Shown piece by piece: positions 1 to 64,000 of a DNA stretch of 64,000 nt. The DNA comes from Verrucomicrobiia bacterium (GTDB lineage Bacteria > Verrucomicrobiota > Verrucomicrobiia > Limisphaerales > UBA1100), in assembly GCA_014239365.1 (NCBI GenBank), contig JAAZZB010000044.1:259320-323319 (forward strand), written 5' to 3'. The position numbers were made by a program, and so were the translations under genes. Position 1 is the first letter of the stretch. Each line of letters starts with the position of its first letter. The notes under the pieces were generated by a model. The model searched no databases. It was given only the letters and a program-made list of their open reading frames with translations, and was not told where the DNA came from.

Positions 1-846
1 CGCGCCGGCATCGATCACCCGCCGCACGGCCGCCTCGGCTGCAGTGGTGGAGAGCTCCACGGGATGACTGCTGTGGGCCATGAGCGCAAAATGTTTGCCC
101 GCTGCGCGGACTTCGCCGATGAGCCGCAGAAAGTCGTCGGCATCCTCGCCGTCGGTAAATCGATACGGCCAATACGCGAGCGCTTTGGTGCCGATGCGGA
201 TGCTGTTGAGATGCGGGATAGTGAGCAGCGGCTCGATGTATTTTCGCAGGAATTTTGTTTTCATCACCATCGGATCGCCGCCGGTGATGAGCACGCTGCT
301 GATTTCCGGATTGTCGCTCACGTACTGCACGAGTTGGCCGGCTTCCTTGCTGGCAAATTTCAAATCGCCATCGCCAATGAATTGCGCCCAGCGAAAGCAG
401 TACGTGCAATAGGCGTGGCAGGTTTGGCCTTGGGTGGGGAAGAAGAGAACGGTCTCGTTGTACTTGTGCTGCATGCCCTCAAGCGGCTCGCCGCCGAAGT
501 GCGGCTTGTTCAAATCCATTTGTCCGGCGGGATGCGGATTGAGCGTGGCGCGAATTTCATCCGCGGCCAACCGCAGCTCGGCATCGCTTGCGCCGCGTGT
601 CACGAGATCGCGCATCCGATTAAAATCGCCATCGGCCAACATCCCGCGCTGCGGAAAGGTGAGCTGGAACATCGGATCGTGCGGAAGGTCATCGCGATCG
701 ATGAGCTGCTCGAGCACATAGTCGTTTACCTTAAACGGCAGCACCGCACTCACCGCCTGCATCTCAATCACCTGCTCGCGACCGAGCCCCAGCATCTCGC
801 CCACACGCGGCAGGTCGTTTCGGTTATTTACGCGGTATTTGGCCAT
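1..846 (-). CDS. KamA-like (lysine 2,3-aminomutase family) radical SAM protein, 3' end outside window
   Basis: Reading the minus strand from an ATG at 844-846 gives 282 codons that run open to the window edge, so the C-terminus is missing. Residues C143, C147 and C150 form the CxxxCxxC cluster that binds the radical SAM 4Fe-4S centre, in the context QTCHAYCTYCFRW. A downstream ITGGDPMVM segment matches the glycine-rich SAM-binding motif of the lysine 2,3-aminomutase family. Known members move an amino group between carbons using SAM and PLP, or belong to the EpmB branch that modifies elongation factor P. The PLP lysine lies beyond the edge, so the substrate cannot be assigned. The long plus-strand frame over this region is a shadow. 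A weak GGA lies about 6 nt before the start. Confidence 0.85.
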   Translation of the reverse strand, partial: MAKYRVNNRNDLPRVGEMLGLGREQVIEMQAVSAVLPFKVNDYVLEQLIDRDDLPHDPMFQLTFPQRGMLADGDFNRMRDLVTRGASDAELRLAADEIRATLNPHPAGQMDLNKPHFGGEPLEGMQHKYNETVLFFPTQGQTCHAYCTYCFRWAQFIGDGDLKFASKEAGQLVQYVSDNPEISSVLITGGDPMVMKTKFLRKYIEPLLTIPHLNSIRIGTKALAYWPYRFTDGEDADDFLRLIGEVRAAGKHFALMAHSSHPVELSTTAAEAAVRRVIDAGA

Positions 847-1040
847 GAGTCCTATCGTTGATTCTTAGAAACAGCCACGGCGATTGCATTGCCATATTGC
901 CTATTGCGGCTGCGGTAAGTGAATCATGCCACAAAACCGAGCCAATTGAAAGGCCGTTGAACTGCAAAAAACCGCTGTTTTTTCGCAAAAAACTCAATTC
1001 CGCCATTGCCCGCGCTGCTTGAGAGCGATAAGCTCCGCGC

Positions 1041-1967
1041 ATGAAAATCCTTCCCCATTTGGCGGTGGCTCTATTGTTTGTGGCGCTTGGCTGCGCGGAA
1101 TTTCACCAGAAACAACGCGCGCGTGCTGCGCAACAATATGAAAATCTGCACACGTTCATACAGGACACCAACGCTCTGGCGCAGTTGCCTCAGCCCACGG
1201 CCCAACCTTCGGCGTGGGCTTCGCTCTTTAATGGCACCGACCTCACCGGCTGGAAGGAAACTGACTACGCCGGACGCGGCAATGTGAAAATCGAGAACGG
1301 CGAACTGCACATCGAAAACGGCCTCGTCATCACCGGCGTTACTTTTACCAACGCCACCGTGCTGCCGAAAACGAATTATGAAATCAGCTACCAAGCCAAG
1401 CGCGTGAACGGCAGCGATTTCTTTGCGCTACTCACATTTCCCGTGGGCGACCAGCACGCCTCGTTCGTTACCGGCGGTTGGGGCGGCGCGGTCACCGGCA
1501 TCTCCAGCATCAACAGCATGGACGCCTCCGAAAACGACACCACCGTTTATCTCAAATACAATCAGGATCAATGGTACACGTTTCGCCTGCGCGTCACGCC
1601 GGAAAACCTCAGCGTATGGATGACGCCCAAGGAACATCCCATCCCCCTCAACGCCACCGTGGCCAGCGTGGTGAAGGCGTACCAAACCGAAGCCGCCACC
1701 ACCGGCCAAACGCTCACCGCCAAAGAAGCCGAAGCCGCACTGCGCGCGATCAATCCTGCGCTCGACAAAAACATTCCCGCCCGCGAAACAATTTATTTTC
1801 CCGGCGAAGCCCAAATCATCGACGAGCCCATCAAAGATAAAGTCGTAGAAATGCGCGCCGGCGAAATCGAACTCTCCGCCCCATTCGGCTTCGCCTCCTT
1901 CCAAAGCTACGGCGTCATCCGCAACGCGCGCATTCGGCGGTTGCCGAAAAAATCAGACGGGAAATAA
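1041..1967 (+). CDS. Secreted lipoprotein with DUF1080 (3-keto-disaccharide hydrolase) domain
   Basis: This 308-residue protein begins with a hydrophobic segment ending in LFVALGC, a plausible lipobox with Cys 18 as the lipidated residue. Residues from about 53 onward start with WASLFNGTDLTGW, the signature opening of DUF1080, a jelly-roll/concanavalin-like fold. Family members are named for 3-keto-glycoside hydrolysis, which is known for some but not for this subfamily. The middle (about 120-215) follows the expected strand-rich pattern. The protein probably sits in the outer membrane or periplasm and acts on a glycan. There is no Shine-Dalgarno before the ATG. The stop is 3 nt upstream of a nested palindromic repeat. 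Confidence 0.75.
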   Translation: MKILPHLAVALLFVALGCAEFHQKQRARAAQQYENLHTFIQDTNALAQLPQPTAQPSAWASLFNGTDLTGWKETDYAGRGNVKIENGELHIENGLVITGVTFTNATVLPKTNYEISYQAKRVNGSDFFALLTFPVGDQHASFVTGGWGGAVTGISSINSMDASENDTTVYLKYNQDQWYTFRLRVTPENLSVWMTPKEHPIPLNATVASVVKAYQTEAATTGQTLTAKEAEAALRAINPALDKNIPARETIYFPGEAQIIDEPIKDKVVEMRAGEIELSAPFGFASFQSYGVIRNARIRRLPKKSDGK

Positions 1968-1969
1968 TC

Positions 1970-2103
1970 ACCACAGAAGCACAGAAAACACAGAGGAAAA
2001 AATCTCCGGACTCGCAAGCTCGTCCCTCCAGGACGCACGCGAAAATGGAGGGACGAGCTTGCGAGTCCGTGGTTTCACCCTGTGCCCTCTGTGCCTCTGT
2101 GGT
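1970..2103. repeat. Nested palindromic repeat between convergent genes
   Basis: Two palindromes are nested. The outer arms (1970-1985 and 2088-2103) match at 15 of 16 positions and begin ACCACAGA. The inner arms (2007-2030 and 2046-2069) are perfect 24-bp complements around a 15-nt loop. The inner arms recur exactly at 49655-49721. The outer sequence resembles the repeat at 50436-50509. The element fills the gap between convergent genes and could fold into a long hairpin in transcripts from either side. No T-tract of terminator type follows the inner stem. Confidence 0.9.
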
Positions 2104-2115
2104 AAAAAAATAAAC

Positions 2116-3597
2116 TCACTCCCCCCGCGCACGAATTTTTTCCAGCGCCACAGCGGCAGTTTTGGCAACTTCGGCGTCCGAATCCTTCTTCGCCTTAGTA
2201 AGCGCCCCGCGACTGCGCTCCGTTCCAAAGACAATTAACAACCGACACACCTCCAACCGCACCACTGAATTTTTGTTTTTAAATAACGGCGCAAGTTGCA
2301 TCTCCGCATCGGGATGGCGCACGCCAAGGTGGGCCAACGCATTAGCGGTCGCAAATAATTCACGGGTAGTTTTCAAGTGCGCAATGAGCGGCGCAATGGC
2401 CCGCGGATCGCGCAGTGAACCCAGCGCGTCAATAGCCGCCCAGCGCGCAGTGAGTTGTGAATCCTTCAGCACGGCAATCAACGGCGGCACGCTGGAGGCA
2501 TCGCCCCAGTTGGCCAACGCACGCGCAGCATCGGCCCGCAGAAAAGGATCGGGATCACTCAACGCCGCAACCAATCCTTCGGCCGCCTTGGCGCGATCGG
2601 CAGGTTTTTTAGCAGGCTCGGCAGCGGCAAGACGCATCACCGCCAACGCGCGCCGGAACGTCATCCGCTGCGGAAGGCTCACCAAAATGTCCGGCAGCTC
2701 CCCTTTGTTGAGCGGCCGCCGTTCCGACCGCGTGGCCGGCGCGGCCGGGCGCAGCGCCTTCTCACGCGCGTCGCCGGTGAGTAGTTCGTAACTGATAGTA
2801 ACCGGCACAGTGCGTTCGGCTTCGCCGTTGTGATTAGTGAGCTTGCCTTCCCACGAAAAATTTACGGGAATACCCGCCGCACTAAACGTGGTGATGCCCT
2901 TGCCCGTGAGCCGCACGCGCGGTTGGCCGGGCGTGTTGGGCGTCTCCAAAATTAGTGACTGCGCCAGCGCCGTGGCTTCGCGCTTGTATTTAATGTGCAG
3001 CGTTCCGATGAGCGGCGTTTTTTGGATGCGCACAAATCCTTCTTCGCCCGCGCGTACAAACCGTTGCTCGTGCACCAGCCGTACTTGCTCGGTGACGCTC
3101 CATTCGTTCGTGCCTTTCGGTGCCAGCCGATGCACCACCAACAACGAAGGATCCGTCAAATCAAAATCCCGCGCCGGCGCGCCCGCGCGCACCAGCCGTT
3201 TGCCGTGCATATCAAAAACCACATCCACCGGCGCACGCGGCACGCGCCCCACACTGCCGCCATCAAAAAATTTCCAGCCCAACTGGAACACCCCAAACGG
3301 CGGAAACCGCCGCCCCTCATTTGAGTGCCGCTGCAACGTCAGAAAATTATGGCACCGCAAAGTGAACCCGTGCGGATTCGCCGCGCGACAAAGATAAATC
3401 ACCTCCCCACGCAAACTCGGCAAATACTTTGCCTCCTGCGAATCCACCCGCACGCGGTACACATACGCCCCATCACGCGCCCAAGCATGCTTTGCAGGAA
3501 CCGGTGCGGCGGTCGACAAGCCAACCGCCATCGCGCCTACCACTAATCCAAACCCCAAAGCCAATCGCATCGCCCCATCAAGCCACCCCATCGGCAA
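2116..3597 (-). CDS. Secreted HEAT-repeat protein of unknown function
   Basis: The 493-residue protein has an N-terminal hydrophobic signal (about residues 11-30, MRLALGFGLVVGAMAVGL) that ends near AAPVPA, so it is probably exported. An alternative ATG at residue 11 would give a more typical signal peptide. Residues about 35-290 are a strand-rich region with no family I recognise. Residues about 335-490 contain four to five HEAT/PBS-lyase-like helical repeats, for example DPFLRADAARALANWGD and DPRAIAPLIAHLK. Such repeats usually serve as protein-binding scaffolds, and HEAT domains are frequent in secreted proteins of this phylum. It is convergent with the DUF1080 gene, and its promoter side faces a low-complexity tract. 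Confidence 0.8.
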   Translation of the reverse strand: MPMGWLDGAMRLALGFGLVVGAMAVGLSTAAPVPAKHAWARDGAYVYRVRVDSQEAKYLPSLRGEVIYLCRAANPHGFTLRCHNFLTLQRHSNEGRRFPPFGVFQLGWKFFDGGSVGRVPRAPVDVVFDMHGKRLVRAGAPARDFDLTDPSLLVVHRLAPKGTNEWSVTEQVRLVHEQRFVRAGEEGFVRIQKTPLIGTLHIKYKREATALAQSLILETPNTPGQPRVRLTGKGITTFSAAGIPVNFSWEGKLTNHNGEAERTVPVTISYELLTGDAREKALRPAAPATRSERRPLNKGELPDILVSLPQRMTFRRALAVMRLAAAEPAKKPADRAKAAEGLVAALSDPDPFLRADAARALANWGDASSVPPLIAVLKDSQLTARWAAIDALGSLRDPRAIAPLIAHLKTTRELFATANALAHLGVRHPDAEMQLAPLFKNKNSVVRLEVCRLLIVFGTERSRGALTKAKKDSDAEVAKTAAVALEKIRARGE

Positions 3598-3638
3598 AGC
3601 GCAAAGACGAAGTTATAAACCGCCTTCGGAAATTAGAG

Positions 3639-3750
3639 CCAATCCCCAATCCCCAATCCCCAATCCCCAATCCCCAATTCCCAATTCCCAATTCCCCACT
3701 CCCAACTCCCATCCCTCATCCCTCATCCCTCATCCATCATCCCCACCCCC
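3639..3750. repeat. Low-complexity 6-7-nt tandem repeat
   Basis: The plus strand carries about five tandem CCAATC-CC type units, then AATTCCC units, then four ATCCCTC/ATCCATC units, and ends in a C-run and A-run. The tract is pyrimidine-rich on the plus strand and contains no reading frame of note. It lies between the divergent HEAT-repeat gene and glycine-zipper gene, just upstream of the promoter at 3774. Slippage should make its length variable. Confidence 0.85.
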
Positions 3751-3773
3751 CCAAAAAAAATTCAAATCCCCCC

Positions 3774-3812
3774 TTGACAAATTACGCATACGTACTATCT
3801 TGTACGTATGCG
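3774..3812 (+). promoter_or_regulatory. Sigma-70-type promoter with perfect palindrome over the -10 element
   Basis: TTGACA at 3774-3779 is a consensus -35 element. TATCTT at 3796-3801 fits a -10 element with a 16-nt spacer. The six bases of the -10 form the exact centre of an 11-bp perfect inverted repeat, CGCATACGTAC (3785-3795) and GTACGTATGCG (3802-3812). A protein bound there would block RNA polymerase, so this is a strong operator candidate for the glycine-zipper gene that starts at 3867. The GTACGTA core recurs in front of the MarR-family gene at 63746-63760. Confidence 0.65.
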
Positions 3813-3866
3813 TATGACATGACGCCATGCGCGCTGGTGTTTTAACCCTTATATAGAAGCAATATT

Positions 3867-4121
3867 ATGAAAAACAAACTCGCCCCATCCATGCTCGCCC
3901 TCACCCTCGCCTCCGCAATGTTCATCGGCTGCGCCGGCCCAATGAACAACACCGAACGCGGCGCCGCCACCGGAGCCGTGCTTGGCGGCCTGCTCGGCGG
4001 CGTCATCGGCCACAACAAAGGCCGCAAAACCGCCGAAGGAGCCGCCATCGGCGCCCTAGGCGGAGCCGTCCTCGGTGGAGCCCTCGGCAATCGCCAAGAT
4101 AAGGCTTCCGGTAATAAATAA
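3867..4121 (+). CDS. Glycine-zipper lipoprotein
   Basis: The product is 84 residues. A signal peptide ends in MFIGC (Cys 22), a clear lipobox, followed by CAGPMNN. Residues about 33-72 are two glycine-zipper blocks built from GAATGAVLGGLLGG and GAAIGALGGAVLGG, the pattern of the YMGG/17-kDa surface antigen family that inserts in or lies against the outer membrane. Such lipoproteins are often stress-induced envelope proteins in other bacteria. The gene stands alone between its own promoter/operator palindrome (3774-3812) and a terminator (4149-4182), which suggests tight individual control. Confidence 0.85.
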   Translation: MKNKLAPSMLALTLASAMFIGCAGPMNNTERGAATGAVLGGLLGGVIGHNKGRKTAEGAAIGALGGAVLGGALGNRQDKASGNK

Positions 4122-4148
4122 CTGCTACCGTTTTCTCTCCAATCTTCC

Positions 4149-4182
4149 ATCCCGTCGACATTTGCGTCGGCGGGATTTTTTT
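4149..4182 (+). terminator. Rho-independent terminator after glycine-zipper gene
   Basis: ATCCCGTCGAC (4149-4159) pairs with GTCGGCGGGAT (4166-4176) with one G-T wobble around the loop ATTTGC, and is followed by seven T residues. It begins 28 nt after the stop of the lipoprotein gene. Confidence 0.85.
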
Positions 4183-4183
4183 G

Positions 4184-4246
4184 AACACAGATATTCAAGA
4201 TAGCATCTGAATTGGGTTCATCCTGAACATCCTGCCTATCTGTGTT
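4184..4246. repeat. Palindromic dispersed repeat (CAGGATGTTCAGGAT-type)
   Basis: The ends AACACAGATA (4184-4193) and TATCTGTGTT (4237-4246) are perfect complements. The interior carries ATCCTGAACATCCTG, the complement of the GCAGGATGTTCAGGAT core seen at 17104-17119. The element lies between the lipoprotein terminator and the sulfatase gene. Confidence 0.75.
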
Positions 4247-4319
4247 TGAGCCTTTTCCTGATCTTGTCTTCAAAAAAGATGGGGTTGACGGAATGGATTT
4301 GGTTTGCGGTGATTGGCGG

Positions 4320-6191
4320 ATGCAGTTTTTTCGATTTGTTTTTCTTTCTTGGTGGCTTGGCGTCTTGGCGATTCAAACATCGGCCAATCAAAAACTGCCG
4401 AACATTCTCTGGATTACGTCAGAAGACAACGGGCCACATTTGGGTTGTTATGGTGATGACTATGCGAAGACGCCGGAGTTGGATGCTTTGGCGGGGAAGG
4501 GGATGATTTATTTGAATGCTTGGTCGACGGCGCCGGTTTGTGCGCCGGCTCGGACGACTTTGATTAGTGGGTTGTATCCGCCGAGCACAGGGGCGGAGCA
4601 TATGCGGAGCAGCACGCGGTTGCCGGAGGGGTTCAAAATGTATCCGCAGCATCTGCGGGCGGCGGGATATTATTGCACGAATAATTCTAAGGAGGATTTT
4701 AATCTTACGAAGCCGGGGCAGGTTTGGGATGTGGGCGGGCGTAAGGCGCATTGGAAGCATCGGCCGGAGGGGAAGCCGTTCTTTGCGATTTTTAATCACA
4801 CGATTAGTCACGAGAGTAAGATTCGCAATGCGATTGATCCGAAGGACCGCATTCACGATCCCAAAAAAGTACGCGTGCCGGCGTATCATCCGGACACGCC
4901 GGAGGTGCGCAAGGATTGGGCGCAGTATTATGACCGGCTCACGATGATGGATGCGTTGGCAGGCAAAAATTTAAAGGAGATCGCCGACGCCGGTTTGGCT
5001 GAGGACACGATTGTTTTTTATTATGGCGACCACGGTTCGGGGATGCCGCGCAGTAAACGCTGGCCGTACAACAGTGGTTTGCACGTGCCGCTCATCGTTT
5101 ATGTGCCGGAGAAGTGGCGACATCTTGCGCCGAAGGATTACAAGTCGGGCGGCAAGACCGATCGCCTTGTGGGCTTCATTGATTTCGCGCCCACGTTGCT
5201 GAGCCTCGCTGGCATCAAGCCGCCCAGGCATTTCCAAGGGCACGCGTTTATGGGCGAGCACGCTGCGCCGGAGCAGCCTTTCATTTATGGGTTCCGCGGG
5301 CGGATGGATGAGCGTTATGATTTGGTGCGCACTGTGCGCGACAAGCGGTTTATTTATATTCGCAATTATATGCCGCAAAAAATTTACGGCCAACACATCG
5401 CGTATATGTTCCAAACGCCGACCACGCAAACGTGGCACGACCTCTTTCACGCCGGCAAATTGAACAAGGCGCAGGCGAAATTTTGGCAAACTAAACCGGC
5501 TGAGGAACTTTACGATTTGCAGGCTGATCCCGATGAGGTCAACAACTTAGCCGATTCCAAAAAACACGCGACCACACTCGAACGATTGCGCAAGGCGCAA
5601 CGCGATTTGGCGATTGAGATTCGCGATGTCGGGTTTTTGCCTGAGGGCGAAATCCACAGCCGCAGCGGCCAACGCGCTCCCTACGAGATGGGCCACAATG
5701 CCAAGCTCTACCCTATGGAGCGCGTGCTGGAAGCGGCCGAAATTGCCTCCGGCAAAGGCACGACCGGCTGGAAACTTTCCACATTGTTGAAGGACAAAGA
5801 CAGCGCCGTGCGTTATTGGGCGGCGATGGCGTTTGTGATTCGCGGCGAGGCAGCAGTAAACGGCACGTGGGCCGCGCCACTGCGTGCAGCGATGAATGAC
5901 ACATCCCCCGCCGTCGCCTGCACGGCGGCCGAGGCGGTTGGGCGGTTCAGCCAAAAACCCGCAGACGTGAATGCGGCCATTGAAGTTTTGCTGAAGTACG
6001 CCGATGGCTCAAAACAAAATCATTTCACTGCGATGCTCGCCCTCAATGCGTTGGACGCACTTGATGACCGCGCCAACAAATATTCTGCCGCGATCCGCGC
6101 CCTCCCGCGTCAGGCCAAGGACACGCCCGCGCGCGGAAAATCTTACATCCCCAATTTGCTCACAAAAATAATTTCTGATTTGGAAGAATAA
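4320..6191 (+). CDS. Secreted sulfatase with C-terminal HEAT-like region
   Basis: This type I sulfatase carries CAPAR at residues 74-78, where Cys 74 is expected to become formylglycine. NILWITSEDNGPHLGCYG near residues 26-43 supplies the first metal-binding acidic residues, and YYGDHGSG supplies the later metal site. Residues about 20-435 are the sulfatase domain and about 490-620 form helical HEAT-like repeats. I chose the ATG at 4320 because it is followed at once by a signal peptide (MQFFRFVFLSWWLGVLAIQT). The frame is open back to 4242, but that part overlaps the upstream repeat. ATG 4293 is an alternative. The likely substrate is a sulfated polysaccharide. A formylglycine-generating enzyme is not in the window. 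Confidence 0.9.
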   Translation: MQFFRFVFLSWWLGVLAIQTSANQKLPNILWITSEDNGPHLGCYGDDYAKTPELDALAGKGMIYLNAWSTAPVCAPARTTLISGLYPPSTGAEHMRSSTRLPEGFKMYPQHLRAAGYYCTNNSKEDFNLTKPGQVWDVGGRKAHWKHRPEGKPFFAIFNHTISHESKIRNAIDPKDRIHDPKKVRVPAYHPDTPEVRKDWAQYYDRLTMMDALAGKNLKEIADAGLAEDTIVFYYGDHGSGMPRSKRWPYNSGLHVPLIVYVPEKWRHLAPKDYKSGGKTDRLVGFIDFAPTLLSLAGIKPPRHFQGHAFMGEHAAPEQPFIYGFRGRMDERYDLVRTVRDKRFIYIRNYMPQKIYGQHIAYMFQTPTTQTWHDLFHAGKLNKAQAKFWQTKPAEELYDLQADPDEVNNLADSKKHATTLERLRKAQRDLAIEIRDVGFLPEGEIHSRSGQRAPYEMGHNAKLYPMERVLEAAEIASGKGTTGWKLSTLLKDKDSAVRYWAAMAFVIRGEAAVNGTWAAPLRAAMNDTSPAVACTAAEAVGRFSQKPADVNAAIEVLLKYADGSKQNHFTAMLALNALDALDDRANKYSAAIRALPRQAKDTPARGKSYIPNLLTKIISDLEE

Positions 6192-6337
6192 CCAATACAC
6201 CATAGGTGATGTGTGCTCCTTGCGCCGTCCACGTAGACGGCGCAGAGCGATTGGCTGGCGGTCATAAAATAGCGTGCGCAATTTATTTGCCGTGCAAATT
6301 CGCCGCGATGCGTCCAAATTCTCCTGACTGATTTGCT

Positions 6338-7441
6338 ATGAAAAAATTCCTCCTTTTGTTTATCGCCCCGGCGCTATTCGCCGCCGCGCCGCAATACGCA
6401 TCACCCGACATCACTATTCCGGCGGCCTCGGCGGATGAGCCGGTTTTGGGGAAATTCTCGCTGGCGAAGGCGGATGACTATCTCGAAAAAGGCGCGCTGG
6501 CTTGGACGCGCAAGCGCGGGTGCGTGACGTGCCACACGACGGGCACTTATATGCAAATCCGGCCGGCATTGACCCTCGTGTTGGGCAAGCCCACGACGGA
6601 GATTCGCGAACTGTTCACGGGTGAGTTGGAAAATTTCCAAAAAATGAAACCTGCCGCGCTGCGAAAAGGCACGCAGCCAGCGGAGATTATTTACACCGCG
6701 GCCGGCTTGGCGGAATGGGATCGGCACGTCACGAACAAGCTCTCAAAGGAAACCGCCGCGGCACTGGATTTAATGCTCCGCATCCAACAAAAAAATGGCG
6801 CGTGGGGCGCGGTGGATTGCTGGCCACCATTTGAATCGAGTGCATTTCAGGAAGCCACCGTGGCGGCGATGGCGGTGGCGGCCGCGCCGGGTTGGCGGGG
6901 CGGATTGAAAAACGAAAAGGCATTGGCCGGCATCGCCGCATTGCAAAAATATTTGCGCGAAACTGAACCGCCTAATGATTACGGCGGGGTGGTGTTGCTG
7001 TGGGCGGCTACGCGGATGACGGATTTATTGCCGAAAGAACGTCGGCAAAAACTTATCGAGATGTTGTGGAGCCACCAACGCGACGATGGCGGTTGGGCCA
7101 TTCGCACCTTTTCAACGCCCGAAAAATGGGGGCGCGGCAATCGCGCAGCTAAGCTGCGCGCGGAACCGGAATTCAAAAACCCGCCCAGCGATGGCCACAT
7201 GACCGGCCTCGCCGTGCTCGTGCTGCGCGATGCGGGCGTGCCCGCGAAGGATGCGCGTTTGCAAAAGGCCGTGCGCTGGCTGCTCGCTAACCAACGCGCC
7301 AGCGGACGGTGGTGGACGCGCTCGCTCAACACCGACAAGTTCCACTACATCACCTATAGCGGCACGGCGTATCCTTTGCTGGCGTTGATGAAGTGCGGGG
7401 AAATTACTTCCAAGCTCGCTCCGAAGCCCAAGAAAGATTAG
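6338..7441 (+). CDS. Secreted alpha/alpha-toroid (squalene-cyclase-like) protein with c-type haem motif
   Basis: The 367-residue protein has a signal peptide (residues 1-17, ending FAAAP). A CVTCH motif follows at residues 62-66, a standard site for covalent haem attachment. The rest, from about 140, has repeats of the squalene-cyclase/prenyltransferase toroid kind, including QQKNGAWG, QRDDGGW and QRASGRWW. No DxDD cyclase motif is visible, so terpene cyclisation is unlikely. Proteins combining these features occur in Planctomycetes and Verrucomicrobia, usually without known function. A periplasmic electron-transfer or ligand-binding role is inference. The gene is followed after 9 nt by ruvC but is not obviously related to it. 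Confidence 0.75.
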   Translation: MKKFLLLFIAPALFAAAPQYASPDITIPAASADEPVLGKFSLAKADDYLEKGALAWTRKRGCVTCHTTGTYMQIRPALTLVLGKPTTEIRELFTGELENFQKMKPAALRKGTQPAEIIYTAAGLAEWDRHVTNKLSKETAAALDLMLRIQQKNGAWGAVDCWPPFESSAFQEATVAAMAVAAAPGWRGGLKNEKALAGIAALQKYLRETEPPNDYGGVVLLWAATRMTDLLPKERRQKLIEMLWSHQRDDGGWAIRTFSTPEKWGRGNRAAKLRAEPEFKNPPSDGHMTGLAVLVLRDAGVPAKDARLQKAVRWLLANQRASGRWWTRSLNTDKFHYITYSGTAYPLLALMKCGEITSKLAPKPKKD

Positions 7442-7450
7442 GCTGCCGCC

Positions 7451-8035
7451 GTGGGCATTTCGGCGCGCCAGTTTGAACAATTGCAGGAACGCGTGAGCGG
7501 CAAGAAGGCTGCCACGCCGCAGGAATTCACCCATCATTCGCTCATTCTCGGCGTGGATCCTTCGCTTCGCGGCACGGGGTTTGGCGTTGTTAGATTGGAC
7601 AAAAAAAATCCTGAAACACTGGCGCAAGGCACCATTCAGTGTCCGCCAAAATGGAGCCGCAGTGAATGTCTCGTGGCTATTTCCAAAAAATTGCGCAAAG
7701 TGATTGCCGCGCATCGGCCGACAGTGTGCGCGATTGAGGGTTTGTTTTACGCGCAAAATCCAAAGACCGCACTCATTATGGGCGAGGCGCGCGGGGCGGC
7801 GATGGCGGCCATCGCGGAAGGCGGCCTGGAGATTTTTGAGATCGCGCCGCGCAAGGTGAAACAATCCATCGTGGGCCACGGCAACGCACAAAAAATCGCC
7901 GTGGCCAAGATGGTGCAGCGGATGTTGGCGCTCGAGGAATTGCCCGCGCCCGATGCCGCCGATGCGCTGGCGTTGGCGCTTACTTACTCCCATTTGAACA
8001 AACGTTTTGCCATCGACCCCGCGCAGAAATTATAA
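7451..8035 (+). CDS. ruvC: Holliday junction endonuclease RuvC
   Basis: The 194-residue protein carries the RuvC nuclease fold with its four acidic catalytic residues visible: D36 in ILGVDPSLRGTGFG, E96 in AIEGLFY, and D168 and D171 in DAADALALAL. RuvC cleaves four-way junctions bound by RuvAB during recombinational repair. The start is a GTG. The N-terminal 30 residues are longer than usual (most RuvC proteins begin a few residues before the first Asp), and no better start lies closer. ruvA follows after 9 nt. ruvB is not in the window. Confidence 0.93.
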   Translation: MGISARQFEQLQERVSGKKAATPQEFTHHSLILGVDPSLRGTGFGVVRLDKKNPETLAQGTIQCPPKWSRSECLVAISKKLRKVIAAHRPTVCAIEGLFYAQNPKTALIMGEARGAAMAAIAEGGLEIFEIAPRKVKQSIVGHGNAQKIAVAKMVQRMLALEELPAPDAADALALALTYSHLNKRFAIDPAQKL

Positions 8036-8044
8036 CGACCGCGG

Positions 8045-8641
8045 ATGATTTCATTTCTCAAAGGTAAACTGGCCGAGGCACTGCCCACGCAGGTGGTCAT
8101 CGATGTGAACGGCGTGGGCTACGAAGTGCTCATCCCGCTGTCGTCTTTCGACAAGCTACCGATGCCCGGCGGCGAGGTGACGCTGCTTACGCACTTGGCC
8201 ATCCGCGATGATGCGCACGTGCTCTACGGCTTCAGCACCGAAAATGAGCGCGACCTTTTTCGCCAACTCATCCGCCACGTGAGCGGCATCGGCCCAAAGC
8301 TGGCGCTCAATGTTTTGAGCGGCACAACGCCTGCGTCCTTCCGCGCGGCGGTGGCCCACGGTGATGTGAAGGCGCTCTCGTGTATCAACGGGGTCGGCAA
8401 AAAAACCGCCGAACGCATCGTGGTGGAATTGAAAGACAAACTCGGCGACGAAGCCGCGCTCACTTCCGGCGCGGCCGCCTCGGCCGATGATCAAAAAATG
8501 ACTGACGCCATCTCTGCGCTCATCGCACTCGGCTCCAAGCCGAAGGACGCGCAGGACGCCATCCGTGCCGCCATCGCGATGCTCGGGCCGGATCAGCCGG
8601 TGGATGCGTTGGTGCGTGCCGCGTTGCAAAAAGGCAAATGA
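8045..8641 (+). CDS. ruvA: Holliday junction DNA helicase subunit RuvA
   Basis: The 198-residue length is typical. The N-terminal OB domain begins MISFLKGKLAEA and includes DVNGVGYEV. The helix-hairpin-helix motifs follow, in VSGIGPKLALNVLSG and INGVGKKTAERIVVELK. The C-terminal RuvB-binding domain covers about residues 155-198. RuvA binds the junction as a tetramer and loads RuvB. The stop codon overlaps the start of the next gene as ATGA, which indicates translational coupling. Confidence 0.95.
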   Translation: MISFLKGKLAEALPTQVVIDVNGVGYEVLIPLSSFDKLPMPGGEVTLLTHLAIRDDAHVLYGFSTENERDLFRQLIRHVSGIGPKLALNVLSGTTPASFRAAVAHGDVKALSCINGVGKKTAERIVVELKDKLGDEAALTSGAAASADDQKMTDAISALIALGSKPKDAQDAIRAAIAMLGPDQPVDALVRAALQKGK

Positions 8642-9333
8642 GTGCGCCCACTCGCAACCGTAAATCCGGCGTGGTGGTTCCGAACACCCTTCGCTGGCAC
8701 GGCGTGCTGGCGGCGTCGACGGCTCACAGCGTCACCCGGCTGTTTGACAGCACGTGGCGATTGAATCTCGAGGACGCCGCCGATACGTTGGCGGCGATTG
8801 GAAACCGACAGGTCATCTTCAGCCTTTGGCATAATCGATTGCTGTTGGCGCCGCCATCGTACCGGAAATTTTTTCTAGCCCGCCAACCGCACCGTCGTTT
8901 GGCCGCGTTGGTGAGTGCGAGCAAAGACGGCGCCATCCTCGCGCGGGTGATGGAGCATCACGGCATTCAACCGGTGCTCGGCTCCTCCAGCCGACGCGGC
9001 GCGCAGGCGTTGCGCGAGCTGACTTCGTGGGCCAAACGCGGCTACGATTTTGCTATCACGCCTGACGGTCCGCGCGGCCCGCGCTATGAGGTGCAGCCGG
9101 GTGCGCTGATGCTCGCGCAGATTACCGGCCTCCCCATCGTGCCCGCTTCGGCGACGGTTGGATGGAAAAAAGAATTCAATAGCTGGGACGCATTCAAATT
9201 GCCGCTCCCTTTTTCCCGCTGCAAAATTCGCATTGGTGAAATGGTGCGCGTGCCGCGCGGCGCGGATGACATCGAACGCGAAGCGGCGCGCCGGTTGTTG
9301 CAGGAACGGATGGATGCCTTGACGGAGGATTGA
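8638..9333 (+). CDS. DUF374-family lysophospholipid acyltransferase-like protein
   Basis: The 231-residue protein contains the DUF374 pattern: FSLWHNRLLLAPP near residue 60, LVSASKDGAILA, then AITPDGPRGPRYEVQPG near 142-158. The family belongs to the LPLAT fold that includes LpxL-type acyltransferases and probably acts on lipid A or phospholipid precursors at the inner membrane. No experimental role is implied here. It overlaps the ruvA stop codon by 4 nt, so it is co-translated with ruvCA, a placement that says little about function. It ends convergently with the lytic transglycosylase gene. Confidence 0.8.
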   Translation: MSAPTRNRKSGVVVPNTLRWHGVLAASTAHSVTRLFDSTWRLNLEDAADTLAAIGNRQVIFSLWHNRLLLAPPSYRKFFLARQPHRRLAALVSASKDGAILARVMEHHGIQPVLGSSSRRGAQALRELTSWAKRGYDFAITPDGPRGPRYEVQPGALMLAQITGLPIVPASATVGWKKEFNSWDAFKLPLPFSRCKIRIGEMVRVPRGADDIEREAARRLLQERMDALTED

Positions 9334-9360
9334 AAGTAACGGCGGTTTGATTTTTTACGT

Positions 9361-9912
9361 TTACTCAAGCTGCCCCTGATATTCCTCGAATTTCGCTTTC
9401 ACGGCTTTCACGTATTCTTTGGTGGTCGGGAAATCAATATTTTCAATAAACGCAACACTGTTGGTTTCCGCTGCGTCGTTGTTCCACTTCAGCACATTTG
9501 AACGGCCGGCGTTGTAATCGGCAAGCGCGTAGGCCACAGGATCGTCGGTGTGCTGATAGCGGTTGATGAGTTTGTGCAAATACCACGTACCGCAAAGCGT
9601 GTTGCTGGTGGCATTGAGCAAATGCGCGTGATGGAAATCGCTGATGCCCGCGGCCTCGGCCCATTCGCCGGCGGCGGCGGCGCGGATTTGCATCAAGCCC
9701 AGCTCGCCGGAAGTGCCGCGCGCATCGGCGTCGAAGCGGCTCTCGCGCCACACCACAGCTTTCACCAGCGCGGGGTCCACATCATAATGCTCGGCGGCGG
9801 CGCGGATCACGGCGTCTTGGCTGCGCGCCAGTCGATAGCCCTGCCACCACCACAGAATGCCGGCGTCAATCACCAGCACGATCAAAATGATAAGCCAAGT
9901 CCTCAGCTTCAC
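9361..9912 (-). CDS. Lytic transglycosylase (SLT domain), membrane-anchored
   Basis: The 183-residue protein starts at GTG (9910-9912). One N-terminal membrane segment (about residues 5-24) should anchor it or act as signal. The SLT/goose-lysozyme-like domain follows: VVWRESRFDADARG with catalytic E57, GELGLMQI at 69-76, and ALADYNAGRSNV near 135-147. It would cleave the MurNAc-GlcNAc bond in peptidoglycan to give 1,6-anhydro ends. It is short compared with full Slt70 and resembles the compact MltE/EmtA-like group. It is divergent from priA with a 90-nt gap. Confidence 0.88.
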   Translation of the reverse strand: MKLRTWLIILIVLVIDAGILWWWQGYRLARSQDAVIRAAAEHYDVDPALVKAVVWRESRFDADARGTSGELGLMQIRAAAAGEWAEAAGISDFHHAHLLNATSNTLCGTWYLHKLINRYQHTDDPVAYALADYNAGRSNVLKWNNDAAETNSVAFIENIDFPTTKEYVKAVKAKFEEYQGQLE

Positions 9913-10002
9913 GCGGCACTTTTAGGCGAAGAACGGCGCGGCGTCGAGTTCTGTTAATTCATTGGGCTCGCCCCCGCCACGCCGCACGGCGACACTGCTG
10001 CC

Positions 10003-12210
10003 GTGGTTGCGCGCGTGACACTTGAGATTGCCCTGCGCAGGGAATTCGACTACCTCATCCCTCCGGAATTCGCCGGACGCGTTGAGGTGGGCACGCGCGT
10101 GAAGGTGCCTTTTGGCCGACGGCAGGTGCTCGGTTGCGTAACATCGCTGGCGGAATCCTCCACGCACGATTCACTCAAACCCATTCTCAAAATCATCGGC
10201 GCGCAATCGCTGGTGACCCCGCGCGTGCTCGAGCTGGCGCGTTGGATGGCCGATTACTATTGCTGCGCGCCCGAGACCGCCCTCAAGAGTGTGCTCCCCG
10301 ACGCCATCCGCAAAGAACAGGAAGGTTGGCGCGAACGCCTTTTTGCCCGCGTGCTGCCCGGCGCGAATGGCATCGACGCATTAACCAAACGGCAGACGGA
10401 AATTTATCACATCATCGAGGAGCATCAGTCGATTGCGCTGCAGGAATTACTGCGCCTCACCGGCACCACCGCCCAAACCGTCCGCAAGCTCGAAGACAAA
10501 AACCTCATCGAGATCGCCCCACAAATCACCGAGCGCGACCCCTACGCCAACGAACAAATCGTCCCCACCGAGCCATTAAAACTCAACTCCGAACAAGCCG
10601 AGGCTTTGGAAAAAATTATTGCGGGAAGTGGGAAGTTTTTTCTTTTGCACGGGGTGACAGGAAGTGGGAAGACGGAGGTTTATTTGCAAGCTATTGCGCG
10701 GGCTTTGGAAGAGGGGAAAGGGGCTATTGTTTTGGTGCCCGAAATTTCGCTCACGCCGCAGACGGTGGAGCGGTTTAAGGCGCGGTTTAGCAGCGGTCCG
10801 TTGCAGACTTTGGTGGCGGTGCTGCACAGTCATCTTTCCACCGGCGAGCGGCACGACGAATGGCACAAGATTCGGCAAGGCCGCGCGAAGATTGTCATCG
10901 GCGCGCGCTCGGCCATCTTTGCGCCGGTGGAGCCGCTGGGGCTCATCATTGTGGACGAGGAACACGAACATTCCTACAAACAAGAAGAAGCCCCGCGCTA
11001 TCACGCGCGCGATCTGGCGGTGGTGCGCGGCCAGCGCGAAGGGGCGACGGTGGTGCTCGGTTCGGCCACGCCTTCGCTGGAAAGTTATCACAACGCCAAG
11101 CGCGGCAAATACACGCTGCTCGAAATGCCGAGCCGCGTGGACGACAAACGAATGCCGCTCGTGCGCGTGCAGGATATGCGCACGGAAAAATCTAAGGGCG
11201 ACAAAGGCCCACCGATTTTTTCGCAGCGGCTCAAGGACGCCATTCACCATCGGCTGGAGGCGAACGAGCAAACCATTTTATTTCTCAACCGGCGCGGCTT
11301 TGCGACCTCGATGCAATGCCCCGATTGCGGTCTCGTGGCCGAGTGCCCGAATTGCAGCCTCTCACTCACATACCATCGGCGCGAACAAACGCTGCGATGC
11401 CACATTTGCGGCCATCGCGACCACGCGCCGAAACGTTGCCCGAATGAAAAATGCCGCTCGCCCAAGATTCGGTTTCACGGACTCGGCACAGAAAAAGTGG
11501 AAGACGTGTTGCGCAAGCTCTTTCCAAAAGCAAACGTATGCCGAATGGATTCTGACGCGCTTAAGCGCAAAGATGATTTCCGCCGCATTCTCGGTGACTT
11601 TCGGCGCGGCAAAATAGATATTCTCGTCGGCACGCAAATGATTGCCAAAGGCCTACACTTCCCGCGCGTCACGCTCGTGGGCATTGTGTACGCAGACACC
11701 AGTTTGCATCTCTCCGATTTCCGCGCGGGCGAGCGCACCTTCCAACTGCTCACGCAAGTGGCTGGACGCGCCGGGCGCGGGGATGTGGAAGGCGAAGTGG
11801 TGGTGCAAACTTTTTCGCCCGTGCATCCCGCCATTCAGTTTGCGCGCCGCCACGATTTTGAGGGCTACTTTGAAGCCGAGATGGAATTTCGCGAACAGCT
11901 TTTGTATCCGCCCTTCACGCGCGCGGCGCTGCTCACCATCCGCGGGCGCAATGAAGACAAAGTGAAATTCTCCGCCGACCACATCAAACGCGAGTTGGAA
12001 AAATTAGCTCCGAAATTGCCCGACCTCGTCATCGCCGGCCCCGCGCCCGCGCCATTGCTGCGCGCGGAAAATTTTTATCGCTACCAAATTATGCTGCGCC
12101 TCGGCCAAATGAGCGTGCTCAGCCGCCACCTCGCCCTCATCGACGCCCAACTCACTTTGCCCGACGACGTAACCTTGACCATCGACATTGATCCCGTGAA
12201 CCTTTCGTGA
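10003..12210 (+). CDS. priA: Primosomal replication restart helicase PriA
   Basis: This 735-residue superfamily 2 helicase starts at GTG. The N-terminal 3' DNA-binding domain (about 1-100) starts VARVTLEIALRREFDY. The Walker A motif GVTGSGKTE lies near residue 217 and the DEEH box in IIVDEEHEHSY near 317. A zinc-binding module runs from CPDCGLVAECPNC to CPNEKC at about 438-485. PriA reloads the replisome at stalled forks. The stop overlaps the next ATG by one base (TGATG), so the glycosyltransferase gene is probably co-translated. Confidence 0.95.
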   Translation: MVARVTLEIALRREFDYLIPPEFAGRVEVGTRVKVPFGRRQVLGCVTSLAESSTHDSLKPILKIIGAQSLVTPRVLELARWMADYYCCAPETALKSVLPDAIRKEQEGWRERLFARVLPGANGIDALTKRQTEIYHIIEEHQSIALQELLRLTGTTAQTVRKLEDKNLIEIAPQITERDPYANEQIVPTEPLKLNSEQAEALEKIIAGSGKFFLLHGVTGSGKTEVYLQAIARALEEGKGAIVLVPEISLTPQTVERFKARFSSGPLQTLVAVLHSHLSTGERHDEWHKIRQGRAKIVIGARSAIFAPVEPLGLIIVDEEHEHSYKQEEAPRYHARDLAVVRGQREGATVVLGSATPSLESYHNAKRGKYTLLEMPSRVDDKRMPLVRVQDMRTEKSKGDKGPPIFSQRLKDAIHHRLEANEQTILFLNRRGFATSMQCPDCGLVAECPNCSLSLTYHRREQTLRCHICGHRDHAPKRCPNEKCRSPKIRFHGLGTEKVEDVLRKLFPKANVCRMDSDALKRKDDFRRILGDFRRGKIDILVGTQMIAKGLHFPRVTLVGIVYADTSLHLSDFRAGERTFQLLTQVAGRAGRGDVEGEVVVQTFSPVHPAIQFARRHDFEGYFEAEMEFREQLLYPPFTRAALLTIRGRNEDKVKFSADHIKRELEKLAPKLPDLVIAGPAPAPLLRAENFYRYQIMLRLGQMSVLSRHLALIDAQLTLPDDVTLTIDIDPVNLS

Positions 12211-13055
12211 TGGCCGACACACCCGACCAACCCAGCGTGCTGCTGCTCATCCCCGCGTACAACGAGGAGGAACGCATCGGGCCTGTGCTGCGCGATTATG
12301 CGGAGTATTTTCGAGAAAATTATACGGGCGAATTTCGCGCGGTGGTGGTGCTCAATGGTTGCCGCGACGACACGTTGGGGGTGGTCAAAAAAATTGCCGA
12401 GGAGTTTCCGGAAATCGAGCCGTTGAATTTTGACGAACCCATCGGCAAAGGCGGCGCGCTCATCGAAGGCTTCAAACGCGCCGCCGAGGCTAACGCGGTG
12501 TTGACCGGTTATGTGGATGCCGATGGCGCCACGCCCGCCAGTGCGTTTCACGAATTGGCCACGCGCTGTGCGGCGGGTGAAGCCGATTGCGTAATCGGCT
12601 CGCGTTGGATGCCCGGCTCGGTGTTGCACCAAAGCCAATCGCCGTTGCGGCGGGTATTCAGCCGCGGCTTTCACACGATTGTGTCGGCGCTGTTTTGGAT
12701 GGGCATCCGCGACACGCAATGCCCCGCCAAAGTAATGCGGCGCGAGGCGTTGGAGGATATTTTGGAAACGCTTCGCATCGCTGATCTTGCCTTTGATGTG
12801 AACCTGCTTTTCTCACTGCGACGCGCAGGGCACACAGTAAAAGAAGTTCCCATCGAGTGGACCGATCAACTCGGCTCCAAGGTCACCTCCAATTTGTGGC
12901 GGCTGTCGTTGGTGATGTTTCTTTCCGTGGTGCGATTGCGATTGGTGCACTCGCCATTTTACAATTGGCTGCGCCCATTGCGTCCATTGGAAACTTGGCT
13001 GTACCTCAAGCTCAACGCGCCTCCGCCTCGGCCCGCCGATAAACCGCCCAAGTGA
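12210..13055 (+). CDS. Family 2 glycosyltransferase, dolichyl/undecaprenyl-phosphate sugar synthase-like
   Basis: The 281-residue product opens with LLLIPAYNEEERIGPVL, the GT2 nucleotide-sugar-binding start. It continues with the DADGATP metal-binding motif and VIGSRWMPGS near residues 125-135, typical of DPG/DPM synthase-like enzymes. These transfer a sugar from a nucleotide sugar to a polyprenyl phosphate on the cytoplasmic face. The ATG overlaps the priA stop as TGATG. The last 44 bp overlap the convergent flippase gene. The product may feed the adjacent surface-polysaccharide operon. Confidence 0.85.
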   Translation: MADTPDQPSVLLLIPAYNEEERIGPVLRDYAEYFRENYTGEFRAVVVLNGCRDDTLGVVKKIAEEFPEIEPLNFDEPIGKGGALIEGFKRAAEANAVLTGYVDADGATPASAFHELATRCAAGEADCVIGSRWMPGSVLHQSQSPLRRVFSRGFHTIVSALFWMGIRDTQCPAKVMRREALEDILETLRIADLAFDVNLLFSLRRAGHTVKEVPIEWTDQLGSKVTSNLWRLSLVMFLSVVRLRLVHSPFYNWLRPLRPLETWLYLKLNAPPPRPADKPPK

Positions 13056-14319
13056 GGATAACCGTTGCGGCTAGGAAACAGAGGTTGCCCATACCGATGA
13101 GTTGGACGATCGAAGTGTATGCGTGGATGTTGAAGCCGCCAACGGTTTGCTCGGCGATTTTCGGTGCAATTTTCCAAAGCACTCCCGTGTAGAGGGCGGG
13201 AATCAACATTAGCCAGTAAATGACTGAGTATGCGCCGCGCGCCAGGATGTTGTTTACCAACACCGCCGCCAACGCGAGGGGAGCCATTGCGCCGATGAAC
13301 CACGTGACCAACGGCGCTACTTGGAAATACGAATCATCGTATATGATTCGCAAAGGCAATTCCGGCACGAGGATGCCGAGCGTGACGGCCACGGTGCACA
13401 GTCCGGCGGTGAGCAGTAGGGTGAGCTTCAGCACGTCGGTTGGTTTTTGCTCCGCGCGACTGCGCACGATTTTTGGGAACATCACCATCACCATCGGCCC
13501 CACGAAAAAAATGAGTGCGCGGCCAATCATTCCCGCCGCCGCGTAATAGCCGGTTTGTTCTCCATCAAAAAAACGCTGCACCACAATCATATCCACGCTC
13601 ATCATATAAATCACCGCGCCGCCGCCAAGAGACAGTGGAATGAAACGCCGCACCAAGTCGCGCCAGTTGATTTGTGTAACACACGGCAGCCATTCGCGGG
13701 GTGCGAGCGAGGGCAATCCCGAAGTGGCACCCGCAAGAAGGAAAGCGCACGCGAACCCAAGCCCCACGCCCACCATCCCGTTGAGCGCCGAGGAGCCATA
13801 CGAATGAACCAACCCGGCCGCCGCGGCCAAGCGCACTACGCCCAGCGAGAGCATTGCCCAGCCGAGCCAGAAAAATCGCTGTCGCCCCTGCAGCACGCCG
13901 TACACCATCGGCAACAGCAGCGCGAACACGCCCGAGGCAAGGGTGACGGACAGCACGTTGAGCGATGGTAGTTTCATCGAAGCCACCAACGCATCGCCTT
14001 TGAAATGGATCCACACAAACGCCACCGCCGCCAACGCAAACACGACAATGCCGATGGCCATTTGTTCGCGCGCGAGGCGTTGATGATCGTCGTCGGTTTT
14101 TGCTTCCGCCGCTTTATGCGTGAAGACGGCTTGCAAACCGATGGCCGGAATGGCGATGAGGTTGAGCAATTGCAGCATCGCGGTGAACGCGCCGTACTCG
14201 GCCTTGGCGTCTTTGATGAAAGGATGCACCGCGTACGAAGTGAGGCCGGCAATGCCGGTGGCGACGGCGAGCCAGCCGCTTTGGCGCAGGAAGGCGAGTT
14301 TGGATTCGCGTTCGGCCAT
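13012..14319 (-). CDS. Polysaccharide flippase (MOP/Wzx-like)
   Basis: The 435-residue protein is largely hydrophobic with about 12-14 predicted membrane helices. Its N-terminal stretch, GWLAVATGIAGLTSYAVHPF, and two-lobe layout match the MOP exporter superfamily, which moves lipid-linked oligosaccharides. No catalytic motif is expected. Its ATG overlaps the stop of the upstream FkbM methyltransferase (TGATG), so the epimerase, methyltransferase and flippase form one coupled operon. The C-terminal region overlaps the converging glycosyltransferase gene by 44 bp, which means the two 3' ends can form antisense RNA. Confidence 0.8.
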   Translation of the reverse strand: MAERESKLAFLRQSGWLAVATGIAGLTSYAVHPFIKDAKAEYGAFTAMLQLLNLIAIPAIGLQAVFTHKAAEAKTDDDHQRLAREQMAIGIVVFALAAVAFVWIHFKGDALVASMKLPSLNVLSVTLASGVFALLLPMVYGVLQGRQRFFWLGWAMLSLGVVRLAAAAGLVHSYGSSALNGMVGVGLGFACAFLLAGATSGLPSLAPREWLPCVTQINWRDLVRRFIPLSLGGGAVIYMMSVDMIVVQRFFDGEQTGYYAAAGMIGRALIFFVGPMVMVMFPKIVRSRAEQKPTDVLKLTLLLTAGLCTVAVTLGILVPELPLRIIYDDSYFQVAPLVTWFIGAMAPLALAAVLVNNILARGAYSVIYWLMLIPALYTGVLWKIAPKIAEQTVGGFNIHAYTSIVQLIGMGNLCFLAATVILTWAVYRRAEAEAR

Positions 14320-15152
14320 CAGATTTTTTTGCGGCCAACGAGGTTCGTGTAGCGGCGGCCTTGGTGGCGAGCGATCAAGTCAGCGTCATCCGTGAGTTCA
14401 GCAAGTTCGCCGTCGGCTTTTAACTCGTGCAGCGTGAGGCCGAGTTCGCGCAGGGTGTTGAGAAATTCTGTAGGATCACCGCCGGCATCACGAATGCCTT
14501 TGGGCCAAAACTCTGTGAGTAAGGTGAGCTTGGGCGAGCGCGTGATGGTGTCGCGCAATCCGGCGATGACTTTGGGTTCGTAGCCTTGCACATCGATTTT
14601 AATGAAATCAACGGTGTCGATTTTGTTTTCGGTGAGTAATGCATCGGTGACCACGGCTTCCACTTCCACTTTCGGACGGGATTCGCCCGGCGCGTAAAGG
14701 CGGTTGTCGCCGCGGTTATCAGCCGAAATGTAAAGCGGCAGTTTGGCCGGTGCATCGGAGGCGGCGACGGGGAATGCGCGCACGTTTTCTGTGCCGTTGG
14801 CGGCGATGGTTTGCTCGAGGTACTTGAAGCTCTCGGGGTCGGGTTCCAGCGCGATGACTTTTCCGTTCGGCCCCACAGCGCGGGCGGCGAGGGCGGTATA
14901 GTAGCCGATGTTCGCGCCCACATCGAGAAAGGTCATCCCTTCACGACAGGCGGTTTGGAAAAATTTTGTCTCCGCCTTTTCGTACACACCAAAGTGCAGC
15001 GCGCCGGAGACGACGGGGTCATCGGGATTAAGCACTACCACCGCTTCGCCAAAATTAACCTGCGCGGGCAACAGCTGCCGAATGGCCCAATTCGCCAGCG
15101 GCCGCAACGGCCACGGGCGCAGCAAATAACAGTAAACAAACTCGGCAAGCAT
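14319..15152 (-). CDS. FkbM-family SAM-dependent methyltransferase
   Basis: The 277-residue protein holds the FkbM domain from about residue 78. TFLDVGANIGYYT is the SAM-binding motif I, IALEPDPESFKYLE is motif II, and VDFIKIDVQGYEPKVIAGL is the family hallmark. FkbM-type enzymes O-methylate sugars or other hydroxyls. I start it at the ATG 15150-15152, 2 nt after the epimerase stop, rather than at an upstream GTG (15177-15179) that would overlap that gene. The neighbours indicate methylation of a surface glycan. Confidence 0.85.
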   Translation of the reverse strand: MLAEFVYCYLLRPWPLRPLANWAIRQLLPAQVNFGEAVVVLNPDDPVVSGALHFGVYEKAETKFFQTACREGMTFLDVGANIGYYTALAARAVGPNGKVIALEPDPESFKYLEQTIAANGTENVRAFPVAASDAPAKLPLYISADNRGDNRLYAPGESRPKVEVEAVVTDALLTENKIDTVDFIKIDVQGYEPKVIAGLRDTITRSPKLTLLTEFWPKGIRDAGGDPTEFLNTLRELGLTLHELKADGELAELTDDADLIARHQGRRYTNLVGRKKI

Positions 15153-15154
15153 AG

Positions 15155-16108
15155 TCAGGCGGTTTGTTGGCGGAACCACTCGATGAAGCGCGGGATGCCG
15201 TCTTCGATTTTTGTTTGCGGATTGTAGCCGAGGAGGCGTTGGGCTTTTTCGATGTTGGCAAAGGTAATGGGGACGTCGCCGGGTTGCGTGGGTTCGCGAT
15301 TGATTTCGGCTTTCACGCCGAGGGCGGTTTCGAGTAATTCAATGAGGCGACTCAACTTGACGGTTTGGGATTCGCCGAGGTTGATGATTTCGCAGCCGAA
15401 CTCGCGCTCGGTGGCGGCGATGACGCCGTCGACGGTATCATCCACGTAAGTGTAATCGCGCGAAGCGGTGCCGTCGCCAAACATTGTGATGGGCTGACCG
15501 GCGTGCATGAGCTTGGCGAATTTGTGGATGGCGAGGTCGGGGCGTTGGCGCGGACCGTACACGGTAAAAAATCGCAACAGACAAACGTCCATTCCATACA
15601 CGTGATGGTAAACGTGCCCCAACGATTCGCACGCAAGCTTGCTGGCGGCGTAAGGCGAAATAGCATTGAAGATGGGATCGTCCTCGCCGAAGGGCACTTT
15701 GGAATTCACGCCGTACACGCTGGACGACGAGGCGATGGTAATTTTTTTGATGCCCCGCTCGCGGGCAGCTTCGAGGATGTTCGTGGTGCCTTCGACGTTA
15801 ACGCGTTGGTACAGCGCCGGTTGCTCAAGGCTGGGGCGCACGCCGGCGCGGGCGGCGAGATGGATGATTTGGTCAAAGGCCATACTGCCAAACACTTCAT
15901 CGACCTCAGCACGATTCGTGATGTCCGCGTGCACAAACACGAAAGACTGCGCCCGCGTCTGCAATTCGCGCAGGGTGTTTTGCTTGAGGGCGGGATCGTA
16001 AAAATCGTTAAGATCATCCAGCGCGCACACCGTGTGCCCGGCGTCGAGCAGCCGTTCGCACACGTGCGAGCCGATAAACCCCACGCCGCCGGTAACCAAA
16101 ATATTCAC
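15155..16108 (-). CDS. NAD-dependent sugar epimerase (UDP-glucuronate 4-epimerase-like)
   Basis: The 317-residue enzyme of the extended short-chain dehydrogenase family has the Rossmann motif GGVGFIGSH at residues 7-15 (an unusual Val in place of Ala). The active site consists of Ser in SSSSVYG and Tyr-Lys in YAASK. The segment CALDDLNDFYDPALK and the stretch RFFTVYGPRQRPD are characteristic of UDP-glucuronate 4-epimerases. The reaction would interconvert UDP-GlcA and UDP-GalA for polysaccharide synthesis. It is the first gene of the three-gene operon that runs to 13012. It is divergent from purC. Confidence 0.87.
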   Translation of the reverse strand: MNILVTGGVGFIGSHVCERLLDAGHTVCALDDLNDFYDPALKQNTLRELQTRAQSFVFVHADITNRAEVDEVFGSMAFDQIIHLAARAGVRPSLEQPALYQRVNVEGTTNILEAARERGIKKITIASSSSVYGVNSKVPFGEDDPIFNAISPYAASKLACESLGHVYHHVYGMDVCLLRFFTVYGPRQRPDLAIHKFAKLMHAGQPITMFGDGTASRDYTYVDDTVDGVIAATEREFGCEIINLGESQTVKLSRLIELLETALGVKAEINREPTQPGDVPITFANIEKAQRLLGYNPQTKIEDGIPRFIEWFRQQTA

Positions 16109-16219
16109 GCGCCGAAAATAACGGCGAACCGGCGCAGTGTCGAGGTTGTCGGCGGGCAGTGAATGGATTGTGAATTTTCCCAGCTTGCCGTGCGGCCGAT
16201 CTTTTGGATACTCCCGCGC

Positions 16220-17089
16220 ATGTCCAATGACGCATTGCTAGAGCTGAACATTCCTGAATTGACCAAAATCAAAAGCGGCAAAGTCCGTGAAATTTTTGAT
16301 ATGGGAGAACACCTCCTCTTTGTCGCCTCCGATCGCGTGAGCGCCTTTGACGTCGTGCTGCCCAACGGCATCCCGCGCAAAGGCGAAGTGCTCACGCAGA
16401 TTTCGCATTTTTGGTTCGACAAATATGCCGACCTTGTGCCCAACCACCGCGTGGCCGATGGCTTGCCCGACCATCTCGCCCACCTCGCCCGGCGCAGTAT
16501 GGTTGTGAAAAAAGCCGAGCCGCTTAACATCGAATGCATCGTGCGCGGCTACATCACCGGCAGCGGCTGGAAGGAATACAAAAAGAACGGCACCGTGTGC
16601 GACATCCCTTTGCCCGATGATTTGCTGGAATCCGCTGAGCTGGAGCAACCGCTCTTCACCCCCAGCACCAAAGCCGACGAAGGCCACGACGAAAATATTT
16701 CGTTCGAGCAAGCCATCGAAATCGAAGGCCGCGAGACCGCCGAAAAAGTCCGCGACCTTTCGCTGCAAATTTACACCGAAGCCCGCAACTACGCCCGCGA
16801 ACGCGGCATCATCATTGCCGACACCAAATTTGAATTCGGCCGCATCGATGGCGAGCTCGTGCTCATCGACGAAGTGCTCACGCCCGACAGCTCCCGCTTC
16901 TGGCCACTCGACGAATACGAACCCGGCCGCGGCCAACACGCCTTCGACAAACAATACGTCCGCGACTACCTCGAAACCCTCGACTGGGACAAGACCCCCC
17001 CCGGCCCCGTGCTGCCCGACGACCTTATCCAGCGCTCCCAAGCCCGTTACTTCGAAGCTTATCAAATACTCACTGGAACGGAGTTGTAA
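16220..17089 (+). CDS. purC: SAICAR synthetase (phosphoribosylaminoimidazole-succinocarboxamide synthase)
   Basis: The product is 289 residues, the longer yeast-like form. The ATP-binding start reads KIKSGKVREIFDMGEHLLFVASDR. The signature IECIVRGYITGSGWKEY lies near residues 97-115 and IADTKFEFG near 197-206. It ligates aspartate to CAIR in purine synthesis. I chose the ATG at 16220, directly before SNDALLELNIPEL. The frame is open upstream to 16163, but that part is not conserved-looking and lies in the divergent promoter region. The stop is followed by a palindromic repeat after 4 nt. Confidence 0.95.
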   Translation: MSNDALLELNIPELTKIKSGKVREIFDMGEHLLFVASDRVSAFDVVLPNGIPRKGEVLTQISHFWFDKYADLVPNHRVADGLPDHLAHLARRSMVVKKAEPLNIECIVRGYITGSGWKEYKKNGTVCDIPLPDDLLESAELEQPLFTPSTKADEGHDENISFEQAIEIEGRETAEKVRDLSLQIYTEARNYARERGIIIADTKFEFGRIDGELVLIDEVLTPDSSRFWPLDEYEPGRGQHAFDKQYVRDYLETLDWDKTPPGPVLPDDLIQRSQARYFEAYQILTGTEL

Positions 17090-17093
17090 TTTT

Positions 17094-17165
17094 AACAATG
17101 ATGAGCAGGATGTTCAGGATGCTTTCAAATTTAGCTATCCTGAATATCTTGAGCATCCCTGTTAA
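17094..17165. repeat. Imperfect palindromic dispersed repeat (CAGGATGTTCAGGAT-type)
   Basis: The left half, with GCAGGATGTTCAGGAT at 17104-17119, is an imperfect complement of the right half ending CATCCCTGTT. It shares the core with the element at 4184-4246. It lies between purC and the tyrosine recombinase gene. Confidence 0.75.
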
Positions 17166-17185
17166 ACATTTCGATCTGTTTTGAA

Positions 17186-18106
17186 ATGCACGCCGCAGTT
17201 GAAGATTTTTTGCAGTTTGTCCGCCACGAAAAAGGGCAGGCGGAAACGACGCAAAAAACTTACGCCGCGCTGTTGAACCGCTTCATCAACTGGGCCGAGG
17301 GGCAGGGCATTACCGATTGGGAATCGGTCACGCGCAAGCACCTCACGCAATTTCTCCAACACGAGCGGCGGCGCAAACCCGAAGGCAATGCTCCAACGCA
17401 AGGCGAGCAGCTCAGCCCCGATTCCATTTATTTGCAAATTGCCGCGCTGCGGGCGTTTTATAAATTCGCCGCTGAAGAACAAATTGTTTTATTAAACATC
17501 GCGGAAAACCTCACCTTGCCGCGCCGATGGAAACGGCTGCCCAAATCATTGTCCGACCTCGACATCGAAAAACTCCTCACCCCGCCCGCCGAAGCCACGC
17601 CCACCGATCTCTGCACTACCGCCATTCTCGAGCTCGCCTACGCTTCCGGATTGCGCTTGGCTGAGCTGCGCGAACTGCGGCTGGAACAACTGCACCTCAA
17701 AGAAGGTTTCGTCACCGTCATCGGCAAGGGCAATAAGGAACGCGTCGTCCCCGTGGGCGAACTTGCCGTAACCGCCCTCACGCGCTATCTCGACAGCGGA
17801 CGGCCGAAACTGCTTTCACCGCGCTCGCCCGCCAACGTATTTCTCACCCAACGCGGCACTGCGTTTGCGCAGTCCACGATGTGGGCCCGCATCAAAGCGC
17901 GCACCGCGCGCGCGGGCATCAAACGCAACGTCACCCCGCATATGTTGCGCCACAGTTTCGCCACGCATCTGCTCGAACGCGGAGCGGACTTGCGCGTCAT
18001 CCAAGAACTCCTCGGCCACGCCAGCATCAGCACCACGGAAATCTACACCCACGTCGCCGGCGAACGCCTGCGCGATGTGCACGATCAGTTTCATCCTCGC
18101 TCGTAA
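17186..18106 (+). CDS. xerC: Tyrosine recombinase XerC/XerD
   Basis: The 306-residue protein has an N-terminal SAM-like DNA-binding domain (about 1-100) and a catalytic domain. The active-site set is complete: Arg in ASGLRLAELREL, Lys in IGKGNKERVVP, His and Arg in HMLRHSFATHLL, His in LLGHASISTTEIYTHV, and the nucleophilic Tyr in that last motif. Xer proteins resolve chromosome dimers at dif. XerC and XerD cannot be separated from this sequence alone, and no dif-like site was found beside the gene. It stands alone between purC and a convergent small secreted protein. The length and the lack of flanking phage genes argue for the housekeeping enzyme. Confidence 0.88.
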   Translation: MHAAVEDFLQFVRHEKGQAETTQKTYAALLNRFINWAEGQGITDWESVTRKHLTQFLQHERRRKPEGNAPTQGEQLSPDSIYLQIAALRAFYKFAAEEQIVLLNIAENLTLPRRWKRLPKSLSDLDIEKLLTPPAEATPTDLCTTAILELAYASGLRLAELRELRLEQLHLKEGFVTVIGKGNKERVVPVGELAVTALTRYLDSGRPKLLSPRSPANVFLTQRGTAFAQSTMWARIKARTARAGIKRNVTPHMLRHSFATHLLERGADLRVIQELLGHASISTTEIYTHVAGERLRDVHDQFHPRS

Positions 18107-18112
18107 ATGCAC

Positions 18113-18138
18113 AAAAAAACCGACCCGCAAAGGGTCGG
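18113..18138 (-). terminator. Rho-independent terminator for the minus-strand gene at 18166
   Basis: CCGACCC (18120-18126) and GGGTCGG (18132-18138) form a perfect stem with loop GCAAA. On the minus strand the stem is followed by seven T residues (A-tract 18113-18119 on the plus strand). It lies just after the stop of the small secreted protein gene and between the two converging genes. Confidence 0.85.
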
Positions 18139-18165
18139 CATGTTTGGAAGTACTGATTATTTCTT

Positions 18166-18582
18166 TTATTCTTTATCCTCTTCCTTTTCTTTTTTCTTTG
18201 GCTTGCGCTTGGCCGGTGCCTTGGTGCGTACGTTTACCGTGTGGGCCTCCACCAATTTTTCCGAGGCCCGTTTGGCGCGGCCGCCCACGAACATACCGGC
18301 TTTGATGTCTTCAAGTTTTGCGGCTTTGCCGTCCAGCTGAAGCTTGGCATCCTTGACCAACACGAACACACGGTCCGGCTTGCCCTTGGCACCCGCCAAG
18401 TTGATGGTGTTTTCCTCCGCATCCACGGACTTAATGAGGCCGCGGAATGGATAAAACCCGCTCTTTTTCTTGGCCGGCTTTTCCGTTGGAGCTTTGTCGT
18501 CATCCGCACGCGCCGATGACCCGATGAATAACCCACCCAAAACCAGGGTGGCCGATAATAGGGATATAATGATTTTATTCAT
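18166..18582 (-). CDS. Small secreted protein with Lys/Glu-rich tail, unknown function
   Basis: Starting at the ATG 18580-18582 gives 138 residues with a signal peptide MNKIIISLLSATLVLGGLF ending near SSARA. Residues about 45-110 (GLIKSVDAEENTINL, VFVLVKDAKLQLDGK, IKAGMFVGGRAKRASEK) look like a small OB/barrel-like domain of the DUF5666 kind, but I cannot place the family firmly. The tail is highly charged (KRKPKKKEKEEDKE). The frame is open 11 codons further upstream, but the signal peptide fixes the start. It is monocistronic with its own terminator. Confidence 0.7.
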   Translation of the reverse strand: MNKIIISLLSATLVLGGLFIGSSARADDDKAPTEKPAKKKSGFYPFRGLIKSVDAEENTINLAGAKGKPDRVFVLVKDAKLQLDGKAAKLEDIKAGMFVGGRAKRASEKLVEAHTVNVRTKAPAKRKPKKKEKEEDKE

Positions 18583-18958
18583 AACCGTTTTTGGGGTTGC
18601 CAAAAAATAGCACAAATCGCCTGCCGTGCAATGGATATATTTAATTTAATTTCGCTCTGGTGGTATGAATCCTGCCCCAGCGGATTCCGTGCCAATAATT
18701 ATTTATTGCGTGGATATTTTACGAGCGTATCGAAAAATCCCTGCCACCCCCGAAACTTGGAATCCGGCGCTGGCTACAAACCAATTCTTCAGCGTGGCGG
18801 TGGGCAGAAATTCGACGCATTGAAATATCGCCCTCAATCCGCTCACCTGCGAGGAACGCGGTTTCACCGCGGTCTTGTGACACGAAACCCCACATAGTTG
18901 ATCCTGATGACACAAGGCTTTTGATTGAATCTCGCTGCGCATACGTCATAATCCGCCG
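18583..18958. other. 376-nt intergenic region without recognised features
   Basis: This gap separates divergent genes (the small secreted protein and the PSCyt/PSD1 protein) and so should contain both promoters. I see no convincing -35/-10 pair, hairpin or conserved element. Two overlapping short frames exist here on opposite strands, but neither has a start context, signal peptide or recognisable motif. Confidence 0.6.
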
Positions 18959-21900
18959 ATGACACGGTGGATTTATTTTGGCGCGTTGCTGGCCTTTCAA
19001 TTGTCCGCAGCCCCGCCGGTTTCAGAAAAACACGCGGCGGAGATGGCGCGCGGCCTTGCGCTGTTCAAGAGCGATGTGAGTGCGGTGCTCAAACAGCACT
19101 GCGTAAAATGCCACGGCGGCGATAAAACGCGCGGCGGATTGGACATCACCACGCGCGCAAGCCTCCTCAAGGGCGGTGACGAAGGCGTCGTCGTTGTGCC
19201 GGGCAAATCAAAGGAAAGCCTGCTCATTCGGCTTGTCTCGCATTTTGAGAAACCACATATGCCGGCCAAGAAACCGAAGCTGCCGGACGCCGCCATCCAA
19301 AAAATCGCGCAGTGGATTGACCTCGGCGCACCTTACGACCAACCGCTCATCGTCAAGACCGGCCCAAAAAAAGGTATGCAAGTCACGGACGACGACCGAA
19401 ATTTCTGGTCATTCGCGCCCTTAACAAAACCCCAAGTGCCCGCAGTCAAAAATAAAAAATGGACGCACAATGAAATTGATCAATTTATATTGCGCAAACT
19501 GGAGGCGGCGAAACTCACTCCCAACTCCTCCGCCAATTCACGCGTGCTAATCCGCCGCGTGTACTTTGACCTCATCGGCCTCCCGCCCACGCCGAAAGAG
19601 GTTGATGATTTTCTCAAAGCCTCAATCGTCAATCAGCACTCAGCACTCGAAAATCTCGTCGATCAATTACTCGCCTCCAAACATTACGGCGAACGATGGG
19701 GCCGTCATTGGCTCGATGTCGCGCGCTTCGCCGAGAGCCACGGCTTCGAGCAGGATTACAATCGCCCACACGCTTATCATTATCGCGACTTCGTCATCAA
19801 AGCCCTCAACGCCGATATGCCTTATGATCAATTTGTGAAATGGCAAATAGCCGGCGACGAGTTTGCGCCGGACAACCCGCTCGCGATGATGGCCACCGGC
19901 TTCCTTGGCGCGGGCGTCTTCCCCACGCAGCTCACGGAAAAAGAATTTGAATCCGCCCGCTACGATGAACTCGACGATATGGCCAACACCACCGGCACCG
20001 CGATGCTCGCCCTCACCATCGGCTGCGCCCGCTGCCACGACCACAAATTCGACCCCATCCCCACCCGCGATTATTATCGATTTATAAACACCTTCGCCAC
20101 CACCATCCGCAGCGAGATCAATCTGGAAATCGACCCCTCCGAAACCACCGCCGCCAATGCCAAGTGGGAAAAAGCACACGCCCCGCTCACCGCCGCGTTG
20201 GCGAAATTTGAAACAGAAGAACTCCCCAAACGCTTCGCCGCGTGGGCAAAAAATCCGCCAAAGAACCTCGCCCAAAAATTTGATTGGATGATTCTCGACC
20301 ATCTCCAACCCAAATCACTCGACGGCACAACCTTCACCAAACAAGCCGACGGCTCATTTCTGTTGAGCGGAAAAAACCCCGCAAGCGATCGGTGGGTACT
20401 CACCGCCGAAATTAAAGCAACCGGACTCAACGCCTTCCGTATCGAGGCCCTCACGCACCCCACTATGAAACACAACGGCCCCGGCCGGGCCAGCAACGGC
20501 AACTTCGCCTTGAGCGACCTCCGCGTCTTCGCCGCACCCAAAAATGGCGGCAAGCGGAAAGCCGTGAAACTGGTGAACCCGAAAGCCACTCATCAACAAA
20601 ACACCGGCGGCTTGTCAGTCGCCAGTTCCATTGATGGCGACAAACGTAAATCCGGATGGGCCGTGGACGCCGGCGGCATTGGCAAAGAACAAGCAGCGGT
20701 GTTTGAGTTTGCTGAGCCCGTGGGCTTTGAAGGCGGCACGGTGCTGACCATCGAAATAGATTTTTTCGTGAACACCAGCCACACCATCGGCCGTCCGCGC
20801 CTCGCCGTCACCGCCGCGCCCAAACCCGTCGCCATCAAAGGCAATTCACAAGCCGCATCGCTGGCGACGCTATTGGAAACACTGCGCAAAGCCGGCGGCG
20901 CGGAAAAACTCAACGCGCAACAACGTGCGGAGTTGCTGAAAATTTTCCGAACGCAAGATGGCGAATGGGCGAAGCTCAACGCCCAAGTCCAAACCCACCT
21001 CGCCGCCAAACCCAAGCCGAAGCTCGCCAAAGTGCAAGTGACCAGCGAAGGTTTCAAGCCCACCAAACACCACGCCGATGGCCGTGGCTTCCCGCATTTT
21101 TACAAAGAAACTTATTTCCTCAAACGCGGCGACTCCAACCAAAAACAGGGCGCGGCCACGCAGGGCTTTATGCAAGTGCTAATGCGCGGCGGCAAAAACG
21201 AAACCGCGTGGCAAACCTCGCCACCCAAAAATGCCCGCACTAGCCACCGCCGCCGCGCGCTCGCCAATTGGATGACCGATACCCAGCACGGCGCGGGCCA
21301 TTTACTTGCGCGCGTGATGGCTAACCGCCTTTGGCAACACCACCTCGGCCACGGCATCGTCAGCACGCCCAACGATTTCGGACTGCAAGGCGAGCTACCC
21401 ACGCATCCGGCGTTGCTCGATTGGCTCGCCAGCGAACTCATCGCCAACGGTTGGCGACTCAAGCCGCTCCATAAAAAAATAATCATGAGCGCCACCTACC
21501 GCCAAAGCGCTGCGTTTGATCCCGCCAAAATGAAAGCCGATCCACTTAACCATCTTCACTGGCGCCGCACCCCGCGCCGACTCGAAGCGGAAGCCATCCG
21601 CGACAGCCTCCTCAAAGTTAGTGGATTGCTGGACACGCGAATGCACGGCGCGGGCACACTCGATGTGCGCATGAAACGCCGCAGCATTTATTTTATGATC
21701 AAGCGCAGCAAACTCATTCCCTCGATGCAGCTCTTCGATTCGCCTGAGCCACTCGTCAGCCAAGGCAACCGCCCCGCCACCATCATTGCCCCGCAAGCGT
21801 TGATGTTTATGAACAACGACCAAGTCCGCGAAACCGCCCTCGCCTTGGCCACTCAATTCGAAAAACTGCCCGACAACGCCGCCGCGATCTCAAGCGGCTA

Positions 21901-22075
21901 CCAAACCATCATCGGCCGCAAACCCACCGCAACCGAATTAAAATCCATTTCCACTTTCATCGACACCCAGGAAAAATCTTACAAAACAGCGAAACAAAAC
22001 AACGTCCGAAAACTCGCCCTAGCCGATATGGCGCAGGTGCTCTTTGGATTGAATGAATTTATTTACGTGCGATGA
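18959..22075 (+). CDS. Planctomycete-type cytochrome C / DUF1549 / DUF1553 (PSD1) protein
   Basis: This 1038-residue secreted protein has three recognisable blocks. PSCyt1 carries CVKCH at 48-52. A DUF1549 (PSCyt2) region at about 165-370 ends with GCARCHDHKFDPIPT, which holds a second CxxCH. DUF1553 (PSD1) occupies about 760-1030 and includes NRLWQHHLGHGIV and TYRQSA. The intervening residues 440-640 look like a carbohydrate-binding-type beta domain. Such proteins are confined largely to Planctomycetes, Verrucomicrobia and relatives. They are nearly always followed by a DUF1501 gene, as here. The pair is linked to polysaccharide degradation by genomic association, but its biochemistry is unknown. 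Confidence 0.88.
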   Translation: MTRWIYFGALLAFQLSAAPPVSEKHAAEMARGLALFKSDVSAVLKQHCVKCHGGDKTRGGLDITTRASLLKGGDEGVVVVPGKSKESLLIRLVSHFEKPHMPAKKPKLPDAAIQKIAQWIDLGAPYDQPLIVKTGPKKGMQVTDDDRNFWSFAPLTKPQVPAVKNKKWTHNEIDQFILRKLEAAKLTPNSSANSRVLIRRVYFDLIGLPPTPKEVDDFLKASIVNQHSALENLVDQLLASKHYGERWGRHWLDVARFAESHGFEQDYNRPHAYHYRDFVIKALNADMPYDQFVKWQIAGDEFAPDNPLAMMATGFLGAGVFPTQLTEKEFESARYDELDDMANTTGTAMLALTIGCARCHDHKFDPIPTRDYYRFINTFATTIRSEINLEIDPSETTAANAKWEKAHAPLTAALAKFETEELPKRFAAWAKNPPKNLAQKFDWMILDHLQPKSLDGTTFTKQADGSFLLSGKNPASDRWVLTAEIKATGLNAFRIEALTHPTMKHNGPGRASNGNFALSDLRVFAAPKNGGKRKAVKLVNPKATHQQNTGGLSVASSIDGDKRKSGWAVDAGGIGKEQAAVFEFAEPVGFEGGTVLTIEIDFFVNTSHTIGRPRLAVTAAPKPVAIKGNSQAASLATLLETLRKAGGAEKLNAQQRAELLKIFRTQDGEWAKLNAQVQTHLAAKPKPKLAKVQVTSEGFKPTKHHADGRGFPHFYKETYFLKRGDSNQKQGAATQGFMQVLMRGGKNETAWQTSPPKNARTSHRRRALANWMTDTQHGAGHLLARVMANRLWQHHLGHGIVSTPNDFGLQGELPTHPALLDWLASELIANGWRLKPLHKKIIMSATYRQSAAFDPAKMKADPLNHLHWRRTPRRLEAEAIRDSLLKVSGLLDTRMHGAGTLDVRMKRRSIYFMIKRSKLIPSMQLFDSPEPLVSQGNRPATIIAPQALMFMNNDQVRETALALATQFEKLPDNAAAISSGYQTIIGRKPTATELKSISTFIDTQEKSYKTAKQNNVRKLALADMAQVLFGLNEFIYVR

Positions 22076-22094
22076 CTACTCAAGGAGACTAATT

Positions 22095-22433
22095 ATGGAA
22101 TGGCCCAACGATGCAGATGGAGGAGTGTTTAGAAGCTTACAGGATGATGGATTTGATTTTGAAAAAGAATGCTCAATTGATTTTAATATCGACTTCGACC
22201 ACTGGCCTCTAGATGAAAAAACCGTCAAGGAAATCAGAGGTCTATATCCACAGTGCCGATTTATTAACCCTGATGAAGAGGATTTAGCGGATGGAACCAC
22301 CACCGGCTACGTTCAGTTCCAAGTATCAGAAAAATTAACATACGATTTGGTTATGGAAACTCAAAAACGAGTCACCCATCAGATGAATCCAATTGGCGGT
22401 TGGTGCGAATCGTGGGGAGTCGTGAACGATTAA
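22095..22433 (+). CDS. RraB-like protein (regulator of ribonuclease E activity B family)
   Basis: Starting at ATG 22095 gives 112 residues opening with MEWPNDADGGVFRSLQDDGF, which matches the N-terminal signature of the RraB/DUF1260 family (P-NDADG-V-R-L---GFD). In Escherichia coli RraB binds RNase E and alters its activity. Here the target is unknown. A strong Shine-Dalgarno (AAGGAG, 22082-22087) precedes it, which most genes in the window lack. The base composition is clearly more AT-rich than its neighbours, and it interrupts the usual PSD1-DUF1501 pairing. Both points suggest recent acquisition. It is 19 nt after the PSD1 stop. Confidence 0.7.
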   Translation: MEWPNDADGGVFRSLQDDGFDFEKECSIDFNIDFDHWPLDEKTVKEIRGLYPQCRFINPDEEDLADGTTTGYVQFQVSEKLTYDLVMETQKRVTHQMNPIGGWCESWGVVND

Positions 22434-22459
22434 CCAGCTGCGTTTGGGTCAACTTTTTT

Positions 22460-23884
22460 ATGAACTCACTACAAAATATTTCGCGCCGCCAAATGCTCAA
22501 GCAATCCGGCATGGGCATCGGCTCATTGGGCCTCGCAAGTTTGCTGCAACAAGAAGGACTCGCAGCGAACAATCCGTTGGCGGCGCGGCGGCCGGATTTT
22601 AAGACGAAAGCGAAGGCGGTGATTTGGTTGTTCATCAATGGCGGGCCGAGCCACGTGGATACTTGGGATTACAAACCGGCTTTGGCGCGGTATGACGGAC
22701 AGGCGTTGAAGGGGTTTGACAAGTTCACCGGATTTTTCTCCAACGCCGTGGGCGGGTTGATGAAGAGCCCTTTTGAATTCAAACAACACGGCCAATGCGG
22801 CAAACACGTGTCATCGATTTTCCCACACCTCTCGCAGCACGTGGACAAGATGGCGTTCATTCACTCGGGCCACACGGAGAGCAACAACCATTCGCCCGCG
22901 CTCTTTGCGATGAACTGTGGACTGCCGCGGATGGGCCATCCGTGCGTGGGCTCGTGGATGACGTATGGGCTCGGCAGCGAGAGCGACAGTTTGCCGGCGT
23001 TCGTGGCGATGAGTGATCCGAAAGGACGCGGCTTGCCCAAAGGCCACGCCGCCAATTGGGGCGCGGGCTTTTTGCCCAGTGTGTATCAAGGCACACATTT
23101 TCGACCCACCGGCGAGCCGATCGACAACCTCAAGCGCCCGAAGGAAATGAACGCCGAACAACAACGGCGGCAATTGGATTTGTTGAAATCGCTCAACCAA
23201 CAGCACCTCGCGGACAATCCCTTTGAGGAGGAACTGGGCGCGCGCATCGAGAGCTTCGAACTGGCGTACCGAATGCAAAGCGCCGCGCCCGAGGCATTAG
23301 CGGTGGACAAGGAATCGCCCGCCATCCGCGCGCTGTATGGAATGGACGACGCCAAATGCAAACACTTCGCCGCGCAATGTTTAACCGCGCGGCGGATGGT
23401 CGAGCGCGGCGTGCGGTTCATTCAAATTTACAGCGGCGGAATGGAGAACCAACGCAGTTGGGATGGCCACAACGACATCGCCGGAAACCACTCGCAGTTC
23501 GCCGGCGAAACCGACAAGCCCATCGCCGGTTTATTAGCCGACTTGGCCCAACGCGGGTTGCTCGACGAAACGCTAGTCGTGTGGGGCGGCGAGTTTGGTC
23601 GGCTGCCTTTGGCGCAAAAATCCGGCAAGCCCGGTCGCGATCATAATCCGCACGCCTTCACTTATTGGCTCGCCGGCGGCGGCGTGAAAGGCGGCGTCAG
23701 CTACGGCGAAACCGACGAAGTCGGCCACAAAGCCGCCGTCAACAAATGCCACGTCAACGACCTCCACGCCACGATGCTGCACCTCATGGGAATGGATCAC
23801 GAAAAACTAACGTACCGCTATAACGGCCGCGACTTCCGCCTAACCGACGTCGGCGGCGAAGTCATTCGCGACATCATCGGGTAA
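22460..23884 (+). CDS. DUF1501 secreted protein with Tat-like signal
   Basis: The 474-residue protein has the DUF1501 pattern: FINGGPSHVDTWDYKPAL near residues 54-71, HSGHTESNNHSPA, SWMTYGLGSES, and VVWGGEFGRLPLAQ near 375-388. The fold is of the alkaline phosphatase/sulfatase superfamily. The N-terminus NISRRQMLKQSGMG carries a twin-arginine-like motif, so export is likely by Tat. I begin at ATG 22460, as upstream codons overlap the RraB-like gene. It belongs functionally with the PSCyt/PSD1 gene upstream. Its substrate is unknown. Confidence 0.85.
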   Translation: MNSLQNISRRQMLKQSGMGIGSLGLASLLQQEGLAANNPLAARRPDFKTKAKAVIWLFINGGPSHVDTWDYKPALARYDGQALKGFDKFTGFFSNAVGGLMKSPFEFKQHGQCGKHVSSIFPHLSQHVDKMAFIHSGHTESNNHSPALFAMNCGLPRMGHPCVGSWMTYGLGSESDSLPAFVAMSDPKGRGLPKGHAANWGAGFLPSVYQGTHFRPTGEPIDNLKRPKEMNAEQQRRQLDLLKSLNQQHLADNPFEEELGARIESFELAYRMQSAAPEALAVDKESPAIRALYGMDDAKCKHFAAQCLTARRMVERGVRFIQIYSGGMENQRSWDGHNDIAGNHSQFAGETDKPIAGLLADLAQRGLLDETLVVWGGEFGRLPLAQKSGKPGRDHNPHAFTYWLAGGGVKGGVSYGETDEVGHKAAVNKCHVNDLHATMLHLMGMDHEKLTYRYNGRDFRLTDVGGEVIRDIIG

Positions 23885-23895
23885 GGCATTTTTTA

Positions 23896-23957
23896 GACAC
23901 GGATTTCACAGATTTTCACTGATTGATTCATCCGTGGAAATCTGTGAAATCCGTGTC
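23896..23957. repeat. Palindromic dispersed repeat (GACACGGATTTCACAGATT type)
   Basis: Perfect 19-bp arms, GACACGGATTTCACAGATT (23896-23914) and its complement (23939-23957), flank a 24-nt centre. The same arms recur at 26561-26622, so the two copies bracket the unknown gene at 24064. It lies 11 nt past the DUF1501 stop. Confidence 0.9.
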
Positions 23958-24063
23958 CCACTCAGGCCACAACTGCGAACAACTTTTTGATTTTGGGGGT
24001 TCTCTTTTGGGTTGCTTCACTTATTATTTTCAAAGTGTATTTGAATTACATCGAATCAATAAA

Positions 24064-26535
24064 ATGAAGTATTCCATTTCCATTCTGATGGCGGCTGGCC
24101 TTTTATCGGCCCCGACTTTTGCCGGCGAAAATCCCACGCCCATTTCACTCGCAGGTTATCCGCCACGCAACGCGGAGGACGCGGCCCAGTCGCCCGCAGC
24201 GTTGTTTCATTTTTTTGCCCACCGCTGGGAGGATGATACGCGGAAATGGGTATTCACCACTCGCGAGGAATTGCGCGCAATTTTGGCTGAGAAACTAGCT
24301 CTGCGAGGCCGTCCTCGGGAAGCTTGGGATATTTTCCGAGCGGGCCTGAAAGGAAAGGAAATGGGCCCGCACAATCTTCGTCCATTCAGGCAATTCACTT
24401 TTCAGTTCAAGGAGAATCAACCGAGTTGGAAGAGAGCGGGCCCTTACGCGTTCCAAATGTTGCCCGATGTATTTCGCTCCCAAGCATTTAAGAATGATTT
24501 GAAGTTTCGCAAAATGGTTTGGAAGGATGTGAAGCAATTCATCAACACGCATCCTGACCAAAAGGACAATTGGGAAATGCTGACCCCTCATTTGATTGGG
24601 AAATTTGATGACCTTGCGCGTGAAGCGGGACGCCAACATAAAGAAGCACCGAAGCGCAAAGTTATGTGGTTCCACGCCAGAGGCACGATCCACTTAACCG
24701 TTGGGGGGAAACTTGCCCATCGGGAACTCGATCAATTAATTTCATCAGGCAATGCCAATCGGGTGCGTGAGCGGTTTAACCAGCTGAAGCCGGAAGCGCA
24801 GTCGGAGGTTGCCAAATTATTTTCCATTCGATTAGCAAAGGAAAAGTTGCCGAAGGATGCCCTGTATCTGCAAATGTTCATCCCAGAGGAAAAGCATCCA
24901 ATTTTTGCGTTGTTCGATATTGCTGAGCATTTGCACAAAGCACACTTAAAACCGGATGCATTCCGCGCCTTGCACCGGGCGCAGCAGGCGCTGGAATTAT
25001 TGGAAGGCAAGAATGAACTTCTCAAGCTTCGCTTGGCAGAGGGTTTTGCGAACTTGGGCGACTTAAAAACCGCCGAAGCTATGGCGCCCCACACGCTATA
25101 CCCCGCGAACATTTATTTTTTACTTGCTGAAAATTATGAGGCACGGGCAAACCACACCACCGCTTGCCAAATGCTGGACATAGCTGCACGGCAAAAGCTC
25201 TCTAATTATGAAAAACTGGAATTATCGCGCCATTGGCGCGCTATACACGAACCCCGCCGAGCGGATGCCATCTTGCAAAATTGGGCCCGGCAAATTCTTG
25301 ATCCCGACCAGAACGCGGAAGATGTTAATTTTGGTTACGGCTTGGCTTTGGTGGAAGAATTTCACGCGGCGGGCGATAAGCAACGCGCTCTTCAAATGCT
25401 CGAAAAACTTGCCCTTTTCGCGGAAAAACTGGAAAGCAATCGTAAACGCATCAGCCAGTTTCCAGACATCATCGGGTTATTTTTCGAATATGACCAATTT
25501 CGGCAAACTGCTCACTGGACAGAAGTGTTAATGGATATCCACTGGGAATGGGTCGAGGACAAATCCGAAGATGTCCTTTTTGGGGGAAATGAAAAGAATT
25601 TATTTCCTGAAACTGGATTCTATTTTGGCTCTTGCCGTAATCATTTTTCAACAAGTATCAAACATCATCGTTGGCCCGCAGGACACACTCAAAGGCATCA
25701 CTGGTGGAGCGCAGCAAATCTGGGCCAGTTGAGTAATATTCTGAACGCGAATACCTTGCCCCGGTTGCGAAAGGTTTTGCCTCACTTGAAAAACAAACGA
25801 CACCGTGAATGGCTCATCACCGCCGCCATTCTCCAATCCAAAGGATACTCCAGCACGGGCCTCGGCATTGACGAAAAGCAGTTTGCCCAAGTCCGCCCTT
25901 GGCTGCCACTGCTGCCCGACCCAAAGCATCGTGCTCAGATTACCGAGTTGATCGAATATTTGAATGTCTGCGAATTTGCTAGTTCATGGTCTCGTCCCTC
26001 CAAGCAAAAACTTTTGGCAAAGACCGCCAGATTGAATAACCCCGAATGGCGCACCATCGCACTCCGAAAAGCCTCTAGCTCACTTTTGTATGGCGACCCC
26101 GCAGGTGCCCGCGACCTGTTTGCGAGTGCCCTTGCCGCCGCCCAAAAAATCCCCGACCGGGGAAAGCGCATCGAACAACTGCAAGAAATCGCGCAACTCG
26201 CCAGCTCCCTCGATCTGCCTTTGGCCGGTCGGGAAACCCTTTCCTGTTTGCTCCGTGACACTCTTCAACTTCCAGCCAAACAGCGTCCACACCACCTCGC
26301 CCGCATCGCTGCCGCTGCCAGTGCTTTGCAACAAGCTGAGACTTTCCACCGCGCCCTTGGTGAAATCCAGTCCGCCCCTCTTTGCCGCGGCGCCATTCTT
26401 TCCGCCGCGATGGAGTTGTGTTTGCAGCACCCCAAATCACTGAAACCCACTTTCAACCCGCACGAACAAAAAATGGCCCAAGCCATCCTCTCGGCGTGGG
26501 AGGCTATGGAAAAATCAGCTAAGCCGAAAAGGTAG
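24064..26535 (+). CDS. Large secreted helical-repeat protein of unknown function
   Basis: The 823-residue protein starts at ATG 24064, where a signal peptide begins (MKYSISILMAAGLLSAP, cleaved near TFAGE). Upstream in-frame codons back to 23923 lie in the repeat element and are not convincing. The body is helix-rich and resembles degenerate TPR-type arrays (for example RALHRAQQALELLEGKNELLKLRLAEGFANLGDLKTAE in two stretches near 300-340). No catalytic motif is visible. Composition is more AT-rich than flanking genes in its first two thirds. It is isolated between two copies of the same palindromic repeat. I do not recognise a family. Confidence 0.7.
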   Translation: MKYSISILMAAGLLSAPTFAGENPTPISLAGYPPRNAEDAAQSPAALFHFFAHRWEDDTRKWVFTTREELRAILAEKLALRGRPREAWDIFRAGLKGKEMGPHNLRPFRQFTFQFKENQPSWKRAGPYAFQMLPDVFRSQAFKNDLKFRKMVWKDVKQFINTHPDQKDNWEMLTPHLIGKFDDLAREAGRQHKEAPKRKVMWFHARGTIHLTVGGKLAHRELDQLISSGNANRVRERFNQLKPEAQSEVAKLFSIRLAKEKLPKDALYLQMFIPEEKHPIFALFDIAEHLHKAHLKPDAFRALHRAQQALELLEGKNELLKLRLAEGFANLGDLKTAEAMAPHTLYPANIYFLLAENYEARANHTTACQMLDIAARQKLSNYEKLELSRHWRAIHEPRRADAILQNWARQILDPDQNAEDVNFGYGLALVEEFHAAGDKQRALQMLEKLALFAEKLESNRKRISQFPDIIGLFFEYDQFRQTAHWTEVLMDIHWEWVEDKSEDVLFGGNEKNLFPETGFYFGSCRNHFSTSIKHHRWPAGHTQRHHWWSAANLGQLSNILNANTLPRLRKVLPHLKNKRHREWLITAAILQSKGYSSTGLGIDEKQFAQVRPWLPLLPDPKHRAQITELIEYLNVCEFASSWSRPSKQKLLAKTARLNNPEWRTIALRKASSSLLYGDPAGARDLFASALAAAQKIPDRGKRIEQLQEIAQLASSLDLPLAGRETLSCLLRDTLQLPAKQRPHHLARIAAAASALQQAETFHRALGEIQSAPLCRGAILSAAMELCLQHPKSLKPTFNPHEQKMAQAILSAWEAMEKSAKPKR

Positions 26536-26560
26536 GGAGGAAATTGGTTGGCGTTTTTAA

Positions 26561-26622
26561 GACACGGATTTCACAGATTTTCACTGATTGTTTCATCCGT
26601 GGCAATCTGTGAAATCCGTGTC
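26561..26622. repeat. Palindromic dispersed repeat, second copy; contains stop of DUF2062 gene
   Basis: Arms 26561-26579 and 26604-26622 are the same 19-bp perfect complements as at 23896-23957. The stop codon and last residues of the minus-strand DUF2062 gene (end 26571) lie inside it. Confidence 0.9.
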
Positions 26623-27176
26623 TCTTTTTCGCGCAGGATTTCTTCGCGGCGTTCTTTGCGGTGGGCTTGATATTTTTTTAGGCCGATGAGTGTGAAAAGA
26701 AATCCAATGGCACCGATCACTACGCCAAAGACTGCCGCGCCGGCGGCCCAGCCGGCGAGGGCCTGGAAGAGTTCGCCGGAACTGAAGAGTTGTTTGACGG
26801 TTATCCAAATATCACCCAATGGCTTGAGCTGACCGTCGGCCATAAATTTTGCGCCAAAATCGGGCAGCCCGAGCATTTTGCTGCCGAGGATGAAGCTGGG
26901 CGGGATGGTCAGGAACGCAAATAGTTTTGCAAACACAAAGCCGGCGATAGAGGCGGCGAGGTGGCCTTTGAGATATTTGTTAATGGGATAAATTAGAAAA
27001 AACCCAAGGCCCAATGTGGGGAAAAAAATCAGCTCCACAAAAATGCCGTAGCCCACGCCGCGAGCGACCTGCGCGGGGGCGCCGTGGGTGCGGAGAATTT
27101 TCAAATAATCCAAACGCCCCAGCCGATAGAGGCGGGTGTACCACGGGTGCAACGGTTTGACGTGACCGTCGCTCAC
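26571..27176 (-). CDS. DUF2062 membrane protein
   Basis: The 201-residue protein starts at a GTG (27174-27176) that overlaps the stop of the yceI gene as GTGA, so the two are translationally coupled. The frame stays open much further upstream, but that part is an out-of-frame reading of yceI with implausible His/Arg-rich composition. The family region GVGYGIFVELIFFPTLGLGFFL and the two to three following helices match DUF2062. Members are small inner-membrane proteins of unclear role, sometimes fused to glycosyltransferases. The charged C-terminal tail (HRKERREEILREKETR) runs into a dispersed repeat, which supplies the last residues and the stop. Confidence 0.75.
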   Translation of the reverse strand: MSDGHVKPLHPWYTRLYRLGRLDYLKILRTHGAPAQVARGVGYGIFVELIFFPTLGLGFFLIYPINKYLKGHLAASIAGFVFAKLFAFLTIPPSFILGSKMLGLPDFGAKFMADGQLKPLGDIWITVKQLFSSGELFQALAGWAAGAAVFGVVIGAIGFLFTLIGLKKYQAHRKERREEILREKETRISQIATDETISENL

Positions 27177-27745
27177 TTGCCGGTGACCCACGAGAAGGTA
27201 ATTTTCACTTCGTCTTTGGTAACGATGTTTCCGCTGGGCAGTTTGGGCGAGGGGGGCTTGATGCCGTAGTCGGTCATCTTCACCGTGATGCTGCCTTTCA
27301 CGGTGAGCTTGTCGCCGGCGCGCGACACGGTGATCGGCATGCGGATGGGCTGAGACTTGCCGTTGATTTTCAACGTGCCTTTGCTGTCGCATTGGCTGAG
27401 CGTGCCTTTGGCGGCTTTGACGGTGATCTCGCTGAGGGTGAACTCAATCTTCGAGTGCTGCTTCGCGTTCATCGCCGCGTGCATCACTTCGTCCATCCGT
27501 TTTTTGCCGCTCTTGAGCGAGCGCACGGGGATGAACACTGTGGCTTTGGCGTCAAGCTTGCCGGGCTTGCCGAGCGCGGCGGTGTTCACGTCAATGGTGC
27601 CGCCGATGAGTTTGCTTTCCACTTTCCACTTATGCACGCTGGAATCGCCATCAAGCTTCACGCTGCTGCCGAATTTGGATTTATACGTGTCCGCCATCGC
27701 GGGCAGGGCGAGGATGAGTGCTAAAATAATAATCGCTTTTTTCAT
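27173..27745 (-). CDS. YceI-family periplasmic lipid-binding protein
   Basis: The 190-residue protein has a signal peptide (residues 1-18, ending PAMA) and the YceI pattern. The segment VKLDGDSSVHKWKVES lies near 29-44, followed by VPVRSLKSGKKRMDEVMH-like, TLSEI and SITVKMTDYGIKPPSP. YceI proteins are lipocalin-like barrels that bind polyisoprenoids or amphiphiles in the periplasm. It lies 14 nt after the Gfo/Idh gene and overlaps the DUF2062 start, giving a three-gene operon. Its specific ligand is unknown. Confidence 0.85.
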   Translation of the reverse strand: MKKAIIILALILALPAMADTYKSKFGSSVKLDGDSSVHKWKVESKLIGGTIDVNTAALGKPGKLDAKATVFIPVRSLKSGKKRMDEVMHAAMNAKQHSKIEFTLSEITVKAAKGTLSQCDSKGTLKINGKSQPIRMPITVSRAGDKLTVKGSITVKMTDYGIKPPSPKLPSGNIVTKDEVKITFSWVTGK

Positions 27746-27759
27746 AAAATATTTTTTGA

Positions 27760-29139
27760 CTAAATAGTTAAATCGGCAGCAGTGATTTCCACGCGCTTAC
27801 GGGTATTCACAGCTTCATTGGCTTTCAATGCAATTGCGTTGGCTTGATAGCCATCCACGGCATCCGCGGCCGGCAGCAAACTATTGGTACCGGCAAGTTG
27901 TTCCTTGAGAAACTCCACCACCGTCTCATTATCCACTTCGCCAAAGGTATCGACGAGATCGGCCACAGTAGTTTTCACTTGGTGACTATTATAAGCAAAC
28001 GCCTCGAGGCTGTAAAAAATTGGCGTCTGCGTGAAGGCGGATTCCTGATAAAGTTTTTTACCGCCCTTGCTCAGCGTGGTGGCGCCGGCCGCGAGCACAA
28101 CGCCCGGTTTGCCGTAGTGCGCCTCTTTGCGCGCGTACACTTCCCAGCCGATGAGTGGCGCGTCGGCTTCTTTGTACATCCACGCTTGCGAGCCGCGCAG
28201 CATCACCGCGCTATTGGTGCCGTGCATCACTTCGTATTCGCCATCAAACGAATTGGAAAGCGTCAGCTCCTGTGTCAGTGAAAATCCGTTGCCATATTCA
28301 AAAACCAGATTCACCGTATCGGGCACTTGCCGGCCGTCGCGCCATTGGATGGTGCTGCCGAAACCACTCACGGCCATGGGCTTGAGATTCAGAAAATAAT
28401 TCACCAAGTCCATTTGATGCATTCCCACTTCACCGGCGAGCCCGGGCGAGAGCTGCTTGTTCAGTCGCCAGTTGATCGCCTTCTCGCGCGCGCCATTGGG
28501 CGACACGCGACGCCAACTGGTTTTCTTGTGCCACTGCGTGCGCGCCTGCACCGCGCGGCCAAGTGCGCCCGAGCGCATGAAGGGAAACATAAAATGCCGC
28601 TGCGGCTCGCTGCGAAATTGCAGGCCGGCCTGAAAATTTTGCTGCGGATTATCAGCCGCCGCCTTGGCGATCGCGCGCGCGTCGGCGAGCGTGTGGCCGA
28701 GCGGCGCTTCGCAGTAAACGTGTTTGCCCGCTTTGAGCGCAGCGAGCACGATTTCTTTGTGCTCGTGCGGTGCGGTGGCGATGATGACACCTTCCACATT
28801 TTTATCCGCCAATAAATCCTGATACTTCGCGTAGCCGTTTGCCTTCGGATGGTCGCGTTTGGAACGCCGAAGCATCGCGCCATAATTATCACTAACGGCA
28901 ACCAGCGGAGCACTCGGAAGCTGCACCAAGTTGCGCGCAATCTCGCGCCCGTGCGGGCCGTAACCGATGAGCCCCATCTTGACTGGCGGCGTGGAATCAT
29001 CCGTGCGCCGCGCGGAATCCTTGCCTTCGCTCTCCTGCGCCCGCGTCTCAAACGCCTGCATCATCGCGGCCATCGCGGCCACCGAACCCCCGGCCGCAAT
29101 AAAATCGCGCCGGTTCACATCCTGTTTTTGGTCACTCAT
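27760..29139 (-). CDS. Gfo/Idh/MocA-family oxidoreductase with Tat signal
   Basis: Starting at ATG 29137-29139 gives 459 residues. The N-terminus contains NRRDFIAAGGSVAAMAAMM, a twin-arginine signal, so the enzyme is exported with its NAD(P) bound. The dinucleotide-binding motif GLIGYGPHGREIARNL lies near 55-70, and the family Glu-Ala-Pro motif appears as VYCEAPLGHTLADA (usually EKP). Family enzymes oxidise or reduce sugars and related polyols. The large number of exported Gfo/Idh proteins is typical of this phylum. It heads the Gfo/Idh-yceI-DUF2062 operon. Confidence 0.88.
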   Translation of the reverse strand: MSDQKQDVNRRDFIAAGGSVAAMAAMMQAFETRAQESEGKDSARRTDDSTPPVKMGLIGYGPHGREIARNLVQLPSAPLVAVSDNYGAMLRRSKRDHPKANGYAKYQDLLADKNVEGVIIATAPHEHKEIVLAALKAGKHVYCEAPLGHTLADARAIAKAAADNPQQNFQAGLQFRSEPQRHFMFPFMRSGALGRAVQARTQWHKKTSWRRVSPNGAREKAINWRLNKQLSPGLAGEVGMHQMDLVNYFLNLKPMAVSGFGSTIQWRDGRQVPDTVNLVFEYGNGFSLTQELTLSNSFDGEYEVMHGTNSAVMLRGSQAWMYKEADAPLIGWEVYARKEAHYGKPGVVLAAGATTLSKGGKKLYQESAFTQTPIFYSLEAFAYNSHQVKTTVADLVDTFGEVDNETVVEFLKEQLAGTNSLLPAADAVDGYQANAIALKANEAVNTRKRVEITAADLTI

Positions 29140-29286
29140 GAAAGGCCGGTCAGTGTGGGGAAATCCCCGATGATTGCAAGTCGAGAGACGGCGTGAGCCT
29201 GCTGCCGCCACTAAAAACCCAAAGCCCTTCGCGATTAATTCGATGCGTGGCGGAAGGAAACTGTGTCTTGAATATGAAGGTGCAAA

Positions 29287-30282
29287 TTACTTCAACGCAT
29301 CCAGCACTTCCTGAATGAGCTTCATGTTGCGGCCGCGGCTTTTCCAGCTGTTCTCGCGGAGGAGAGTGATGAATTTTTTGTCGCCGGCTTTGGCCTGCAT
29401 TTTTTTCACGAGCTCGGCTTGGTTAAGCTTGAGCTTTTGCGATGCGAAGAGGGCGAAGGCGTTGATGCTTTGTTGGGCTTGCACCTCGGGGTTGGGCGCG
29501 GAAGGGCCGTCCGTGATTTTGAGCGCCCACTTGAATCCTTCCACCAAATGTTTTTGGTACGTTTCGTTTTCCCACGTGGACTGGTTGTGGCCGAGGTTGG
29601 TGAAGAACACGCGGCCCTTGCCGAAGCTGCGCACCCAGCACACGGGCACGTGATAGGGCATTTGCGGTTTGCTCTTGGCCATGTTCAGGCTGAAGAGCAC
29701 GCGCACGGCATTGGGGTCGAAATTATTGTACTGATAAATTTCATCCTTCCACATGAACTCCTTGCCGAGCATGGCCACGGTGGGATGGCCGGGCTCGTGA
29801 TTGAGAAATCCGTTGGTGCTGCCCGCGCCCCACGGATGACCGGCGAAGCTGCCGTTAATCATTTTCACGTAGCTGGAGAAACCGCCTTTGCCGTGAAAGG
29901 TGTCGCCCGCGCTGTGCGTGCCCACGAAGGCCTTGCCGGATTTGATGAATTCCATCAACGCCTCGCGCGGATCGCCCGCGGGCAACAACACGCCGGTAGT
30001 GTAAAAGAAAATGCCGTCGTACTGCTTGAGATTCTCGCGCGTGATGCTCTTGATGGCATCCTGCGAATTCACCGTGGTGAACACGCCGCTCTTCTGGCCA
30101 ATGGCGGCGAGCGTTTTTTCTACCACACAAAGTTCATCGCCCTTGCGCCGCACCACACCGTGAGTGAACCCGCGCGATTGAGTGATCACGAGAATCTTCT
30201 TCGGCGCGGCCTGCACCGGTTGGGATTGCAGCATCAACCCGCCTAAGGCGGCCATCGCGAGAAAACGGAATGTGTATTTCAT
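29287..30282 (-). CDS. Secreted ThuA-domain protein
   Basis: The 331-residue protein starts at ATG 30280-30282 with a signal peptide (MKYTFRFLAMAALGGLML, cleaved near PVQAA). KKILVITQSRGFTHG begins the ThuA domain. YDGIFFYTTGVLLPAGD, FVGTHSAGDTFHG and CWVRSFGKGRVFFTNLGH complete the amidotransferase-like fold. ThuA proteins are linked to trehalose/disaccharide use and 3-keto sugar metabolism. Residues about 270-331 add a helical tail. A Gfo/Idh enzyme sits next to it on the same strand and a DUF1080 protein elsewhere in the window, which fits the keto-sugar idea. The gap of 147 nt suggests a separate transcript. Confidence 0.85.
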   Translation of the reverse strand: MKYTFRFLAMAALGGLMLQSQPVQAAPKKILVITQSRGFTHGVVRRKGDELCVVEKTLAAIGQKSGVFTTVNSQDAIKSITRENLKQYDGIFFYTTGVLLPAGDPREALMEFIKSGKAFVGTHSAGDTFHGKGGFSSYVKMINGSFAGHPWGAGSTNGFLNHEPGHPTVAMLGKEFMWKDEIYQYNNFDPNAVRVLFSLNMAKSKPQMPYHVPVCWVRSFGKGRVFFTNLGHNQSTWENETYQKHLVEGFKWALKITDGPSAPNPEVQAQQSINAFALFASQKLKLNQAELVKKMQAKAGDKKFITLLRENSWKSRGRNMKLIQEVLDALK

Positions 30283-30464
30283 GGGGTGTGTTCTATGACT
30301 CAATTAGTGTAGCGCTAATTCAACAGGGAAACGTGGCGCGGTCAAGACATCACACCGCAGGCAAAAATGAGCCTCTTTTCCGCTCGCCAAACCCTGCGTC
30401 TTGTGAGACATTTTGGCGCGCATTTCACTCTGTCTTTGGACGGGGCAATGTGGCACTAGCTACG

Positions 30465-31676
30465 ATGGCTACTGAAAAACATAGCTTTTTTGACCGAATC
30501 GTCGGGCGGATTGATCAGCTTGATGCGGATGGATTGCAGACGGTCGTTCAGCGCTTGGCGCGGGAGCGGGATTTTTTGGGGACGCTCTTTGATACCATTG
30601 AGGATGGCGTGGTGGTGTTGGATGCCAAGGCGCACATCTCGTGGCACAACCAATCGGCCGAGCATTTGCTGGGCTTACCGCTGGCAGAAACGGAGGGGCG
30701 CGCGATTGTCGATTATTTGCCGGGGCTCGATTGGGCGGATCTCTGCACCAGCGCGGCGAGCGACAGCCTAACGGTCACGCGGCACGAGCTGGAATTGACG
30801 TATCCCATCCGGCGTTTCCTGCGCGTGTACACCGCGGCGTTGGTGGGCGAAGGCTCGAGCGGTTTGGCGGTGATCGTGAATGACGCCACGGAGCAACAGC
30901 AGCAAACATTTGAAGTGATCGAAAGCGAACGCGTGGAGGCGCTCACGCTTTTGGCCGCGAGCGTGGCGCATGAGATTGGAAACCCGCTCAACGCGTTGCA
31001 CATTCATTTGCAGTTGATGGAGCGCGAGGTAAAAAAACTGAAGGCGACGGACGCGGATGACCCCGACGCGCAGGCAAACTTTGCGGCGGCGGTCAACAAG
31101 CTCGATCGTTTCCTCGATATTTCAAAAGGCGAAATCAATCGGCTCGATTATATCATCAGCCAATTTTTGCAAGCCATCCGCCCGACGCGTCCGGAGCGCC
31201 AGCCGGTGTCTCTCAATGACATCGTGATGGACACGCTCACGGTAATGGGCCCGGAGATTGAAAATCGCGACGTGACGCTTGAAGAAAATTTTGCCGCCGA
31301 ACTGCCCACCGCCCCGCTTGATGCCGGGCAAGTGCAGCAGGCGCTGGTGAACCTCGTCAAGAACGCCATCCAAGCGATGACCCACGGCGGCACGTTATCG
31401 CTCACCACGCTGGCCGATGCCGAAGGCGTGTGGGTGCACGTGGCGGACACCGGCGGCGGCATTGCGCAGGAAAAAATCAACCGCATCTTCCAGCCGTATT
31501 TCACCACCAAAGAAAAAGGCACCGGCCTTGGCCTGATGATTGTGCAACGCATCGTGCGCGAACACGGCGGCCGCATCGAGCTCGAGAGCCACACCGGCGA
31601 AGGCACCACATTTCGTTTGTGGTTTCCATTAACTGAACAACAACCCCTGCGCCTGACCGGAGGTGGTGATGAATAA
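30465..31676 (+). CDS. PAS-domain sensor histidine kinase, NtrB-like
   Basis: The 403-residue protein has a PAS domain at about 40-145 (DGVVVLDAKAHISWHN, LLGLPLAETEGRAIVDYLP). The HisKA dimerisation domain follows with phospho-acceptor H169 in SVAHEIGNPLNALHIHL. The HATPase domain shows an N box (NLVKNAIQAM), G1 (VADTGGGIAQ) and G2 (GTGLGLMIVQRIVREHGG). No membrane segment is present, so it senses a cytoplasmic signal. I chose ATG 30465 because the earlier open frame overlaps the divergent ThuA promoter region. It pairs with the sigma-54 activator at 31847, from which it is separated by 170 nt of repeat. Confidence 0.9.
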   Translation: MATEKHSFFDRIVGRIDQLDADGLQTVVQRLARERDFLGTLFDTIEDGVVVLDAKAHISWHNQSAEHLLGLPLAETEGRAIVDYLPGLDWADLCTSAASDSLTVTRHELELTYPIRRFLRVYTAALVGEGSSGLAVIVNDATEQQQQTFEVIESERVEALTLLAASVAHEIGNPLNALHIHLQLMEREVKKLKATDADDPDAQANFAAAVNKLDRFLDISKGEINRLDYIISQFLQAIRPTRPERQPVSLNDIVMDTLTVMGPEIENRDVTLEENFAAELPTAPLDAGQVQQALVNLVKNAIQAMTHGGTLSLTTLADAEGVWVHVADTGGGIAQEKINRIFQPYFTTKEKGTGLGLMIVQRIVREHGGRIELESHTGEGTTFRLWFPLTEQQPLRLTGGGDE

Positions 31677-31700
31677 TTTGCTTAAACCCACGCGCTCGAT

Positions 31701-31839
31701 GTGCTGCCGGCATCTTGCCGGCAGGCCGAAGGCTTCCGTTTTAACGCAGAGATTTTTCCATTTGGTTGGCTTCCCTCTTCCTCTGCGTTTTCAAAAACAT
31801 TCGTTCACCTCAAATCTGCCAGCAAGATGCCGGCAGCAC
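31701..31839. repeat. Palindromic repeat (CTGCCGGCATCTTGCCGGCAG type) between kinase and regulator
   Basis: The left arm 31701-31724 and right arm 31816-31839 are complementary with one mismatch. Each arm is itself nearly palindromic (GCCGGCATCTTGCCGGC). The same arms occur in a compact copy at 41577-41642. The right arm ends 7 nt before the ATG of the response regulator, where a ribosome-binding site would be expected. Confidence 0.9.
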
Positions 31840-31846
31840 ATGTGTT

Positions 31847-33220
31847 ATGCTTAAACCCACTGTATTAATAGTAGACGACGAGAAGCCCACGCGGGAGGGA
31901 CTGCGTGCGGCGTTGGAGGATCGGTATGATGTGTACCTCGCCGAAGATGGCGAAGGCGCGGTGCGGTTGCTGGAGGAGGATGCGTTCGATGTGCTGCTGA
32001 CGGATTTACGAATGCCGGGCGTGGGCGGATTGGATTTGATTAAACGCGCGAAGTCGTTGAGCAAGCCGCCGATTTGCATTTTGATGACCGCGTACGGCAG
32101 CGAGGAAATGGCGGTGGACGCGATGCGGCAGGGCGCGGATGACTACATCGCGAAAGGGCGGCTGCAGATTGATGAGCTGGAAATGCGCATCGCGCGCGCG
32201 TTGCGATCGAATCAACTGGAGTCGGAAAACCGTGATCTGCGTTCGCAGATTAACACCAAGTTTGGCATCGAAAATGTCATCGGCCAATCGCCGGTGATGC
32301 AGGAAATTTTTGAGATCGTCCAACAAGTCGCCCCCGCTCGCGCGAGTGTGCTGGTGCTCGGCGAGAGCGGCACGGGCAAGGAACTCATCGCCAAGGCGAT
32401 CCACAACCTCAGCCCGCGCGCCAAGCAACCGATGGTCACCGTCCATTGCGCCGCGCTCTCGCCGACGCTTTTGGAGAGCGAATTGTTTGGGCACGAAAAG
32501 GGCGCGTTCACCGGCGCGCACGAACGCCGCATTGGCCGCTTTGAACAAGCCAATGGCGGCACGTTATTTTTGGATGAGATCGGCGAGATTGATCCGGCGA
32601 TTCAAGTAAAGCTGCTGCGCTTTCTGGGCGAGCGCACTTTCGAACGCGTCGGTTCCAACCAAACCATTTCCGCTGATGTACGACTCATCGCCGCCACCAA
32701 TCTCAACCTCGAAGAAGCAGTGGCCAAGGGCGATTTTCGAGAGGATTTATTTTTCCGATTGCGCGTGGTGGAAATGCAGTTGCCGCCATTGCGCGATCGC
32801 GGCACGGATATTATTTTATTGGCCAAAGAATTCCTGAACGAGTTCGCCAAAGAAAACGCCAAGACCATCGCGGAGCTGCATCCCGATGCAGTCGAGGCGT
32901 TGATGAACCATCCGTGGCCGGGCAATGTGCGCGAGCTGCGCACGGCCATCGAGCACGCGGTGGTGTTGTGTCGGGGCGATGTGATTTTGCTGCGCGACTT
33001 GCCGCCGAGCGTGCGCGGCGAATCATCGGGGGCATCGCATCCGGAAGCCAAGGATGTACTCGGCAAAAAAAATCTCACCGTGGAGGACGCCGAAAAGGCA
33101 CTCATCATCCGCGCGTTAAAAGACTGCAATGGCAACCGCACCGCCGCTGCCCAAAAAATCGGAATGAGCCGCCGCACCTTGCACCGCAAATTGCACGCCT
33201 ACAATTTGCACGATGTTTAG
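31847..33220 (+). CDS. Sigma-54-dependent response regulator (NtrC family)
   Basis: The 457-residue protein has three parts. The receiver (1-125) has acidic residues in VDDE and phospho-acceptor D53 in LLTDLRMPG. The AAA+ domain has Walker A GESGTGKE, the sigma-54 contact loop GAFTGA and GTLFLDEIGEID. A C-terminal Fis-type helix-turn-helix (NRTAAAQKIGMSRRTLHRKLH) binds DNA. The receiver Lys 103 is present in DDYIAKGRL, but the usual following Pro is Gly. It should activate sigma-54 promoters when phosphorylated by the upstream kinase. I chose ATG 31847, at the start of the receiver. There is no Shine-Dalgarno because the repeat right arm occupies that position. Confidence 0.93.
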   Translation: MLKPTVLIVDDEKPTREGLRAALEDRYDVYLAEDGEGAVRLLEEDAFDVLLTDLRMPGVGGLDLIKRAKSLSKPPICILMTAYGSEEMAVDAMRQGADDYIAKGRLQIDELEMRIARALRSNQLESENRDLRSQINTKFGIENVIGQSPVMQEIFEIVQQVAPARASVLVLGESGTGKELIAKAIHNLSPRAKQPMVTVHCAALSPTLLESELFGHEKGAFTGAHERRIGRFEQANGGTLFLDEIGEIDPAIQVKLLRFLGERTFERVGSNQTISADVRLIAATNLNLEEAVAKGDFREDLFFRLRVVEMQLPPLRDRGTDIILLAKEFLNEFAKENAKTIAELHPDAVEALMNHPWPGNVRELRTAIEHAVVLCRGDVILLRDLPPSVRGESSGASHPEAKDVLGKKNLTVEDAEKALIIRALKDCNGNRTAAAQKIGMSRRTLHRKLHAYNLHDV

Positions 33221-33221
33221 C

Positions 33222-33398
33222 CTACTCCGCCATCGCACGGCGCAGGATGATTTCCACATCAATCTCGTCGAAGCTGCCGGGGATGTTGCATTGGGGCAGC
33301 ACAAAATTCATCAGTTCCCAGCCTTCCGCGCCCAACACATTGAGTTTTTCCTCCGACACATCGGCGCGTTTAATCACATAGTATTCCCACTTCTGCAT
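33222..33398 (-). CDS. DUF4177-like small protein
   Basis: From ATG 33396-33398 the product is 58 residues: MQKWEYYVIKRADVSEEKLN, then LGAEGWELMNFVL, then a strand ending EIILRR. This is the DUF4177 pattern (W-E-Y at the start, G-GWELV in the middle). Function is unknown. It is convergent with the sigma-54 regulator, separated by one base. A related fragment of its first codons and upstream bases is found at 36206-36290. Confidence 0.75.
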   Translation of the reverse strand: MQKWEYYVIKRADVSEEKLNVLGAEGWELMNFVLPQCNIPGSFDEIDVEIILRRAMAE

Positions 33399-33481
33399 AG
33401 GCGGAGTGTAGCGGGTGCGGGCGGATTGGCCAGCAGATTTCCGGGAGACAAACCTCATCCAATGCAGTAAGATTTTCAGGC

Positions 33482-33910
33482 GTGGAAATTCACCTTAACC
33501 GTGACGGCCAACAACTGGGGCCGTTCACTTTGGAAAAAATCCAGCAGCAACTTGCTGCGGGCAGCGTGCTGCCCACAGACCTCGCGTGGCACGAGGGGCT
33601 TCCGGAATGGGTGCCGGTGCAACAACTGGCCGCGGTCGCTCCCGCCAAACAAGAATCGTGGTTCACACTCAAGCGGGTCGTCATTGGCTCGGTGATTTGG
33701 TTTGTGTTGATGATGTGTATTTCGCTGGGGATTTTTTACCAAATTTTTCAGGACACAAAAAATGACCGCGAACGCAATGCGCGGGCGGCGAAGTTGGGCA
33801 CAGGGATGGGCGCGCTCACGGCGGTGGGCTGGGGCGTGCTATGGCTGCCGTGGGCGGCGCAAGTGGGCAAGCGCCGGCGCGAGGCCAGGGCGCGGGAGCA
33901 ATTGCATTGA
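33482..33910 (+). CDS. GYF_2-domain (DUF4339) membrane protein
   Basis: The 142-residue protein starts at GTG. Residues 1-50 form a GYF_2 domain: EIHLNRDGQQLGPFTLEKI and LPTDLAWHEGLPEWVPV, where the G-P-(F/Y) and W-W-like positions are typical. A membrane helix follows at about 65-87 (VVIGSVIWFVLMMCISLGIFY), and a second, weaker one at about 108-127. The tail is basic. GYF_2 domains in bacteria are thought to mediate protein contacts near the membrane. The gene is divergent from the DUF4177 gene and is followed by the acyltransferase gene after 71 nt. Confidence 0.8.
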   Translation: MEIHLNRDGQQLGPFTLEKIQQQLAAGSVLPTDLAWHEGLPEWVPVQQLAAVAPAKQESWFTLKRVVIGSVIWFVLMMCISLGIFYQIFQDTKNDRERNARAAKLGTGMGALTAVGWGVLWLPWAAQVGKRRREARAREQLH

Positions 33911-33981
33911 TAAAATCAATAGTGTGCACGCTTGTTTCAATTATGTGAAATGACCGAAAGCGCGTATGCTCCGCACGAGCA

Positions 33982-35247
33982 ATGGAAACGCAAACATCCA
34001 GCGCAGCCCACGAACGCAGTGGGCTTGCCACCGAAACGGCGGAGGTCATCGTGGCGGAGCCGTACGAATTTGTGCCGCCCAAGAGTGGCACGTTGGTGGC
34101 GCGATTGATGCAGCCGGTTTTGCCGCTGCAGTTGAAGCACGCTTGGGGGATCGTGGGGCACGAAGTGCGAGGCGCGGAAAAACTACGCGCCTCGCTGGCG
34201 GCGGGCCACGGCATTGTGCTCGCGCCCAATCACGTGCGCGATCCGGATGCGTTGGTGGTGGGTTTGCTCACGAAATACGTGGGGTCGCATTTTCATTTCA
34301 TGGCGAGTTGGCACGTGTTCAAGCAGGGCTGGTTTCAGCGATTTCTCGTGCGGCAGCTGGGTGCGTTCAGCGTGCATCGCGAGGGCTTGGACAAAACTTC
34401 GCTGAACACCGCCATCGATATTCTTGCCGAAGCGCGACGACCGCTGGTGTTGTTTCCCGAAGGCATCGTTTCGTTTCATAACGACCAACTCAGCCCTTTG
34501 CAGGAAGGCACCTCGCTGATCGTGCAGCGCGCGGCCAAAAAACGTGCGGCGAATGACGCGATAAAAAACGGCCAAGTGGTGGTGCATCCAGTGGCGCTCA
34601 AATACCAGTTCGCTGGGGATTTGGAGGCAACGCTTTCTGCCGCGCTGGCTAATCTCGAACGCGAGCTTTCGTGGGAACCGCAAACCGATTTATCGCCGTT
34701 GGATCGCGTGCGCAAAATTGGGACCGGCTTACTCGGCCTGCGCGAGGTGGAATATTTTGGCGAAGCGCAGAGCGGTGAACTCTTTGAACGGCTCGACCGC
34801 CTCATCAATCGCATTCTCGAACCCATCGAACAGGAATGGCAACGCCCCGGCGAAGGCCGCGGCGTGTACGAGCGGGTGAAGGCGCTCCGCACAGTGATGC
34901 TCAAAGAACTCGTGGACGGCAACGCCACAGCCGCCCGCCGCGAGCATTGCTGGAAACAACTGCGCGACTGCACCTTCGCCCTGCACCTCGGCGCGTATCC
35001 CGCCGATTATTTGGCTGCCGAGCCGTGCGTGGAGCGCCTCATCGAAACGGTGGAACGCTTCGAGCACGACTTCAAGTTCGTGGATCGCCATCGGCCGCAT
35101 CGTGTCGTCATTGAAATTGGCGACGCCATCGCCGTCCCCGCCCAACGCGACCGCACCGGCCCAAGCTTAATGGAAAAAATCGAGTCCTCGCTTTCAAGGC
35201 AATTAAAAAACTTGGCCACAGAACTGAATCAGCCCTTGCCCAAATGA
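33982..35247 (+). CDS. PlsC-type acyltransferase, long form
   Basis: The 421-residue protein has the 1-acylglycerol-3-phosphate acyltransferase motifs: NHVRDPD near residue 82 (HxxxxD), VHREG near 131, and LFPEGIVS near 157. These cover about residues 60-250. The remaining 170 residues are helical and unusual for PlsC, which averages about 250 residues in all. It has no membrane segment I can see. It probably acylates a lipid acceptor at the inner face of the membrane. The extra C-terminal domain may decide the acceptor. The stop is 15 nt before a palindromic repeat. Confidence 0.8.
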   Translation: METQTSSAAHERSGLATETAEVIVAEPYEFVPPKSGTLVARLMQPVLPLQLKHAWGIVGHEVRGAEKLRASLAAGHGIVLAPNHVRDPDALVVGLLTKYVGSHFHFMASWHVFKQGWFQRFLVRQLGAFSVHREGLDKTSLNTAIDILAEARRPLVLFPEGIVSFHNDQLSPLQEGTSLIVQRAAKKRAANDAIKNGQVVVHPVALKYQFAGDLEATLSAALANLERELSWEPQTDLSPLDRVRKIGTGLLGLREVEYFGEAQSGELFERLDRLINRILEPIEQEWQRPGEGRGVYERVKALRTVMLKELVDGNATAARREHCWKQLRDCTFALHLGAYPADYLAAEPCVERLIETVERFEHDFKFVDRHRPHRVVIEIGDAIAVPAQRDRTGPSLMEKIESSLSRQLKNLATELNQPLPK

Positions 35248-35262
35248 AACTCAACGCAGCTC

Positions 35263-35311
35263 TGTAGCCCGGGCCGGTGGCCCGGGGCCCGAACCACCGG
35301 TCCGGACTACA
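35263..35311. repeat. GC-rich palindromic repeat
   Basis: The left arm TGTAGCCCGGGCCGGTGG (35263-35280) is nearly complementary to the right arm CCACCGGTCCGGACTACA (35294-35311). It lies between the converging acyltransferase and TPR-like genes and overlaps the first bases of the latter's 3' end (stop at 35307-35309). Confidence 0.8.
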
Positions 35312-35798
35312 AAGATTCCCGCAAGGGCGCCAAGTCATCATCGTCCTTGGCCAATGCTTCCACGCGATCGCCTCCAACGGCGGTGGCGACTTCAAGTAAT
35401 CCGCGCGCTTCGGGTAGGCGATTCATTTGGCAAAGATAACAGGCTACATTATAGGGAATGAGCCATTCGTCAGGGAATTGCTCCACGCGCGGGGCGAGAA
35501 TGGCGTGCGCCTGCGTGATGCCGCCACCGGTACAACGGCGCGCGGCGTAGGCCCAATGCAACCATAAGCCAGACTCGGCTGGGTGGTGCGCGCATAACAC
35601 GCCCGCCAACGCTGCGGCATCGTCCCAATGCTTGGCAGCGATGAGGCAATCGAGCCGCGAAGCACGCACGGCGGGCAGGGATTGCTGCTCCACGGGAATG
35701 CGCGCGAGCTCGGCAAACGCCTCGGGCACATTGCCCAGCTCGATCCAGCCGAAGGCGGCTTTCACGTGATGTAACGCTGGGGGTTCGAGTGGATCCAC
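35307..35798 (-). CDS. TPR-like protein of unknown function
   Basis: The 163-residue protein starts at GTG (35796-35798). It consists of helix pairs of the tetratricopeptide kind: AAFGWIELGNVPEAFAEL, DCLIAAKHWDDAAALAG and YNVACYLCQMNRLPEARGLLE. There is no signal peptide, so it is cytoplasmic, and no other domain. TPR arrays usually bind partner proteins. The closing residues (DDDDLAPLRESL) run into the repeat at 35263-35311. It is divergent from the two-helix membrane protein at 35853. Confidence 0.7.
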   Translation of the reverse strand: MDPLEPPALHHVKAAFGWIELGNVPEAFAELARIPVEQQSLPAVRASRLDCLIAAKHWDDAAALAGVLCAHHPAESGLWLHWAYAARRCTGGGITQAHAILAPRVEQFPDEWLIPYNVACYLCQMNRLPEARGLLEVATAVGGDRVEALAKDDDDLAPLRESL

Positions 35799-35852
35799 GG
35801 GCGGGGATTATTTACTTTTGCGCGCAGCGCGCCAATCCAATATAATCGGCTG

Positions 35853-36209
35853 ATGCAAATGCTGTGGCTAGCCAAAGGGAATGACGATTTGATTTTTATC
35901 ATCACACTGGTGGTGGTGTTGCTGGTGGTGATCGCGTATCTCGTGCTGGGGCGCGACGATACGATCGAGTTGATGGAGGAGGAGAGTGAGCCGGTGGATA
36001 TTGATGACCCGCAGTATCATGAAAAAGTGGTCCACCGACTGGATCGCACCAATGATTTACTGACGTCCATTCGCAATTCAATTTTGATATTTATTGTGAT
36101 TATTGTGCTGGTTCCGGTACTTTGGATGTTGCTGGTGAAGGGGTGTGAAGTGCCGAAAACGAAATCATCCGGACACGTATTAATTCATACGAACTCGTAC
36201 AATTCTTAA
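35853..36209 (+). CDS. Two-helix membrane protein, paralogue A
   Basis: The 118-residue protein has a hydrophobic segment at about 13-32 (LIFIITLVVVLLVVIAYLVL), an acidic linker (ELMEEESEPVDIDDPQYH) and a second segment at about 75-94 (ILIFIVIIVLVPVLWMLL) followed by a Cys. Its paralogue at 38242 has the same length without any gap. The first 180 nt of the two genes differ at 40 positions, whereas the next 148 nt differ at one. I do not recognise the family. The flat topology and acidic loop suggest a small membrane scaffold or regulator. Confidence 0.7.
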   Translation: MQMLWLAKGNDDLIFIITLVVVLLVVIAYLVLGRDDTIELMEEESEPVDIDDPQYHEKVVHRLDRTNDLLTSIRNSILIFIVIIVLVPVLWMLLVKGCEVPKTKSSGHVLIHTNSYNS

Positions 36210-36274
36210 TTTTTCAGATATTTTTTAAAAAAACCGCTTGCGCGCTTCACCACTTTGTATTCCCACTTCTGCAT
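36206..36274 (-). pseudogene. DUF4177-like N-terminal fragment
   Basis: Minus-strand codons from ATG 36272-36274 read MQKWEYKVVKRASGFF and then stop after 22 residues. The first seven codons and the bases before them resemble the DUF4177 gene start at 33398 (for example shared CGCCnATGCAGAAGTGGGAATA). The rest of the domain is missing. The tail (KRAS-FFKK) is also recognisable, out of context, after paralogue B near 38605-38635. It is either a remnant or a tiny gene. Confidence 0.45.
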
Positions 36275-36424
36275 GGGCGGAGTGTAGGCATCGGCAGTCT
36301 GACTGGCAATGCCATTGATGCTGTTGCCATCTCCCCGTTTCTCCCATTCTGGCCTTGTGGACGACGAACGGCCAATCGGCAAAAAAAGCCTGTAAAATGA
36401 TTAGAATTGTCGTAGCATTCCTTC

Positions 36425-38194
36425 ATGCAACAGGGATTGTGGACTTTTGGAACAGTAGTTTTGTGCGGATACCTTTGCTCAGGATTGTTGATCGCCGAAG
36501 AGCCACCGCAACTGCCGGGAAAAAAGGCGAATCCCAATAATCAGGCGCAACGCTCTCCGGAAGCCTTATTGATGGCCCAGTTCAAGGCGTTTGCAATTCG
36601 CAAGCGTGACTACATTAAGCAGCTATCGAAAGAGAATGATTTGTTGCTGCCGCCCGTCGTTAATGAATTCTTTGACGCTGCAATTGCCAGTAAATTTGCC
36701 CAGGCACAGAAGCATTACAAAATAATTCTGCAAATTCGCGGCCTGTCTGTAGACGAGCCATTTCCTGCTCCAAAAAAAATGCGGGAATCTGTGCAAAAAA
36801 GTTTCGCCCCAATACAAGAAGTGCTAGGCGGCATGGAGACGGTGGATTCGTGGCACGCAAAGTTCCTGCACTTTTACACAAAGGAAATTGTCAGCAGCAT
36901 TCCCAAGGGCAGCATTTATTTCGGCGGCACAGACCCGGGGCGTTTTGCCATCACGATGGGATGCAGCTCACACACCAAGGCGAACCCGTTTTTCACGGTC
37001 ACACAAAATGCACTAGCTGATGGCACTTATTTGCAATACTTAAGGGAACTGTACGGCAAACGCATTCACATTCCTTCAAGCAAAGACAATCAGGCAGCCT
37101 TCACTGATTATATGGAGCAAGCTAAACGGCGAATGTTTGCCGCCACGCTTGGACGCGACGAACAAATTTCACTCTTCTACACCTTTCAATGTCCCACAAA
37201 AAATTGCGTGGTTTCGACGAACGTGACCATCAATGCAACAGAACATGTCCGGTTGAAGCAGTTGGAAAAAGAAAAGGGCCTACCTTGTAAGATCTGCGGA
37301 AAGTTGATGCGGCAAATGGAGGAACCCCGTGTCAGTATATCCGGCACAGGTGCGATAATGGGTGTCAATGCGTTTCTGGCGAAAACACTTTTTGAAAAAA
37401 ACCCGGATCATAAATTCTACCTCGAAGAGAGCTTCGCGCTCGATTGGATGAAGCCGCATATGATTCCGCATGGGTTGATTTTCAAGTTGGAAAGAAAGCC
37501 GTTCAAGGAACTCCGTCCTGAACACCTCGCCCAAAGTCGGAAAGATTGGCAGAAATATATGGCGTTCTGCGTGGGGGACTCGGTGGTGAAACCGGAAACC
37601 ACCGTGGCGAAATTGTGCAAGTGGGTTGAGGCAATTTATATCAAGGGTGATCGCGGGGACTTCAAAGGCGACGCTTTGTATTTGAAAGGGAAGAAAGAGG
37701 TAATGGAAAAGTCTCCTTTTCAAAAAGGGGCACCTTTTAATGAGCAGAAAACATTCTCAAAAATGCGGAGTGACCAAGCGAGCCTGTTCGCTTGGCGACT
37801 AGCCAACACAAAAGATGAGAAGCTGAAAAAAGAATACGCCAGAGAGGCGGATTTCGCTTATCGGCAAGCCTTTGCCTTGGGCCCGATTAATCCGGAGGTT
37901 GCCTTTAGATACGTAGCTTTTCTCAATAACCAAGCCCGCTTTGAAGATGCCAAAATGATAGCGCGGGTGTTGGTGAAAATATATCCAAATCAAAACAAGG
38001 CGTGGGGCCAAAACTTGATGCTAAGAATCTTGACCCATGAGGAAATCCACTGGGCTAAAAAACAGGCCTTCAAAAAAGCACTCTCCGCAGCCCTTGCGCA
38101 AGCGAAGCTGAATCTAGGTCGCCCCGGCCTTCACGGCATCCAACAACGCATTCAATCTTACCGAAAGCTCATCGAGCAAAATGAGCCTCGCTGA
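36425..38194 (+). CDS. Secreted protein resembling the extracytoplasmic part of DUF2723 proteins
   Basis: The 589-residue protein has an N-terminal signal (TVVLCGYLCSGLL, possibly a lipobox) and no later membrane helices. Residues about 160-230 (GSIYFGGTDPGRFAITMGC, FFTVTQNALADGTYL, LYGKRIHIPS) and LEESFALDWMKPHMIPHGL near 343-361 resemble, as far as I recall, the soluble parts of Verrucomicrobia/Planctomycetes DUF2723 proteins. A C-P-x-x-x-C and C-K-I-C pair (about 259-297) could bind zinc. The end, about 450-589, is TPR-like. Base composition is more AT-rich than its neighbours. It is flanked by the two paralogous membrane genes. Function is unknown. Confidence 0.6.
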   Translation: MQQGLWTFGTVVLCGYLCSGLLIAEEPPQLPGKKANPNNQAQRSPEALLMAQFKAFAIRKRDYIKQLSKENDLLLPPVVNEFFDAAIASKFAQAQKHYKIILQIRGLSVDEPFPAPKKMRESVQKSFAPIQEVLGGMETVDSWHAKFLHFYTKEIVSSIPKGSIYFGGTDPGRFAITMGCSSHTKANPFFTVTQNALADGTYLQYLRELYGKRIHIPSSKDNQAAFTDYMEQAKRRMFAATLGRDEQISLFYTFQCPTKNCVVSTNVTINATEHVRLKQLEKEKGLPCKICGKLMRQMEEPRVSISGTGAIMGVNAFLAKTLFEKNPDHKFYLEESFALDWMKPHMIPHGLIFKLERKPFKELRPEHLAQSRKDWQKYMAFCVGDSVVKPETTVAKLCKWVEAIYIKGDRGDFKGDALYLKGKKEVMEKSPFQKGAPFNEQKTFSKMRSDQASLFAWRLANTKDEKLKKEYAREADFAYRQAFALGPINPEVAFRYVAFLNNQARFEDAKMIARVLVKIYPNQNKAWGQNLMLRILTHEEIHWAKKQAFKKALSAALAQAKLNLGRPGLHGIQQRIQSYRKLIEQNEPR

Positions 38195-38241
38195 TTGATG
38201 CGGCTTTGACATTGTAGCCTGAAATTTTTACGTTCGACCGC

Positions 38242-38598
38242 ATGCAACTCATCTTGCTGGCCGAGGGAAATGATGATCTGATTTTTATTGTCACGCTTGT
38301 GGTCGTCCTGCTGGTGGTGATCGCCTACCTTGTGCTGGGGCGTGATGATACTATTCAGGTGATGGAAGAAGAATCCGAGCCGACTGAAATTGATGACCCG
38401 CAGTATCACGAAAAAGTCGTGCACCGACTGGATCGCACCAATGATTTACTGACGTCCATTCGCAATTCAATTTTGATATTTATTGTGATTATCGTGCTGG
38501 TTCCGGTACTTTGGATGTTGCTGGTGAAGGGGTGTGAAGTGCCGAAAACGAAATCATCCGGACACGTATCATTTCATCCGAACACGTATGAATGTTAA
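38242..38598 (+). CDS. Two-helix membrane protein, paralogue B
   Basis: This is the second copy of the 118-residue protein. It differs from paralogue A mainly in its first residues (QLILLAEGN against QMLWLAKGN) and its last ten. Membrane segments, the acidic linker and the KGCEVPKTKSSGHV tail are the same. The 3' portion (38422-38569) is 147/148 identical in DNA to 36033-36180, while the 5' portion is only 78% identical, mostly at third codon positions. The upstream neighbour is the secreted DUF2723-like protein, 47 nt away. Confidence 0.7.
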   Translation: MQLILLAEGNDDLIFIVTLVVVLLVVIAYLVLGRDDTIQVMEEESEPTEIDDPQYHEKVVHRLDRTNDLLTSIRNSILIFIVIIVLVPVLWMLLVKGCEVPKTKSSGHVSFHPNTYEC

Positions 38599-38707
38599 TT
38601 TTTCTATTGTTTTTTAAAAAAATCACTTGCGCGCTTGCCCACCCTGTGGTAAGTAAAAGAAACCAAGGACGCAACTGACCAACCGACCCAACCAGTAAAC
38701 TAAGCAA

Positions 38708-39085
38708 GTGTCTCCCAACGTCGATAATATAGGTTCACCGCAAGGTGTCGCATTGCAGGCCATTCAGGCCCGGCAAGTGCGAGCGCGCGCCGTTGAGTCT
38801 GTTCCGGCACGGGAGCAGCAGTCCGAGGCCGTCCGCAGCACTGATCTTACCTCCTCGCGGGCCGTCCAACAGTTTTCAATGGCCGCACGGGTTGCCGCCG
38901 AGGAAGTCCCCGCGAATGATCCCATGAAGCCGGTGGCCGACGGCATCGCCGAAGACCTCAGCCGCACCGGCAACGATCCCTTCGAGGCCGTGGGAAAAAT
39001 CAACGACCTCCAAAACGCATTCAATTTCGCAATGGAAGCCAACGCCAACTTACTGGAAGACCCCGCCCTCGCCGCCCTCGCCTAA
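38708..39085 (+). CDS. Small Ala-rich protein of unknown function
   Basis: The 125-residue protein starts at GTG. It is rich in Ala, Arg and Glu, and is predicted to be helical, with sections such as VALQAIQARQVRARAVES and INDLQNAFNFAMEANANLLE. There is no signal peptide or membrane segment. I do not recognise a family. A clear terminator follows 25 nt after the stop and the gene stands alone, so it is probably expressed from its own promoter. The coding strand shows normal third-position GC bias, which supports it as a real gene. Confidence 0.6.
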   Translation: MSPNVDNIGSPQGVALQAIQARQVRARAVESVPAREQQSEAVRSTDLTSSRAVQQFSMAARVAAEEVPANDPMKPVADGIAEDLSRTGNDPFEAVGKINDLQNAFNFAMEANANLLEDPALAALA

Positions 39086-39110
39086 TTCACTGACCCATCC
39101 CAAAGACGCC

Positions 39111-39133
39111 ACGGCCCCCGAGGCCGTTTTTTT
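39111..39133 (+). terminator. Rho-independent terminator
   Basis: ACGGCC (39111-39116) and GGCCGT (39122-39127) form a perfect stem with loop CCCGA, followed by T residues through 39134. It follows the stop of the gene at 38708-39085. Confidence 0.85.
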
Positions 39134-39223
39134 GTGGCTGAGTTGAGGGATCGTTTATCGAAACACCTTTGTACTTGGTGTACTTGGTGACGGGGTCGAT
39201 GAGACAACCTGCAATGGCGCTGA

Positions 39224-40441
39224 TTACTTCGCCTCGAGCCGGTATACTTTGCCGCCCAAGCCGAGCAAATACTGCTCGCCGGCGTTGTCCTCGCCGAAGC
39301 TGGCGATGAGCCGCAGGGCGTTGGGTTTCACCACCTGCTTGTACTCAGTCACCTTGCCGCCGGTTTGCTTGAACGCCCAAACCGTGCCGGTGCGATAGTC
39401 GCCGTACACGTAGGCGCCGCGCAACGCGGGAATCTTTTTGCCGCGATACACGTAACCGCCGGTGATACTGAGGCCGTGGCTGTGTTTGTTAAACTGTGAT
39501 TTCTTTGCCAACGCCGGCGTGTGCGGATACTCAATCACGGGGTTCAACAGCTTCTCAGGGTTTTTGTGCTTAGTGGTCAAGAGCCCACCTTTTTTGCTGC
39601 GACTCTCGTGAAACCCCTCGCGCGTGCGCCAGCCGTAGTTGCCGCCTTTGGTGATGAGGTTCACTTCTTCCCAATAATCCTGGCCGACATCCGCCGCCCA
39701 CAACTCGCCCGTCGCGCGATCGAAACTCATGCGCCAAACATTGCGCAAACCGTACGCCCAAATCTCGCCGCGCGCGCCACGCCGACCGACGAACGGGTTA
39801 TCGTGCGGGATGCTGTACGGCCGCGCGCTGGTGGGCCGATCCACGTCAATGCGCAGGATGGTGCCGCGCAGAGTGGCGAGGTTTTGGCCATTGTCCTGTG
39901 GATCTTCGCGACTGCCGCCATCGCCGTGGGTGATGAATAATTTCCCGTTCGGGCCAAAGAGAATGCAGCCGCCGTCGTGATTCCAAAAGGGCCGCGCGAT
40001 GGTCAGCAACACGCGCTCGGTGGAGACATCGATTTTGTTGCGGTTGGTTTTGCTCACGCGAAATTCGCTCACCACACTGCGCAACGGTTTGTGCGCGGAA
40101 TAGAAGGCATAAAATTTTCCGTTCTTCGCAAACTGCGGATGGAACGCCATCCCGAGCAGCCCTTCCTCGTCTTTCACGTAAGGCTTGCGCGCTTCGATGT
40201 CGAAAAAAAGCTGCGTGGATTTGCCGGAAGCATTGCGCGGCAAAATGAAAACTTTGCCGCGTTGCTCCAATAAAAAAGTGCGACCATCGGGCAACTGCTC
40301 CAGCCAGAGCGGTCGCTTAAATTTCAGGTTTGGATAGGCATCAACCAGCTTGAGCTGCGGAATCTCCGCGGCCACATTGCAAACAATCGCCAGCGCGAAC
40401 AACGCCAACACCAAACGAGTAACGGAAACAAGGGATTTCAT
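39224..40441 (-). CDS. Secreted PQQ-type sugar dehydrogenase (GSDH/sorbosone family)
   Basis: The 405-residue protein has a signal peptide (about 1-25) and the six-bladed GSDH propeller pattern: FKRPLWLEQLPDGRTFLLEQ, EGLLGMAFHPQFAKNGKFY, HDGGCILFGPNGKLFITHGDGG and AYGLRNVWRMSFD. Soluble glucose dehydrogenases of this family oxidise aldoses with PQQ and calcium. Many relatives in this phylum are uncharacterised, so the substrate and even catalysis are inference. It is on the minus strand and is preceded after 31 nt by a tiny membrane-protein gene. Confidence 0.87.
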   Translation of the reverse strand: MKSLVSVTRLVLALFALAIVCNVAAEIPQLKLVDAYPNLKFKRPLWLEQLPDGRTFLLEQRGKVFILPRNASGKSTQLFFDIEARKPYVKDEEGLLGMAFHPQFAKNGKFYAFYSAHKPLRSVVSEFRVSKTNRNKIDVSTERVLLTIARPFWNHDGGCILFGPNGKLFITHGDGGSREDPQDNGQNLATLRGTILRIDVDRPTSARPYSIPHDNPFVGRRGARGEIWAYGLRNVWRMSFDRATGELWAADVGQDYWEEVNLITKGGNYGWRTREGFHESRSKKGGLLTTKHKNPEKLLNPVIEYPHTPALAKKSQFNKHSHGLSITGGYVYRGKKIPALRGAYVYGDYRTGTVWAFKQTGGKVTEYKQVVKPNALRLIASFGEDNAGEQYLLGLGGKVYRLEAK

Positions 40442-40472
40442 CGCCGCGATTCTGGCGGATGCGGCGCGGTTG

Positions 40473-40631
40473 TCAATCCCACTTCACACTCCAAAGTGCC
40501 CCGATTAGCTCACCCGTGCCCGCCACCAACAACGGCAACCCCACCGGCCATGGCCCGGCCAACAACAACGCCCCGCCCACCAACACTAATCCAGCAGGCA
40601 CCATCGGAAACAACATCGCGTTCTTCATCAT
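40473..40631 (-). CDS. Tiny two-helix membrane protein
   Basis: From ATG 40629-40631 (or 40626-40628) the product is about 52 residues and almost wholly hydrophobic: FPMVPAGLVLVGGALLLA and PLLVAGTGELIGALW form two segments. The frame is open upstream to 40712, but that part is not hydrophobic and overlaps the divergent gene's promoter. It precedes the sugar dehydrogenase gene by 31 nt on the same strand. Family unknown. It may be spurious, although the membrane pattern is strong. Confidence 0.45.
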   Translation of the reverse strand: MMKNAMLFPMVPAGLVLVGGALLLAGPWPVGLPLLVAGTGELIGALWSVKWD

Positions 40632-40748
40632 GCAAACAGGATAACAGACGGGTGGGACAAATGGTGTCTCAAGTCTCAATTTTTGATCTATTTTAAAATT
40701 GCCATTTTCCATTTGCGTCCAGCAGTGCTTATGGTTATTTTAATCGGA

Positions 40749-41567
40749 ATGAAAACGCTCTCACTCCTGTTGATGACCGTGGCATTACAAGCCGCCGAGC
40801 CGCGGTTTCAGTTTCGCAGTTTCATTCAAAACGACGGCACGTTGATGAATGTGAAACTCGACACCACCACCGGCCAAACCTGGCGCCTCGAGCGCACGCT
40901 CACCAACCGCCGCGAAACCACCCTCGCCGGCAAAGCCACTGAGCGGAAGCTCGATGAAGTGTTGCACGCAAAAATTGAAACTCTTGATCAATACTCTTTG
41001 CGTGAAACGATTATGACCATTCATGCGATGAACAAAATCGTTATGGGAAAGGATGTGGTCCCATTTGTATTCCGTGCACCCGCCGCGATCCGTAATGAAA
41101 ATGCCGACAACAACGCACACCAACTCGTCCCGCCCGCCCGACAATTTGGCGTGGGCCCTGTGGGGGTTGATCCCAACACCGGCCGGCCGTTCCCTCAACC
41201 CGGCCAACCGGGCCAACTTCCCCGCCCCGGTGCTGGCCGACCCGCACTCGTTGATCCGGTGACCGGCCTGCCTTTGCGTCCCGGGATTCCGCCCGCGCAC
41301 CCTCGTGTCGGCGGCCATCGCCGTGTGCGGATCGATGCCGATTTGATTCGCATCCGAAATTGGGATGGAGTTTTTCAAAACATTTCCGTCCTCGATCTGA
41401 TTAACGAGATCCTCAATACCCTCGATGGTCCGGTGCGTTGTGTAATTGATGAAAACATTGTGTACTTCATCCCCGAAAGCGCCACGCTCACCACGCGTGA
41501 TGGCAAAACCAATAAGCCAAAGTACGAGGATCGCTGGGTGGAAATTAAAACAGCGAAGGAAAAATAA
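40749..41567 (+). CDS. Secreted protein with Pro/Gly-rich linker and STN-like C-terminus
   Basis: Starting at ATG 40749 gives 272 residues with a signal peptide (MKTLSLLLMTVALQAAEP). Residues about 20-120 are mixed strand/helix. Residues about 130-190 are a Pro/Gly-rich linker (NTGRPFPQPGQPGQLPRPG). The end (IRNWDGVFQNISVLDLINEI, then GPVRCVIDENIVYFIPE) has the VSL-DL-I--IL--T-G----I--N-V-I pattern of the secretin/TonB short N-terminal domain. No secretin body follows, so it may be a periplasmic adaptor. This is inferred from pattern only. The stop is 9 nt before a palindromic repeat. Confidence 0.55.
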   Translation: MKTLSLLLMTVALQAAEPRFQFRSFIQNDGTLMNVKLDTTTGQTWRLERTLTNRRETTLAGKATERKLDEVLHAKIETLDQYSLRETIMTIHAMNKIVMGKDVVPFVFRAPAAIRNENADNNAHQLVPPARQFGVGPVGVDPNTGRPFPQPGQPGQLPRPGAGRPALVDPVTGLPLRPGIPPAHPRVGGHRRVRIDADLIRIRNWDGVFQNISVLDLINEILNTLDGPVRCVIDENIVYFIPESATLTTRDGKTNKPKYEDRWVEIKTAKEK

Positions 41568-41576
41568 TCGCGCGCC

Positions 41577-41642
41577 CGTGCTGCCGGCATCTTGCCGGCA
41601 GGCCCACCACGCAACTTCTGCCGGCAAGATGCCGGCAGCACG
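41577..41642. repeat. Palindromic dispersed repeat (CTGCCGGCATCTTGCCGGCAG type), compact copy
   Basis: Arms 41577-41601 and 41618-41642 are perfect 25-bp complements around a 16-nt centre. The arms match those at 31701-31839, where the centre is about 91 nt. Confidence 0.92.
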
Positions 41643-41713
41643 AAATCACTGCGAACAAGTCGGCGTTGCTTGCGCGTCTTCACAATGGTTCATTGGCCGC
41701 GCAGGGATTTATT

Positions 41714-42307
41714 TTGAGCGACTGGAATATTCAATCACGCGGGCACCAATGCCATTTGTGCGAGCAAGCGTTTGAGGATGGCGCGGGCTATCACACGGTG
41801 TTGGCCCACGAAAATCACGAGTACTTGCGGCGCGATATTTGCCACGCGTGTTGGGAACAACAGGGCGATGGCGCGGCGGAGCGCAAGGGGTTTATCTCCC
41901 ATTGGCAGGGCACGTACGAAGCGCCGCCGGAAGCCCCGCCCGACGCCATCCAAAAGGACACTGCCGAAAGCCTCCTGCGCAAGTTGCTGGAAACCGGCGA
42001 TGCGCGCTGGCGCGAGGCGAGCTACATTCTGGCGGTGATGCTCGAGCGCAAACGGATTCTTAAAGTGAAAGAACAACTGCGCGAGGAGGGCGGGCGTGTG
42101 TTTGTTTATGAGCAACCGAAGTCCGGCGATCTGTTTACCATCCCCGATCCGGATTTGAAGATGGAGGAACTCGAGCAAGTGCAAATTGAAGTGGCCACGC
42201 TGCTGGAGCACGGCTTGCCGGTGGAAGGCGAAGAATGGCCGCCCCTTCCTGCGGAACCCGCTGAGCCCGAAGCTCAAACCACCGAGCCAGTTGAAACCAC
42301 CCCGTGA
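41714..42307 (+). CDS. Zinc-ribbon-like conserved protein upstream of rnc
   Basis: I start this 197-residue protein at TTG 41714, preceded by AGGGA at about 7 nt. The frame also opens at TTG 41666 and has no ATG or GTG nearby. The N-terminus (SDWNIQSRGHQCHLCEQAFE, then YHTVLAHE, then DICHACWEQQ) carries two CxxC pairs and looks like a zinc-binding treble-clef or ribbon. I recall this pattern as a small family common in Verrucomicrobia. Residues 90-150 are helical (SLLRKLLETGD, LAVMLERKRILKVKEQ), and the tail is Pro/Glu-rich. The stop is 3 nt before rnc, so the pair is co-transcribed, suggesting an RNA-related role by inference. Confidence 0.65.
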   Translation: MSDWNIQSRGHQCHLCEQAFEDGAGYHTVLAHENHEYLRRDICHACWEQQGDGAAERKGFISHWQGTYEAPPEAPPDAIQKDTAESLLRKLLETGDARWREASYILAVMLERKRILKVKEQLREEGGRVFVYEQPKSGDLFTIPDPDLKMEELEQVQIEVATLLEHGLPVEGEEWPPLPAEPAEPEAQTTEPVETTP

Positions 42308-42310
42308 CCT

Positions 42311-43009
42311 ATGGCCAGTCGGGGTTCATTTCAAACACGGTTGGGGTACACGTTCAAAGACCCCGCGTTGCTGGAGTTGGCGCTGACGCATCCTTCGGTG
42401 AGCCACGAAAAAAGTGAGTCGCTCCAAAATAATCAACGGCTGGAATTTCTGGGCGATGCGGTGCTGCAACTGGTGATTAGCGCGGAGCTGTTCCGCCAGT
42501 TTCCCACGCGCGACGAGGGCACGCTGTCCAAGGCGCGCGCGCGATTGGTCAACAAAGAAGCGCTGGCCGAGCAGGCGATCGCGGTAGAGATCGGGCCCGA
42601 ACTGGTGGTCAGCCGCGGCGAAGAAAAGAGCGGCGGCCGCGAGCGTCCCTCCGCGCTGGCCGATGCCTTTGAGGCGGTGGTGGGCGCGATTTATCTCGAT
42701 GGCGGATTCACGAAAGTAAAAAAATTCATCCACACGCAGTTCGCCGAAGCCTTCAAAAGCGCGGACGCCGGACGCCACGTGGGCAATCCCAAAGGCGAGT
42801 TGCAGGAAATTTTGCAGAGCAAGAACGCGGTCGCGCCCGAGTATCGTCTGCTCGATTCGCAAGGGCCGGATCACGACCGCTTCTTCGAATGCTCCGTACG
42901 CCACTGCGGCAACGAGCTGGCGCGCGGCACCGGCAAAAGCAAAAAAGCCGCCGAGACTGACGCCGCCACCAACGCGATTGCTGCACTTCAAGGAGGGCAG
43001 GGGCGGTAG
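42311..43009 (+). CDS. rnc: Ribonuclease III
   Basis: The 232-residue protein has the RNase III domain (about 1-155) with the signature RLEFLGDAVLQL near 46-57 and the second catalytic group DAFEAVVGAIYLDGG near 118-132. The C-terminal dsRNA-binding domain follows (PKGELQEILQSKN, ARGTGKSKKAAETDAA). It processes rRNA precursors and cleaves structured mRNAs. It follows the zinc-ribbon gene by 3 nt. The stop codon lies within a palindromic repeat arm. Confidence 0.95.
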   Translation: MASRGSFQTRLGYTFKDPALLELALTHPSVSHEKSESLQNNQRLEFLGDAVLQLVISAELFRQFPTRDEGTLSKARARLVNKEALAEQAIAVEIGPELVVSRGEEKSGGRERPSALADAFEAVVGAIYLDGGFTKVKKFIHTQFAEAFKSADAGRHVGNPKGELQEILQSKNAVAPEYRLLDSQGPDHDRFFECSVRHCGNELARGTGKSKKAAETDAATNAIAALQGGQGR

Positions 43010-43053
43010 GGACGCGCTGCGCGCGTCCATGGACATGCACAGCATGTCCCTAC
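43006..43053. repeat. Palindromic repeat at the rnc stop codon
   Basis: GTAGGGAC (43006-43013) and GTCCCTAC (43046-43053) are perfect complements, with inner GC-rich palindromic parts (GCGCTGCGCGCG and CATGCACAGCATG). The rnc stop TAG (43007-43009) lies inside the left arm. Confidence 0.8.
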
Positions 43054-43126
43054 CCAAGCCACCCCGTGAACCCTTTGAAATTGACCCGAGCCATCTGAAA
43101 TCATAGGCTCCCGAAACTTTTTTGGT

Positions 43127-43777
43127 ATGGCGAACGACACAATACAAAACAACTACTTGGTTCCACACGTGGTGGAGCAAACCAGCCGCGGCGAGCGGGG
43201 ATACGACATTTACTCCCGCCTGCTCGTGGATCGCATTATTTTTCTGGGCACGGGCATTGATGACAACGTCTCCAACGTGGTCATCGCGCAGATGCTGTTT
43301 CTGCAAATGACCGACCCCAAAAAAGACATCCACGTGTACATTAACTCCCCCGGCGGCCACGTCACCGCCGGCCTTGCGATCTATGACACGATGCAATTTC
43401 TCACGTGCGACGTGAACACCTACTGCATCGGCCAAGCCGCGAGCATGGGCGCGGTGTTGCTCGCCGGCGGGACCAAAGGCAAACGCTTCGCGCTGCCCAA
43501 CGCGAACATTATGATTCACCAAGTACTCGGCGGCGCACAGGGGCAAGCCACGGATATGGAAATTCAGGTCAAGCATATGCTCGTCCTCAAGAAAACTCTC
43601 ACCAACATTCTCGCCAAACACACCGGCAAACCTTACGAAGAAGTATTCGAAGCCTGCGAACGCGACAACTTCCTCAGCGCCGATGAGGCCAAGGAATTTG
43701 GACTCGTGGACGAAGTGGTCGCCTCCCGCAAGGACGTGCCCAACCTGCCGGATAAATCCTCCACTGACGGAAAATAA
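43127..43777 (+). CDS. clpP: ATP-dependent Clp protease proteolytic subunit
   Basis: The 216-residue protein has the catalytic triad S106 (GQAASMGAV), H131 ([13 protein letters not shown]) and D180 ([12 protein letters not shown]). The N-terminal residues [19 protein letters not shown] and [12 protein letters not shown] complete the family pattern. It forms the double heptamer that degrades proteins unfolded by ClpX. clpX follows after 2 nt, the usual operon. Trigger factor, often upstream in other bacteria, is absent here and replaced by rnc. Confidence 0.96.
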
Positions 43778-43779
43778 CC

Positions 43780-45048
43780 ATGGCCAGACGCCAAATCACT
43801 CTTTGCAGTTTCTGCGGCAAAAGCCACGCGGAAGTCCGCAAACTGGTGTCCGGCCCCGGCGTGTACATTTGCGATAACTGCGTTGAGACCTTCAAGACCG
43901 TTCTCGACAAAGAGTTTGCCAACGACAAAACGCAGCCCACGCCCAAGCTGAAAGTTTTGCAACCGGCCGAAATCAAAGCCGAGCTGGACCTCCATTGCAT
44001 CGGGCAGGATGAGGCCAAGAAGACGCTGGCGGTCGCCGTGCACAATCATTACAAACGCATCGTGCACGAAGCCGAAGCGGCGAAGGATGAAGATTGCCCA
44101 CACACGGACGTAGAAATTGAGAAGACCAACATCATGCTCATCGGCTCCACCGGCACGGGCAAGACGTTGCTCGCGCGCACGCTCGCCGGCGTTCTCGATG
44201 TGCCCTTCGCCATCGCCGACGCCACCACGCTCACCGAAGCGGGTTATGTGGGCGAAGATGTTGAAAATATTATTCTGCGTTTGCTGCAAGCTGCGGACTT
44301 CGATGTGAAGCGCGCCGAGATGGGCATCATTTACATCGATGAAATCGACAAGATCACCCGCCGCACCGAAAACGTTTCCATCACGCGCGATGTCTCCGGC
44401 GAAGGCGTGCAACAGGCGCTGCTGAAAATTCTCGAGGGCACCGTGTGCAGCGTGCCCCCGCAAGGCGGCCGCAAACATCCGCAACAGGAATACATCCGCG
44501 TGGACACCCGCAACGTGCTCTTCCTCTGCGGCGGCGCGTTTGTGGATCTCGACAAAGTCATCCAACGCCGGCTCGGCAATCACGTGCTCGGCTTCGGCGC
44601 GATGGAAGAACAAGCCGAGGCCATCGCCGATGGGCGCGAGGCGGTGAAACACGTGGAGCCAGAGGATTTGTTGAAGTTTGGTTTCATCCCTGAGTTCATC
44701 GGACGGTTGCCAATGATTTCCGTGCTGGAAGAATTAACCGAGAATCAGCTCGTTGAAATTCTGTCCGACACCAAAAGCGCGCTCATCAAACAATATCAAA
44801 AACTGTTGTGGCTCGAAGGCGTGGAGCTGGATTTCACACGCGATGCGCTGCACGAGCTTGCCGCGCAAGCCATCAAAAAAGGCACCGGCGCGCGCGCATT
44901 GCGCGGATTGCTCGAGCGGTTAATGCTCGATCTAATGTACGAGATCCCCGGCAGCGACGATATCGAGGGCATCAAAATTACGCGCGGCGCAGTGCAAGGC
45001 AAATCCAAGCCGGTCATCCGCCGCAAGCCCAAACAGGCCGCCGCCTAA
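43780..45048 (+). CDS. clpX: ATP-dependent Clp protease ATP-binding subunit ClpX
   Basis: The 422-residue unfoldase has its N-terminal zinc domain with C9, C12, C31 and C34. The AAA+ domain has Walker A GSTGTGKT near 124-131, Walker [11 protein letters not shown], and a sensor region. The IGF-like ClpP-binding loop region and the pore loop (GYVGED) are present. It selects and unfolds substrates for ClpP. It is directly downstream of clpP (2 nt). The basic C-terminal tail ([13 protein letters not shown]) is ordinary. Confidence 0.96.
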
Positions 45049-45096
45049 TTTTCCCGCTGTCGCCCAACCGGGCGTAGTGGAATTTGCACACCCAAC

Positions 45097-46281
45097 ATGC
45101 CCGAACCCACGCCCATTGAAAATCAAGTTGCCGGCCACGTGCGCGCGTTGCCGCCTTCGGGCATTCGTGAATTTTTTGAACTGGTGCAGGGACGGCCGGA
45201 AGTCATTTCGCTGGGCGTGGGCGAGCCGGATTTTACCACGCCGTGGCACATCCGCGAAGCCGCCATCTTCGCGCTCGAACGAGGCAAGACGAGCTACACT
45301 TCCAACCTCGGTTTGCTAAAACTGCGCGAGGCCATCAGCCGCTACGTGGCTCAACACTTTGGCCCGGAGTACCATCCGGAAAATGAAATCCTGGTCACCG
45401 TCGGCGTCAGCGAAGCGCTTGATCTTGCCCTGCGCGCGCTCATCAATCCCGGCGATGAGGTAATTTATCACGAGCCGTGTTACGTGAGCTACTCGCCCAG
45501 CATCGCGCTCACCCACGGCGTGCCGGTTCCCGTTGCGTGCCGTGCGGAAGAAAAATTCAGCGTCACCGCCGCCGCGATCGAAGCGGCCATCACGGACAAG
45601 AGCCGCGTGTTGATGCTCAATTTCCCCACCAACCCAACCGGCGGCACGATGACGCGCACTGAATTGCAGGCCATCGCCGACCTCGCCGTGAAGCATAACC
45701 TCATCGTGATCACCGATGAAATTTATGCCGAACTCACGTTCGAAGGCGAACACACCAGCATCGCGAGCCTTCCCGGAATGCGCGAACGCACGATTTTTTT
45801 GCACGGCTTTTCAAAAGCTTACGCGATGACCGGTTTCCGCATCGGCTACGCTTGCGGTCCTATCGAATTGGTGGGCGCGATGACGCGCATACATCAGTAC
45901 TCGATGTTGTGCGCCAGCCTTCCCAGTCAGGAAGCCGCACTCGAGGCGCTGCGTAATGGCGACGCGCCGATGGCCGAAATGCGCGAGGCTTATCGCCAGC
46001 GCCGCAATGTGATGGTGAACGCGCTCAACGCGATGGGGCTCGAATGCCATTTGCCGCGCGGCTCGTTTTATGCTTTTCCCAGCGTGCAATCCACGGAGTT
46101 GGATTCAAAAACTTTTGCCGCAAATTTACTGGAAGCCGAAAACGTGGCTGCCGTTCCGGGCAATGCGTTTGGCGAAAGTGGCGAGGGTTTTCTGCGCTGC
46201 TGTTTCGCCGCCGGTTTGGAACCAATCGAAACGGCGATGGAACGAATGGCGCGGTTTGTGGTAAACACGAAAAAGGGCTGA
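45097..46281 (+). CDS. Class I/II PLP-dependent aminotransferase
   Basis: The 394-residue enzyme has the fold-type I layout. SLGVGEPDFTTPWHIREAA is the substrate-loop start, NFPTNPTGG holds the cofactor Asn, VITDEIYAELTFEG the cofactor Asp/Tyr, and K240 in LHGFSKAYAMTGFRIGYACG binds PLP. The sequence groups with aspartate/aromatic aminotransferase-like enzymes, but the amino acid used cannot be fixed. It lies 48 nt after clpX and ends in a strong terminator that overlaps its stop codon. Confidence 0.9.
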   Translation: MPEPTPIENQVAGHVRALPPSGIREFFELVQGRPEVISLGVGEPDFTTPWHIREAAIFALERGKTSYTSNLGLLKLREAISRYVAQHFGPEYHPENEILVTVGVSEALDLALRALINPGDEVIYHEPCYVSYSPSIALTHGVPVPVACRAEEKFSVTAAAIEAAITDKSRVLMLNFPTNPTGGTMTRTELQAIADLAVKHNLIVITDEIYAELTFEGEHTSIASLPGMRERTIFLHGFSKAYAMTGFRIGYACGPIELVGAMTRIHQYSMLCASLPSQEAALEALRNGDAPMAEMREAYRQRRNVMVNALNAMGLECHLPRGSFYAFPSVQSTELDSKTFAANLLEAENVAAVPGNAFGESGEGFLRCCFAAGLEPIETAMERMARFVVNTKKG

Positions 46282-46312
46282 GTTTCCTCAGCCCTCCTTC
46301 TTTGATTTTTTT
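46270..46312. terminator. Bidirectional terminator between aminotransferase and dnaA
   Basis: GGGCTGAG (46275-46282) and CTCAGCCC (46287-46294) form a perfect 8-bp stem with loop TTTC. Five A residues precede it, which serve as the T-tract for dnaA on the minus strand. A T-rich stretch ending in seven T residues follows on the plus strand. The aminotransferase stop TGA is inside the left arm. Confidence 0.88.
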
Positions 46313-46328
46313 AACCTTTTATTGACTC

Positions 46329-47681
<1,353 letters not shown>

Positions 47682-48070
47682 TTTTGTTTCGTCGCTAAAT
47701 GTTAAAATTAAAATATTCGTTCACAGTGCCAACTCATTGTCGACGTGGGCCCAAAGGCCCGGTTGGGTTGCCCTTGCGGGCGGGTGGCAAATCACCCTTT
47801 GTGTCTCGCTCCATCTCTCGACACCACTTCCCGGCAAGGAGCATTGCTGCTCGGTTTGCTGGGACGCGGCGCAATGTGTATGCGATCGGCACATCAGTTG
47901 CCACGCCAAGCTATTATCTTTTGTTCACGCCTTGTTCACACACCGCCTTCGGACTTGACAAAGCCAAAAGCAACGCGTCGTTCACGCAAGTGTTTGGTAT
48001 AAAAATACGCATTATAAAAACTCAGGTTGCTCGCTGAACTCAATGATGCAAAGAAGACGCGCCGGAAAAT
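47682..48070. other. dnaA upstream region, candidate replication origin
   Basis: This 389-nt gap has four 9-mers of the form TYGTTCACR, all on the plus strand: TCGTTCACA at 47717-47725, TTGTTCACG at 47921-47929, TTGTTCACA at 47932-47940 and TCGTTCACG at 47978-47986. They resemble diverged DnaA boxes. The middle two are 11 bp apart, one helical turn. AT-rich stretches (47700-47717, 47994-48020) could unwind. It may instead be only the dnaA autoregulatory region. No protein-coding gene is evident. Confidence 0.4.
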
Positions 48071-48490
<420 letters not shown>

Positions 48491-48573
48491 TCAACTTTTT
48501 GTTAGATTCGGAATTGACAAGTTTTTGAAAGCAATCTCGACAGCGCTCCATTGCCCCGCTAAATCTTCCGCCG

Positions 48574-49683
48574 ATGGGTTCGCTCTACCGCCATTGCCTC
48601 CGCCCGCTGCTGTTTTGGCAGGATTCGGAGGCCGTTCACAACCGCGTTTTGCGGGGCCTTTCCGTATCCGCTCGCCTGCCCGCGTTGCCGCTGCTCACCG
48701 ATGCGCTCTATGGCGCGCCGGATATGCCGGTCAATTTTGGCGGGTTGAAATTTCCCAACCCCGTCGGGCTCGCCGCTGGAATGGACAAAGCCGCCGCCGC
48801 TGTGCCGATGTGGGAACGGCTCGGATTCGGCTTCGCTGAGCTGGGCGGCGTCACGCGCCACGCGCAAGCGGGCAATGACACACCGCGAATGTTTCGCGCC
48901 GTGGCGGATCGCGCGCTGGTCAATCGGATGGGATTCAACAATCCCGGCACCGAAGCGATGGCCGAAGCACTGCGCGGCTGGCGCGCACGCGAGCAATGGC
49001 CGACGCATCCCATCGGCATCAACCTCGGCAAATCAAAGATCACGCCGCTGGAGGAAGCCGCAGAAGATTATGCGTTTTCATTTGACGCGCTGCAGGGCTT
49101 GGCGGATTTTTTTGTGGTCAACGTCAGCTCGCCCAACACGCCCAACCTGCGCGCGTTGCAGGACAAAAGTGCGCTGGATGAAATCCTAAAAATCCTCCGC
49201 GCGGTGAATGCCGACATGCCGCTCTTGATAAAAATTGCGCCCGATATATCGACCGATGCCATCGACGATGTGCTCGACCTCGCCACCTCCCATTCCCTCG
49301 CCGGCATCGTGGCCACCAACACCACCATCGAACGGCCGTCTTCAAATGATTCGCAGTGCAAAAAAATCTACGCCGAAACCGGCGGCTTGAGCGGCGCACC
49401 CTTGCGCGCGCGCAGCACAGAAATCATCGCCCACATTTACAAACACACCAACGGCAAGCTCCCCATCATCGGCGTGGGCGGCATTTTCACGGCGGACGAC
49501 GCGTGGGAAAAAATCACCGCCGGCGCCAGCCTCGTGCAGGTTTATACCGGCCTCGTTTACGAAGGGCCGTCCATTGCCAGCGACCTCGTGCGCGGGCTGA
49601 AGGCGCGGATGGAAAAAGAAGGCGTGCGGTCGTTGGGCGATTTGGTGGGTTCGGCGGACTCGCAAGCTCGTCCCTCCAAATAA
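48574..49683 (+). CDS. pyrD: Dihydroorotate dehydrogenase, quinone-linked (class 2)
   Basis: The 369-residue protein has the class 2 N-terminal helical extension (LYRHCLRPLLFWQDSEAVH), then the FMN barrel: FPNPVGLAAGMDKAA, ELGGVTRHAQAGN, VNVSSPNTPNLRALQ with the class 2 catalytic Ser, and IGVGGIFTADDAWEKI. It oxidises dihydroorotate to orotate in pyrimidine synthesis at the inner membrane. The last eight residues (DSQARPSK) and the stop are encoded by the left arm of a dispersed palindromic repeat, so its C-terminus was reshaped by that repeat. Confidence 0.94.
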   Translation: MGSLYRHCLRPLLFWQDSEAVHNRVLRGLSVSARLPALPLLTDALYGAPDMPVNFGGLKFPNPVGLAAGMDKAAAAVPMWERLGFGFAELGGVTRHAQAGNDTPRMFRAVADRALVNRMGFNNPGTEAMAEALRGWRAREQWPTHPIGINLGKSKITPLEEAAEDYAFSFDALQGLADFFVVNVSSPNTPNLRALQDKSALDEILKILRAVNADMPLLIKIAPDISTDAIDDVLDLATSHSLAGIVATNTTIERPSSNDSQCKKIYAETGGLSGAPLRARSTEIIAHIYKHTNGKLPIIGVGGIFTADDAWEKITAGASLVQVYTGLVYEGPSIASDLVRGLKARMEKEGVRSLGDLVGSADSQARPSK

Positions 49684-49721
49684 ACGCACCCCGCCCTTGG
49701 AGGGACGAGCTTGCGAGTCCG
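49655..49721. repeat. Palindromic dispersed repeat, second copy of 1970-2103 inner element
   Basis: Arms 49655-49678 and 49698-49721 are perfect 24-bp complements with a 19-nt centre. They are identical to the inner arms at 2007-2030 and 2046-2069. The left arm encodes the last residues of pyrD. The right arm ends 10 nt before the cmk stop (49731). Confidence 0.93.
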
Positions 49722-49730
49722 AAGCGTAAC

Positions 49731-50384
49731 TTAATCGTTTCTCAACCGATCTTCCACAATCGCCATAATCCGCGCGCTCGTTTCCTCGGGCGTTTCACCG
49801 GCGTTGTTAATCACCGTGGCACCGTCGGCCACCACCAGCGGTGAGGCGGCGCGAGTGCTGTCGCGTTGATCGCGCGCGGCGAGGTTGTCCGAAACCCCAT
49901 CGGCATCGCGGCGGGCTTGGCGCACGGCGGCGGCGGCGTCCATGTAAAATTTGTGCGGCGTCTCGGGAAAAATGTTGGACCCAATGTCACGCCCTTCCAT
50001 CACGAGATTTCCGAACTGCACGCACGACCGCTGGCGTTCCTTCATCCAATCGCGCACAAACGGCACGGCCGCCACGTGGCTCACGGCGGCGCTGGTTTCC
50101 TCCGTGCGGATTTCTGCCTCCGGAAAAACCCCATCCACCTCCAGCCAAATACTGCCCTCGCGATTCACCAACGCCGCGGGCCATTCGCGGCACAGCGCGG
50201 CTACGGCCTCGGCATCGTTGATATCAATTTGTTTTTCCAGCGCGTGCCACGCGAGGGTGCGGTACATCGCGCCGGTGTCCACGTAGGCGTAGCCCAGCGC
50301 GGCGGCGATGATTTTGGCGTTGGTACTTTTGCCACTGGCACTAGGGCCGTCGATGGCGATGACGATGGATTCGGGTTCACTCAA
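49731..50384 (-). CDS. cmk: (d)CMP kinase
   Basis: The 217-residue enzyme has the P-loop GPSASGKST at residues 13-21, YVDTGAMYRTLAW, and the NMP-binding motif EGRDIGSNIFP. It phosphorylates CMP and dCMP with ATP. It lies downstream of tyrA and aroA on the minus strand, an order seen in other bacteria. The gap to aroA (134 nt) holds a repeat. It converges on pyrD. Confidence 0.93.
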   Translation of the reverse strand: MSEPESIVIAIDGPSASGKSTNAKIIAAALGYAYVDTGAMYRTLAWHALEKQIDINDAEAVAALCREWPAALVNREGSIWLEVDGVFPEAEIRTEETSAAVSHVAAVPFVRDWMKERQRSCVQFGNLVMEGRDIGSNIFPETPHKFYMDAAAAVRQARRDADGVSDNLAARDQRDSTRAASPLVVADGATVINNAGETPEETSARIMAIVEDRLRND

Positions 50385-50435
50385 GGCGCAGGGAAATTAG
50401 CAGAATGACCGCACGAAAGGCGAACTGCATTTTTC

Positions 50436-50509
50436 AACCACAGATTACGCAGAGTTTCGCAGATTTAAACCCAGAAAAAAATCTGCGTTAATCTGTGAAA
50501 TCTGTGGTT
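50436..50509. repeat. Palindromic dispersed repeat between cmk and aroA
   Basis: AACCACAGATT at 50436-50446 is a perfect complement of AATCTGTGGTT at 50499-50509. Inner parts (GCAGA and TCTGCG) also pair. The outer sequence resembles the outer arm of the 1970-2103 element and part of the arm at 23896 (TTTCACAGATT). Confidence 0.8.
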
Positions 50510-50517
50510 AGTATGGG

Positions 50518-51768
50518 TTAGCTCGCAAACAAATTCTCGCCCGCGAGCACGTTGCCTTCGGCATCGCGGATTTCTGCGCCCAATTCGCTGGAAAGTTTTT
50601 GGAAGAAGTTGGGGAAAGTTTTCTTCACGCACGATGGATTACGCAGGCGAATGCCGCCGATTTTCAAACCGAGCATCGCGAAACACATCGCCATTCGGTG
50701 GTCGTTGTACGTGTCGATTTCCGCGCCGTGCAGTTCGGGCGAAGGCTCGATGTGCAGCGTGTCGCCTTCCTCCGTGATGCGCGCGCCGCATTTCGTGAGC
50801 TCGGTGCGAAGGGCGCGGACGCGTTCGCATTCCTGCACGCGCAGCCGATGCAGCGCGGGGAAGCTCACGGAATGCTCGGCCAAGGGCGCGAGCACGATGG
50901 CGGTCATAATGCTGTCGCCGAGGTCGGTGTTATGCGTCACCTCGCGCGGCAGATTGATGAAGCGCGGAAACTGCGCGTCGATCTGCCAACCGGTGAGCGG
51001 CCAGTGCGCCACTTCGACGCCCTCGTGAAAGCAGTTCACTCCCCAAAAATAACTGCCGCTGGAAGCATCCGGCTCGATGACAAACTCGCCTCCCGCGTGC
51101 GGGAACGCCTCGATGAGTTCGCGCGTCATATTAAGGTACGGCGCTTCGTCGGCATTGTCGCCGACGATGTCGACAATCCAAGTGCCCGCGCGCGCGGAAA
51201 GTAACAGCGCACTGGCAAACTGCGAACTCTCGCGTAGGCTCACCGAGCAGGCGATTTCGCGCGGACCGGTGCCGTGGAAGATCGCCGGCAACAAATCATT
51301 ATCCGAATCGATGCGATACTTCATCCGGCGCAGCGCGTGGAACAGCTCGCCCTGCGGCCGCACGTGCATTCGCCCCACACCGCTCAACCGCACCGCGCCA
51401 TCAGCAAGACAAACGAGCGCGCCCAGAAACCGCGCCGCCGTGCCGGCATTGCCCACAAAAATTTCCAGCGGCGCCTCCGCCGTGCCCGCGTAAGGCACGC
51501 GCCCGCCGAGGCCCTGCACGGTGAGATGGCGATTACACGGCTCGGCGACATCCTCCGCCACGTTGATTTCAAATCCCAGCAGCCGCAGCGCGTCCACCAT
51601 AATTTGCGTGTCCTCGCTCCACAACGCGCCCGTCAGCCGCACCTCGCCATCGGCGAGCGCCGCGAGAATCAGCGCGCGATTGGTGATGCTCTTGGAGCCG
51701 GGCACCGTCACGTTCGCCGTCACCGCTTCGGGCAGCGGCACTATTTCGATGAGGTCGGGCAACGGCAT
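50518..51768 (-). CDS. aroA: 3-phosphoshikimate 1-carboxyvinyltransferase (EPSP synthase)
   Basis: Starting at ATG 51766-51768 gives 416 residues. The two signature motifs are VPGSKSITNRALILAALADG near residues 20-39 and GNAGTAARFLGAL near 93-105. RVQECERVRALRTELTKCG near 325-345 is the third conserved block. It makes EPSP from shikimate-3-phosphate and PEP. The ATG overlaps the tyrA stop (TAATG), so tyrA and aroA are coupled. An upstream frame starting at 51795 lies within tyrA and was rejected. Confidence 0.94.
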   Translation of the reverse strand: MPLPDLIEIVPLPEAVTANVTVPGSKSITNRALILAALADGEVRLTGALWSEDTQIMVDALRLLGFEINVAEDVAEPCNRHLTVQGLGGRVPYAGTAEAPLEIFVGNAGTAARFLGALVCLADGAVRLSGVGRMHVRPQGELFHALRRMKYRIDSDNDLLPAIFHGTGPREIACSVSLRESSQFASALLLSARAGTWIVDIVGDNADEAPYLNMTRELIEAFPHAGGEFVIEPDASSGSYFWGVNCFHEGVEVAHWPLTGWQIDAQFPRFINLPREVTHNTDLGDSIMTAIVLAPLAEHSVSFPALHRLRVQECERVRALRTELTKCGARITEEGDTLHIEPSPELHGAEIDTYNDHRMAMCFAMLGLKIGGIRLRNPSCVKKTFPNFFQKLSSELGAEIRDAEGNVLAGENLFAS

Positions 51769-52628
51769 TACAAATCCTCCCTTCCAGCCAGCCAACCGTC
51801 GCGGGCGATTTGGCCTTCGGCAAAAAATTTCTCCAACGCCGCCGCGTCCTTTTCCGACAACGCGGTTTTCAATCGATCAATTTCCGTTTGCAAATCCTCC
51901 AACGCCATTGCGATGGCGGCGGCATTGTCCATCGCGATATCGCGCCACATTCCAGCTTCGCCGGATGCCAACCGCGTGGTGTCGCGAAAACCCGTGCCGA
52001 GAAAATCGCGTTCACCCGCTCGCGGTGAGGCCAGCACTGCATTCACCAAAGCGCTGGCCAGCACGTGCGGCAAATGACTCGTCCGCGCCACGACAGCATC
52101 GTGATCGGCCGCCGTGAGATTCACCACGCGACTGCCGAGCGCAGTCCAAAAATTCGAAATGGTTTCCACAGTTGCCGCATCGCTGGCCTCGGTGGGCGTC
52201 ACCGCGCATACCGCGCCTTCGAGCAAATCGCCGCGCGCATGGATCACGCCCGCTTTTTCTGAACCGCACAGTGGATGGCTCCCCACAAAGCGCGGCAACA
52301 CCGGCTCCACCGCTGCCACCACGCTCGCCTTCACGCTGCCCACGTCGGTGATGATTGTGTCCGCCGCCAAGTGCGGTTTCACCGCCGCCGCCAATTCGCC
52401 CATTTGGCCCACGGGCGTGCAAAGAATAATCAGATCCGCATCGGCCACCGCCTCGGCGATGTCGAGCGTGGCCTCGTCCACCACGCCCGCCGCGAGGCAT
52501 TCAGCAATGCTTTCCTCGCGCCGTACTAGCCCGCACACACGAGCCGCCACGCCGCGCTGCTTCGCCGCCAGCCCGACGGAGCCGCCGAGTAAGCCTACGC
52601 CGATGAGGGTTATTTTGGGAAAAGTCAC
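51768..52628 (-). CDS. tyrA: Prephenate dehydrogenase (TyrA)
   Basis: From GTG 52626-52628 the product is 286 residues. ITLIGVGLLGGSVGLAAK is the NAD-binding motif, and the catalytic His region is GSHPLCGSEKAGV. The frame is open upstream to a TTG at 52662-52664, but that codon lies in a repeat, so I prefer the GTG just before TFPKITLIG. It oxidatively decarboxylates prephenate to 4-hydroxyphenylpyruvate for tyrosine. Its stop overlaps the aroA start. Confidence 0.9.
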   Translation of the reverse strand: MTFPKITLIGVGLLGGSVGLAAKQRGVAARVCGLVRREESIAECLAAGVVDEATLDIAEAVADADLIILCTPVGQMGELAAAVKPHLAADTIITDVGSVKASVVAAVEPVLPRFVGSHPLCGSEKAGVIHARGDLLEGAVCAVTPTEASDAATVETISNFWTALGSRVVNLTAADHDAVVARTSHLPHVLASALVNAVLASPRAGERDFLGTGFRDTTRLASGEAGMWRDIAMDNAAAIAMALEDLQTEIDRLKTALSEKDAAALEKFFAEGQIARDGWLAGREDL

Positions 52629-52652
52629 CGCGCGGATAATGAGGGGGGAACG

Positions 52653-52714
52653 CCCAATGACCAAGACTCAAAACCCAATGAAGCCCCAAAACTCAAACCC
52701 CAATGGGTCATTGG
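52653..52714. repeat. Imperfect palindromic repeat; contains the cbiX-like stop
   Basis: CCCAATGACC (52653-52662) pairs approximately with GGGTCATTGG (52705-52714), and the interior has several AAACCC/CCCAAAA units. The minus-strand stop of the cbiX-like gene (52708-52710) and its last residues (SNLQ) lie in the right arm. It separates that gene from tyrA. Confidence 0.65.
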
Positions 52715-53556
52715 AGATTGGACATTTTTTCGCGCACGCGCGCAAGAATCACTTCCGCCAAACCCGCTTCACTGCCGATGGCCTCGGTGTACCATACCAA
52801 TTTCCCTTTCCGCTCGGTGGGATTGCGCCACGTGGGTTGATCGGCGGCGAGGCGTTGCTTGACGCGGGCCTCGGGTTCACCCAGCAGCACGGGGATGTCT
52901 TCCACCGTGTGCAAACCGTCGGCGATGAAGAAGGGGACCATCACGAGATGCGGCGCTTCGGTGGCGGTGAAGCAATCGGCGATGAACGGTGCTTCCTCCA
53001 TAAAGACCGGCAGCACATCGGCGTATTCGCCCAGCGCGGCGATGGCCTCCACTTGGGCTTCGATGGCTTTGCGGGAGTTGGCGTTTTTCTCGGTGCCGTG
53101 GCCGGCGATGAAGAGCGCCGTCTCCGCGGGCTTTGGGGCGCGTGGGAAAGGATGTTTGGCGATCACTTCCCGCGCGCGGGCGAGGAGCACATCGGTCATG
53201 CTCGCGTGGGTGCCGATGGGGTGACAGTATATAATAGTGCGGCCGTCGATTTGCTGGATGCGTTCGTAATCGATTTGTCCAGCTTTCGCGAGGCCGAGGC
53301 GGTGGGGAATGGTTTGCTCGGTGAAATGGCCTTCGCTGATGGTGACGGGAACCACAAAAATTCTTTGGGCGGAAACGAGTTTGAGTGCGTCATCAATTTT
53401 GGGTTGCTCCAAATTGAAGGCACAGGCGACCTCGGCAAAGATGTTTCGCGCGCGCAGTTCGTCGGCCAAACGGCGCGTGGGCGCGCTGGATTGCGCGTTC
53501 ACGGTGCTGCCGTGGGCGATCAACACGAGTGCGTCATTGGAAAAATGATCAACCAT
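52708..53556 (-). CDS. CbiX-like sirohydrochlorin chelatase, two-domain
   Basis: The 282-residue protein has two CbiX-type modules. The first opens ALVLIAHGSTVNAQS (His in AHGS) and the second ALFIAGHGTEKNANSRKAIE (His in GHGT), each with a metal-chelating-type His. Family members insert Co2+ or Fe2+ into sirohydrochlorin. The start ATG at 53554-53556 is preferred over an in-frame TTG one codon earlier. It follows the Fe-dependent dehydrogenase by 27 nt, so it is likely in the same transcript. Whether it works on a tetrapyrrole here is not shown by context. Confidence 0.8.
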   Translation of the reverse strand: MVDHFSNDALVLIAHGSTVNAQSSAPTRRLADELRARNIFAEVACAFNLEQPKIDDALKLVSAQRIFVVPVTISEGHFTEQTIPHRLGLAKAGQIDYERIQQIDGRTIIYCHPIGTHASMTDVLLARAREVIAKHPFPRAPKPAETALFIAGHGTEKNANSRKAIEAQVEAIAALGEYADVLPVFMEEAPFIADCFTATEAPHLVMVPFFIADGLHTVEDIPVLLGEPEARVKQRLAADQPTWRNPTERKGKLVWYTEAIGSEAGLAEVILARVREKMSNLQ

Positions 53557-53583
53557 CAACGCGGGCAGTGTCGCGCGGACGGC

Positions 53584-54759
53584 TCAAGAGGCAAAGGCTT
53601 TTTGATACAAGCCCGTGAAATCGGCGGCCGTGATGTCGCGCGGATTGAAGCTGGCGGTCCATTGGGCGGCGGCTTCCTCCGAGAGCGTTTCCAGCCGCGC
53701 GGCGTCCACGCCGACGGCGGTGAGATCGCGCGGAAGGCTCGCGGTGTCCAGCAACGTTTCCAGCGTTTGGGCCAGCGATTCCGGCGCGGGCGTGCCGTTG
53801 TTGGCGGCCACGGAGGTGCCTTTCACAAACTCAGCGTACGCCTCGGCGATGGCTTCGTCGCCGGCATTAAAGCGCACCACGTGCGGCAGCATCATCCCCA
53901 CCGCTTGACCGTGCACCACGTTGTAATGAGCAGTGAGCGGATTGGCCGCCGAATGCGCCGCGCCCAACATGCTGTGCTCGATGGCGGTGCCGGCGTACGC
54001 CGCGCCGAGGAGCATTTGGCCGCGGGCGTGTAAATCATCCGGCGACTCCAGCACGCGGCTGAAACTTTCCAGCATCATTTGAAATGCCGCGCGCGAATAT
54101 TTCAGTGAGGTCTCATTGCGCTTGCGAGTGACGGCGGTTTCCACCGCGTGCGCAATGGCGTCGATGCCCGTGCAAGCGGTGACGCGGGCGGGTTGGGAAA
54201 CTGTGAGTTCGGGGTCAAGGATCGCCACCTTCGCTAATGCCTTCGGATCGCCGCACGCCATTTTTTGGTGCGTGGTGTTGTCGGCGATGAGCGCGAAACT
54301 TTGGCATTCGCTGCCCGTGCCGGCGGTGGTGGGAATCATAATGGACGGCAACATCGGCTGGCTCGCCTTGCCGACCCCCCAATAATCCTTCATCGCGCCG
54401 CCATTGGTGAGAATGAAATTGCAGCCCTTCGCGGTGTCCATCGAACTGCCGCCGCCAAGGCCGATAATGAAATCAACCGCATCGGCTTTTGCAACCGCCA
54501 CGCATTCTTCCACACAAGCGGTGGTTGGATTTTCTTTCGAGCGATCAAACACCGAAACCCCGATGCCCGCCGCCTCAAGATTTTCGCGCACGCTCCCCGC
54601 GTGCCCAGCGGCCACAATGCCGGGATCGGTAACGAGCAACGCCTTCGTCGCACCCAGTTCCCTCGCCAATTCGCCCGTCTGCGCCACGCCTCCATTGCCA
54701 AACACCAACCGCAAGTGCGGATGATTTTCTTGCAATGGATTTTCAGCGGGATGACTCAC
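53584..54759 (-). CDS. Iron-containing alcohol dehydrogenase
   Basis: I use the GTG at 54757-54759 (391 residues); a TTG two codons earlier is possible. LGGGSSMDTAKG is the NAD-binding motif, and MIPTTAGTGSE is a family marker. Metal ligands are in CTGIDAIAHAVE and MLGAAHSAANPLTAHYNVVHG (Asp and three His). The reaction is reversible NAD(P)-linked alcohol/aldehyde conversion. The gene lies 34 nt after the aldehyde dehydrogenase and belongs to the eight-gene minus-strand unit. Confidence 0.9.
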   Translation of the reverse strand: MSHPAENPLQENHPHLRLVFGNGGVAQTGELARELGATKALLVTDPGIVAAGHAGSVRENLEAAGIGVSVFDRSKENPTTACVEECVAVAKADAVDFIIGLGGGSSMDTAKGCNFILTNGGAMKDYWGVGKASQPMLPSIMIPTTAGTGSECQSFALIADNTTHQKMACGDPKALAKVAILDPELTVSQPARVTACTGIDAIAHAVETAVTRKRNETSLKYSRAAFQMMLESFSRVLESPDDLHARGQMLLGAAYAGTAIEHSMLGAAHSAANPLTAHYNVVHGQAVGMMLPHVVRFNAGDEAIAEAYAEFVKGTSVAANNGTPAPESLAQTLETLLDTASLPRDLTAVGVDAARLETLSEEAAAQWTASFNPRDITAADFTGLYQKAFAS

Positions 54760-54793
54760 GGGCAATGTATGACGTCTCGTGCGAGGCGCTTGT

Positions 54794-56242
54794 TCAGCCG
54801 CCGTTGCAGAGGCGTTGCAGGCGCTCGTCGGGGGTTTGGTAGGCGCGGGCTTTGAAGAGGAAATCGACGATGCTGCCTTCGTGGGGTTGGAGCCAGTTGA
54901 GGGCGATGGTGGGCATGGCGCCGATGTTGAGGCGATCGATGTTGGTGGCGTCGGTGAGTTGCGCGGCCCACGCTTCGTCGTTGGTGATGGCGGAGGCGAC
55001 GAGGGTGCCGCTGATTTTTTCGATCATCTGTTCCTGCGGACATTTCACGACGCTGGTGAAGGGAAACATATATTCGGTGTTGGCCATTTTAAGGTCGGGC
55101 GAATCACAATGCAAAATGGTGGGGCGGATGTAATCGCAGCGCTCCAATTGCTCAAGGCGCGCGCCGTGCTTTTCGGTGACGTGCGTGGTGCCGGTTTCTT
55201 TGCACCCTTCCTCGATCATCCCCCACACGGCCTCGGCTTGGCCGGGGACGGTGAAGGCGGCGAGGCCGGCCTCGGGATCGGTGGGGTCTTTGACTTCGTA
55301 CGGGCCCACTCGCTCGGCGAGCGCTGCGGCGATTTCCTCGGTGTGGCGTGAGGCCCAAACGCCGGAGCAGTTGATGCAGCCGCGGCCGCTGTTTTTGTAA
55401 ATGCTGTCGGCCATCAAATCGAGGTAGTCCTCCCATTGATCGACGACGTCGTCGCCCAGCAAAATTTTGCTGTAGCCCGGGCCGTGCACTTGGACTTGTT
55501 CGTTGCCGGAATAATTTTTGACCGTTTGTGTGCTGCCGAAAATCATCACGCGGCCGCAGCGTGAAACCGTCTCCGCGCCCATGTCGCCGCCGCCGGGATA
55601 AATACCGATGGCTTCCTTGGGCACGCCCGCCTCGGTGAAGGCGGCGAACATCCGGTAAGGCGTCCACGGCTCTTGCGGGCCGGGCTTGAGGACGAGGCCG
55701 ATTTGCATCGGGATGACCGGCATCCACAACGTATGCACGCCGGGCGAGTTGCTGGGCAGCACCATGCCGAGCACGGGCGACTGCGCTTGGTAGCTCACCG
55801 GTACGCCGCGTTCTTCCACGCCGAAGCCGCGCTGGAGAATATCCAGATCCAGCCCTCGCGTCAGGGCGTCGAAAATTTGGTCCATGTGGTTCAACACGAA
55901 ATGATTTTTCTCCATGTTAAATTTGCACATATGCTCGGGCAAACCGGTGGAGGCGGATTGTTGCCGCGCGAAATCATCGGGCGTTTGCTCGCCGTCGCCG
56001 AGCGGCAGCGTCGCATTGAGGTAAAGGTCGCCGGCCTTTTTCATCATCTCGATGAGATCCTTGATGGGAATCTCGCGCAACGCTTCGCGGGCGCGGTCGG
56101 CTTTGCGCATATCGCGCGCGAGCAAGCCGGGATTGGCCTGGCCGACAGAGGCCAGCACTTCGCCGGTGCGATGATGGATGACCTCTTCGGTCTCGAGGCT
56201 TTCGTACGGTTCGCCCCAGCGTAAAACAGGAATGTTAATCAT
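54794..56242 (-). CDS. Aldehyde dehydrogenase-superfamily enzyme
   Basis: The 482-residue protein has the ALDH layout: a Rossmann region (MVLPSNSPGVHTLWMPVIPM, LKPGPQEPWTPYRMFAAF), the glycine motif (IFGSTQTVKNYSG), and the catalytic Cys in NSGRGCINCSGVW. The Glu general base usually found in NAD-linked oxidising ALDHs is not evident at the expected place, as in some acyl-CoA or acyl-phosphate-reducing members. The oxidised or reduced substrate is not known. It lies 18 nt after the PaaK-like ligase. Confidence 0.82.
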   Translation of the reverse strand: MINIPVLRWGEPYESLETEEVIHHRTGEVLASVGQANPGLLARDMRKADRAREALREIPIKDLIEMMKKAGDLYLNATLPLGDGEQTPDDFARQQSASTGLPEHMCKFNMEKNHFVLNHMDQIFDALTRGLDLDILQRGFGVEERGVPVSYQAQSPVLGMVLPSNSPGVHTLWMPVIPMQIGLVLKPGPQEPWTPYRMFAAFTEAGVPKEAIGIYPGGGDMGAETVSRCGRVMIFGSTQTVKNYSGNEQVQVHGPGYSKILLGDDVVDQWEDYLDLMADSIYKNSGRGCINCSGVWASRHTEEIAAALAERVGPYEVKDPTDPEAGLAAFTVPGQAEAVWGMIEEGCKETGTTHVTEKHGARLEQLERCDYIRPTILHCDSPDLKMANTEYMFPFTSVVKCPQEQMIEKISGTLVASAITNDEAWAAQLTDATNIDRLNIGAMPTIALNWLQPHEGSIVDFLFKARAYQTPDERLQRLCNGG

Positions 56243-56260
56243 AATTTAAAATTTGGTTTT

Positions 56261-57352
56261 CTAGTATACACCCTCGACAATTTTTTTCGTCAACGCACCG
56301 AAGGGGCGCACTTCGGCTACACCGTCCCACGGATATTGCTCGATGGGTTCGCGGCGGATGGCTTCGTCGCGCTCGAGGAAGCGCGGCATGAAAAATTCTT
56401 TGGTGAGCGTGGTCAACTCCACGCGGCCCCACTCGCCGTATTCTACGGGTGTGTTTGTGTCCGGATTTAGCACACGCATCGAAGCACGCGGTTGCGGCGC
56501 GTAGTAAGTGATGGAATATTTGTCCTCGGCGGTGAGCGGTTTGTGTTTGGCGAGGCCCATCAGCGTGTTGCCGTACGTGGGCACGAAGCCGATTTTATTT
56601 TCCAGCAACTCCTCGCACAGGAAACGCGTGTACTGCGGATCCATCGTGGTGCCGCCGCAAAACACACCGCGAATGCCCGCGTCATACAAGCTGCTGCCCT
56701 CGTTCTCGTAACGCTCGGCGATGCTCTCGAGCAACTTCGGTGTGGTGAACAGCGCGCTCACCTGACGGTTTTTCATAATCGTCGTGGCTTGGTCGACGAC
56801 GTGTTCCATATAGGCCTTGGCTTGGTCGAATTGTTTTTCTTTGATCAGCCGCTTGACCCAACGCGGATCGAGATCGACGAAGTAGCAAGAGCACCCGCGC
56901 ACATTGGCGAGATGCTCGATGGACAGCCGCAACCGGCGCGGCCCCGTTGGGCCGACCATCAGCCAGTAGTGATCGCGCGGAAACGCGGCGTCATCCAGCG
57001 TGTCGGAAAACTCGCTGTAATCGATCTTGTAATCCTCCCAACCGATGCGTTGCTTGGGCATTCCGGTGGTGCCGCCGGTTTCAAAAATGTTGAACGGCTT
57101 TCCTGAAAACGCCTTTGGCACCCACACTTCCGGCTGCTTATCGCGCAGCCATTCGTCCTGAAAATTTGGGAACTTCGCCAGCAAATCGTCGAGGCACTTC
57201 ACCTCCGCCGCCGGATCCCAGCCCGCGTCCTTGGCCCAGTCCAGCCAGAACGGGCAACCTGTTTCCGGCGAGAAATGCCACTGCACAATCTCCGCCACGT
57301 GCGCATCGAGCGCGGCTTTTGCTTCGTCAGTTTTTTGGTTTAATTCAGCCAT
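56261..57352 (-). CDS. PaaK-like acyl-adenylate/CoA ligase
   Basis: Starting at ATG 57350-57352 gives 363 residues. FETGGTTGMPKQRIGWED holds the AMP-binding P-loop-type motif (TGGTTGMPK). GTTMDPQYTRFL and YGNTLMGLAKHKP are further markers, and EWGRVELTTLTKEFFMPRFLERDE resembles the ARWD region of adenylate-forming enzymes. It is shorter than phenylacetate-CoA ligase (about 430-440) and may lack the C-terminal lid. It would activate a carboxylic acid as AMP ester, then possibly CoA ester. In this operon it joins ALDH and Fe-ADH genes. Confidence 0.75.
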   Translation of the reverse strand: MAELNQKTDEAKAALDAHVAEIVQWHFSPETGCPFWLDWAKDAGWDPAAEVKCLDDLLAKFPNFQDEWLRDKQPEVWVPKAFSGKPFNIFETGGTTGMPKQRIGWEDYKIDYSEFSDTLDDAAFPRDHYWLMVGPTGPRRLRLSIEHLANVRGCSCYFVDLDPRWVKRLIKEKQFDQAKAYMEHVVDQATTIMKNRQVSALFTTPKLLESIAERYENEGSSLYDAGIRGVFCGGTTMDPQYTRFLCEELLENKIGFVPTYGNTLMGLAKHKPLTAEDKYSITYYAPQPRASMRVLNPDTNTPVEYGEWGRVELTTLTKEFFMPRFLERDEAIRREPIEQYPWDGVAEVRPFGALTKKIVEGVY

Positions 57353-57395
57353 AAAATTTTCGGACGCATTTTCGCCGTCCAAGATTCAGTTCACG

Positions 57396-59138
57396 TTAAC
57401 TCCCCTGCCGCGAACGCCGGTCATTCGAGCCCCTCGAGCTATTGGCCCGCGGAAAAAACCGATTCACCAAACGCGCTTCCGGCGGCTTGCTGCACAGCGA
57501 GCCAATCACCAACGCCGCGGCCGAGGCCAGCGTGAGCGGCGCGATGGGCATCATTCCCAGAACCAAAAAATGTTTGTCCGCGCCGTAGCCGGATTGGTGG
57601 AACCAAAAAACCCAAAGGACAATCGTCACCGCCATGCACGCGTACACGCCCACCGCCGTCACGCGTTTCCAATACAACGCGGCGAAGACGATTGGGAACA
57701 ACGCGGTGAAGCCCGTGAAGCACCAAATGCCGAGGCCGAACACGCTGGCGGTTTCCATTAGCGCCAGTGAAGCGAGGTACGCCACCGCCACTACGCCGAT
57801 CACAAACCACCGCGCGAGATTCAGCTTGTCCGCGTCGCTGTAATAATCCTTCCCGCGAATGGGGATGACGATGTCGTTGGTGAACATCGTGCCGAGGCAG
57901 GCGAATTGGGAATCCAACGAACTCATAATCGCCGCCAACACGCCGGCCATCAGCAAGCCCAGCAACCACGGGTTGGCAATTAAATTCACCATCGTCCCCA
58001 GCACTTCACTCGGATTGGAAATCGAAATGTCTCCGGCTGCCGCCAGTCCCGCCGCCCACACGCCAATTAAAATGCACGGCAACCAAACGATGGCGATGCA
58101 GATGGGATGCGCCACGATTGCCAATCGAAATGTTTTGGCATCCTTCGCCGTGAGCCAATGCTGGAACACGTGCGGAAACATTCCGATGCTGAGGGGGATA
58201 AACAAAAACGTGATGAACACCAAATGCGACATCGAAGATTTGGGCTCGGCAGGCTCCGGCGGTTCTATCATTTCTTCCCCGCTTTCCGCCGCATTATTCA
58301 TCGCCTCCATCATTTTTTCTTCGTACGCCTGCATGTCCTCCTCATGCTTCGCAATCGCGCCCGGATGCACGCCGCGCGCGAGGCGTTCGGGTTTGTGGGT
58401 TTCCACATATTCAGTGGCGCGTTTGATGTTGTAAATGATGCCGGCTTCTTCGGGCTTATACTCTGGATTTTTTTTGGCCACGGCAGATGAAATCATCAGG
58501 AAGGCCACGATGCCGGTGAGCATAAAAACCAGCGTTTGAAATGTGTTCGCCCAAGCCGTGCTGCGGACGCCGCCGAGGAAAACGTACGTGAGCACGACGC
58601 CGCAAATAACGAGGCCGGTGATCCACGGGGGAATGCCGTTTGCGTTGAACATTCCCTGTGTGGTGCCTTCCACAAATTTGCCGGCGCTGATGATGCCGAT
58701 CAAAAGATACGGAATGATGAGCAGCACGAGCAACACGAAGAGCACGGTGCCGAGCGTTTGGGAATTGAAACGGTCACGAAAAAATTGCACCTGCGTGACA
58801 TAGCCGTTGCGTTTGCCGATGGCCCAAAGGCGCAGGCCGATGATAAAAAAGATGGCCGAGTGGATGATGCCGCTCCACGCCGCCACCGCGCCGTACGTGG
58901 CCACGCCGGTGACGAAGGCTTTGCCGGAGGAACCGACCAGCGCGAAGCCGGTCATGGTGGTACCGAACACGCTCATCAAAAGCATAAACGAACCGATGGA
59001 ACGGCTGGCCACAAAGAAATCTTTGCTGGTGCCGCGGAAAAATCTACTGCTGAAAATGCCGAGAGCGAGCAGTAAAACGAGATAACCCAACACAACCCAA
59101 AACGGGATGGTGGAAGTGGAAGCAGCGAAAATAATCAT
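57396..59138 (-). CDS. Sodium:solute symporter (SSS family) with large acidic loop
   Basis: The 580-residue protein has about 13 membrane helices and the SSS-type sequences GTTMTGFALVGSSGKAF and LMAGVLAAIMSSLDSQFA near the Na+ site region. An unusual insertion of about 85 residues (about 225-310) is highly charged (KHEEDMQAYEEKMMEAM, ESGEEMIEPPEPAEP) and interrupts the core. The C-terminal tail ends NSSRGSNDRRSRQGS. It should carry a solute such as a carboxylate or sugar with Na+. The start ATG is 7 nt after its DUF3311-like partner, and it precedes the PaaK-like ligase by 43 nt. Confidence 0.9.
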   Translation of the reverse strand: MIIFAASTSTIPFWVVLGYLVLLLALGIFSSRFFRGTSKDFFVASRSIGSFMLLMSVFGTTMTGFALVGSSGKAFVTGVATYGAVAAWSGIIHSAIFFIIGLRLWAIGKRNGYVTQVQFFRDRFNSQTLGTVLFVLLVLLIIPYLLIGIISAGKFVEGTTQGMFNANGIPPWITGLVICGVVLTYVFLGGVRSTAWANTFQTLVFMLTGIVAFLMISSAVAKKNPEYKPEEAGIIYNIKRATEYVETHKPERLARGVHPGAIAKHEEDMQAYEEKMMEAMNNAAESGEEMIEPPEPAEPKSSMSHLVFITFLFIPLSIGMFPHVFQHWLTAKDAKTFRLAIVAHPICIAIVWLPCILIGVWAAGLAAAGDISISNPSEVLGTMVNLIANPWLLGLLMAGVLAAIMSSLDSQFACLGTMFTNDIVIPIRGKDYYSDADKLNLARWFVIGVVAVAYLASLALMETASVFGLGIWCFTGFTALFPIVFAALYWKRVTAVGVYACMAVTIVLWVFWFHQSGYGADKHFLVLGMMPIAPLTLASAAALVIGSLCSKPPEARLVNRFFPRANSSRGSNDRRSRQGS

Positions 59139-59145
59139 TCAGTTT

Positions 59146-59646
59146 TTAAGAGGGGTTGTTGGGGGAATTGGGGTTGGCGCCTTGGCCACTTTGGCCACCG
59201 CCAGTGCGACGGCCTCGACCGCCACGGCGGCGGCGTGAGCGGCCTTCGCCGCGGCTGTCACTGCTGCGCTCGGTGCGTTCGCCACGATCGCGATCACCGG
59301 AAGGGCGGTAGTCGCCACTGTTGCTGCGTTGGGAGCGGCCGCGATTGTCGCGTCCACTTTGTCCGCCTTGGCCACTTTGGCCACCTCGGCGATTACGGCT
59401 GCCATTGCCTCGGCGGTTTTCGCCGGCGCTGGCCCAGTTTTCTAATTCGGTGGGCCACGCTTTCCAGACGGCGAGGAACCACACGGCGGCGGTGGCGAAT
59501 GATAGCGCGACTTGGTAGCCCAACCCGGCGGGGATGCCGAGGATGAGGTCGTGTTCTTTTTGCACTTCAGAAAGAAGTGGCCAAATTAACCAGTCCTGAT
59601 GCAACCAAGCAAGGGACACCACGAGGGCGACGATCAAATATCTCAT
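59146..59646 (-). CDS. DUF3311-like two-helix protein with RG-rich tail
   Basis: The 166-residue protein has two membrane segments (about 1-26 and 45-63) spaced like the small DUF3311-type proteins that accompany SSS symporters. Residues about 75-166 are a low-complexity Arg/Gly/Ser tail with RGG and RRGG repeats (for example NRRGGQSGQGGQSG, RSRRRRGGRGRR). The tail is not seen in typical members. It is 7 nt before the symporter start, so they are likely co-translated. The tail may bind nucleic acid or anionic surface, but this is inference. Confidence 0.7.
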   Translation of the reverse strand: MRYLIVALVVSLAWLHQDWLIWPLLSEVQKEHDLILGIPAGLGYQVALSFATAAVWFLAVWKAWPTELENWASAGENRRGNGSRNRRGGQSGQGGQSGRDNRGRSQRSNSGDYRPSGDRDRGERTERSSDSRGEGRSRRRRGGRGRRTGGGQSGQGANPNSPNNPS

Positions 59647-59658
59647 TTGGGTGGGGCC

Positions 59659-61329
59659 TTACTTGGAGGCGGATTTCGCGGGCAAGGCCACCGCGTAAAG
59701 GTGCGTTTGAGTGCCGACGTACAACGTGCCGTTCGCGACGATGGGTGAAGAATAAATCGGCACGAGCATATTGGTCTCAAAAATGGGCTCATCGTTTTTG
59801 GGATGGAAATCCGTTTTGAGCGGCAGAATGGTGAGATCGCCATCCTCGTCACCGATGAAAATTTTTCCATCGGCGATGAGCGGGCTGCTCCACATATGGG
59901 CTTTGGTGTCGTACACCCAATGTTCCTTGCCGGTCTTGGAATCGAGAAGGTAAACGTAACCGGTGTAATCGGCGGCCACGAGTAAGCCGGTGTCCGGATC
60001 AATGGCGCAGGTGGAAATGGTGCGCTGGATTTTTCGGTAATCCCACACCTTCGCGCCGGTGTCGGCGTTTACACAAACAAGATTTCCGACGCCCTCGCCG
60101 TGCTCGGGATCCTGCCCAACAGCGATGTAAACGTGGCCGTCGTGATACGTCGGCGTGGCGATGATTTCGCTGGGGCCATCGGCGGCGGGATATTTAATTT
60201 CGTTACCGTCCGCATCTATTTTATGCACGTCCGGCACGCAATCGTATTTCCACAAAAGTTTGAACACATCGTAGCCATCGGCATCCTTTTCAAAGGTGGT
60301 ATCAAAGGCATACAACACGCCATCGCCCGCGCCGAAAAATACGGCGTCCTTGCCATTCACCTTGCCTTTGGAAGGGCTGGACCAGTTGCAATGCTTGATC
60401 GCTTTGCCGATGCCCGCGGTTTCTTCGCCGGCGAGCGTGCCGTCTTTTTTATTGAGCGCCACAATGCAGGGCGCTTGCGGGGCGGGGATGTTGAGGTGGC
60501 TCCAGTCCTGCCCGTTGGAGGTGGTGCAGAAAAGCAAATCACCCACGATGAGCACCGACGAGCTGGCGATGTTGTGCGGGAATACGCCGAGTTCCTGCCG
60601 CATATCGTAAGTCCAAATGATGTCCGCATCCAACTCCGACGGCTCCAACGGCGGCTTGCCTTTGCCGGCCATAAACTTGCCTTCGCCTTGGAAGCCCTGA
60701 TTGCCATTTTTCATCCCCTCGGTATCGAGGCAAAGAATTTCGCAACGGTTGCTGACGATGTAAACGCGATTACCTTCCACCGATGGGCTGGAACAAATGC
60801 CGAGGTATTCCCAGTCACTCACCTTGCCCGCGCCGAGTTTGGGCACAACCAATTGCCACAGCAGCTCGCCGGTTTTTTCATCGAGACAATACACATTGCC
60901 GCGATCGCCGATGTGCCGCTTGTCGCGCGGCGTTTCGTTGTTCGTCCCCACGAACACTTTGCCGCCGGAAACGGTGGTGTTACCGTACGTCTGACTGCCC
61001 AGCTTGGCGGCCCAGCGCACGTTTTTGGTGGTGGCCATATCGATCTCCTCTGTGCCGCGCACAAATTTGCCGGGGTCAAAACTGCCGGCGATGCCCTTCT
61101 CCGGCGAAAACAAATTGCCGCTGCCGTTGCGTGACCACACCGGCCAATCCTCGCCTGCCACCAACACGGCTGACACGCCGGGAGCCGGTGGGGTGGTGGT
61201 TTTGCCGGTCACACTTGGATCGGGCGTACCGCCACCGTCGTCGGTTTTACAATTGGTTTGCGTCACAATGATCGCGGTAGCCGCAAGCAAGCTTACGCCG
61301 CCCATCACGAATAATGATTTTTGATTCAT
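59659..61329 (-). CDS. PQQ-like beta-propeller lipoprotein
   Basis: The 556-residue protein begins with a hydrophobic segment ending TNCKTDD, a possible lipobox (Cys 27), then a Pro/Thr linker and propeller blades from about residue 60. Blades have the PQQ-repeat pattern, for example GNVYCLDEKTGELLWQLVV, LVCVNADTGAKVWDY and YLLDSKTGKEHWVYD. PQQ binding itself is not certain because the catalytic residues of quinoprotein dehydrogenases are not all visible. It lies 12 nt upstream of the DUF3311-like gene. Confidence 0.85.
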   Translation of the reverse strand: MNQKSLFVMGGVSLLAATAIIVTQTNCKTDDGGGTPDPSVTGKTTTPPAPGVSAVLVAGEDWPVWSRNGSGNLFSPEKGIAGSFDPGKFVRGTEEIDMATTKNVRWAAKLGSQTYGNTTVSGGKVFVGTNNETPRDKRHIGDRGNVYCLDEKTGELLWQLVVPKLGAGKVSDWEYLGICSSPSVEGNRVYIVSNRCEILCLDTEGMKNGNQGFQGEGKFMAGKGKPPLEPSELDADIIWTYDMRQELGVFPHNIASSSVLIVGDLLFCTTSNGQDWSHLNIPAPQAPCIVALNKKDGTLAGEETAGIGKAIKHCNWSSPSKGKVNGKDAVFFGAGDGVLYAFDTTFEKDADGYDVFKLLWKYDCVPDVHKIDADGNEIKYPAADGPSEIIATPTYHDGHVYIAVGQDPEHGEGVGNLVCVNADTGAKVWDYRKIQRTISTCAIDPDTGLLVAADYTGYVYLLDSKTGKEHWVYDTKAHMWSSPLIADGKIFIGDEDGDLTILPLKTDFHPKNDEPIFETNMLVPIYSSPIVANGTLYVGTQTHLYAVALPAKSASK

Positions 61330-61350
61330 ATCTTTAATAAATGTGTTCAG

Positions 61351-63636
61351 TTAATTTTTGTTAATCGAAATATTGTCCATGTATACGCGGAAGAGGCTTT
61401 GCGGCGAAAAACCAATGATGCCGGGCGCGCCTTTTTTGTGTGCGTTTTTGTGTTTCACTTCGAGGGTCCACGCCTTCGGTTCCGGCTCGCCCTTGGGCCA
61501 CGCTTTGGCGCGGATGGTGCCGGTGCCGTCGGCCGCAATATCCACGCGGCTTTTGAGGCGATACCATTTCTTGGGCGACCAACGGAACGGCACGCTTTCT
61601 TTCACGCGCTCGTGATTGCTGCTCACCTCAAGAGTTTGTTGATTGCCGACGAGCGTAATAAAGTAACGCTGGTTCATCACACCGATGTTGCCTTTCACGC
61701 GGCGACTTCCATCGGTCATCACGTCGGCCTCGATGGTGTAATTGCTGGAATCAGGATCACCAAAAATCGTAATGGCGCGCTGGAATAAAACCCGGTCCAG
61801 CGTTTTAGCAAAAACCTTGTTGCCGTCCATCTCGCGAACTTCCCATTTCAGGCGGGCGCCCGTCCACGCCAACGGCGGGTAAGCGAATTTTACGCCATCG
61901 GTTTTATGATCCACCGTGAGGTTGAAGCTTTCAAAATCCTGCGTGTACGGAATCTTCGGCAAAACGCGACCACGCAAAATGCCTTTGAGGCCATCCGCAG
62001 TGGCCATCCACGCACCGGCGCTGCCGACATTTTTTCCCTCAGCGGTAATAGCGTTGTCGCTCACGCCGGCGTTCATACTGGTTTTTACTTTGGCGGTGGG
62101 CGGGATAAATTTCGCGAACTCCGCCGACACGCCGCGTTTCACCACGTTGCCGTTGGCGTCGATGGTGTTAACGGTGAGCTTGATGGTTTGGCCCGGCTTC
62201 AGCAAAACATCGCCGGGCACAATCTGCAACGCCACCGCTTTGCCGGCGGCGATACTAATGGGCGCGGCAGGCAAAGTCGCTTTGGGTTGTTGTCCGCTGG
62301 CTTTGCCGAAGCAGTAGAGTTTGGTTTTGGTGTGGATGTAAATTTTGCCGTTCCACGCGACCGGCGAGCCGAGGATGCCGCCTTCGAGCTGCGCTTCGCT
62401 GACGATTTCCGCATCATCATCGCCGGGCTTCACCACCATCAATTTGCCATTCGGAAAGCCGAGGTACAAATGGCCGTCGGCGTACAGCGGCGAAGAATGG
62501 ATTTGGTCGTTGTTGATTTTTTTGGCGAAGAGTTCCTTGCCGGTTTTGACGTCCACACAAACGAGCACGCCGGTTTTGCTCACTTGATAAACGCGGCCCT
62601 TGGCCAACGCGGGGCTGCTCGTGAACATCGAGTGGTGCAACCGCCATTTTTCCCACGCCTTGCCATCGGCGATTTTGAGGTCTTTGTCTTTTAGGATTAA
62701 CTGCGGCTCGCCGGGCGCGGGGAGTTTTGTGGGGAGCTTGATGCCGACCATTCGACCTTCGCCGGAGCTGTCGATGTTTTCCTTGCCGTGAATGGCCACG
62801 AGCGTGTCGCCGGAAAGGACGACGGATGAATTCACGCCGCCGTGCGAAAGTTGAAAACGCCAGAGCGGTTGACCGGTGCGGACATCCACACACACCACAT
62901 TGCCATCGCCCGTGCCGGCGTAGAACACGCGACGCGCGCCCACGTTGGCGAGCACCGGCGTGGAGAACGAGCTGTCCTGCGGCGCCACACCCGGCGTGCT
63001 GGCCCAAACGGGCGCGCCGGTTTTTTTCTTGAACGCATAAAAGCGATCGCGCGCCGGGCCTTGCTTGCCCCAGTAACTCGTCACGCCGCGCACGATGACG
63101 AGGTCACCATCAATCACCGCTGCGCCCGTGCGGCCATTGGGAAACGTGAGCCGACCGAAGCGTTCCATCAATGAATACTCCCACTGGATTTTTCCGCCGG
63201 GCGAAAAACATTTCACGCCGCCGTTGGTGGTCATCAAATAAATCCAACCGGTCGCCGGATCGATGGTCGGCGCGCCGACGGTGTACCGACTATAAACCGT
63301 GTCACTCAAATAATCGTTGTAGCCGTGTTCCCAAATTGTTTTGCCATCGGCCTCGTTGAGGCACAGCAGCACCTCCTGCAAATCGGCGTCCTTGCCACGA
63401 TAGCCCCATGTGAACACGCGCCCATCGGCGATCACCGCGTGGCCGCGCCCGGCGATGTCGTGCGTCCACAATGCATCCGCGGTCTTAATGGACTTCGGTA
63501 AATCGGTGGCATCCGTGCGCCCTGCCTGATGCGGCCCGCGCCAATTGGTCCAGCCCGTGACTGCGGCGTGGGTGTTGAGGTTGGAAAAAATTAGGAGCGT
63601 CGTCAGCGCGGTAAGATTGAAAAATTTCATCATCAT
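61351..63636 (-). CDS. PQQ-like beta-propeller secreted protein with extra C-terminal domain
   Basis: From ATG 63634-63636 (alternative ATGs follow at once) the product is 761 residues. A signal peptide (FFNLTALTTLLIFSNLN, near NTHAA) is followed by the propeller (about 30-440, e.g. VLLCLNEADGKTIWEHG, VVCVDVRTGQPLWRFQ, GVLVCVDVKTGKELFAKK). A region at about 455-560 has Ig-like/beta character, and the last 190 residues include FESFNLTVDHKTDG and RVKESVPFRWSPKKWYRLK, which look like a DUF1080/laminin-G-type sugar-binding fold. It is the first gene of the minus-strand unit, with the MarR gene divergent. Confidence 0.85.
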   Translation of the reverse strand: MMMKFFNLTALTTLLIFSNLNTHAAVTGWTNWRGPHQAGRTDATDLPKSIKTADALWTHDIAGRGHAVIADGRVFTWGYRGKDADLQEVLLCLNEADGKTIWEHGYNDYLSDTVYSRYTVGAPTIDPATGWIYLMTTNGGVKCFSPGGKIQWEYSLMERFGRLTFPNGRTGAAVIDGDLVIVRGVTSYWGKQGPARDRFYAFKKKTGAPVWASTPGVAPQDSSFSTPVLANVGARRVFYAGTGDGNVVCVDVRTGQPLWRFQLSHGGVNSSVVLSGDTLVAIHGKENIDSSGEGRMVGIKLPTKLPAPGEPQLILKDKDLKIADGKAWEKWRLHHSMFTSSPALAKGRVYQVSKTGVLVCVDVKTGKELFAKKINNDQIHSSPLYADGHLYLGFPNGKLMVVKPGDDDAEIVSEAQLEGGILGSPVAWNGKIYIHTKTKLYCFGKASGQQPKATLPAAPISIAAGKAVALQIVPGDVLLKPGQTIKLTVNTIDANGNVVKRGVSAEFAKFIPPTAKVKTSMNAGVSDNAITAEGKNVGSAGAWMATADGLKGILRGRVLPKIPYTQDFESFNLTVDHKTDGVKFAYPPLAWTGARLKWEVREMDGNKVFAKTLDRVLFQRAITIFGDPDSSNYTIEADVMTDGSRRVKGNIGVMNQRYFITLVGNQQTLEVSSNHERVKESVPFRWSPKKWYRLKSRVDIAADGTGTIRAKAWPKGEPEPKAWTLEVKHKNAHKKGAPGIIGFSPQSLFRVYMDNISINKN

Positions 63637-63780
63637 TGATTGGTTTGTGCGACCTCCGGACACACGAGCCGAGGGTGAAGCGCGTGCCGGTTTCGCAGGT
63701 CCGGTTGAGTAATGGCTTTACTCGCTGGGAAAAGCAAGGCAGAAAACGTACCTGTACGTACGATTAATTTGAATAAAGAA
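63637..63780. promoter_or_regulatory. Divergent promoter region with palindromic operator candidate
   Basis: This 144-nt gap lies between the minus-strand propeller unit and the MarR-family gene. ACGTAC (63746-63751) and GTACGT (63754-63759) form a perfect inverted repeat with a 2-nt centre, 21 nt before the MarR start. The GTACGTA core is shared with the operator candidate at 3785-3812. Nothing else distinct is seen. Confidence 0.5.
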
Positions 63781-64000
63781 ATGGCTACCGAAGAATATAA
63801 CGACGAACTCCCAATCGACGCCCCCGAGCGCAAGCGCCTGCCGCTGCTGCTACGCCGCGCGTGGTACGGGCTCAACCAAACCTTTCGCCGCAGCATCAGC
63901 CACGCCGGCGCCACGCCCGATCAGTTTACCGTGCTGCGCACCCTCAGCGAAGGCGACCCCGCCGGCCTCACCCAAAGCGAGCTCACCCGGATGATGAGCA
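63781..64000 (+). CDS. MarR-family transcriptional regulator, 3' end outside window
   Basis: The first 73 codons are in the window. After a hydrophilic lead (MATEEYNDELPIDAPER) comes RRAWYGLNQTFRRSI, then AGATPDQFTVLRTLSEGD and LTQSELTRMMS, which match the dimerisation helix and the first part of the winged helix-turn-helix of MarR proteins. MarR repressors often bind palindromes at their own and divergent promoters and release with an aromatic or oxidant ligand. It is divergent from the eight-gene unit. Confidence 0.75.
   Translation, partial: MATEEYNDELPIDAPERKRLPLLLRRAWYGLNQTFRRSISHAGATPDQFTVLRTLSEGDPAGLTQSELTRMMS

Follow-up and report, generated by a model that had tools for sequence, protein, structure and literature searches.

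A near-identical 148-bp tract in two diverged membrane-protein genes at a rearrangement breakpoint of a Verrucomicrobiia genome, probably left by recent gene conversion

The DNA analysed here, hereafter the window, is a stretch of 64,000 nucleotides on a 335-kb contig (JAAZZB010000044.1) of the Verrucomicrobiia assembly GCA_014239365.1. The source genome comprises 3.3 Mb in 89 contigs and is 94% complete, and this single genome represents its species in all comparisons. Two copies of a gene for a predicted membrane protein, G1 and G2, flank a long open reading frame (ORF) and are surrounded by genes and gene fragments belonging to two loci, A and B. The features of this region, in window coordinates, are as follows.

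33222–33458, minus strand: intact DUF4177-like gene of locus A
33982–35247, plus strand: acyltransferase-like gene (named by sequence appearance), with which the left part of locus A ends ahead of the joint
35263–35312, no strand: REP-like palindrome at the acyltransferase/TPR joint, a joint common to the congener G005
35307–35798, minus strand: TPR protein gene upstream of G1, the partner of the membrane gene in relatives
35853–36209, plus strand: G1, first copy, 118-residue predicted two-helix membrane protein
35853–36032, plus strand: diverged 5' part of G1, with 40 differences to 38242–38421
36033–36180, plus strand: putative conversion tract in G1 (nucleotides 181–328, residues 61–109, second hydrophobic helix)
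36181–36247, plus strand: diverged 3' end and flank of G1, with 14 differences in 67 positions to 38570–38636
36206–36382, minus strand: ORF with a remnant of a DUF4177-like gene, its 5' half
36425–38194, plus strand: intact 589-residue ORF with a hydrophobic N-terminus
38242–38598, plus strand: G2, second copy, 118 residues
38242–38421, plus strand: diverged 5' part of G2
38422–38569, plus strand: putative conversion tract in G2 (nucleotides 181–328)
38570–38636, plus strand: diverged 3' end and flank of G2; the flank is continuous with that of relatives
38708–39085, plus strand: D125, a 125-residue protein, the downstream neighbour of the membrane gene in relatives

Neither the membrane protein nor the 589-residue protein matched a Pfam or NCBIfam family above the cut-off, and the structure models of both are weak (mean pLDDT 57.7 and 52.4, respectively); that of the membrane protein has two long helices, predicted with low confidence. 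Comparison of the 589-residue protein with solved structures gave a weak TPR-type match and nothing else. Its middle and C-terminal parts match portions of proteins of about 1,000–1,800 residues in nearly all genomes of the order, and the ORF appears to contain a widespread uncharacterised domain that includes four cysteines with zinc-ribbon-like spacing.

G1 and G2, each 357 bp long, align without gaps, and our recount gave the numbers of the earlier note: 40 differences in nucleotides 1–180 (77.8% identity), followed by a single difference in nucleotides 181–328 (147 of 148 identical, 99.3%). The only difference within the tract, at nucleotide 252 (ATT/ATC), is synonymous. Most changes in the 5' part had also been described as synonymous, which holds for 24 of the 33 codons that differ there. 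The earlier note recognized one sharp boundary; it was correct on the left edge, between nucleotides 180 and 181, but missed an equally real right edge, also sharp, between nucleotides 328 and 329, where identity drops again. Nucleotides 329–357 contain eight differences, and homology extends past the stop codon as far as 36247/38636, adding six differences in 38 flanking bases. The divergence is 22% on the left of the tract and 21% (14 of 67) on its right, and the longest exact runs shared by the two copies are 71 and 76 bp.

A shared run of 76 bp is not expected by chance over the gene (permutation p = 1.4e-4). In a Sawyer-type test on 111 polymorphic sites, none of 100,000 shuffles produced the observed run, 35 polymorphic sites long with a single mismatch, and none of 14 other sequence pairs used as controls has such a run. 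The lowest p value among these controls, 0.009, belongs to the pair of G1 and the G005 copy, which has high identity in its first 90 nucleotides. Paralogues that are more alike inside a bounded tract than outside it, beyond chance, are a mark of ectopic gene conversion, and G1 and G2 have this property. Separately, the identity of G1 to the G005 copy (L017) is 94% over the first 90 nucleotides (35853–35942) and 80% over the next 90, a step that possibly records another, interspecies exchange.

The membrane gene is single-copy in four of the six other genomes of the genus, and both this gene and D125 are absent from the remaining two, G002 (93% complete) and G003 (59% complete). Further genomes of the family include five with a single copy (protein identity 53–60%) and one with a distant match, and a scan of the genome contigs gave no additional locus from the genus beyond those compared. 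Relatives with one copy each allowed the tract to be compared between species and the duplication to be dated relative to the tract. Inside the tract, the 99.3% identity of G1 and G2 compares with 89–91% to the orthologues, whereas in the 5' part their 77.8% compares with 82–89% between G1 and the relatives. The paralogues exceed the orthologues in identity within the tract and not in the remainder, as conversion would produce.

Synonymous divergence gives the same contrast as a difference in age. For G1 against G2, NG86 dS falls from 1.55 in the 5' part to 0.027 within the tract, whereas G1–G005 and G1–G006 give 0.42–0.52 in the 5' part and tract alike. Because the value for the two copies lies above that of the orthologues outside the tract and far below it inside, the copies appear to predate the species splits and to have been homogenised later. 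Phylogenies of the two parts, a check proposed in the earlier note, bore out this expectation in one direction. In the tract tree, zero branch length separates G1 from G2 (W1 and W2), and the tract data reject the 5' topology (p-AU 0.005). The 180-bp 5' part, where power is limited, disfavours the tract topology without rejecting it (p-AU 0.13). G1 and G2 are not sisters in the 5' tree, and forcing them together lowers lnL by 6.1, which is likewise not rejected (p-AU 0.14). In that tree the 5' segment of G2 clusters, with weak support, beside G001 (77% bootstrap). This segment (38242–38421) has 78–82% identity to the relatives, compared with 82–89% for G1, and carries 11 private changes. Its distance, although it lies beside D125 and would be the expected orthologue of the G005 gene, suggests fast evolution or a foreign origin.

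The neighbouring genes reveal how the two copies are placed. Locus B has the usual order [aminotransferase] – TPR(−) – membrane gene – D125; for its aminotransferase no orthologue was found in the source genome (best match 28%). Locus A has the order NtrC-type regulator – DUF4177(−) – (GYF) – acyltransferase – [589-residue homologue] – SGNH-type esterase, as read in G004 and, with variations, in G001, G002 and G012; the homologues of the 589-residue protein (53–56%) occur in locus A of G004 and G012, adjoining the SGNH-type esterase. In the window, the left part of A, up to the acyltransferase, is followed by the TPR gene and G1 from B, then by half a DUF4177-like gene and the 589-residue gene from A, and finally by G2 and D125 from B. 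The 5' side of G1 and its upstream TPR gene are ordered as in relatives, as is D125 downstream of G2; G1 has a native upstream and a novel downstream flank, and G2 the reverse. The flank of G1 meets the DUF4177 remnant within GCGCGCTT, at a joint that lies inside GCGCG(C/T)TT, found in both parents. The remnant (36240–36319) is 85–86% identical to the start of the gene in G001, G002, G003 and G005. Judged by eye, the spacer 3' of the 589-residue gene resembles the spacer that precedes the esterase and is joined at the start codon of G2.

Contig C64 carries a reciprocal join, in which the left part of B, up to the stop codon of an FG-GAP-like gene, is joined to the right part of A just before the esterase; it is matched by a single contig of G005 (85% over 3.25 kb). 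The left part of A in G005 is joined to a short TPR remnant that is 97% identical over 66 bp to the end of the window's TPR gene, compared with 82% for the intact TPR gene of G005 itself. Beside the acyltransferase of G005 (L017:11157–11852) stand this 28-residue TPR remnant and a truncated FG-GAP-like copy, with a longer FG-GAP-like copy on contig C20, a breakpoint duplication in a second species. G1 itself is absent from G005; the remnant shows that the TPR copy is old and bears only indirectly on the age of G1. These arrangements point to an exchange between A and B, by inversion or translocation, with flanking duplication, in an ancestor common to the source species and G005, probably followed by deletions that differ between the two lines. 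A tandem duplication running from the DUF4177-like gene to the membrane gene, with three deletions, would be one collinear path, not singled out by the data. To judge from gene order, the locus is a rearrangement breakpoint rather than a plain tandem pair.

Exactly at the A/B joint lies a GC-rich, REP-like palindrome of about 50 bp, GTAGCCCGGGCC...GGTCCGGACTAC, of which the genome contains some 50 copies. A second dispersed palindrome, ATTTCACGGATT...AATCCGTGAAAT, is found at the reciprocal join (L116:7217–7290, contig C64); similar inverted pairs occur in the window at 23902–23951 and 26567–26616, and several congeners contain it in both orientations. Facing pairs of a third dispersed inverted repeat, CTGCCGGCAAGATGCCGGC, lie at 31706–31834 and 41583–41636. 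It is conceivable, if rather unlikely, that the region is a recurrent exchange site, at which REP-like palindromes repeatedly join and duplicate both loci and the homology of the duplicates drives conversion; breakpoints would then seed mosaic genes.

The explanation that we prefer, with a probability of roughly 0.87, is an old duplication in the rearrangement, followed by a recent conversion patch between G1 and G2. It draws on the two-sided tract, the contrast in age, the single copy elsewhere and the joint common to G005; both the TPR remnant (TPR1) at the same joint in G005 and the dS of 1.55 outside the tract place the duplication before the tract. Pieces of the two loci would have been duplicated and joined by a chromosomal rearrangement in the ancestor common to G005, giving two paralogues that would then have diverged to about 22% (dS about 1.5). 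After the species split, RecA-type homologous recombination between direct repeats 2.4 kb apart would have copied a patch of at most 148 bp (nucleotides 181–328) from one copy to the other, making both identical, and one synonymous base (nucleotide 252) would have changed since. Direct repeats of about 400 bp, with 78% background identity and some exact runs, are possible RecA-dependent substrates, and a short conversion without crossover may be expected to leave a patch such as the one observed. We infer that the transfer was non-reciprocal and occurred by homologous recombination as a single event. Its consequence for the protein would be slight, because the orthologues already agree closely in residues 61–98.

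Two other origins were considered and set aside. For a foreign donor of the tract no candidate emerged: the source genome contains no third copy of the membrane gene, and no congener is much closer to the tract than the others. A simple recent tandem duplication is disfavoured by the divergence of G1 and G2 outside the tract, which exceeds that of the orthologues, and by the TPR1 joint common to G005.

A recent duplication of the whole gene could also have left the tract as an unreplaced rest, if DNA from a related species later replaced one 3' end as well as the 5' part of G2. The latter is indeed unusually far from all sampled copies, with its weak attraction to G001, and the upstream flank of G2 is non-native. 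However, replacement would have had to happen twice, separately to the left and to the right of the tract, and with matching divergence (22% and 21%). In addition, G005 already has a remnant of the TPR copy at this joint, which makes the duplication look old, and we consider the account quite improbable. Still harder to accept, and very improbable in our judgement, is a Campbell-like single-crossover integration of a circle carrying a foreign gene copy and the 589-residue gene, with the tract as a patch of heteroduplex or conversion where the crossover took place. This would distribute native and novel flanks over the two copies just as they are, but a rearrangement of two resident loci, common to G005, accounts for the joints and for the reciprocal join on C64, the pieces of the segment derive from the resident locus type A, and no apparent integrase or plasmid gene lies between the copies.

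The earlier note offered as its alternative to conversion the selection of a conserved RNA or protein site. An RNA element, an overlapping signal or a protein constraint might keep nucleotides 181–328 identical, and residues 61–98 are well conserved in the family. However, single-copy orthologues differ by 9–19% between species in exactly these 148 bp (81–91% identity, compared with 77–94% in the 5' part), and their third positions diverge as often in the tract as in the 5' part (pooled ratio 0.98, from pairs without G2). The low interspecies divergence of a conserved functional element is not seen, and selection for a conserved site fails for this reason. When the 5' divergence of G1 and G2 is scaled by the interspecies ratio, 29 differences are expected in the tract and one is observed (binomial P about 4e-13); for third positions only, the figures are 22 and one (P 1e-11). 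These values support the recent conversion tract, 36033–36180 with 38422–38569, that had been proposed from the window alone. A constraint peculiar to the source species would be all that remains of selection, and we attach hardly any probability to it. Assembly collapse or a chimera, raised earlier as a possible cause of the identity and thinkable in a metagenome-type assembly of 89 contigs, is very unlikely, because no exact shared run exceeds 76 bp, so that these runs fall below usual read lengths, one difference is retained inside the tract, and the copies have distinct flanks on a 335-kb contig.

A recent conversion between G1 and G2 would represent a datable homologous exchange between paralogues 22% diverged, in an uncultured lineage that has no genetics. 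It is also a warning that different histories are combined in trees of such genes, and the common A/B joints are a firm synapomorphy of two species of the genus. The case is of modest interest as ordinary biology, and general understanding is unchanged by it.

In Mycobacterium tuberculosis, gene-conversion hotspots show clustered substitutions matching a paralogue within paralogous regions, as here (PMC13061034); unlike those hotspots, the present case concerns one genome and has no sign of recurrent or diversifying conversion. Interlocus gene conversion in duplicated genes is likewise recognized from GENECONV-type runs of identity, and mean tract lengths in a review are 200–300 bp in yeast and 287–296 bp in hamster (PMC3924818); our upper bound of 148 bp is of similar order, although it comes from a prokaryote, one event and one genome. 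In Salmonella tufA/tufB, conversion tracts are mostly contiguous and mismatch repair affects their length (PMC5485169). As in that system, a patch of one paralogue would have been overwritten by the other copy in a contiguous tract with unchanged flanks. Unlike tufA and tufB, G1 and G2 are about 22% diverged outside the tract, form direct repeats separated by 2.4 kb and are not known to be dose-critical, and their conversion is read from sequence, whereas the tufA/tufB events were selected in the laboratory. Gene conversion between paralogues is well known, and G1 and G2 are a clean case of it through their two-sided tract and common breakpoint.
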